This document shows, piece after piece, positions 1 through 35,749 of a stretch of DNA of 35,749 bases. Under the pieces are notes generated by a model. It saw only the letters and a list, made by a program, of their open reading frames with translations, was not told the DNA's origin and ran no database searches. Location: contig JAMOOV010000143.1 in NCBI GenBank assembly GCA_027065125.1, positions 1 to 35,749 on the forward strand. The letters run 5' to 3'. Each line of letters begins with the position of its first letter. Within the stretch, counting starts at the first letter, position 1. A program made the position numbers and the translations under genes. This DNA comes from Campylobacterales bacterium. GTDB taxonomy: Bacteria > Campylobacterota > Campylobacteria > Campylobacterales > JALSKU01.

Positions 1-156
1 ATCTCTAATTTGTCAAAAAACATTTATCTTCAGGAGAATACTCTATACTTCCTATATATCTTTTATATTCTATTGTATTAGCCATTGCATATATCCACTG
101 CTGATCTTTTGTACTCTATTTTTATAAAACCACAATATCTTAAAAGTGTTTTCAAC

Positions 157-465
157 TTAGTCATCATAGTCGTCATTATCACTATCTAAATCTAAAAAAT
201 CATTATGAAGATAATCGTCATCATCTATGCAGTTATGATTATCATCGTCCGTATAACCTCCGCAATAGCCTCTGTTTGTCATGGAAGCACTACTTCTTGA
301 AGATCCAAACAAAAATGATAGAGTGGCAAATATCAGGATAAACCAAAAGAGTTTTGAGAGGAAACCTTTTGAATTTTCAAAGTTTGTAAATATATATTTG
401 ATAAGATGCATATATACAATCAGAATAACTCCTATGAGTAGTATTATCTCAAGTGTATTCATCAT
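157..465 (-). CDS. Small membrane protein with Asp-rich C-terminal tail, copy A
   Basis: Two hydrophobic segments, SSRSSAS linker, D/Y/N-rich tail; nearly identical to ORFs at 3153-3494 and 4540-4881. Confidence 0.6.
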   Translation of the reverse strand: MMNTLEIILLIGVILIVYMHLIKYIFTNFENSKGFLSKLFWFILIFATLSFLFGSSRSSASMTNRGYCGGYTDDDNHNCIDDDDYLHNDFLDLDSDNDDYDD

Positions 466-468
466 CTT

Positions 469-705
469 TTATCTTTTATCTTTTTTCTCTTTTATTAAGG
501 TTCTAATGGGATAGCTTATCACTACGGCAGTTCCCTCAAATAAAACAGTAGCCAATCCTCCTATAAATATCACAGGATATAAAGGGATAGCTATAATTTT
601 TGATAGTGTTGATGATCTATTATCCGTTTTAGTTTTATTTTCATTTGGATTGTTTGTAGCAAAAAGAAGAGTAAAGGCTATAAAAAGTATAATCAGTTTT
701 TTCAT
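469..705 (-). CDS. Small signal-peptide/membrane protein (IIAIPLYPVIFIGGLAT.LFEGTAVVISYPIRTLIKEKKDKR), copy A
   Basis: Paired with the acidic-tail gene in three copies; likely start at MKKLIILF. Confidence 0.6.
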   Translation of the reverse strand: MKKLIILFIAFTLLFATNNPNENKTKTDNRSSTLSKIIAIPLYPVIFIGGLATVLFEGTAVVISYPIRTLIKEKKDKR

Positions 706-858
706 AGTTATCCTTTTGTGTTTTTGTTTGTTATTATACATAAAATTTATTAACCATATTTATATTATTTTATAGAGATAAAAAACAGTATTTGGTAAAT
801 ATAGTTTCGCAAGTAAATATATGATATAATTTCAAATATAAATCGTATGAGGTGTTTT

Positions 859-1110
859 ATGCAAACTATAAAAATAGATATAGAAGATACTCTATATCAG
901 AGTATTATTGATAAAGGAATTAATGTTCAAGAAAAATTAAAAGACATGATATATGACTTGATGAATGATGACTATCCTTCTATATCAACTGCCGAGGCTA
1001 AAAAAAGAGTGTTTGATGCCGTGCAGAGATACGAAAACAAAAAAGATATCTATCGCTCCTATGATGACAACTTTAAAAAAGAGATGGATCAATATATAGA
1101 TAGTTTATAA
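859..1110 (+). CDS. Putative type II antitoxin (ParD/RelB-like)
   Basis: Small acidic ORF 3 nt upstream of a ParE/RelE-like ORF. Confidence 0.6.
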   Translation: MQTIKIDIEDTLYQSIIDKGINVQEKLKDMIYDLMNDDYPSISTAEAKKRVFDAVQRYENKKDIYRSYDDNFKKEMDQYIDSL

Positions 1111-1113
1111 ATT

Positions 1114-1398
1114 ATGAAAATTATTCAAGATAGTGTATTTGAAAAAAATCTCAAAAATATACTTAAATATATTTCAATAGACAGCAAAACAAAAGCAAAA
1201 AAATTCAATAACTCACTTTTTAAAAAGATAGAAAATTTATCAAATATGCCTTATAAATTTAGAAAATCTTTTTATTACGATAGTGAAAATGTAAGAGATT
1301 TGATTTTTAAAGGATATACGATTCCTTATTTGATTGACAGCGATAAAAATAAGATTGTACTGTTAGATATTTTCAAATGGATAGACAAAAATATGTAA
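1114..1398 (+). CDS. ParE/RelE superfamily toxin
   Basis: 94 aa basic protein with ParE-like pattern (NMPYKFRKSFYYDSENVRDLIFKGYTIPYLID...IVLLDIFKW). Confidence 0.75.
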   Translation: MKIIQDSVFEKNLKNILKYISIDSKTKAKKFNNSLFKKIENLSNMPYKFRKSFYYDSENVRDLIFKGYTIPYLIDSDKNKIVLLDIFKWIDKNM

Positions 1399-1406
1399 AT
1401 ATAACC

Positions 1407-1487
1407 CGTACAAGTGATACAAGTCGTACAAGTCCATTTTATGGGAGTTTGAAAGATAAAACTACTTTCGTACAAGTGCGGACAAGT
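1407..1487 (+). repeat. Cluster of short direct repeats (cgtacaagt-type 9-mers)
   Basis: cgtacaagt/gatacaagt/cgtacaagt in tandem at 1407-1433, further copies at 1469-1477 and 1479-1487. Confidence 0.75.
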
Positions 1488-1590
1488 GAAATAATTTATA
1501 AACTATTTATTATCATAAAAATAAACAAATATGTAACAGTTTGTGGTGACATTTGAATTATATGCCCTAATTTAGGCTTTTTAGTTGTTC

Positions 1591-1635
1591 CTCATAACCC
1601 GAAGGTCGGAGGTTCAAATCCTCCTCCCGCAACCA
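1591..1635 (+). pseudogene. Orphan tRNA-fMet(CAU) 3' half including CCA (attachment-site remnant)
   Basis: ctcataacccgaaggtcggaggttcaaatcctcctcccgcaacca: anticodon loop CTCATAA, T-arm, acceptor strand and CCA; no matching 5' half upstream. Confidence 0.85.
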
Positions 1636-1693
1636 ATTCAAAGCCCTAAAACAAGGGATTTTCAAAGATTATCAAGATGCATTAAATCTATTT

Positions 1694-1727
1694 GTGTCAC
1701 CAAGAGTGTCACCAAGTATGTCACCAT
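1694..1727 (+). repeat. Three direct repeats of NNTGTCACCAAG with 12-bp period
   Basis: tgtcacca at 1695-1702, 1707-1714 and 1719-1726. Confidence 0.85.
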
Positions 1728-1895
1728 GTCCAAATGGATCAAAATCTCTACTAATTTTAAGGTGTCTAACGATAATAGAGCCGAATTAGAGTGAAAAATG
1801 GATAAAATTATTAAAAGAGGGCGGATTTGTCGCTTAATTGTGACAAAGATAGATATCCTCGATCTACTTAACTCATATGTAAATTTTTATCTATT

Positions 1896-2536
1896 TTATC
1901 TAAATGTTAATCCGGCTTTCATATCCGCTTTCAAAGCACTTTCATCACTCTTTGCAAAGTCTATAAAGCCTTTATCATTTGTTGATAAGTGTTTTGTGTC
2001 TATACCGGCTTTATTGAGCTCTTTTGAGTGTATATGATCGCTATTGACCTTTTCTTTTAGATCATCATAGTGCATATATTTTTTTATATACTCATCTTCG
2101 CTGATTTTTCCTTTGTCATACAAATCATCCAAACCGTCTTGTTTTTTTGAAATTTGTTGCTTTAAATCCTGTTTTGTGGTAGAATTAGTTTTAGAATTTG
2201 AATGAAAAAGGAGTTGTCATCATGTTTGGTGAAATTTTCGTTTTGGGATCTTTGTTCTTTGTAATCGGACTTGTCGCTGCTGTTGTATTTGGTTTCATTG
2301 GTGGCTTCATCATTGGTGGAATCGAAAGATTCAGAGGATTGAGAGGCTGATTTCTTTTTGCCCCATATTTTCTTTCCTGTTTCCCCTACTTTCTTAAACC
2401 CTCTCCCTATCGGATCACCAAGCATTTTATTAACAGTATAACCACCAACCAAACCGGCTTCATTCCAAACTGTTTCAGGGGATTGTCCTGTAGCATCAGC
2501 TAATTTTGTGCATTCCCAATCCGGAGATTGCGAATG
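1896..2536 (-). pseudogene. Frameshifted, 5'-truncated gene fragment of unknown family
   Basis: Frame 1 reads ...HSQSPDWECTKLADATGQSPETVWNEAGLVGGYTVNKMLGDPIGRGFKK...HDDNSFF; the sense continues in the other frame as SNSKTNSTTKQDLKQQISKKQDGLDDLYDKGK...LTFR. Frames cross near 2195-2205 at a T5 run. Confidence 0.65.
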
Positions 2537-2585
2537 AGTTATAAATTATATTGACATTTAGTATCTTTTAGGATACAATACCACT

Positions 2586-2885
2586 ATGCATTTGATTAAA
2601 CAAACAGACTATTTTTACAAATGGCTAAAAAAGCTCAAAGATATAAAGGGTAAAGTTTCTATTATTCGTAGAATTGATAGAATGAAAAATGGAAACTTTG
2701 GGGATTATAAATTTGTCGGTAGTAGTGTTTATGAACTCAGGATAACAGTTGGACCCAGATATAGAGTTTATTATACTTTAAAAAGTAGTGATATTATAAT
2801 TTTATTGGTAGGCGGAGATAAATCCACTCAAAACGAAGATATTAAAAAGGCTCAAACTTTTGCAAAGGAGTACCAAGATGGATAA
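2586..2885 (+). CDS. HigB/RelE-like addiction module toxin
   Basis: YKWLKKLKDIKGKVSIIRRIDRMKNGNFGDYKFVGSSVYELRITVGPRYRVYYT matches the compact addiction-module killer protein family. Confidence 0.85.
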   Translation: MHLIKQTDYFYKWLKKLKDIKGKVSIIRRIDRMKNGNFGDYKFVGSSVYELRITVGPRYRVYYTLKSSDIIILLVGGDKSTQNEDIKKAQTFAKEYQDG

Positions 2886-3156
2886 TTTAACTAACTTTGA
2901 TATATCTCAATATTTAGATAATGAAGAAGTAATAGCGGAATACCTAACTCAAGTTTTAAATGATGGCAACAATGAAGAGTTTTTAGAAGCCATAGGACAT
3001 ATAGCTAAAGCTAAAGGAATGTCAAAAATAGCTAAAGATACAGGGCTTGGCAGAGAGAGTCTATACAAATCTTTCTCAGGTAGAACCAAACCAAAATTTG
3101 AAACGGTTATGAAAGTGATAAATTCTCTTGGGGTAAAATTGAAAGTGGCTGTTTAG
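2878..3156 (+). CDS. HigA-like HTH antitoxin
   Basis: Overlaps the toxin ORF; FLEAIGHIAKAKGMSKIAKDTGLGRESLYKSFSGRTKPKFETVMKVINSLG is the family HTH signature. Confidence 0.85.
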   Translation: MDNLTNFDISQYLDNEEVIAEYLTQVLNDGNNEEFLEAIGHIAKAKGMSKIAKDTGLGRESLYKSFSGRTKPKFETVMKVINSLGVKLKVAV

Positions 3157-3494
3157 TCGTCATAGTCATCATCATCCACATAGTCACTATAATCATAGTC
3201 ATAATCATCACTATCCAAATCTAAAAAATCATTATGAAGATAATCATCGTTATCTATGCAGTTATGATTATCATCGTCCGTATAACCTCCGCAAGAGCCC
3301 CTGTTTGTCATGGAAGCACTACTTCTTGAAGATCCAAATAAAAATGATAGAGTGGCAAACATCAGGATAAACCAAAAGAGTTTTGAGAGGAAACCCTTTG
3401 AATTTTCAAAGTTTGTAAATATATATTTGATAAGATGCATATATACAATCAAGATAACTCCTATGAGTAGTATTATCTCAAGTGCATTTATCAT
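3153..3494 (-). CDS. Small membrane protein with Asp/Tyr-rich tail, copy B
   Basis: Nearly identical to copy C (4540-4881); ATGA overlap with its upstream partner. Confidence 0.65.
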   Translation of the reverse strand: MINALEIILLIGVILIVYMHLIKYIFTNFENSKGFLSKLFWFILMFATLSFLFGSSRSSASMTNRGSCGGYTDDDNHNCIDNDDYLHNDFLDLDSDDYDYDYSDYVDDDDYDD

Positions 3495-3724
3495 CTTTTA
3501 TCTTTTTTCTCTTTTATTAAGGTTCTAATGGGATAGCTTATCACTACAGCAGTTCCTTCAAATAAAATAGTAGCCAATCCTCCTATAAATATCACGGGAT
3601 ATAAAGGGATAGCTATAATTTTAGATAGAGTATTTGTATCACTGGATTGGTTGATTTCTTTATAGTCTGCTGCATTCAATAAAGACAAAGATAACAGCAA
3701 GATTAAGATAATTCTTTTGATCAT
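3491..3724 (-). CDS. Small signal-peptide/membrane protein, copy B with divergent N-terminus
   Basis: C-terminal about 42 aa nearly identical to copies A/C; N-terminus MIKRIILILLLSLSLLNAADYKEINQSSDTN differs. Confidence 0.6.
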   Translation of the reverse strand: MIKRIILILLLSLSLLNAADYKEINQSSDTNTLSKIIAIPLYPVIFIGGLATILFEGTAVVISYPIRTLIKEKKDKR

Positions 3725-3814
3725 AGTTGCTTCTTGTTGTTCATTATTATACATAATTTATGATTACTATCTATTTTATAGTTAAATTTTGAGTATCAGT
3801 CCACATAAATTTAT

Positions 3815-3884
3815 GGTGCCTTTTTTAAAGTATTGGGGTGCCCAAAAAGTGCCTTTTTTGTCTTTTTTATGTCCTTTTTTAAAT
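3815..3884. repeat. Direct repeats of (g)tgcctttttt-type units
   Basis: ggtgcctttttt, gtgccttttttg, gtccttttttaaa within 70 bp. Confidence 0.55.
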
Positions 3885-4115
3885 GATATTTATAATTTTA
3901 CAGAGATGTTGGCTTTTTGAGTTTTATATTTTATTTTTTAAATTTTTTCTTTGATAGAATAAAAATATAAGCAAAATAAACTTCAAAAAGATTTTCTTAA
4001 AACAACCAATTTTGGGGACTTTCCGCTACTTATATATTTGAATAAAATAAGTAACCGAAGTAATTAGCAACCATCTTATCTTAGTATGAAACTATATAAA
4101 ATAGCCTTTCTAAAG

Positions 4116-4160
4116 TGGTAGCAGAGGGGGAACTCGAATCCCCGACCTCCGGCTTATGAG
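4116..4160 (-). pseudogene. Orphan tRNA-Met/CAU 3' half including CCA
   Basis: Minus strand ctcataagccggaggtcggggattcgagttccccctctgctacca: anticodon loop CTCATAA, T-arm GGGGA-TTCGAGT-TCCCC, acceptor strand, CCA. Confidence 0.85.
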
Positions 4161-4245
4161 AGATGATGTAAATATTGAAACTACGATATTTAGGGGGTTT
4201 AGTCTTTCGCAATTAACTATAATTATCAATATTTTTATTGATTTT

Positions 4246-4269
4246 AGTGACACTTTTAGTGACACTTTT
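4246..4269. repeat. Perfect tandem repeat 2 x agtgacactttt (12 bp)
   Basis: Direct reading; reverse strand reads aaaagtgtcact twice. Confidence 0.85.
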
Positions 4270-4306
4270 TATGTATAATAACAAACAAAAACACAAAAGG
4301 ATAACT

Positions 4307-4543
4307 ATGAAAAAACTGATTATACTTTTTATAGCTTTTACTATTCTTTTTGCTACAAACAATCCAAATGAAAATAAAACTAAAACGGATAATAGATCAT
4401 CAACTCTATCAAAAATTATAGCTATCCCTTTATATCCTGTGATATTTATAGGAGGATTGGCTACTATTTTATTTGAAGGAACTGCCATAGTGATAAGCTA
4501 TCCCATTAGAACCTTAATAAAAGAGAAAAAAGATAAAAGATGA
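4307..4543 (+). CDS. Small signal-peptide/membrane protein, copy C
   Basis: Nearly identical to copy A; ATGA overlap with next gene. Confidence 0.6.
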   Translation: MKKLIILFIAFTILFATNNPNENKTKTDNRSSTLSKIIAIPLYPVIFIGGLATILFEGTAIVISYPIRTLIKEKKDKR

Positions 4544-4881
4544 TAAATACACTTGAGATAATACTACTCATAGGAGTTATTCTGATTGTATATATGCATC
4601 TTATCAAATATATATTTACAAACTTTGAAAATTCAAAGGGTTTCCTCTCAAAACTCTTTTGGTTTATCCTGATGTTTGCCACTCTATCATTTTTATTTGG
4701 ATCTTCAAGAAGTAGTGCCTCCATGACAAACAGAGGCTCTTGTGGAGGTTATACGGACGATGATAATCATAACTGCATAGAAAACGATGATTATCTTCAT
4801 AATGATTTTTTAGATTTGGATAGTGATGATTATGACTATGATTATAGTGACTATGTGGATGATGATGACTATGACGACTAA
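4540..4881 (+). CDS. Small membrane protein with Asp/Tyr-rich tail, copy C
   Basis: Two hydrophobic segments and DDYDYDYSDYVDDDDYDD tail. Confidence 0.65.
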   Translation: MINTLEIILLIGVILIVYMHLIKYIFTNFENSKGFLSKLFWFILMFATLSFLFGSSRSSASMTNRGSCGGYTDDDNHNCIENDDYLHNDFLDLDSDDYDYDYSDYVDDDDYDD

Positions 4882-4952
4882 GTTGAAAACACTTTTGAGA
4901 TATTGTCGTTTTATAAAAATAGAGTGTAGAGCATCAGCAATGGTGGTATGCA

Positions 4953-5033
4953 ATGGCTAATACAATAGAATATAAAAGATATATAGGAAGTATAGAGTAT
5001 TCTCCTGAAGATAAATGTTTTTTGACAAATTAG
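4953..5033 (+). pseudogene. HicB antitoxin N-terminal remnant
   Basis: MANTIEYKRYIGSIEYSPEDKCFLTN* resembles the N-terminus of HicB proteins (YKGYxGSxEFSxEDKxFYG); stop after 26 codons. Confidence 0.6.
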
Positions 5034-5145
5034 AGATGATAGATGATCTTGTAACTTTAAAAAAATATGTTGCTGAAGCTGATATGTTATTGTCAAAAAC
5101 TGATAAGGTAGCAAGCAATAAATAATATGGTAAAAGTCTAAAAAA

Positions 5146-5172
5146 GGGGAGTTATAAACTCCTTTATTTTTA
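5146..5172 (+). terminator. Putative intrinsic terminator
   Basis: ggagtt-ata-aactcc followed by tttatttttat. Confidence 0.5.
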
Positions 5173-5296
5173 TAAAGATATTACTCTACTTGATTTTGCA
5201 TCTGAAAATATAAATTTTGGTATAATACAAAAAAGCTTAAAAGAAATAATCTGTTAAAATCTTTTTTAGGTGTTATCGCTAAAACAGAGAAAGGCT

Positions 5297-5593
5297 ATGC
5301 AAATGACAAAAGAGGATATAGTATCATATTTAAAAAGCCACAAAAATTACTTTAAAGAAAAATATCAAATATCTAAAATAATACTTTTTGGATCATACTC
5401 AAGAGAAGAGGAAAAAGATGATAGTGATATTGATATAGCCATTGAAACCCCTGTAAGTGACTATTTTTTATTGTATGATTTAAAAGATGAATTAGAGAAG
5501 ATTTTTAATAAAAAAATTGATTTGGTTAGATTGAGAAATAAAATGAATAGTGTTTTTAAAAATCGAATCAATAAAGAAGGTGTCCATGTATGA
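5297..5593 (+). CDS. MNT-domain minimal nucleotidyltransferase (MNT of MNT/HepT module)
   Basis: ILFGSYSREEEKDDSDIDIAIE = GSx10DxD nucleotidyltransferase motif. Confidence 0.85.
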   Translation: MQMTKEDIVSYLKSHKNYFKEKYQISKIILFGSYSREEEKDDSDIDIAIETPVSDYFLLYDLKDELEKIFNKKIDLVRLRNKMNSVFKNRINKEGVHV

Positions 5594-5963
5594 TAAAGAA
5601 ATCATTTTAGAAATTTTAGATCAAATCATAGAAGCGGTAATCACAGTTAAAAGAAGATGTGAATTTGCAAAAGATGTAGATGATTTTTTAGATAGCGACA
5701 CAGGAAAAGAAAAACTTGATAGTATATGTATGAAACTTATTGCGGTAGGCGAAAGTTTGAAAAAGATAGACAAAGTAACTGACAAAAACCTACTTAAAAA
5801 TTACCCAGATATTGAATGGAAAAAAATTATAGGAATTAGAGATTTTATATCTCATCACTACTTTGATTTGGATGCTGAGATAATCTTCGATATTTGTCAA
5901 AGTCATATAAATGATTTGATAGGAACATTACAAACAATAAAATCTCATCTTGAAAAACAATAG
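5586..5963 (+). CDS. HepT-like HEPN ribonuclease (DUF86)
   Basis: GIRDFISHHYF carries RX4HXY; overlaps MNT gene by 8 nt. Confidence 0.85.
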   Translation: MYDKEIILEILDQIIEAVITVKRRCEFAKDVDDFLDSDTGKEKLDSICMKLIAVGESLKKIDKVTDKNLLKNYPDIEWKKIIGIRDFISHHYFDLDAEIIFDICQSHINDLIGTLQTIKSHLEKQ

Positions 5964-6118
5964 ACAATCTTCACAATTTTACCCAGCCACAAACGAGCAG
6001 CCTAACCTGCCCTTTTTTTCTAAAATTATCCTTTTTCATCCAAAATATTGTAAAAAGCAGCTCTTTAATCGTTAGACACCTTTCGCAACTTCGTTGCTTA
6101 GGTGTAATGTAAAATAGT

Positions 6119-6225
6119 TGCCTATATATAGGGGTTTAAAGGCTTAAGAAAATTCTTATGTAATTTTATTGCTTTTTATGTATCTTATTAAGATATGCTC
6201 TTAAAAGCCTATATATAGGGGTTTT
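6119..6225 (+). repeat. Direct repeat gcctatatataggggttt (two copies, 89 bp apart)
   Basis: 6119-6136 and 6208-6225; contains the palindrome ctatatatag. Confidence 0.8.
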
Positions 6226-6368
6226 GTGGTTATTAATGATAGTTTTAAAAATATATGGTTATAAATTATATGATGAATATATGGTGTATTAATGATAAAT
6301 ATAAGATGAATAAATAGTGTATAATGGTAGACTTATAGTGAATATTTAGTAAATAATGGTGGTTTTAT

Positions 6369-6390
6369 AGTGTATTTATGATATAATTAT
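6369..6390 (+). promoter_or_regulatory. Putative promoter, shared motif agtgtatttatgNtataattat
   Basis: TATAAT -10 hexamer; 21/22 identical to 7209-7230. Confidence 0.6.
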
Positions 6391-6410
6391 GATGAAGACA
6401 TGATAAAAGG

Positions 6411-7160
6411 ATGAAAAGTATGAAAGGGATGAGTAAAAACATAGAAGAGTTTAGAAAAAAACATAGAAATATGATATTTGGTAAATCAAAGTTATGGAAT
6501 TATAAAGATGATATAAAAATATTATTGGAAGATGGTTTTACAATCGCATTGATTTATAAATATTTGAAAGATTACTACGATATACGATATTCACAAAAAT
6601 ATTTTTATAATTTTATTCGGAGAAATAGAAATAAGATATTAAATTCATCATCTCAAGAAATATATTCCAACGAAACAATAGTAAAAAAAGATATATATAA
6701 TAAAAATACCTCAAACCCCTCTCAAAACAAAAATACAGAGACTTTAAAACCAAAAGCAGTATCTAAACCGGATGAAGCAAAAAAATTAAATACAGAGCAA
6801 AACAGAGAAAAATATAAAGTTACAATAAATGAGTATAAAAAATATTTAGAAATATATGAAAAAGGCATAACAAGTTTGGATCCGGAACGAAATCCAAAAC
6901 TATCAAAGGATGAGTTTGCAAAAGTTATGAAGATGCTATATCAAAAACATCATAAAACATTTGATGATTTATATGAGTTGTATAAAACTGTATTTAGGGA
7001 GGGAAGATATCCAGAATTTAAAAAAAATACAGCAGAAAGAAAGTTGGTAATATTTTTTGTTTTTGCAAATAAAGATAAAAAGATAGAAGTGCAAACAAGT
7101 ATAAATGCGGGCATACCACCATTTAGACCTTGGGAAAAAATATCAGATTTTGGATGGTAA
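6411..7160 (+). CDS. Hypothetical protein with TraK-like N-terminal DNA-binding pattern
   Basis: WNYKDDIKILLEDGFTIALIYKYLKDYYDIRYSQKYFYNFIRR follows the pattern of IncP TraK-type proteins; C-terminal half unassigned. Confidence 0.6.
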   Translation: MKSMKGMSKNIEEFRKKHRNMIFGKSKLWNYKDDIKILLEDGFTIALIYKYLKDYYDIRYSQKYFYNFIRRNRNKILNSSSQEIYSNETIVKKDIYNKNTSNPSQNKNTETLKPKAVSKPDEAKKLNTEQNREKYKVTINEYKKYLEIYEKGITSLDPERNPKLSKDEFAKVMKMLYQKHHKTFDDLYELYKTVFREGRYPEFKKNTAERKLVIFFVFANKDKKIEVQTSINAGIPPFRPWEKISDFGW

Positions 7161-7208
7161 ACCATTTTAACAAGGATAATTATAACATAAATATTTAATC
7201 TATGATTA

Positions 7209-7230
7209 AGTGTATTTATGTTATAATTAT
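7209..7230 (+). promoter_or_regulatory. Putative promoter of the DUF3440 operon
   Basis: agtgtatttatgttataattat with TATAAT, followed by aaaggagg and ATG at 7252. Confidence 0.65.
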
Positions 7231-7251
7231 AAATATAAAAGGAGGAAAGAG

Positions 7252-8547
7252 ATGAGCAGAATAGAAAACTTAAAAGATAATGTATATCAAGCAACTCTTA
7301 AAAGATTAGAATATATATTTAATGAGTTTGATAATATCTATGTCTCTTTTAGTGGCGGTAAAGATAGCGGAGTTTTGCTTAATTTGACTCTTCAATATGC
7401 AAGTGAGACAGGTATGTTACACAAACTTGGAGTGTTTCATATAGATTACGAAGCTCAATATAGCGAGACGACCAATTATGTTGATAGAGTTTATAGTTCA
7501 TTGCCTAAAGAAGTTGAAAATCTAAGATGTTGTGTTCCTCTTAAATGTCCTACATCAACAAGTATGTTTGAAACTTACTGGAGACCTTGGGAAGAATCAA
7601 AAAAAGATATTTGGGTAAGAGATTTGCCTGATAAATATCTATCTAAAAAGGATTTTGATTTTATAACTGACGATATGAGCGATTATGATTTTCAAAAAAG
7701 ATTTTCTTTGTGGTATCACGAAAAGAGAAAAGCTAAAAAAACTTGTGTTTTAATAGGTATAAGAGCTGAAGAAAGTTTAGATAGATGGAGAACTATAGTA
7801 AGTGATAGAAATATCAATAAATATAAAAATACTCCATGGACTACAAAAATGTATGATAATGTTTACAATGCCTATCCGATTTATGACTGGACGACAGAAG
7901 ATATTTGGACTGCTTATGCAAAATTTGGATGGGACTATAATAAACTATATGATCTATTCTATTATGCAGGAGTGCCACTTGGGAGCATGAGGGTTGCATC
8001 TCCTTTTCATGATGCAGCAAAAGCAAATCTATCTTTATACAGAGCTATTGATCCAAATGTTTGGGGAAAAATGGTTAGTAGGGTAAATGGAGTAAATTTT
8101 ACGGCAATTTATGGTGGCACAAAAGCAATGGGATGGAAGAATATCTCTAAACCTAAACATTTTACTTGGAAACAGTATGCTGTGTTTTTGCTGGAAACTT
8201 TGCCTAAAGAGATAGCAGATAACTATAGAGCAAAACTTGAAACAAGTATAAAGTTTTGGAGAAATAAAGGAGGAGTTTTGAGTGATGAAGCTATACAAGA
8301 CTTAAGAGATGCAGGAGTTAAATTTGAAGTGGGAGAAAAGACAAACTATAAAACAGATAAAAAACCTGTTAGAATGGAATATATAGATGAGATAGACAGT
8401 AGAGATTTTACACTTATTCCTACTTGGAAAAGATTGTGCATAACAATTTTAAAAAATGATCATGTTGGAAAATATATGGGATTTTCTCAAACAAAAAAAG
8501 AGATGGCTAAGAGAAAAGCAGCTCTTGAAAAATATAGAAACCTTTAA
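7252..8547 (+). CDS. DUF3440 PAPS-reductase/ATP pyrophosphatase-like protein (IbrA-like)
   Basis: VSFSGGKDSGVLLNL PP-loop; RCCVPLKCPTSTSMFETYWRPWEESKKDIWVRDLP; TWKRLCITILKNDH near the C-terminus. Confidence 0.9.
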   Translation: MSRIENLKDNVYQATLKRLEYIFNEFDNIYVSFSGGKDSGVLLNLTLQYASETGMLHKLGVFHIDYEAQYSETTNYVDRVYSSLPKEVENLRCCVPLKCPTSTSMFETYWRPWEESKKDIWVRDLPDKYLSKKDFDFITDDMSDYDFQKRFSLWYHEKRKAKKTCVLIGIRAEESLDRWRTIVSDRNINKYKNTPWTTKMYDNVYNAYPIYDWTTEDIWTAYAKFGWDYNKLYDLFYYAGVPLGSMRVASPFHDAAKANLSLYRAIDPNVWGKMVSRVNGVNFTAIYGGTKAMGWKNISKPKHFTWKQYAVFLLETLPKEIADNYRAKLETSIKFWRNKGGVLSDEAIQDLRDAGVKFEVGEKTNYKTDKKPVRMEYIDEIDSRDFTLIPTWKRLCITILKNDHVGKYMGFSQTKKEMAKRKAALEKYRNL

Positions 8548-8557
8548 GGAATAGATT

Positions 8558-8977
8558 ATGACAATAGTTAAAAAATATGTACAAGGTATTGATAACAAAG
8601 AGATATTTGGCAATATCGGATCTTGGCTAACAAATAAAAAAGTACATGATGAACTTGGAATGGCAATTACATCTCAAGATGGGGATATTTGGTATATCTC
8701 TTTTTTAAATAATGTAGTAACCGGATTTGCACTATACAGAAAAACTAAATCTACAAATGCAATCCATGTAAGATTTGTTTATGGTGCTCCCAATGAAAAA
8801 GAGATGCTTGTTAAAAAGATCATAGAAGATGCAAAAAATGAAAATATTAAGACAGTATGGACTAACGATAGAAAAAGCGAAGCTGTATGGAAAAAGTTAA
8901 AATTCAAATTTACTCCAAGAAATAGAGGAGAATTTGGAAGATGGGAGAGAGAAATTAAAAAAGGAGGAAAGAGATGA
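8558..8977 (+). CDS. GNAT-like acyltransferase-fold protein
   Basis: NNVVTGFALYRKTKSTNAIHVRFVYGAPNEKEMLVKKIIEDAKNENIKTVWTNDRKSEAVWKKLKFKFTPRNRGEFGRWER has a GNAT-like pattern. Confidence 0.6.
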   Translation: MTIVKKYVQGIDNKEIFGNIGSWLTNKKVHDELGMAITSQDGDIWYISFLNNVVTGFALYRKTKSTNAIHVRFVYGAPNEKEMLVKKIIEDAKNENIKTVWTNDRKSEAVWKKLKFKFTPRNRGEFGRWEREIKKGGKR

Positions 8978-9495
8978 GCTTTAAAAGTCCAATATATAAT
9001 GTAAAAGCTGTGCCGGTTGAAAAAGTAAGAGCAAATTCTTATAATCCTAATAGAGTTGCACCACCGGAGATGAAACTACTTGAAAAATCTATATGGGAAG
9101 ATGGATACACTCAACCTGTAGTATGTTACTATATAGAGGATGAAGATATTTATGAGATAGTAGATGGATTTCATAGATATACAATTATGAAAAAATCCAA
9201 AAAAATCTATGATAGAGAAAAAGGTTTACTTCCTGTAGTTGTTATAGAAAAAGATAAAAGCAATAGAATGGCATCAACTATAAGACACAACAGAGCAAGA
9301 GGAACACACGATATAGACCTTATGGTTAAAATGGTTGGCGAATTGGTAGAAAGTGGGATGAGTGATCAGTGGATAAGTAAAAATTTAGGAATGGATGCAG
9401 ATGAGTTATTAAGACTTAAGCAGATAAGCGGAATTGCTGCACTTTTTGCAAATAGTGAATTTTCGCAAGGTTGGGAAAAAGAGGTAAATGGCTAA
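8974..9495 (+). CDS. ParB/Srx-fold N-terminal domain protein (IbrB-like)
   Basis: VPVEKVRANSYNPN...MKLLEKSIWEDGYTQPVV...YEIVDGFHRYTI; MASTIRHNRARGTH; ATGA overlap with previous gene. Confidence 0.9.
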   Translation: MSFKSPIYNVKAVPVEKVRANSYNPNRVAPPEMKLLEKSIWEDGYTQPVVCYYIEDEDIYEIVDGFHRYTIMKKSKKIYDREKGLLPVVVIEKDKSNRMASTIRHNRARGTHDIDLMVKMVGELVESGMSDQWISKNLGMDADELLRLKQISGIAALFANSEFSQGWEKEVNG

Positions 9496-11743
9496 TTGGT
9501 ATCATTATTATATAAAAAGTAAATATTTACTATATGAAAACAATAAGTCTTGTTTGTTTAAAGTTCCAAATAGCAATTATAAATTTTGGCATCCTGCAAA
9601 AATTGTAAAACATATACCCGATGAAGATAAAATAAAAATTTTATATACGGATAATTTTAAATTTAGACTTTTCAAATCAAAGAAAGAGAATGAAAACTGG
9701 ATTAATTATGATGAGAAAATCGTAAGGATATCAGGATTAAAAGAAATTATAGAAAAGCCCATTAATCTTAAATTAAAAAAAGGACATATTCTTGCACAAA
9801 CAGAAAAAGCTTATTTGTTTGGCTATATGGATATGGATCGCAATTTCTTTAAATTTTGGGTAAATAAAGATATTTGTTATAAAACTAAAAATGAGATATG
9901 GATCTATTTAAAAAGGGATGAGAAGTATAAAAGAATAACAATAGATGATAATTTTGAAGAAAAGACTGAAGAGATTGATAGTATTGATTTGTATGTACAT
10001 TGTTTATCAACACAATTAACTCTTAAAAAGCTTTCTATTGAATTAATTCCGGATAAATTAGTAGTTCCGAAAAATATCACTATTGATAAGTCACTAAAAG
10101 ATGATGATAATAATAATTATAATGAAATCGGTTTGTTACAAACAAAAACAAAACTATTTTTGCATCAACAAAAAGCGGTTGCAAAAGTTCTTCCTGCAAA
10201 ATACAGTGCATTATTTATGGATATGGGAACCGGAAAGACACGAACAACTATCGAAATATTAAAAATAAGACAAAACAAATATAGAAAAGTTTTTTGGATT
10301 ACACCAGTATCTCTAAAACATAATATTTTATTAGAATTTTTAAAACATACAAATTTATCAAGAAAAGATATTTATCTATTTGATGATAAAACCAACGACA
10401 AAACAATAATAAATCAAAATTTTATAATTGTCGGAATTGAATCAATAGCATCTTCCGATAGAGTTTATTTATCATTAGAAAAGATGATAAAAGATGATGA
10501 TTTTATTGTGGTAGATGAAAGTAGTTTTATAAAGGGCAACACAAGAAGAGTTAAAAGAGTTAAAAGAATAATAGAATTAACAAAAAACACAAAATACAGA
10601 ATGATATTAACCGGAACACCCATAAGTCAAGGTATAGTAGATCTTTATAGTCAAATGTATTTTTTATCTCCTAAGATTTTAGGTTATAAAAATTTTTATC
10701 AATTTGCAAAAAATCATCTTGAATATGATAAACACATTGTAGGACGGATTATTTCTGAACATAACGAGGATTATATTGCTGCAAAAATAAATCCTTATGT
10801 TTATCAAGTAAGCAAAGAAGAGTGTTTGGATCTGAAGGAAAAAAATTATATTGAAAATTTTTTTACAATGAGTTGTGAACAAGAACATTTATATAATAAT
10901 GCAAAAGAGAAATTTTTCGAACAATTTCTTTCCTATGATATAGATTCTATATTTCCATTGTTTAATGAACTGCAACAAATAGCATCAGGCTTCCGGTATA
11001 AAAAAGATGGGGAAATACAAATTATCGATAAGAGAAGAGCAATATTTCTTAGCAATATATTAAAAGAGATTGGGATAGAAAACAAAGTTATAATCTGGAC
11101 AAAATACAGAGCAGATATTATGCTTATTAGAGAGATATTGGAAGAAGAGTTCGGAATAAATAGTTTTGTAATATATGATGGCACATTAAATGAAAAAGAA
11201 AAAAATCAAACAATAAGCAAATTTAGAGTTGATATGAGTATTAGATTCTTTGTTGCAATGCAATCTACGGGAGCTTTTGGATTGAACTTAACAGAGGCAA
11301 ATTATGCAATCTTTTATAATAATAGTTTTAAATATTCACAAAGAATACAAGCAGAAGATAGAATTTATCGCATCGGACAAAATAGACATGTTGTTTATAT
11401 AGATATAATTTGTTGGAACAGTATTGATAAAACAATAAACTCAGTATTGCATAAAAAAAAGAATGTCGTCGAATATTTTAGAAACGAGGTAAATTCTATT
11501 AAAGATAAAAAATTAAAAAAATCTATTTTAGATGCAATTATAAAAGGCGATCTTGACAAAATAGAAAAGATTAAAAAAATTGCAAATAAAAGTAGTGCAG
11601 CTAAACGAATGGAAAAAATGAGAAGAAAAAGAGGTGTTATACCAAGAGAAGAGTATTTAAAAAAGTCACTTTCACACAAACAGCCTTGGAAAGAGCTTGG
11701 CATCAGCAGGGCTACTTGGTATAGAAGATATAAAACCGCATAG
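9488..11743 (+). CDS. SNF2-family DEAD/DEAH-type helicase with C-terminal HTH-like extension
   Basis: MDMGTGKTRTTIEIL (motif I), VVDESSFIKG (II), LTGTPISQ (III), QAEDRIYRIGQ (VI); tail PWKELGISRATWYRRYKTA; overlaps parB-like ORF. Confidence 0.9.
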   Translation: MANWYHYYIKSKYLLYENNKSCLFKVPNSNYKFWHPAKIVKHIPDEDKIKILYTDNFKFRLFKSKKENENWINYDEKIVRISGLKEIIEKPINLKLKKGHILAQTEKAYLFGYMDMDRNFFKFWVNKDICYKTKNEIWIYLKRDEKYKRITIDDNFEEKTEEIDSIDLYVHCLSTQLTLKKLSIELIPDKLVVPKNITIDKSLKDDDNNNYNEIGLLQTKTKLFLHQQKAVAKVLPAKYSALFMDMGTGKTRTTIEILKIRQNKYRKVFWITPVSLKHNILLEFLKHTNLSRKDIYLFDDKTNDKTIINQNFIIVGIESIASSDRVYLSLEKMIKDDDFIVVDESSFIKGNTRRVKRVKRIIELTKNTKYRMILTGTPISQGIVDLYSQMYFLSPKILGYKNFYQFAKNHLEYDKHIVGRIISEHNEDYIAAKINPYVYQVSKEECLDLKEKNYIENFFTMSCEQEHLYNNAKEKFFEQFLSYDIDSIFPLFNELQQIASGFRYKKDGEIQIIDKRRAIFLSNILKEIGIENKVIIWTKYRADIMLIREILEEEFGINSFVIYDGTLNEKEKNQTISKFRVDMSIRFFVAMQSTGAFGLNLTEANYAIFYNNSFKYSQRIQAEDRIYRIGQNRHVVYIDIICWNSIDKTINSVLHKKKNVVEYFRNEVNSIKDKKLKKSILDAIIKGDLDKIEKIKKIANKSSAAKRMEKMRRKRGVIPREEYLKKSLSHKQPWKELGISRATWYRRYKTA

Positions 11744-11802
11744 AATATTTGCAACTATCTATTTTTTTAGATAAACTTCCAATAAAAAATTAGGTTTGAT
11801 AA

Positions 11803-12219
11803 TTGGGAAGTAAAAACAGAATATACCTTGGCATTATTGCAGATATAATACTTCATTTTCATAGAAACTTTTTTTCAAATAAAAAGATATATATGAGCAA
11901 AAGAGTTCATAAAAAAATCAAAGATAAACATAAAGATATAGCCAAATTTGCACAATCTAAAGAGTTTTCAATCCTACTTAGCTCTATAATCGCTTCTGTT
12001 AATTACAAAAAAGATGAATCTATCATAAACTTTATATCTTTTGTAGAATCAGAAAACAAATTTATACTGTTTGCTCTAAAAAGAGAGAAGCATCATACAT
12101 CTTGCAGTACAATATTTTCATTAAGACCGGAAACACTAAGAAAATACTATATAGATAAAAGCTTTCGCTTATTTAAACAGGATTTTAAAGATTTTATAGA
12201 TAGATACATAGCAGACTAA
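11803..12219 (+). CDS. Hypothetical protein, possibly BECR-fold (RelE/barnase-like) nuclease
   Basis: MSKRVHKKIKDKHKDIAKF...KFILFALKREK...CSTIFSLRPETLRKYY resembles short phage/toxin-type BECR domains; weak. Confidence 0.45.
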   Translation: MGSKNRIYLGIIADIILHFHRNFFSNKKIYMSKRVHKKIKDKHKDIAKFAQSKEFSILLSSIIASVNYKKDESIINFISFVESENKFILFALKREKHHTSCSTIFSLRPETLRKYYIDKSFRLFKQDFKDFIDRYIAD

Positions 12220-12342
12220 GTTCGGAGACCAATCCGAAATCTCTTATCCTCGTCAGCCGAACTGTTACGGGCATCTATCACCTTGGGCAAAGTTTCCTTT
12301 GCTGTAGGCATATGGGAGGTCACTTTCCACCTCTTAGTCTGC
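12211..12342. ncRNA. Candidate structured RNA element, family and strand unknown
   Basis: Closed by a perfect 10-bp stem (12211-12220/12333-12342); internal hairpins ttcgga/tccgaa, gcaaag-tttc-ctttgc, gaggt/acctc; about 49% GC by hand count in a much more AT-rich context. Confidence 0.45.
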
Positions 12343-12543
12343 TTGTTAATCAAATTATATTATAAAACTAAAAAAATGTCAATTTTGGTTATTTTTTAAC
12401 ACGGTAATCAATTCCATTCTTTTCTATCTAATTTTAAAAATCAAAAATATGTATATAGTCAACCCTGAAAAATCCAAATCCCCAAAGATTAACCATTCTA
12501 CATCTTCAATTCTACCATAATTTTAAAACCATTAAAAATAGTG

Positions 12544-13030
<487 letters not shown>

Positions 13031-13048
13031 ATGTAGTGCCTAAATATT

Positions 13049-13336
13049 TTAGAGAAGTCCATATTTATGGGCTTTATAGGGAGTTCGTGTCCTAAGTCGG
13101 GGGGAGGTTGAAAGTTCAAATTCTCCGCTTGAGGATTTAACTGTTTTTCTGTTATATCCGTTTCTTCTGTTTTTTTTACCTTGCAATACTTCATCTGCAA
13201 TGTGAGATTCAATCTCGGCTTCAAGTGCTGATTCTACAAGTTCTTTAACTAACGGAGCCAATACTCCGTCTTTGCCTCCTATCTTTTTACCTGAAAGTAA
13301 TTCCTTAACCGCTTTTTCAAAATCAAATTTCTTCAT
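13049..13336 (-). pseudogene. IS256-family transposase N-terminal fragment
   Basis: GKDGVLAPLVKELVESALEAEIESHIADEVLQGKKNRRNGYNRKTVKSSSGEFELST; terminal-repeat-like ctttaactgacacaggattt nearby at about 13365-13384. Confidence 0.85.
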
Positions 13337-13530
13337 GTCAGTTCTTTCTTTTTTATTATTTTACTTTAACTGACACAGGATTTCTAACAGTCCTAAAATT
13401 GATAGAAGTATCAAAGATGGGACAAGGTATCATCAAACAAAAAAAGAGATGGTAGAATTGACTCCATTGCTGCCTCTTGAATCCTTGAGAGATGGCTTTT
13501 ATCGAGTAAAAATAGTTAATTTTTATTTTT

Positions 13531-14247
13531 CTACATTCCTAAATATGCTTTTTTTACTTCTTTATCATTTATCAATTCTTTAGAATATCCGCTCATGACC
13601 ATTTTGCCATTTTCAAGAACATATGCTCTATCACTTGTCTCAAGAGCAAGATATGCATTTTGTTCTACCAAAAAAATAGTTGTTCCTTTTTTTCTAAGAT
13701 TTTCAATCACTTCAAAAATATCATCGACTATAATAGGTGCAAGTCCCATACTTGGCTCATCCAAAAGTAAAATATCCGGTTTACTCATCAAAGCTCTGCC
13801 TACTGCAAGCATTTGCTGTTGCCCTCCCGATAATGTACCGGCATAATGATCTTTTTTCTCTCTTAGCACAGGAAACAAATCATAGATATACTCCATATCG
13901 CTTTGTATTTCATCATCATTTCTTAAGTAAGCACCCATTAAAAGATTGTCTTCAATGCTCAATATATTAAAAAGTCCTCTACCCTCCGGAACTTGAGCTA
14001 TGCCCATTTGAACTCTTTTTGTAGAACTTTTTTTTGAAATATTCTCTCCTTTAAAGTATATCTCTCCTTTTTGATGATTTTCAATCGCACTTATAATCCT
14101 CAAGAGTGTAGTTTTTCCTGCACCATTCGCCCCTATAAGAGCCACCATCTCACCTTTTTTTATCTCTATATTTATATCTTTAAGTGCCATTATTTGCCCA
14201 TAAGAAAAAGAGAGTTCCTCTATAGCAAAAAATTTTTCTTTATCCAT
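13531..14247 (-). CDS. livF: Branched-chain/aromatic amino acid ABC transporter ATP-binding protein LivF
   Basis: GANGAGKTTLL, LSGGQQQMLAVGRALM, LLLDEPSMGLAP; gene order. Confidence 0.9.
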   Translation of the reverse strand: MDKEKFFAIEELSFSYGQIMALKDINIEIKKGEMVALIGANGAGKTTLLRIISAIENHQKGEIYFKGENISKKSSTKRVQMGIAQVPEGRGLFNILSIEDNLLMGAYLRNDDEIQSDMEYIYDLFPVLREKKDHYAGTLSGGQQQMLAVGRALMSKPDILLLDEPSMGLAPIIVDDIFEVIENLRKKGTTIFLVEQNAYLALETSDRAYVLENGKMVMSGYSKELINDKEVKKAYLGM

Positions 14248-15073
14248 TGTTTGCCAACTTTTTTTTATGTCTTGAACCAAGATATGCATTGATAACATCT
14301 TCATTATTTGATATCTCTACAGGTGTTCCTTCGGCTAATTTTTTACCAAAATTAACAACAGTAATCCAATCTGAAATTTGCATAACCATTTTCATATCAT
14401 GCTCAATGAGTATAACACTAATACCTTCATTTGCAACTTCTTTTATAATAGCTGATATATCTGCTGTTTCTTTAGGATTTAATCCTGCTACCGGTTCATC
14501 AAATAGCACGAGTCTCGGTTTAGTTGCAAGAGCTCTTATGATTTCAATTTTTTTCAGTACACCATACGAAAGTGAATCCGCTTTTTTATAAGCAACATCA
14601 TCAAGTGAAAACATTTTTAGATATTTCATCGCTTCATACTCATACTTTTGCTCATCTTCTCTTATTTTTTTACTATTTATACAAGATAATATAAAATTTT
14701 TATTCATAAATTTATGAAATCCTAACATTATATTTTCCAAAGCACTCATTGTATTGCAAATTTCCAAATGCTGAAAAGTTCTACACACTCCCTTGTGCAC
14801 CAATTTGCTCATAGAAAGATTTGTAATATTTTCTCTTTTTCCGTGAATTATCTCCTCTATATCATCTTCTGCATATGTTTCATTTTCTTTTTTTAAGTAT
14901 ATCTCACCTGAAGTTACCTTATACACACCTGTTATCATATTTACAAGAGTTGTTTTTCCTGCACCATTCGGACCTATGATAGAGTGAACAGTTCCACTTT
15001 TTACATTAAAACTAAGATCATCCACAGCTTTTAATCCACCGAATTTTTTGGAAAGTTCTCTAACTACCAGCAC
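14240..15073 (-). CDS. livG: ABC transporter ATP-binding protein LivG
   Basis: GPNGAGKTTLVNMITG, VLFDEPVAGLNPKE, ILIEHDMKMVM. Confidence 0.9.
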   Translation of the reverse strand: MLVVRELSKKFGGLKAVDDLSFNVKSGTVHSIIGPNGAGKTTLVNMITGVYKVTSGEIYLKKENETYAEDDIEEIIHGKRENITNLSMSKLVHKGVCRTFQHLEICNTMSALENIMLGFHKFMNKNFILSCINSKKIREDEQKYEYEAMKYLKMFSLDDVAYKKADSLSYGVLKKIEIIRALATKPRLVLFDEPVAGLNPKETADISAIIKEVANEGISVILIEHDMKMVMQISDWITVVNFGKKLAEGTPVEISNNEDVINAYLGSRHKKKLANNG

Positions 15074-15995
15074 CGTTTTTCCTCAATTTATCAAAAAGTG
15101 AAACAATTCCTTTTGGCATAAACATCATTACAAGTATGATAATGATACCATATATTAAAGTTTGATAATCCTCAAAAGATGTTAAAAGTTGGGGTAGAAC
15201 CGTCAGTATAACCGCACCCATAACTGCTCCATATATTCTACCTATACCACCGAAAACAACCATAACAACAAGCTCTACCGATCTATTAAAACTAGCTTCA
15301 GCCGGACTTATAAAACCTGAAAAAAATGCATACATACTTCCGGCAACAACTGCAATAATAACAGATATAACAAAAACATAACTTTTATATTTTGCTACAT
15401 CCGCTCCAACACTTTCCACTGCAACACTTGAGTCATGAATACCTCTTAAAACTCTTCCATAAGGAGATTTGATAAGATTTTTAAGAGCCATTATGACTAA
15501 AATAAGCATAATAGAGCTTAAAATATACCATTTTACATTTGTATCAAATTCATATCCGAAAACTTTAAAAACATCCACTCCCATTCCATCGGGTCCTCCG
15601 GTAAGATCGCCTTGTGCATTAATGATAATATATATGATAATTCCTACTCCCAAAGTTGCCATAGCAAGATAATGACCTTCAAGTTTAAGTATAGGCTTTG
15701 ATATAAGATATGCAAAAATACCCATAAATAAAACTGCAATAAACAAAGAAAGCATAGGAGATAGAGAATAGTTTGATGAAAGTATGGCGGATATATATGC
15801 TCCTAAAGCCATAAATCCTCCATGTCCCAAACTTATCTGTCCGGCATATCCTATCAAAAGATTTAGCCCTATACAAATGATAGCATTCAGTATAGACAAT
15901 ACCGCTATCTCATAGTAAAAATCATTTTTCATAGCAAATGCCGCAACAATAAGGATAAATATGAGTATAATGATATCAATATTTCTTTTTATCAC
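15060..15995 (-). CDS. livM: ABC transporter permease LivM
   Basis: LNLLIGYAGQISLGHGGFMALGAY; VVFGGIGRIYGAVMGA. Confidence 0.9.
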   Translation of the reverse strand: MIKRNIDIIILIFILIVAAFAMKNDFYYEIAVLSILNAIICIGLNLLIGYAGQISLGHGGFMALGAYISAILSSNYSLSPMLSLFIAVLFMGIFAYLISKPILKLEGHYLAMATLGVGIIIYIIINAQGDLTGGPDGMGVDVFKVFGYEFDTNVKWYILSSIMLILVIMALKNLIKSPYGRVLRGIHDSSVAVESVGADVAKYKSYVFVISVIIAVVAGSMYAFFSGFISPAEASFNRSVELVVMVVFGGIGRIYGAVMGAVILTVLPQLLTSFEDYQTLIYGIIIILVMMFMPKGIVSLFDKLRKNGAGS

Positions 15996-16032
15996 TTTTG
16001 ACCTTTTTTCTTATTTAAAAATTGTTTTATTC

Positions 16033-16920
16033 TCATATTCTCTTTGCCTTTAGATTGCTAAAAATTCCTCCGGGCATAAAAAACAGTATGCCAAGAAGTG
16101 CTACAAAAGCAACCGCATCTTTGTATTCACTTGATATATAACCGGCAACAAGTGATTCAGATATACCCAATATCAAACCTCCTACAACCGCTCCAAAAGG
16201 TTGCGAAAGACCTCCTATAACAGCCGCACTAAAACCTTTAAGACCAAGCATAATACCTATCTCATAATTTGTTGAAGTAATGGGTGCTAAAAGTAAACCT
16301 CCTATAGAAGCAATGATTGCAGAAATTGCAAAATTGAGCATCAATATCTTTTTTATATCTATCCCCATAAGTTTTGCACTGTCTATATTGTCCGAGGTTG
16401 CCATCATAGCTTTTCCGGTTTTTGTCTTTTTGAAAAAAATATATAAAAACAGTACGATTATGATAGAAATAAATATAACCAAAAGTGCTTGATATGTAAG
16501 AGTAGCTCCATAAATCTCAAATGCTCCATCCCCTACAAATGATGGCAGGGTATGCAACTCTTTATCAAAGATAACTTCAGCAAGACCTCTTAATGCTATA
16601 CTATACCCAAGAGTTAAAATAATCATCGATATAACAGATCTCTCTTTGGATAAATCTATAAGTTTCCAAAGCACTATACCAAGAATTGCCGTTATAAGGA
16701 TAGAAAGTGAAAAAGCCAACCAAAAAGGCATACCTGCTTTAAGCAAAAAAACCGCAGACATACCTCCTGCCATGACAAATTCTCCCTGAGAGAAGTTTAT
16801 AATACCGCTTGAATTATATATAACGGTAAATCCCATACCTACAAGTGCATATATGAAACCTACCGTTATACCTGAAAGTATCAGTTGAAAAAGTTCATTC
16901 ACTCTTCTATAATACTCCAA
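16033..16920 (-). CDS. livH: ABC transporter permease LivH
   Basis: GITVGFIYALVGMGFTVIYNSSGIINFSQGEFVMAGG. Confidence 0.9.
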   Translation of the reverse strand: MEYYRRVNELFQLILSGITVGFIYALVGMGFTVIYNSSGIINFSQGEFVMAGGMSAVFLLKAGMPFWLAFSLSILITAILGIVLWKLIDLSKERSVISMIILTLGYSIALRGLAEVIFDKELHTLPSFVGDGAFEIYGATLTYQALLVIFISIIIVLFLYIFFKKTKTGKAMMATSDNIDSAKLMGIDIKKILMLNFAISAIIASIGGLLLAPITSTNYEIGIMLGLKGFSAAVIGGLSQPFGAVVGGLILGISESLVAGYISSEYKDAVAFVALLGILFFMPGGIFSNLKAKRI

Positions 16921-18044
16921 TCCCCATTTTTAACTTTTAACAATACCAATCCTGTTTTTGGATTAAGCCCAAGATGATCTTTTGAACTCATATTTGCTAT
17001 ACCGTCAATTCCTACAAAGTTTTTAAGCTTTTCAAGTCCATCTCTTATCTTTTTTGGATTGGTTGAATGCTCTGACTTAATAACAGAAACTATGGCATAC
17101 AAAGAGTCATAAGCATGTCCGCCAAAACTTGCTATATCACTATGGTAAGCTTTTTTGTACTCTTTAGTATAAGACATACACACTTTTTTAAGAGGATTAT
17201 TGTCGCTTAATTTATCTGCCACAACAACCGGAGGAGCAACTACTATAACATTTTCAGCCGCTTTTCCGGCAATCTCTATATACTTTTTAGATGCAACTCC
17301 GTGAGATTCATATAAAGGATATGGGATTTTTAATTGTCTATAATTTTTAGTAACTATCGCAGGTCCTTGTCCAAAACCCGGATTTAAAACAGCTTGGATA
17401 CCCGGAATATTTTTTATTTTTATTAGTTGACTTGTCATATCGGCATCTTTTTTACCGTAAGTTTCATCCGCAAGAATTTTAATACCATAACTTGGAGCAA
17501 CATCCTTGCACTGTTTCCTCATAGATTTTCCAAATCCTCCGCTTCCTGAAATCATACCTATCTTTGTAATACCCTTTTTTTTCATATATCCCATTATCTT
17601 TTGACAAGCCATTCTGTCAGTTGCTACAATTTTAAAAACCCACTTTTTAACAGGCTTTATGATAGGAATACCTCCGCCCATAGACAACAAAGGTATCTTT
17701 TTTCTTTGAATAAAAGGAATGATAGCCATCGTTTCACCAGTCGTAGAAGGTCCTATAATAGCCACAACTTTATCTTGCGAAATAAGTCTTTTTGTAAACG
17801 ATACGGCTTTTCTTGGATTTGCACCGGTATCATAGTAAACTAACTCTATCTTTTGTCCGTTTACTCCACCTGCTTCATTTATCTTTTTAACATAAAGCTT
17901 CAAAGTCTTTAACTCCGGATCACCTATAAATGAAGCCGGACCTGTTGCAGACACCAATGCACCTATTTTAATACTTGATGCGATCAAACTAACACCACAA
18001 AATAGCATAATCGCTAAAATAATTTTTATTATACTTTTCTCCAC
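16899..18044 (-). CDS. livK: ABC transporter periplasmic amino-acid-binding protein (LivK-like)
   Basis: Signal peptide, KIGALVSATGPASFIGDPELKTLKLYVKKINEAGGVNGQKIELVYYDTG. Confidence 0.85.
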   Translation of the reverse strand: MEKSIIKIILAIMLFCGVSLIASSIKIGALVSATGPASFIGDPELKTLKLYVKKINEAGGVNGQKIELVYYDTGANPRKAVSFTKRLISQDKVVAIIGPSTTGETMAIIPFIQRKKIPLLSMGGGIPIIKPVKKWVFKIVATDRMACQKIMGYMKKKGITKIGMISGSGGFGKSMRKQCKDVAPSYGIKILADETYGKKDADMTSQLIKIKNIPGIQAVLNPGFGQGPAIVTKNYRQLKIPYPLYESHGVASKKYIEIAGKAAENVIVVAPPVVVADKLSDNNPLKKVCMSYTKEYKKAYHSDIASFGGHAYDSLYAIVSVIKSEHSTNPKKIRDGLEKLKNFVGIDGIANMSSKDHLGLNPKTGLVLLKVKNGDWSIIEE

Positions 18045-18134
18045 TTAAGCTCCTTATTTAAATATAATTTCTAAATTATAGCAATCTTAACTTAACAATC
18101 TTATATTTTTTAAAAATTATTATACTATTTTTTA

Positions 18135-18161
18135 AAAATTGTGTAATAATTACACAATTTT
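18135..18161. promoter_or_regulatory. 27-bp perfect palindrome (operator candidate) in the liv/ior divergent intergenic region
   Basis: aaaattgtgtaat-a-attacacaatttt. Confidence 0.6.
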
Positions 18162-18248
18162 CTTTTTTAAAATCTTCTTTTAAACTATTTTACAAGGCTT
18201 TAAAAAATTTTATGTATAATTAAAATAAATGTTTTAAACGGAGAAGCG

Positions 18249-20066
18249 ATGAAACAGACACTAATGGGCAATGAAGCCATAGCATGGGGCATAGTTCATG
18301 CAAATATACAAATGGTATCGGGATATCCCGGAACCCCTTCAAGCGAAATACTAAAAACAGTACAAAAGATTCAAAGCGATTTGAAACTTGATATGTATGT
18401 ACAATGGGCTACAAATGAAAAGGTGGGTTTTGAAGTAGCTTATGCAGGTGCTATAAGCGGCCAGAGAAGTTGTGCTACTATGAAACAAGTAGGACTCAAT
18501 GTGGCAAGTGATGCATTGATGAGTGCAAGTTATATAGGAAACAAGGGGGCTATGCTACTTGTTTGTGCCGACGATCCGGGTTTTCACTCTTCTCAAACGG
18601 AACAAGATAGTAGAGTTTTTGCAAAATTTGCAAGAATTCCCGTCTTTGATCCCTCTACTCCGCAAGATGCTTATGATTTTGTAAAACTTGCCGTGGAGGT
18701 ATCGGAACTTTTTGAAACAACCACTATGTTAAGACCGGTTATGAGAGTTTCTCATGCAAGAGAAATTATACATATGAATAGCGAAACAAACTTTACAAAA
18801 ACCGACAATAGATTTAAAAGAGACATAAAAAGGTGGGCAGCAGTCCCGAGAGCTGGACGACTCTCTCAAGGTTATGACCAACTCAAAAGAATAGAAGATA
18901 TTGCCCGATACAATTATGAAAGATTTTTAAAACCTCAACTTGATGATTTAAAGGGTGGCAAACTACTCATCATAACAAGCGGAACGGCTGACGGATTTGT
19001 TAGAGAAACTCTTGATGACCTTGATCTAAAAAGTGATATATTAAAAGTTATCATGCCCTATCCTCTACCTGTCAAAGAGTTAAAAAAAGCATTTGACAAG
19101 TATGAAAAAATTATTGTCTTTGAAGAACCGTATCCTTGTGTAGAGGAGCAAATAGCTTGTGAAAAAGTTTATGGGAAAAATACCGGCACTGTACACAAAA
19201 TAGACGAAATGAGCAAAGAGGGTGTTTTAAAAGCTCTTCAAAATATAGGATTTTATGAGGGTAAAAACATATATGAAGCTCCTAAAATTGATCTTGGTTT
19301 CGAAGTTCCGGCTCGTCCGCCCGCTTTATGCCCCGGATGTCCGCATAGAGATATATACTACTCCATTATGAAGGTTTTTAAAAAGAGTAAGTCTATCTAT
19401 CCGTCAGATATCGGCTGCTACACTTTGGCACTTGCACAAGGAGCCATAGACACTGTTCTTTGTATGGGTGGAAGTGTGGCGATGGCAAGTGGATTTAGCA
19501 TTGCCAATCCCGATAAAACAGTAGTTGCTACTATAGGAGACGGAACATTTTTTCACTCAGGCATACCTCCGCTTTTAAATGCAATATACCAAAGCCATAA
19601 GTTCATACTCGTTATCTTAGACAACTCCACCGTAGCCATGACCGGACGACAAGTAACTCCTGAGAGATTTCACCAAGCTATAGATATCAAAAAGATAGTA
19701 GAGGGATGTGGCATAGAGTGTTTGGAGCATAACTACTCTCACAATATGCACGAAAATATAGACTTTTTCAAAGAAGTTAAGAAAAAGTATGAACAAAACG
19801 ATACTCCCACAGTAGTTGTAGTAAGACAGTTTTGCATACTTGACAATCCAAGAGCAAAAGAGTTTGTGCCTAATATTTATGCCAAAGTGGATGAGGATAA
19901 GTGTGTAGCTTGCGATCAGTGTACCACCATTTATAAATGTCCGCCGATGCACTACAATGAACATGGAAAGATAGAGATAGATCCTTTTCTTTGTGCGGGT
20001 TGTGCTGGATGCTTGGAAGTGATATGTCCAACGGGTGCTTTTGAAATAGACAAGAGGGAAAAATAA
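18249..20066 (+). CDS. iorA: Indolepyruvate ferredoxin oxidoreductase subunit alpha
   Basis: GNEAIAWGIVHANIQMVSGYPGTPSSEI; PALCPGCPHRDIYY; IGDGTFFHSGI; C-terminal 2[4Fe-4S] ferredoxin cysteines. Confidence 0.93.
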   Translation: MKQTLMGNEAIAWGIVHANIQMVSGYPGTPSSEILKTVQKIQSDLKLDMYVQWATNEKVGFEVAYAGAISGQRSCATMKQVGLNVASDALMSASYIGNKGAMLLVCADDPGFHSSQTEQDSRVFAKFARIPVFDPSTPQDAYDFVKLAVEVSELFETTTMLRPVMRVSHAREIIHMNSETNFTKTDNRFKRDIKRWAAVPRAGRLSQGYDQLKRIEDIARYNYERFLKPQLDDLKGGKLLIITSGTADGFVRETLDDLDLKSDILKVIMPYPLPVKELKKAFDKYEKIIVFEEPYPCVEEQIACEKVYGKNTGTVHKIDEMSKEGVLKALQNIGFYEGKNIYEAPKIDLGFEVPARPPALCPGCPHRDIYYSIMKVFKKSKSIYPSDIGCYTLALAQGAIDTVLCMGGSVAMASGFSIANPDKTVVATIGDGTFFHSGIPPLLNAIYQSHKFILVILDNSTVAMTGRQVTPERFHQAIDIKKIVEGCGIECLEHNYSHNMHENIDFFKEVKKKYEQNDTPTVVVVRQFCILDNPRAKEFVPNIYAKVDEDKCVACDQCTTIYKCPPMHYNEHGKIEIDPFLCAGCAGCLEVICPTGAFEIDKREK

Positions 20067-20587
20067 TGAAATATCAGATAGTTATAGCGGGTTTTGGGGG
20101 TCAAGGAGTCGTCTTTTTGGTTAAGGTTTTATCCATTTGTGCCGGAGAGAAAGATATAGCCTTTATAGGCACCGAAAATCACGGTATGAGTCAAAGAGGC
20201 GGAGCCGTTAGTTGCGATATAAAAATCGGAGATTTTAAAAATCCGGTAATAGATAAAAATCAAGCCGATATGATTATAGGGCTTGATAAAAACGAAAGTC
20301 TTAGAAATCTAGCCTATTTAAAACAAGACGGTATAGTCATAGTAAACAGTGATGAAAGTTATCCCGATATACCGATAAAAGTGGTGAAAGCGGATGTAAA
20401 CAAAAAAGCTTTAAACGGAGAACTTCCTATACAAGGACTTAATGTGTATATGCTTGGAGTTGCTCTTAAAAATGAAAAAAATTTTCCTTTTACTGTTGAA
20501 GATGTAAAAAAGGCGATAAAAAAGATAAACCCCAAACTTGCTGAACAAAATTTTGAAATACTTGAAAAAGCAATAAAAGAAAATTAG
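20066..20587 (+). CDS. iorB: Indolepyruvate ferredoxin oxidoreductase subunit beta
   Basis: IAGFGGQGVVFLVKVLS; MSQRGGAVSCDIKIG. Confidence 0.9.
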   Translation: MKYQIVIAGFGGQGVVFLVKVLSICAGEKDIAFIGTENHGMSQRGGAVSCDIKIGDFKNPVIDKNQADMIIGLDKNESLRNLAYLKQDGIVIVNSDESYPDIPIKVVKADVNKKALNGELPIQGLNVYMLGVALKNEKNFPFTVEDVKKAIKKINPKLAEQNFEILEKAIKEN

Positions 20588-20595
20588 GAGAAAAC

Positions 20596-21897
20596 ATGGT
20601 ATGGAATGAGATAGAAACTGCGAAAAGAGAGGATATAGAGACAATACAGTTAAAAAGATTGAGTGAGACTTTGCAAAGAGTCTATGCTTTAACACCATTT
20701 TACAAAAAAAAGTTTGATGAGTTAGGCATACTGCCAACCGATATAAAATCTTTAAAAGATATATCAAAGCTTCCGTTTACAAAGAAACAGGACTTAAGAG
20801 ATCACTACCCTTTTGGTCTTTTCACCGTGCCTATAAGCCAAGTGGTCAGGATACACAGCTCAAGCGGAACTACCGGCAAACCTACCGTCGTAGGATATAC
20901 AAAAGCCGATATGGATGTATGGGATGAGGTGATGGCAAGAGTCTATACGATGGCGGGAGTAACCGCCGAAGATGTTGTCCATAATGCTTACGGATACGGT
21001 CTTTTTACAGGAGGCTTGGGATTTCACAGTGCCGCTCAAAAGATAGGAGCCGCCGTAGTTCCGGCAAGCGGAGGCTTTACGGATAGGCAACTGATGCTTA
21101 TGAGAGATTTCGGTGCTACCGTTTTAGCCTCAACCCCCTCTTTTGCACTTCATCTTGCCGAAATAGCTAAAAAAAGCGGACCAAACTATAAAGATGAGTA
21201 TAAATTAAAATGCGGTGTATTCGGAGCAGAACCTGTAAGTAAAGGCTTAAAAGAGGAGGTTAGTAAAGCTTGGGGTATTGATTATCATGAAACTTACGGA
21301 CTAAGTGAGATAATCGGACCCGGAGTTTCAGCAAACTGTAAACACTCCAAACTTCTTCATATAAACGAAGATCATTTTTATCCGGAAATTATAGATCCTA
21401 AAACGGGTGAAGTTTTGCCGGAGGGTGAAAGAGGCGAACTTGTCATAACGACTTTAAGTAAACAGGCTCTTCCTATCATCAGATATAGAACGGGAGATAT
21501 AACCTCTTTAACTTATGAGCCTTGCGGATGCGGAAGAACTTTCGTAAGAATGGAGAGTGTAGTCGGAAGAGCCGACGATATGCTTATAGTTAACGGTGTA
21601 AATGTGTATCCTTCACAAGTTGAGCATGTCATAGCAAATACCGAAGGGGTTACACTAAATTATCAAATCGTTGCCGATAAAAAAGGCTTTTTGGACAAAC
21701 TTGAAATTCTTGTCGAAATGAGCGATGAGATTATGAGCGATAATGTCAAAGAGATAGAGAAGATCAAAAAAGATTTGCAACATGCTTTGCTAAACAACCT
21801 CTATATAAATGCCAATGTTAAACTTGTCGAGCCGAGAACCATAGAGAGAAGTATGGGAAAAGCGGTTAGAATTGTAGATAAAAGGAGGGAGTCATGA
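20596..21897 (+). CDS. paaK: Phenylacetate-CoA ligase family protein
   Basis: HSSSGTTGKPTVVGYT; ETYGLSEIIGPGV; VGRADDMLIVNGVNVYPSQVE. Confidence 0.9.
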   Translation: MVWNEIETAKREDIETIQLKRLSETLQRVYALTPFYKKKFDELGILPTDIKSLKDISKLPFTKKQDLRDHYPFGLFTVPISQVVRIHSSSGTTGKPTVVGYTKADMDVWDEVMARVYTMAGVTAEDVVHNAYGYGLFTGGLGFHSAAQKIGAAVVPASGGFTDRQLMLMRDFGATVLASTPSFALHLAEIAKKSGPNYKDEYKLKCGVFGAEPVSKGLKEEVSKAWGIDYHETYGLSEIIGPGVSANCKHSKLLHINEDHFYPEIIDPKTGEVLPEGERGELVITTLSKQALPIIRYRTGDITSLTYEPCGCGRTFVRMESVVGRADDMLIVNGVNVYPSQVEHVIANTEGVTLNYQIVADKKGFLDKLEILVEMSDEIMSDNVKEIEKIKKDLQHALLNNLYINANVKLVEPRTIERSMGKAVRIVDKRRES

Positions 21898-22307
21898 TAA
21901 AGCAGCTATCTGTTTTTGTTGAAGATAAAATGGGAGAATTAACTCGCATAACATCTCTTTTATCGGATAATAACATATCTATCAAATCTATCAATCTGAT
22001 AGACTCGAGTGATTTCGGTCTTCTTAGGATCATAGCGGATGATTATAAAAAAGCTTCCGATATTTTAAGCAAGAACGGGTTTAGTCTTACGATTGCCGAT
22101 GTGCTTGGTGTGGAGATAGAAAACAGAGCGGGAAGTTTTAACGATGTAGTCAAGATATTGAGTGAAAACGAGATCAATATAGAGTATCTTTATACCGTCG
22201 ATAGCGACACATACGGTATATTTATATTTAAAGTTTCTCGAAGAGATCTTAAAAAAGCTTACGATTTGTTAAAACAGAGTAATATAAAAGTTTTAGATGG
22301 GTTTTAA
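21894..22307 (+). CDS. Tandem ACT-domain protein
   Basis: QLSVFVEDKMGELTRITSLLSDNNISIKSINL, then a second ACT-like half. Confidence 0.85.
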   Translation: MIKQLSVFVEDKMGELTRITSLLSDNNISIKSINLIDSSDFGLLRIIADDYKKASDILSKNGFSLTIADVLGVEIENRAGSFNDVVKILSENEINIEYLYTVDSDTYGIFIFKVSRRDLKKAYDLLKQSNIKVLDGF

Positions 22308-22714
22308 TGGATTTAAAAGAGCTTCAAAAAAGCGAAATAGGATTTTTAAACCATATCGGAGGGGAGCTTGTAGAGTTTAAAGAGGGGGAGGCTAAACTCT
22401 CTTTTAAGATAGAGGATATCCATAAACAGCATCTCGGAGTGGTGCATGGGGGAGCGATAGCGACTCTTGCAGACCATACAGGATGGTATGCCGCCGTCTC
22501 CAAGATAGATAGAGGTTACACTTGTGTAACCATAGAGTTAAAGGTAAACTATCTAAAACCGGCATACAAGGATACTATTGTGGCGAATTCGAAAGTGTTA
22601 AACAGAAGCAAAAAGACGGTTTTTGTCGTTACGGAGCTTTTTGATAATGATATTTTGGTAGCTTTTGCTACGGCGACATACTCCATAATAGCCGAAAAAA
22701 AGGAGAAAAATTGA
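22307..22714 (+). CDS. paaI: PaaI-type hotdog thioesterase
   Basis: HLGVVHGGAIATLADHTGWYAA; VTIELKVNYLKPA. Confidence 0.85.
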   Translation: MDLKELQKSEIGFLNHIGGELVEFKEGEAKLSFKIEDIHKQHLGVVHGGAIATLADHTGWYAAVSKIDRGYTCVTIELKVNYLKPAYKDTIVANSKVLNRSKKTVFVVTELFDNDILVAFATATYSIIAEKKEKN

Positions 22715-23328
22715 TAGCATCTTTTATGGAGGGTTTTGTATTGGGACTTGGTGCCGCCGTGCCTTTGGGTCCGGTTAATATACTCATCATGACAAATGCT
22801 CTAAAAAACTATAAAAATGCGGTTGCTCTCGGTGCCGGTGCTATGAGTGCCGATATAACATACTTAACACTTTTGCTATTTGGTTTTTTGGTTTTTGCAA
22901 AAAACGGTGCCGTTCAGATAGGATTGGGTTTGTTTGGTACACTTTTTCTATTTTATATCTCTTATCTTATCTTTAAAGGCAGAAATCAAAAAGTGGAAAT
23001 ACATCAAAAAGGCGAGACGGTAGAAAAAGATAAAATTCTCTCAAATTATCTCAAAGGCTATAGCATAACTTTGCTAAATCCCTATACGATAGGCTTTTGG
23101 ATAAGTGTTTCCGTATATATCGCAAACAAGCATCTCTCCTTTATCTTTACTCTTTTGGGACTGTTTTGTGCCATATTTTTATGGATAACTTTGATGCCTT
23201 TGGCGATACATAAAACCAAGCATCTTTTTTCTCAAACAATAACAAAAAACATATCGATCGTTTCAGCGGGTATAATACTCTTTTTTGCCGTTGGAATGTT
23301 GGTAAATACTATAAATAAATTTCACTAA
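22711..23328 (+). CDS. LysE/RhtB-family amino acid exporter
   Basis: GFVLGLGAAVPLGPVNILIMTNAL; LLNPYTIGFWISV. Confidence 0.85.
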   Translation: MIASFMEGFVLGLGAAVPLGPVNILIMTNALKNYKNAVALGAGAMSADITYLTLLLFGFLVFAKNGAVQIGLGLFGTLFLFYISYLIFKGRNQKVEIHQKGETVEKDKILSNYLKGYSITLLNPYTIGFWISVSVYIANKHLSFIFTLLGLFCAIFLWITLMPLAIHKTKHLFSQTITKNISIVSAGIILFFAVGMLVNTINKFH

Positions 23329-23337
23329 AGGATCAGC

Positions 23338-24540
23338 ATGGAAAAATCATATCTTGAGTCAAATCCGGACGAAAAGGGATATTTCGGAAAATTCGGAGGA
23401 GCATATATACCTCCTGTTTTGGAAAAACCTTTTGCGGAGATAAACGAGGCTTATGACAAATTATCAAAAAGCTACGACTTTTTAAATGAATTGAAAAATA
23501 TAAGAAAACACTACCAAGGCAGACCCACTCCGATAACCTATGCAAAAAGATTGTCCGAATATGTAGGAGGAGGCAGGATATACCTAAAAAGAGAGGATCT
23601 CAACCATACCGGAGCTCATAAGCTAAACCACTGCATGGCCGAAGCTTTGGTGGCTAAATATCTCGGTAAAAAGAAGATTATGGCGGAGACGGGTGCGGGT
23701 CAGCATGGGGTGGCTCTTGCAACTGCGGCGGCATACTTCGGACTTGAGTGTGAGATACATATGGGCGAAGTGGATATAGAAAAAGAGAAACCCAATGTCA
23801 TAAGAATGAAGATACTCGGAGCAAAAGTGGTACCGGTTAGTCATGGACTAAAAACTTTAAAAGAGGCGGTAGATAGCTGTTTTGAAGCTTACATCAAGCA
23901 AACTGATACTGCTATTTATGCTATAGGCTCTGTCGTAGGACCTCATCCTTTTCCCAAGATGGTGAGAGATTTTCAAAAGATTGTGGGACTTGAGGCAAAG
24001 GAGCAGTTTTATGAGATGACCTCCTCGCTTCCAGATAGTGTAGTAGCCTGTGTAGGCGGAGGAAGCAATGCTATGGGAATCTTTAGCGGTTTTATAGATG
24101 ATCCGGTAAAACTTTACGGAGTGGAACCTCTTGGAAAAAGCACAAGACTTGGCGAACATGCTGCAACTTTAAGTTATGGTAGCGAAGGAATAATGCATGG
24201 ATTTAACTCCATTATGCTAAAAGATGAAAAAGGGGAACCTGCACCAGTTTACTCCGTAGCAAGTGGACTTGATTATCCCTCCGTAGGACCTGAGCATGCA
24301 CATCTAAAAACTATAGGTAGAACCATAGTAGCGACCGCAAATGATAAAGAGGCTATGGATGCTTTTTATAAACTTTCAAGACTTGAAGGAATTATTCCCG
24401 CATTAGAGAGTTCTCATGCGGTCGCATTTGCTATGAAACTTGCCAAAGAGTTTCCAAAAGAGTCCATTCTTGTCAACTTAAGCGGTAGAGGAGATAAAGA
24501 TATAGATTTTGTAGTGGAAAATTATCCCATACCGGAGTAA
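23338..24540 (+). CDS. trpB: Tryptophan synthase beta chain family protein
   Basis: [60 protein letters not shown]. Confidence 0.92.
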
Positions 24541-24563
24541 AGGGTAGCAACAAAGGCTACCCT
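24541..24563 (+). terminator. Intrinsic-terminator-like hairpin after trpB
   Basis: agggtagc-aacaaag-gctaccct, perfect 8-bp stem. Confidence 0.6.
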
Positions 24564-24589
24564 GTTTATCCAAATATCGGAGCATAAAA

Positions 24590-25588
24590 GTGTATAGACT
24601 ACCTGCAGAATGGGAAAGACAAGAATATATAATGCTCACTTATCCTCATGAAAATAGTGATTGGAATTGTTGCCTTAAAGAGATAAAAAAAAGTTATAAA
24701 GAAATTATAAAAGCGATATCAAAATATGAAAAATGTTTGATAATTTGTAACAAAATAAGCTCAGCAAAGAGTGAATTAAGCGACATTATAAATGATAATA
24801 TACTTTTTATCGAAATAAACACTAATGATACCTGGATTAGAGACTATGGGGCAATAGATGTATTTAAAAAAAATGAAATCATCTCTTATGATTTTACTTT
24901 TAACGGTTGGGGCAATAAATTTGAAGCAAAACTCGATAATTTAGTCAATAATGTTTTGTATAAAAAGAGAATTTTTTCAAACAAACTTATAAAAAAAGAG
25001 TTTATTTTAGAAGGTGGAAGTATAGAAACAAATGGCAAAGGAGTTTTGCTCACAACATCAAAATGTCTTTTAAATTCAAACAGAAATCTTTTGCTTTCAA
25101 AGAATAAGATAGAGACAAAATTAAAACATTTTTTTGGATGCAAAACGATAATTTGGCTTGAAAACGGTTATCTATCAGGGGATGACACCGACTCACATAT
25201 AGATACTTTAGCAAGATTTTTAAACGAAAACACAATCGCCTATGTAAAGTGCTTTGATGAAAAAGATGAGCATTTTTTCGAGTTAAACCAAATGGAAAAA
25301 GAGTTGGAAAAAACAAACTTTCATCTTATCCCTCTACCATTGCCACATCCGATATATAAAGACAAAAAAAGACTTCCAGCAACTTATCTTAACTTTCTAT
25401 TTATCAATGGTGCGATACTCCTTCCGATATATAATGATATTTACGATAAAGAAGTTATAACTTTTTTTGAAAACTTTTATACAAATATTGATATAATTCC
25501 AATCGATTCTACTGCACTAATAAGAGAACATGGTAGTATTCATTGTGCAACTATGCATAGATTTGCAAAACCAAAGGATATATTTTGA
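24590..25588 (+). CDS. aguA: Agmatine deiminase
   Basis: NDTWIRDYGAI; LEGGSIETNGKGVLLTT; HIDTLARF; HCATMHR. Confidence 0.9.
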   Translation: MYRLPAEWERQEYIMLTYPHENSDWNCCLKEIKKSYKEIIKAISKYEKCLIICNKISSAKSELSDIINDNILFIEINTNDTWIRDYGAIDVFKKNEIISYDFTFNGWGNKFEAKLDNLVNNVLYKKRIFSNKLIKKEFILEGGSIETNGKGVLLTTSKCLLNSNRNLLLSKNKIETKLKHFFGCKTIIWLENGYLSGDDTDSHIDTLARFLNENTIAYVKCFDEKDEHFFELNQMEKELEKTNFHLIPLPLPHPIYKDKKRLPATYLNFLFINGAILLPIYNDIYDKEVITFFENFYTNIDIIPIDSTALIREHGSIHCATMHRFAKPKDIF

Positions 25589-26460
25589 CACTTGAAAAAA
25601 AGGCTACAATTGTTTCAAGCTGTATTGCCACCATACTTATAATTATCAAATTAACCGTAGGGGTATTAAGCGGTTCTATTTCGGTTATCGCAAGTGCCAT
25701 AGATTCTGTGCTTGATCTTATAGTTTCAGCTTTCAATCTTTTTGCTATTACCAAATCTGAAAAACCTGCTGATAAAGAATTTAACTACGGAAGAGGCAAG
25801 ATAGAAGCTCTTGCTGCTGTGATAGAGGGAACTATTATAACTATATCTGGTTTTTTTATCTTTTATGAAGCGGTAAAAAAAGCTATAGAAAATGAACCAA
25901 CAAAACTACTTGATATATCTATTATGATAATGAGTATATCCATAGTATTAACCATTGGCTTAGTTATTTTTTTAAACTATGTAGCAAAAAAGACAAACAA
26001 TCTTGTCATAAGATCGGATGCTCTTCACTACAAAACCGATATATACAGCAACGGTGCTATTTTAATCGCTCTTGTATTGATACATTTTACCGGAATTCAA
26101 TTGATTGATTCTATATTTGGTGGGGCGATAGCTATATATATCATATATTCAGCCTATGAGATTATAAAAGAGGGTGTTTTAATGTTGCTTGATATAGCCC
26201 TTGATAAAGAAATTGTTGAAAAAATTCAAGATATTATAATCAGCGAAAACGGTGTGACGGATTATCACTTTTTAAAATCAAGAAAAAGCGGAAAGACGAA
26301 TTTTATTGATGTTCATGTGGTGATGACACCCAACATATCACTCGTAGAAGCTCACGATATATCCGATAGTATAGAGGCAAAGATAAAAGAGCTTGATAAA
26401 GATAGCGAATGGAGTATCACTATACATCTTGATCCTTACGACGACTCTATAGAGCATTAA
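25585..26460 (+). CDS. Cation diffusion facilitator family transporter
   Basis: SGSISVIASAIDSVLDLIVSAFN; DALHYKTDIYSNGA; TTG start overlapping aguA stop. Confidence 0.9.
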   Translation: MTLEKKATIVSSCIATILIIIKLTVGVLSGSISVIASAIDSVLDLIVSAFNLFAITKSEKPADKEFNYGRGKIEALAAVIEGTIITISGFFIFYEAVKKAIENEPTKLLDISIMIMSISIVLTIGLVIFLNYVAKKTNNLVIRSDALHYKTDIYSNGAILIALVLIHFTGIQLIDSIFGGAIAIYIIYSAYEIIKEGVLMLLDIALDKEIVEKIQDIIISENGVTDYHFLKSRKSGKTNFIDVHVVMTPNISLVEAHDISDSIEAKIKELDKDSEWSITIHLDPYDDSIEH

Positions 26461-26566
26461 ATCGGACAAATCTCACAATACCCATCAATACAAAAATCCA
26501 AAAAGCCATAGAGGTATCTTGTCTGAAGTCTAAACTAACGGGGTGGTTTTTATAGATTTGAAAGTT

Positions 26567-26863
26567 TTACTCCTCTTGGCAACAGCTTTGACATCCCCCG
26601 AAAAATCTTTTTCCCCAGCGGTGCCTCATGCCTTTTCCGGCAAGCTCCACCTCTATATTGTCCGCTTCGTTTTTACTGACTATCACACAAGAGTCAAAAT
26701 TTATCTTTAGATAAAAACTACCCTTCATAAAACCGACTCTACACACATGTATAAGCTCATTTTTCACAAGTCCCAAAGAGTGAAGTCTTTGCTTTAACTC
26801 TTCGGGTAAATTTATCTCTTTTATGATGGCTTTTTGCCCTTTTTCAAGTTCACTTAGTTTCAC
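26567..26863 (-). CDS. feoA: FeoA-domain protein with His/Cys-rich C-terminus
   Basis: KLSELEKGQKAIIKEINLPEELKQRLHSLGLVKNELIHV; tail RHRWGKRFFGGCQSCCQEE. Confidence 0.85.
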   Translation of the reverse strand: MKLSELEKGQKAIIKEINLPEELKQRLHSLGLVKNELIHVCRVGFMKGSFYLKINFDSCVIVSKNEADNIEVELAGKGMRHRWGKRFFGGCQSCCQEE

Positions 26864-26944
26864 CCAAATATCTCCTTTTCATTAAAGCAAAGCTTCAATG
26901 AAAATTCCCCTCACTAAAGCTTTGTCTGTCGACAAGAATAAAAC

Positions 26945-26991
26945 CCTCAAGATTTTCATGTTTTTTGTGATTTTAACCAACAATCTTGAGG
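26945..26991. other. Inverted repeat cctcaagatt...aatcttgagg between feoB and downstream feoA
   Basis: Perfect 10-bp arms with 27-nt spacer. Confidence 0.5.
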
Positions 26992-27011
26992 ATTTCATAA
27001 CCGTATTATAC

Positions 27012-29111
27012 CTAATATCCCATTAAAGCCAATACCTTATAGACAAAAAATGCTAAAAGCCAAGCTACCACATTGGGATAAATCGTATAAAAAGTTCTCC
27101 AAGCCCATTGAGGAACTTCCGCATAAAATGTACTCATAGCCGCAAGACAAGGAGAGTATATCATGATGATGATGATAAGAGCCACCGCAGCTTTAAAGTC
27201 AATATTTTCTTGCATCTTTTTTATAAGACCGTTACTTGCACCGCCCTCTCCTACCGCATACAAAGTTCCCATAGTGGAAACCACCGTCTCTTTCGCCGCA
27301 AGCCCAGCTATGACAGACACACTCATTCTCCAATCAAATCCGAGAGGCTCGAAAATAGGATTTATCGTCTTTCCTATTTTACCAAGATAACTCTCTCCAA
27401 GCAATTTAGCCTTCAGCTCATTTTCCAAATCCTGTTTTTTCGTTTTATCAGTTGTTACAGCTATCTTTGCTTCATAATTTTTAACGATATTTGGATGATG
27501 AGGATAGGTGCTTAAAAACCAGATGATCATAGCCGTTCCGGCTATAAAAGTTCCCGCCTTTTTCAAAAACATTTTTGTCTTTATCCAAAGATCCATCGCC
27601 AAAGATTTCATAGAGGGGAAACGATAGGGAGGTATCTCCATAACAAAAGGCTCCGGCTCACCTTTAAAAAGCACAGTTCTTAGTATCTTTGCTACGATAA
27701 GACCCAAAACCGCTCCGCCAAGATAGATGGCAAACAGAACATTTCCGGGATTGTGTTTAGCAAAAAAAGCGGCTATCACAAGCACATATATAGGCAGTCT
27801 TGCCCCGCAACTCATAAAGCCCAAAACAAGCATCGTTATGATCCTGTCTTTCGGATTTTTAAGAGTTCTTGCCGCCATATATGCAGGAACAGTACAGCCA
27901 AAACCGCTAACAAGCGGAACAAAAGCTTTACCCTGAAGCCCGAATTTTTTCAAAAATCCATCCATCAAATATGCCGCTCTTGCCATATAGCCCGTTTGCT
28001 CCAAAAGGTTGATACCCAAAAAGAGGATCAATATATTGGGCAAAAACATCACTACCGCTCCAACCGCCGGTATAACTCCTTCGGTCAAAAGAGAGTTAAA
28101 TCCCCCCTGCGGTAAAACCGAAGAGAGATAATTGGCACTCTCGCTAAAAGCTGTATCTATCAACTCCATAGGGATATTACCAAGTTCAAAAGTGAGTTGA
28201 AAAAGAGCCCACATAAAAAATAAAAATATTGGAAGTCCAAGAATAGGATGGATCAAGATATTGTCTATCTTTTCACTCAAACTCTCTTCGATTTCCGGCA
28301 AAGATATACTCTCCATCTGAAGATTGTGAGCAAGTGCGGCTCTATCGTTAGATAAAATATCTGCGGTACTATCTTCATCAAACTCCGCTTCAAGATTTTT
28401 ATACATCTTTTCAAGCATATCATGCACTTCTATGAAGATAGGAAGATCATGTATGATTTTATAAACCTGCTCATCTCTATCAAGTAGCCTTATAGCTACA
28501 AATCTCGCATACTTTTCATCTTTAAAGTGGGGGGATTTTTGTAATGCTTTGCTTAGTTTTTCTATCCTGATCTCTACTCTCTCGTTATAATATATCTTAT
28601 TTTTATACTCTTTTTTATTGTAAGCCTCTATAACGGTATCTACTATCTTATCAACCCCTTTACCCTCTTTTGCCGAAGCTAATATAACGGGTATCCCAAG
28701 AAGTGTTTCGAGCTTGTCTTTATCTATCTTACCGCCTTTTTTCTCTATCTCATCCACCATATTTACGATAAGTATCATCTTTTTTTGCATATCAAGCAGT
28801 TGCATGGTAAATATAAGATTTCTCGATAGAGTGTTGGCATCAACTATATTGACTATTATGTCATATTTTTCATTTAAGAGATAATTTTTTGCTACTTGCT
28901 CCTCAGGAGTGTAAGCATTTAGAGAGTAAATACCGGGCAGATCCACCATCTGTATATCATACTCTCCCTTTTTTATCTCCACTACGGTCTTTTCAACGGT
29001 AACACCGGAAAAATTACCCGTATGAAGTCTCGCATCGCTGATAGCATTTAGTATGGAGGATTTGCCTACATTTGGCTGTCCGGCAACGACAACTTTGATC
29101 AAATTACTCAT
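27012..29111 (-). CDS. feoB: Ferrous iron transporter FeoB
   Basis: GQPNVGKSSILNAISDARLHTGNFSGVTVEK; VDLPGIYSLNAY; FVPLVSGFGCTVPAYMAARTL. Confidence 0.95.
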   Translation of the reverse strand: MSNLIKVVVAGQPNVGKSSILNAISDARLHTGNFSGVTVEKTVVEIKKGEYDIQMVDLPGIYSLNAYTPEEQVAKNYLLNEKYDIIVNIVDANTLSRNLIFTMQLLDMQKKMILIVNMVDEIEKKGGKIDKDKLETLLGIPVILASAKEGKGVDKIVDTVIEAYNKKEYKNKIYYNERVEIRIEKLSKALQKSPHFKDEKYARFVAIRLLDRDEQVYKIIHDLPIFIEVHDMLEKMYKNLEAEFDEDSTADILSNDRAALAHNLQMESISLPEIEESLSEKIDNILIHPILGLPIFLFFMWALFQLTFELGNIPMELIDTAFSESANYLSSVLPQGGFNSLLTEGVIPAVGAVVMFLPNILILFLGINLLEQTGYMARAAYLMDGFLKKFGLQGKAFVPLVSGFGCTVPAYMAARTLKNPKDRIITMLVLGFMSCGARLPIYVLVIAAFFAKHNPGNVLFAIYLGGAVLGLIVAKILRTVLFKGEPEPFVMEIPPYRFPSMKSLAMDLWIKTKMFLKKAGTFIAGTAMIIWFLSTYPHHPNIVKNYEAKIAVTTDKTKKQDLENELKAKLLGESYLGKIGKTINPIFEPLGFDWRMSVSVIAGLAAKETVVSTMGTLYAVGEGGASNGLIKKMQENIDFKAAVALIIIIMIYSPCLAAMSTFYAEVPQWAWRTFYTIYPNVVAWLLAFFVYKVLALMGY

Positions 29112-29337
29112 CCTCGATCTCCACGACTATATTTTGAGCCTCTTCTTCTCTTAGTCCAACTTTAGTATCGTTGCTCATAATATCCCAAGTTTGTTTGGCA
29201 AGAGTATGTTTTAAAACTTGTATCTTTGCTCCCTTGACTATCCCCATAGCAAATAGTCGCCCTTTGATAGGCTCCTTGGCTGTTATCTTTTTTACGATAG
29301 CCTTATCCCCTATTCTCAAATCTGATATTTTTTTCAA
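29104..29337 (-). CDS. feoA: FeoA
   Basis: SDLRIGDKAIVKKITAKEPIKGRLFAMGIVKGAKIQVLKH. Confidence 0.88.
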   Translation of the reverse strand: MKKISDLRIGDKAIVKKITAKEPIKGRLFAMGIVKGAKIQVLKHTLAKQTWDIMSNDTKVGLREEEAQNIVVEIEDE

Positions 29338-29403
29338 AATTTCTCCCTAAGCAACTTATTTGTGGGGGATTGTAGCTAAAAAAGTATTAAACAACTCTTA
29401 AAG

Positions 29404-29418
29404 TGATAATCATTATCA
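29404..29418. promoter_or_regulatory. Fur-box-like 7-1-7 palindrome upstream of feoA-feoB
   Basis: tgataat-c-attatca. Confidence 0.8.
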
Positions 29419-29491
29419 ACTTAAGAAAGTTAAATATTATTATTGTTTTAAGAGCGATAATAAAATGCTTTATCGCTCTTAAAAAGTTATA

Positions 29492-29931
29492 TTATTTTGA
29501 AGCTTTGTCGGTTATCTCGTTTAAAACTTTATCCATCATAGGTATCACTCCGCACCCCTTAAGGTCAAATCTATTTTCAAACTCTCTTGGATTTAAGTAC
29601 TCGATTTTTACATGATCGTCATAATCTTTATAAACAAATACTCTAACCGGCAACTCTATACCGGCTTTCGGATCTCTTCTTAATATCCTCGTACCCATTT
29701 TTGCACTGCCTATTGTTATCACTTTAGCATCCATTATATTCATATCCGCTTTTTTGGCATTTGCCTTGTGATCAAATATACCAAATACACTCAATCCCTT
29801 CTCTTTAGCACTTTTTTCTATCTTTTTTACAGTTGCATCTACAGAATTTTTACTACTTTTTATGATGTAGTAATTTCCCGCATTCAAAGCAACCGTACAT
29901 ATAAAAGTAAAAAGTAAAAACTTAAATCTCA
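29492..29931 (-). CDS. DUF302-domain secreted protein
   Basis: Signal peptide; ...GIFDHKANAKKADMNIMDAKVITIGSAKMGTRILRRDPKAGIELPVRVFVYKD. Confidence 0.8.
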
Positions 29932-30034
29932 TATAAACCTCCTTGAAATTTTTTTGTATTGTATCAAACATTAGTGCCTAAAAAGTGTTTAGCAATATGA
30001 TATAATTATATTAAAAGCAAAAAGGTCAAATCGC

Positions 30035-30910
30035 ATGATAAAAGTCGGCATGATTCAACAAAAATATCAAGGCAATAGTAAAGACACCATAAATAAAACG
30101 GTAAAACTTATCGAAAATGCCAAAAAAAAGGGTGCAGATTTGGTAATACTTCAAGAGCTTCATCAAGATAGATATTTTTGCATCAACGAAGATACGAACA
30201 ACTTTAAGTTATCGGAAAGTTTTGATAGTGATATAAAATTTTGGAGCAATGTAGCAAAAACAAATGATATAGTATTAGTAACTTCACTATTTGAAAAAAG
30301 AGCTCCCGGACTCTATCACAATACGGCGGTAGTATTTGAAAAAGACGGTACAATAGCCGGCAAATATAGAAAGATGCATATACCCGATGATCCGGGATTT
30401 TATGAAAAATTTTACTTCACACCAGGAGATTTGGGATTTGAGCCGATAGATACGAGTGCGGGGAGGCTTGGAGTATTAATCTGTTGGGATCAATGGTATC
30501 CCGAAGCGGCTCGCATTATGACTCTAAAAGGTGCCGAGATACTCATATATCCCACCGCTATAGGCTGGTTTGACGAGGATAACCAACAAGAGAAACAACG
30601 ACAACTCGATAGCTGGATCACGATACAAAGATCTCATGCCATAGCAAACGGCCTACCCGTCGTCGCGGTCAATAGAGTAGGTTTTGAAAAAGATAACTCC
30701 GGATGTTTAAAAGGGATAAGATTTTGGGGAAACTCTTTCGTTTGCAATGCAGGAGGAGAGATCATCAAAAAACTTGATGACAAAAGCGAAACCGCCCAAG
30801 TCGTTGAAATAGATTTATCCCAAAGCAAAAATTTTAGAGATATTTGGTCTTTTTTAAGAGATAGGAGGATAGAGTGCTACTCCTCCTTACTAAAGAGATA
30901 TGACGATTAG
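30035..30910 (+). CDS. aguB: N-carbamoylputrescine amidase (nitrilase superfamily)
   Basis: LQELHQDRYFC; GKYRKMHIPDDPGFYEKFYFTPGD; VLICWDQWYPEAAR. Confidence 0.92.
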   Translation: MIKVGMIQQKYQGNSKDTINKTVKLIENAKKKGADLVILQELHQDRYFCINEDTNNFKLSESFDSDIKFWSNVAKTNDIVLVTSLFEKRAPGLYHNTAVVFEKDGTIAGKYRKMHIPDDPGFYEKFYFTPGDLGFEPIDTSAGRLGVLICWDQWYPEAARIMTLKGAEILIYPTAIGWFDEDNQQEKQRQLDSWITIQRSHAIANGLPVVAVNRVGFEKDNSGCLKGIRFWGNSFVCNAGGEIIKKLDDKSETAQVVEIDLSQSKNFRDIWSFLRDRRIECYSSLLKRYDD

Positions 30911-31006
30911 TTGTTCTTATCCTTTTTGACACTCATATAAAATACAAATGCTTCTTCTTTTTTGGGTGTTATATCGTCTTTATTGAGTGCTATTTCTATC
31001 TTTTTT

Positions 31007-32098
31007 CTATACTTTTTTATATAAGACAGAAACTCTTTTTTTTTTCTTTCCTTTTAAAACACTCTTTGCTATTTTTATAGTATTTGCAGGATTTATAGCA
31101 TGATTATTTTTATAAAGTCCAAAATGCAAATGCGGTCCTGTGCTAAGCCCGGTAGAGCCAACATAGCCTATAGTTTTACCTTTTTTGACATATTTTCCTC
31201 TTCTGATACCTCTTGCAAACTTTCTCAAATGTGCATATAAAGTTTTGTATCCATCTATATGATTAATGATGATACAATTACCGTATCCTCCCTTTCGTCC
31301 TGCAAATATCACTCTTCCATTTCCTGCCGCATGAACGGGTGTTCCTATCGGGGCGGCGAAGTCTATACCGAGGTGAGCTCTGTATTTATGGAGTATAGGA
31401 TGCCATCTTTTATAAGTAAATCTATCTGAAATTCTCGTATATCTGCAAGGCTGAGAGAGGAAAAATCCCTCTATCTCTTTTCCTTTTTCATTATAGTATC
31501 TATCTTTATATTTATAAATATAATGCTTCACCCCTCTAGTTTCTATCATCGCTGCTTCTATAGAAGGATTGCCGAATTGTCTTCCAAGTCTTATCTTTTT
31601 TGTATATGCGATAACAAGCTTATCGCCTTTTCTTAAATCTCTTTTGAAATTTATACTTTTTTTATAAGATTGTATAAATTCATTTGCCAAAAGATAATTA
31701 TTGGTAAGTTTGACTATATCTTGATATGGAGATAATTTTATACTCGTTTCCAATATCTTATGCTCAGTTTCATAGACAATAGGAATCATGTCTACAAAAT
31801 ATCCTTTATCGTTTTTTCCTATATGTATCTGCAACTCTTCTCCCACAGGTATCAAAACTTGCTCAATCGTGCCATTGCTATCTTGTAAAATCTGATATCT
31901 ACTTCCTGTGATAATCTCTGAAGTTAACTCTTTATTTGTTACATCCATATTATAGTATAGCTTTAGTGGCATTTTATGATCTTCAAGAAAATTTAAAAAA
32001 GTTTCTCCTTTTTCCCATTTTTTTTCCACAAGTTTACTCGCTCCCCATAGATAATTACTTATTAACAGAAGTATTATCAAAACTAATCTCACCATCAA
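31007..32098 (-). CDS. M23 (LytM) peptidase, Csd3/Pgp-like; C-terminus apparently frameshifted at A10 tract
   Basis: HLGIDFAAPIGTPVHAAGNGRVIFAGRKGGYGNCIIINH...GSTGLSTGPHLHFGLYKN. Confidence 0.85.
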   Translation of the reverse strand: MMVRLVLIILLLISNYLWGASKLVEKKWEKGETFLNFLEDHKMPLKLYYNMDVTNKELTSEIITGSRYQILQDSNGTIEQVLIPVGEELQIHIGKNDKGYFVDMIPIVYETEHKILETSIKLSPYQDIVKLTNNYLLANEFIQSYKKSINFKRDLRKGDKLVIAYTKKIRLGRQFGNPSIEAAMIETRGVKHYIYKYKDRYYNEKGKEIEGFFLSQPCRYTRISDRFTYKRWHPILHKYRAHLGIDFAAPIGTPVHAAGNGRVIFAGRKGGYGNCIIINHIDGYKTLYAHLRKFARGIRRGKYVKKGKTIGYVGSTGLSTGPHLHFGLYKNNHAINPANTIKIAKSVLKGKKKKRVSVLYKKV

Positions 32099-32192
32099 TC
32101 CTTTGTATTTTTTTGAATTATACCTTTTTGCTCTTTTAAAAGCAATTTTTAATCCATTTTATGTATAATATTAAAAAAATTAAAGGATTTTA

Positions 32193-32915
32193 ATGAAAAA
32201 ACTTTTTCAATATCTATCTATTTTATTGATTTTTATGAGTTTGAACCTTAATGCAAATTCACTTTTTAAAGAGCATAAAACAAAAATCATATCTATAGAT
32301 AATAATATTGCTACAATAAAAAATTTTTCGGATGTCAAAATAGGCTCCAGCGGGGTAGTTATTCACAATTTTGATAAAAAACACTCAACTATTGTTGCAA
32401 AAGCTATAGTTATAGACAAAAATAGCGATACGGCAACTATCAGATTTGTACCTTTCAGAGATTTAAAGCAAGATGTATTGCCTGTACCAAAAATTTTACC
32501 TCAAATAGGCGATACGGCGATACTAAACTATCTTTACAATTATGCTTTGCCGATAACTCCAAATTATCAAACATACAAGATTATTAACAAAAAGCATAAA
32601 AATATAAAATGGCTTCATCCTGATCTTTTTGCAGCAAAACTTTTTATTGATGGAAATCCTGCTCCAACAAAAAAAGATTTTAAAAAAATGTGTAAAGATT
32701 ACAATTTTTCACTACTCTATTTTGCTATAAACGATAAAGGTAATTTTGTAGATTGCAATAGCTTCAAGATCATAAAACAAGAACAAATCAACACTTCAGG
32801 TAAAATACAATTTCCATTTTTTACAAGAATTAAAGACATAAAAGAGTCTTGGTTTAGTTTTGGTAATTCCAAGATAACAAACTATAACGACTATTATCAA
32901 AGTCTGATAAGATAA
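32193..32915 (+). CDS. PgbA-like (plasminogen-binding N-terminal domain) surface/periplasmic protein
   Basis: Signal peptide; IISIDNNIATIKNFSDVKIGSSGVVIHNFDKKHSTIVAKAIV; QIGDTAILNYLYNYALPI. Confidence 0.7.
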   Translation: MKKLFQYLSILLIFMSLNLNANSLFKEHKTKIISIDNNIATIKNFSDVKIGSSGVVIHNFDKKHSTIVAKAIVIDKNSDTATIRFVPFRDLKQDVLPVPKILPQIGDTAILNYLYNYALPITPNYQTYKIINKKHKNIKWLHPDLFAAKLFIDGNPAPTKKDFKKMCKDYNFSLLYFAINDKGNFVDCNSFKIIKQEQINTSGKIQFPFFTRIKDIKESWFSFGNSKITNYNDYYQSLIR

Positions 32916-32919
32916 GCCC

Positions 32920-34302
32920 ATGATAAATAAACAAGATATAATTCATTTTGAAAATATTGTAGGGAAAGAAAATATTTATAGCGATAAAGCTCATCTTATA
33001 GCTTACTCTTACGATGCTACAAAAGTAAGATATGAGCCGGAACTTGTACTTTTCCCAAAAAGTGAACAAGATATAAGTGATATATTGAAATATTGCAACA
33101 AAAAAGGGATAACTATTACCCCAAGAGGTGCAGGAAGTGGCTTTACGGGAGGTTCTTTGCCAAAAAGAGGTGGCATCATGTTATGCTTTGAAAAACATAT
33201 GAATAAAATTCTTGAAATAGATATGCAAAATATGATAGCTATCGTACAACCGGGGGTTATCAATAGAGATTTACAAAAAGAGGTCGAAAAACTCGGACTC
33301 TTTTATCCGCCCGATCCCGCAAGTCAAGACTACTCCACACTTGGAGGTAATGTCAGCGAAAATGCAGGAGGAATGAGAGCGGCAAAATACGGTATAACAA
33401 AAGATTTTGTTATGGCTTTAAGAGCTGTTTTGCCAAACGGAGAGGTCATAAGAGCGGGTAAAAAAACTATAAAAGATGTAGCCGGATACAATATAGCGGG
33501 TATCTTGATAGCGAGTGAAGGAACTTTGGCAGTTATCACCGAAATAACCCTAAAGCTTTTACCAAAACCAAAACTTACAAAAACTGCTATGGGAGTTTTT
33601 CCGACAGTCGAAGATGCCATGAATGCTGTTTTTAAGACTATGGCAAGTGGAGTCATTCCGGTAGCTATGGAATTTCTTGATAATCTTAGCATAAGAGCGG
33701 TAGAGGAAAAGTTTCACAAAGGCTTACCCAAAGATGCCGGTGCTATACTGATATGTGATGTTGATGGGGATTTGGATATTGAGCTTGATATGCAACTTGA
33801 AACAATAGAGAAAGTTTTTAAAGAAAACGGATGCAAAGAGTTCAAAAAAGCAAAAGATCAAAATGAAGCCAATGATCTATGGTTTGCAAGAAGAAATGCA
33901 AGCCAAAGCATCACCATCTACGGCTCTAAAAAACTAAATGAAGATATAACTGTACCAAGATCCAAACTTCCCGATGTCTTAAAAGGTATAGAAGAGATTT
34001 CTAAAAAATTTAATGTCAAAATACCGTGCTTCGGTCATACGGGAGATGGAAATGTGCATGTCAATGTCATGGTGGACGGTAGCAAAGAAGAAGAGCTTAA
34101 AAGAGGTCATGAAGCTATCGTGGAAGTATTTAAACTTGCTGTATCGCTTGAGGGCACCTTAAGCGGAGAGCATGGCATAGGATTAAGTAAAGCACCATTT
34201 ATGAATATCGCTTTTAGCGATGCGGAAATGGAGCTATTTAGGTCTATCAAGAGAGCTTTTGACCCTAACGATATATTAAATCCGGGTAAAATGGGACTTT
34301 GA
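32920..34302 (+). CDS. glcD: FAD-linked oxidase / glycolate or D-lactate dehydrogenase GlcD-like
   Basis: ITPRGAGSGFTGGSLP; STLGGNVSENAGGMRAAKYG; GHTGDGNVHVNVM; GEHGIGLSKAPFM. Confidence 0.9.
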   Translation: MINKQDIIHFENIVGKENIYSDKAHLIAYSYDATKVRYEPELVLFPKSEQDISDILKYCNKKGITITPRGAGSGFTGGSLPKRGGIMLCFEKHMNKILEIDMQNMIAIVQPGVINRDLQKEVEKLGLFYPPDPASQDYSTLGGNVSENAGGMRAAKYGITKDFVMALRAVLPNGEVIRAGKKTIKDVAGYNIAGILIASEGTLAVITEITLKLLPKPKLTKTAMGVFPTVEDAMNAVFKTMASGVIPVAMEFLDNLSIRAVEEKFHKGLPKDAGAILICDVDGDLDIELDMQLETIEKVFKENGCKEFKKAKDQNEANDLWFARRNASQSITIYGSKKLNEDITVPRSKLPDVLKGIEEISKKFNVKIPCFGHTGDGNVHVNVMVDGSKEEELKRGHEAIVEVFKLAVSLEGTLSGEHGIGLSKAPFMNIAFSDAEMELFRSIKRAFDPNDILNPGKMGL

Positions 34303-35102
34303 ATACCAAATTCAAAAAGATAAAATTTTTTATAAAAGAGTTTAGAGATAAGGATCTATTGCATTATGCTTCAAGTCTTAGTTTTCATACTATTTTAGCA
34401 CTTATTCCAATACTTCTTATCTCTTTATCCATATTTACCAAACTTCCGAGTTTTAAAAAATATTACGGATTGATCAAAAACTTTATATTTTCATCTTTGA
34501 TGCCAAGCCAACAGGAAAATATATCCTCCTATATCGATAAATTTTTAAACAATACTATAAACATGGGGGTTATCGGCTTTATATTTGTCATATATGTTTC
34601 CGTAATGTTTTTTATGGATTATGAGTATATCGTCAGCAAGATTTTCAAAACAAAACCAAAAAGCTTTTGGCAATCCATCTCCACATACTGGACACTCATA
34701 ACACTGCTACCTATGGGTATAGGTATATCATTTTTCGCATCAAGCAAAATACAACATATATTAAGCTCTTACCAATATACAAGTTGGATAAATATCCTTG
34801 TAGTGCTTCCGTATCTTATATTTTGGATGCTGTTTTTTATCATGTATATGATATCCATTAATGTAAAAGTGGAGACAAAAACCGTGCTATTCTCCTCTTT
34901 TTTGGCTTCTACGATATGGTATATCTCAAAAACCGCATTTATATATTATGTCAGCTACAATAAAACCTACACAAGCATCTACGGCTCGTTTAGTACGGTT
35001 ATGTTTTTCTTTATATGGATATACTTTTCATGGGTTATATACATCTACGGCTTAAAGATATGCTACCTTTTAAACAAAGCTAACGATTTAAAAACCGAGT
35101 AA
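34299..35102 (+). CDS. YihY/BrkB family membrane protein
   Basis: DLLHYASSLSFHTILALIPILLISLSIF; TTG start overlapping glcD stop. Confidence 0.88.
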   Translation: MNTKFKKIKFFIKEFRDKDLLHYASSLSFHTILALIPILLISLSIFTKLPSFKKYYGLIKNFIFSSLMPSQQENISSYIDKFLNNTINMGVIGFIFVIYVSVMFFMDYEYIVSKIFKTKPKSFWQSISTYWTLITLLPMGIGISFFASSKIQHILSSYQYTSWINILVVLPYLIFWMLFFIMYMISINVKVETKTVLFSSFLASTIWYISKTAFIYYVSYNKTYTSIYGSFSTVMFFFIWIYFSWVIYIYGLKICYLLNKANDLKTE

Positions 35103-35570
35103 TTTCTTTCTTATTTTGGGATTGGTTAGATTTTCGCCTCTTAACATTTTAAGCCTCATCTCCTCAAAAGGGATCGTTTTTTCGGTCGTATTTTTCTCAT
35201 AAGCCCCGAAACCATAATGCATCGGTGTACTATCGGTGAGTGTGTAGTGGGCTTTTTTAGCATCTATCCATCTATGAGTATCATCGCTATATGTCCAAAG
35301 CTTAACATCTTTTGAAACATAATGATTTTTGTGAAGCCACAGTACCATGCACCCGGGGTCATCAAAAACAAAAGTCCTCCCGTCTTTTAATATCACTTCG
35401 GAAGCATTTTTCATCTTTTCAACTTCCATACCGCACTGAGGATCCATAGTTACACCCAATTTTATCTCAACAGGTTTCCCATCTTTGCTAATATTGGTAG
35501 CAACCTCTCTCTTTTCACAACCGACAAATAAAAATACAACAGCCACAATCAAAATCAAACCGTTTTTCAT
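35088..35570 (-). CDS. NosL-like lipoprotein
   Basis: Lipobox VFLFVGC; DPQCGMEVEKMKNASEVILKDGRTFVFDDPGCMVLWLHKN. Confidence 0.8.
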   Translation of the reverse strand: MKNGLILIVAVVFLFVGCEKREVATNISKDGKPVEIKLGVTMDPQCGMEVEKMKNASEVILKDGRTFVFDDPGCMVLWLHKNHYVSKDVKLWTYSDDTHRWIDAKKAHYTLTDSTPMHYGFGAYEKNTTEKTIPFEEMRLKMLRGENLTNPKIRKKLLGF

Positions 35571-35749
35571 AAATACTCCATTTTTTAAAAGTCAAAAAAA
35601 CTCATCACTCGCTTTACAGCCACACCCCGTTTTTCATATAGTAAACTATCGGATAAGCCGTAACGATTAGGACATATATTATATCAAAAAATATTGATAC
35701 CATTTTAAATTTTTGACAATCTTTTTTCGTAGTTTGATATACAAATGCT

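Follow-up and report, generated by a model that had tools for sequence, protein, structure and literature searches.

The closest described relatives of the locus considered here are the IbrA/IbrB pairs of Escherichia coli, found on the ECOR-9 island, in prophages and, as YbdN/YbdM, in strain K-12, in which a DUF3440 PP-loop enzyme is likewise followed by a ParB-domain protein. IbrA and IbrB were reportedly named in 2002 as co-activators of prophage eib genes. In E. coli, ybdNM is repressed by citR (PMC9068703). Related pairings are known from DNA modification, where DndC works with the ParB-superfamily protein DndB in phosphorothioation, and DpdA is paired with DpdB, a ParB-like ATPase, in deazaguanine modification (PMC12839542, PMC11662687). 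The window, that is, the whole 35,749-nucleotide stretch of a Campylobacterales contig (JAMOOV010000143.1) that was analysed, encodes an IbrA about 32-34% identical to that of E. coli and an IbrB, both with the same active-site motifs; unlike the E. coli pairs, which are adjoined by neither, it also carries genes for a GNAT-like protein and an SNF2 helicase. This four-gene cassette is a variant of the known, uncharacterised IbrAB type that may use ATP to mark DNA or RNA, and differs from known IbrAB by a GNAT gene placed between ibrA and ibrB and by a KFW-fused helicase.

All four open reading frames are on the plus strand (7210/7252-8547, 8558-8977, 8974-9495 and 9488-11743), as described in an earlier note made from the sequence alone, and the two overlaps reported there, ATGA at 8974-8977 and 8 nt at 9488-9495, can be read in the sequence; a gap of 10 nt separates ibrA from the GNAT-like gene. 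The ibrA start had been placed at 7209/7210, but the family alignment indicates ATG 7252, behind a Shine-Dalgarno sequence AGGAGG (7240-7245), as the most likely one. The upstream region (7179-7251, plus strand) contains a promoter-like -10 sequence TATAAT (7222-7227) and forms the left edge of homology to L107, a locus from another family within the same taxonomic order in which the genes are arranged identically. The -10 element TATAATTAT 5' of ibrA is kept in L107, where a -10 occurs again 5' of ibrB. A single promoter-like site, as proposed earlier, is plausible in view of this conservation, although promoter-like matches in the region are no commoner than in shuffled sequences (38 against 41 +- 7). 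Repeat D6 (6369-6409 and 7209-7249) is a promoter-like sequence common to ibrA and the upstream gene (6411-7160, plus strand, 249 aa). The latter is weakly DUF5338-like (E 0.039) and lies outside the conserved cassette; its homologue in L107 (14606-15238) stands apart from the cassette and adjoins a ParA-like gene.

The ibrA-like gene (7252-8547) encodes a protein of 431 aa with a PP-loop domain of the PAPS-reductase fold (SGGKDS at aa 34) and DUF3440, and the proposed IbrA-type assignment is borne out by PF11922 (5e-83, 277.7 bits, cut-off 25) and by phage family phrog_2302 (E 7e-104). The motifs SGGKDS and GxRxxESxxR are nearly invariant among 98 IbrA homologues. The protein also matches PF01507, PAPS_reduct (3e-16, 60.5 bits, cut-off 22.5), and phage papers often annotate PF01507 genes as PAPS reductase (for example PMC10434257). 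DUF3440/IbrA is found in phage and plasmid records by the hundred, where it frequently bears the label 'phosphoadenosine phosphosulfate reductase'. This label is contradicted by the motif test: ECGLH of PAPS reductase is absent from the window IbrA, even ECG is found in just one of the 98 homologues, and every NCBIfam CysH score is far under its cut-off (TIGR00434, 17.8 against 165.1 bits). PAPS reductase activity was rejected on these grounds. DndC requires C280 (PMC11662687). The IbrA alignment contains no invariant cysteine and the window protein no CxxC, and a cysteine desulfurase gene is not conserved nearby, so that the DndC-like thiolation suggested in the earlier note is not supported; a desulfurase might still act in trans. 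The DndC model TIGR03183 gives 17.7 bits (cut-off 290.4), and a search of the whole genome found no DndC. Weak matches to TilS and TtcA are limited to the PP-loop. PDB sequence searches yielded no structure for IbrA or IbrB.

The ibrB-like gene (8974-9495, plus strand) encodes 173 aa comprising a ParB/Srx-type domain and an HTH-like C-terminal part. Its ParB domain was confirmed by PF02195, ParB_N (3.5e-7, 30.6 bits, cut-off 26.3), and the protein is close to phage ParB family phrog_2159 (E 5e-80). DGxHR and RHNRARGxH, nearly invariant in the family, read DGFHR and RHNRARGTH in the window. According to the alignment, the protein stops after the HTH-like part and the ParB dimerisation domain is absent; ParA was found neither within the cassette nor among its conserved neighbours. 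On both counts, ParA partner and C-terminal dimerisation domain, IbrB differs from a ParB partition protein.

The small protein encoded at 8558-8977 (plus strand, 139 aa) had been called GNAT-like. Its Pfam match falls under the cut-off (E 0.056), but a GNAT fold is predicted by the AlphaFold model (pLDDT 80.7; best PDB match to GNATs E 5.9e-6, probability 1.00), and the gene matches its own family profile with E 7e-22. Neither the window protein nor its L107 counterpart has the acetyl-CoA pyrophosphate loop [QR]xxGx[GA], which 47 of the 51 family members lack as well, and Mom-like acylation, which had been proposed, is thus not supported. The alignments for AlphaFold were built from the window and genome-contig loci, leaving out phage and plasmid record rows.

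The fourth gene (9488-11743, plus strand) encodes an SNF2-family ATPase of 751 aa, an assignment upheld by PF00176 and PF00271 (SNF2 and Helicase_C, E 4e-16 and 2.5e-12). Its core (aa 220-684, 10145-11539) matches the profile of IbrAB-linked helicases with E 5e-146, and the motifs are intact: GTGKT 247 (Walker A), DES 343 (DExx), GTP 376 (motif III) and QAEDRIYRIGQ 621 (motif VI). The roughly 210 additional N-terminal residues, absent from the earlier description, are by sequence comparison a tandem fusion, new here, of the small KFW domain, which elsewhere is a separate gene beside SNF2. Copy 1 (aa 1-95, 9488-9772; profile i-Evalue 2e-25) is homologous to the separate small gene adjoining SNF2 in phage and Firmicutes loci; the diverged copy 2 (about aa 95-207, 9770-10108; i-Evalue 0.13) agrees with stand-alone KFW proteins in boundaries and C-terminal motif. 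No PDB entry matches the KFW AlphaFold model (pLDDT 75.6), and its viral matches are only weakly described. PADLOC offers no support for membership in a known defence system: the SNF2 protein matches ZorD (2e-35) and DpdE (2e-25) in the generic ATPase core only, NCBIfam ZorD gives 64.8 bits against 1500, and instead of the full protein sets of Zorya, DISARM or BREX there are generic SNF2 and weak PP-loop matches.

The four tightly packed genes are a real, horizontally moving cassette, kept across phages and very different bacteria. In L107, IbrA, GNAT, IbrB and SNF2 follow in identical order with 87, 60, 87 and 70% protein identity, and DNA homology between the two loci is confined to the cassette (7179-11735 in the window). 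With dN/dS of 0.08-0.29 between window and L107, the cassette is under purifying selection in this second family. Among 90 homologous loci, IbrA is adjoined by IbrB in 86, by a GNAT-like gene in 52 and by SNF2 in 28; all of them are present in three. L012 and L017 have all four genes in an order different from the window, and three-gene forms are widespread. The four-gene cassette thus recurs elsewhere, as the earlier reading demanded, and its description as an operon of linked genes in mobile DNA holds, IbrA and IbrB forming the constant part. Of the features singled out earlier as unusual, neither a GNAT gene nor a coupled helicase is as such unique to this locus; what is unusual is the position of the GNAT gene between ibrA and ibrB and the fusion in the helicase. 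Phages, plasmids and islands carry the module, with SNF2-IbrA-IbrB as a form found in phages, and virulent as well as temperate phages have the genes; a prophage-only distribution was rejected, as the module is also chromosomal. The island that holds the cassette in the window has low G+C, many small mobile genes and toxin-antitoxin genes, and the L107 cassette is near a BsuBI/PstI-type restriction-modification pair. Neither a desulfurase nor a recognised nuclease or toxin was found among conserved neighbours in the survey.

The best reading is an IbrAB-type module for ATP-driven marking of nucleic acid, which has SNF2 and the pseudo-GNAT as its two alternative partners. That this horizontally moving module marks or modifies nucleic acid, with DNA from the mobile element or its host as the likeliest target, has in our estimate somewhat less than an even chance. 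IbrB would be an NTP-binding protein of the ParB/Srx fold and the obligate partner of IbrA, contacting both nucleotide and nucleic acid; IbrA may use its PP-loop and ATP to adenylate a substrate group, like cysteine-independent PP-loop enzymes. Helped by its KFW domains, the SNF2 ATPase might travel along or expose duplex DNA, letting IbrAB act, but many IbrAB loci lack it and the core function can therefore do without the helicase; the loop-less GNAT-fold protein may be a structural or specificity subunit. This reading is suggested by the constancy of IbrA and IbrB with alternating partners, the near-invariant IbrA and IbrB motifs and intact SNF2 motifs, the purifying selection, the mobile carriers together with the restriction-modification pair at L107, and the Dnd and Dpd precedents. 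It is weakened by the lack of an invariant cysteine in IbrA and of a conserved desulfurase or nuclease in the neighbourhood, and by the many IbrAB loci without SNF2. Furthermore, we know of no IbrAB system for which a modified nucleoside has been shown, nor of a matching DNA modification in E. coli K-12, which has ybdNM. The nucleic-acid role in the earlier note persists as the most economical guess, without the acylation and DndC-like thiolation named there.

Chance adjacency of unrelated mobile genes might be imagined in a low-G+C island full of such genes, but its probability is close to nil: it is refuted by the recurrence of the cassette in L107 under selection and by tight linkage in dozens of loci, and linkage and overlaps exceed chance because both recur in independent genomes. 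Also very improbable is an auxiliary role in sulfur assimilation, with IbrA as a PAPS reductase supplying sulfite. The PF01507 match and the rise of the cys regulon along with ybdN in citR-deleted E. coli (PMC9068703 Table 1) would agree with it; the missing ECGLH, the CysH scores and a constant partner that is ParB-like, neither thioredoxin nor sulfite reductase, argue otherwise. The module could instead control gene expression, IbrB being a DNA-binding ParB-like regulator, IbrA its ATP-dependent co-activator and SNF2 stripping bound proteins off DNA, so that mobile-element or host transcription is altered with no chemical modification. The HTH-like segment behind the ParB domain and the naming of IbrA and IbrB as co-activators of eib, a name that persists in phage records, are in its favour, as is the derepression of ybdNM alongside broad expression changes upon citR deletion (PMC9068703). 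However, flagellar genes and the absence of CitR itself confound those changes, and the near-invariant PP-loop and GxRxxESxxR imply catalysis, superfluous for a pure co-activator; we regard this explanation as unlikely.

Slightly less credible still is a role in defence or competition, in which IbrB would be a ParB/Srx nuclease or nucleotidase under NTP control, SNF2 the translocating sensor and IbrA the activator. SNF2 helicases are known in Zorya, DISARM, BREX and Dpd, and the ZorD and DpdE matches, the toxin-antitoxin genes of the island and the restriction-modification system at L107 fit this idea. ParB/Srx proteins can also act as nucleases and NTPases (PMC5512222). Against this, the module has no recognised nuclease or toxin as a conserved neighbour, PADLOC gives no match for IbrB, the SNF2 matches are limited to the generic core, and virulent and temperate phages themselves carry the genes. 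Modification of RNA, such as tRNA, by which phages would counter tRNA-targeting defences or sustain translation, seems improbable: many PP-loop enzymes, including TilS, TtcA, MnmA and ThiI, modify tRNA, and IbrA matches the first two weakly, but only in the PP-loop, while the SNF2 partner comes from a family of ATPases that work on duplex DNA, and ParB proteins are DNA binders.

If marking of DNA or RNA is indeed the function, it would be new chemistry in phage-host conflict. The conserved partners show what the IbrAB module works with, and the four-gene unit, small and cloneable and with L107 as a natural second copy for comparison, lends itself to work on the activity of IbrAB/YbdNM. A wider proposal, which we consider rather doubtful, is that IbrAB modules are a further ParB/Srx-partnered modification lineage beside Dnd and Dpd, making an as yet undescribed nucleoside that is probably sulfur-independent, working with either of two partners, SNF2-KFW or a loop-less GNAT-fold protein, and common to phages, plasmids, archaea and bacteria including E. 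coli K-12.

Among phage and prophage loci of Streptococcus, Listeria, Lactobacillus and Fusobacterium, KFW, SNF2, IbrA and IbrB also overlap or abut; in contrast to the window, KFW is there a single separate gene, a GNAT gene is absent and SNF2 precedes IbrA, or follows IbrB in phiFN37. Downstream of its module, phiFN37 has a second ParB gene and a gene annotated as queuine tRNA-ribosyltransferase; the latter was rejected as a Dpd-like neighbour, its TGT identity not being confirmed by Pfam or PADLOC. Bacteroidota loci share a homologous GNAT-fold protein, IbrA and IbrB with the window, whereas their GNAT gene is ahead of IbrA and SNF2 is as a rule absent. Dnd/Ssp phosphorothioation likewise pairs a PP-loop enzyme (DndC) with a ParB-superfamily protein (DndB); membership in Dnd was rejected, since the cassette is without DndD, DndE, a desulfurase gene and an Fe-S cysteine motif in IbrA, the DndC score is far under its cut-off, and the survey found no conserved DndD, DndE or desulfurase beside the module. 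Dpd 7-deazaguanine modification resembles it in combining a modifying enzyme with DpdB, which is a ParB-like ATPase, and with DpdE, an SNF2 protein that PADLOC assigns to Dpd by name, but relies on the TGT-type DpdA where the window has a PP-loop enzyme; the cassette genes include no TGT-type enzyme and no DpdC, and only the SNF2 core matches DpdE. The module is best read as comparable in parts to both Dnd and Dpd, and as a member of neither.

The window comprises the whole of contig C143 (35,749 b), which is part of a draft genome of 2.02 Mb. The four-ORF operon described in the earlier note, ibrA (7252-8547), a GNAT-like gene (8558-8977), ibrB (8974-9495) and an SNF2 helicase gene (9488-11743), is present in the sequence with both of its overlaps. 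Pfam recovered the proposed families for gene 1 (PAPS_reduct and DUF3440), gene 3 (ParB_N) and gene 4 (SNF2 and Helicase_C), but GNAT stayed below threshold for gene 2. The start of ibrA is most likely at 7252, downstream of an AGGAGG. The proposal of a single promoter-like site is plausible: the promoter scan was overall no better than chance, but the -10 box 5' of ibrA is kept where the cassette occurs a second time. A 41-nt promoter-like sequence (6369-6409 and 7209-7249, 76% identity) is common to ibrA and an upstream gene for a 249-aa protein (6411-7160). This protein weakly resembles DUF5338 and may act as a regulator or be of plasmid type; a relative adjoins a ParA-like gene in the locus of the second copy. 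The G+C content of the cassette (28.8%) matches that of the toxin-antitoxin-rich upstream stretch (28.7%), whereas the metabolic genes downstream differ (35.1%).

Likely toxin-antitoxin modules in the window (847-1398, 2586-3156 and 5270-5963) encode a ParE toxin, a Gp49/HigB-like toxin and a HepT-like RNase, each adjoining a small ORF. A block of about 450-480 nt occurs three times (163-609, 3153-3631 and, inverted, 4403-4881); its copies are 94-98% alike, carry two small ORFs each and are surrounded by further small mobile genes. Two tRNA 3'-end look-alikes, judged by eye (about 1590-1640 and 4120-4165), may have served an integrated element for attachment; ARAGORN found no whole tRNA. Downstream of the cassette, a candidate skipping-rope RNA (RF02924) lies on the reverse strand at 12213-12340. 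A search of 271 bases gave it 29.7 bits (E 3e-5), short of the gathering score of 36.7, and its fold has a z-score of -3.95. It is preceded on that strand by a perfect TTGACA-17-TATAAT (12382-12354), and the 287 nt around it (12172-12458) reappear, 99% alike, where contig C181 begins. Remnants resembling insertion-sequence transposase genes, again by eye, follow at 12544-13030 and contain an exact 34-nt direct repeat (12954 and 12997).

The second copy of the cassette (L107, genome G132) shows that the four genes co-occur elsewhere: IbrA, GNAT, IbrB and SNF2 are in identical order, with an equally fused helicase of 752 aa. Of the 398 genomes sampled from the phylum, eight encode DUF3440 and two encode the cassette helicase: that of the window and G132, a member of another family within the order. 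Just one of 18 genomes of G132's family has the cassette, and one of nine in the window's family, searched with the DUF3440 model. The nearest IbrA among named genomes is that of Xenorhabdus japonica (73%), whereas those encoded elsewhere in the phylum sample (L109–L111) share about 39% identity. Nucleotide homology with L107 is 76–79% throughout 7179–11735; outside these limits alignment is confined to short stretches, located elsewhere in L107. Protein identities are 87% (IbrA), 60% (GNAT-like), 87% (IbrB) and 70% (SNF2), with dN/dS values, rough since they come from simple counting with dS near 1, of 0.10, 0.29, 0.08 and 0.18, respectively. Taken together, these comparisons show a cassette that is horizontally mobile and maintained by selection. 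In L107 the promoter-like stretch is duplicated, with its second copy between the GNAT-like gene and ibrB, two genes that in the window overlap at ATGA; two transcription starts are therefore likely in that cassette. About 1 kb upstream of it (4113-6489, reverse strand), L107 encodes a restriction enzyme of the BsuBI/PstI type together with a methylase of the Eco57I type.

A survey of the wider neighbourhood covered 90 loci: the window, nine records of phages or plasmids, and 80 genome contigs picked by IbrA similarity. The counts therefore describe the IbrA-similar subfamily only, and some contigs end early. By profile search, 86 loci have IbrB, 52 the GNAT-like gene, 28 SNF2 and 12 KFW, a name given here to a small unit adjoining SNF2, as a gene or a domain. 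Where both partners were found, GNAT lies no more than 50 nt upstream of IbrA in 50 of 51 loci, SNF2 upstream of IbrA in 23 of 26 and IbrA upstream of IbrB in 82 of 86. The genes are thus coupled. GNAT and SNF2 nearly exclude each other as partners, occurring together only in the window, a Verrucomicrobiales locus (L012) and a Rikenellaceae locus (L017), and, outside the set, in L107. No nuclease or desulfurase family was prominent among the remaining neighbours, each cluster being assigned by its longest member. SNF2–IbrA–IbrB is found in Streptococcus phages Pika and CHPC1062 and Lactobacillus phage AQ113, IbrA–IbrB–KFW–SNF2 in Fusobacterium phage phiFN37, and a shorter helicase gene with IbrA and ParB in Mycobacterium phage Nebkiss. 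IbrAB stands without GNAT, SNF2 or KFW in E. coli K-12 (ybdNM), one E. coli phage, a Klebsiella plasmid and a Vibrio plasmid; a Natrinema plasmid carries IbrA and an IbrB-like gene annotated as hypothetical. Downstream of its IbrAB, KFW and SNF2 genes, phiFN37 has at 10751-12036 a second ParB-like gene and, after it, a gene annotated as queuine tRNA-ribosyltransferase, an annotation that Pfam and PADLOC did not confirm. In a Puniceicoccales MAG (L045, 3710-4993), a stop or frameshift splits IbrA into two ORFs.

Two KFW domains make up the N-terminal ~207 residues of the window helicase, whose SNF2 motifs are intact. In loci of Streptococcus, Listeria, Lactobacillus and Fusobacterium, KFW (109–134 aa) has a gene to itself that overlaps or abuts SNF2, and its fusion with SNF2 in one protein suggests that the two work jointly. 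Copy 1 is clear (profile i-Evalue 2e-25, inflated by its own presence in the profile); copy 2 scores weakly against the profile (0.13), its identification leaning also on alignments. The KFW of L107, absent from the profile sequences, scores 1e-21, and unaided BLAST and alignment gave 35% identity between copy 1 of the window and the Pika protein. The predicted structure is a small beta-rich domain, for which PDB comparison gave no relative, and no phage or plasmid record matched the fused helicase at 80% coverage. In the open-access literature two papers name DUF3440, and no description of its association with SNF2 or GNAT was found, subscription journals lying largely outside this coverage. 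Relative to that literature, what is new is the joining of KFW to SNF2 and the GNAT-fold protein intercalated into IbrAB, itself a known but uncharacterised kind.

IbrB retains DGxHR and RHNRARGxH, which we take to be at the positions of the ParB nucleotide-binding motifs. Structure comparison of its model assigns a GNAT fold to the GNAT-like protein; in the model a helix directly follows the central strand at the expected position of the acetyl-CoA loop, the motif of which is missing in 47 of 51 homologues. SGGKDS and GxRxxESxxR hardly vary among 98 IbrA sequences drawn from bacteria, phages and one archaeal plasmid, and ATP-pyrophosphatase chemistry is therefore expected. The PAPS reductase motif ECGLH was not found in IbrA. 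None of its cysteines is invariant in these sequences (C94 96%, C396 85%, C398 79%, C406 92%), but no sequence lacks all four. DndC requires an Fe–S cysteine (PMC11662687). The thiolation suggested for the PP-loop enzyme, in the form of sulfur transfer through one fixed cysteine, therefore finds no support in these sequences.

Our best guess, held tentatively, is that the cassette would perform ATP-driven marking of nucleic acid, because it joins a putative modifying enzyme to an obligate ParB/Srx partner, as Dnd and Dpd do, and is carried by phages, plasmids and islands. A regulatory role, based on the original phenotype of IbrAB reportedly described in the 2002 literature, seems unlikely, and a role in defence slightly more so; RNA modification is improbable. 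Least probable is a part in sulfur metabolism. In E. coli ΔcitR, ybdN rises by 5.5 log2 units and sulfate-assimilation genes by about 2–3, which is suggestive but implies no cause, and flagellar genes are also altered (PMC9068703 Table 1).

Membership of Dnd (DNA phosphorothioation) or Dpd (7-deazaguanine DNA modification) was rejected, since defining parts of both are missing. The likeness of nucleic-acid marking by the cassette to these systems would lie in its pairings. Dnd, like IbrAB, pairs a PP-loop enzyme, the modifying DndC, with an obligate ParB/Srx partner, DndB; in Dpd the PP-loop enzyme is replaced by the TGT-type DpdA, which is combined with the DpdB ATPase (PMC12839542; PMC11662687). 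The ParB-like DpdB parallels the IbrB of the cassette, and the SNF2 protein DpdE, which PADLOC assigns to Dpd, its helicase.
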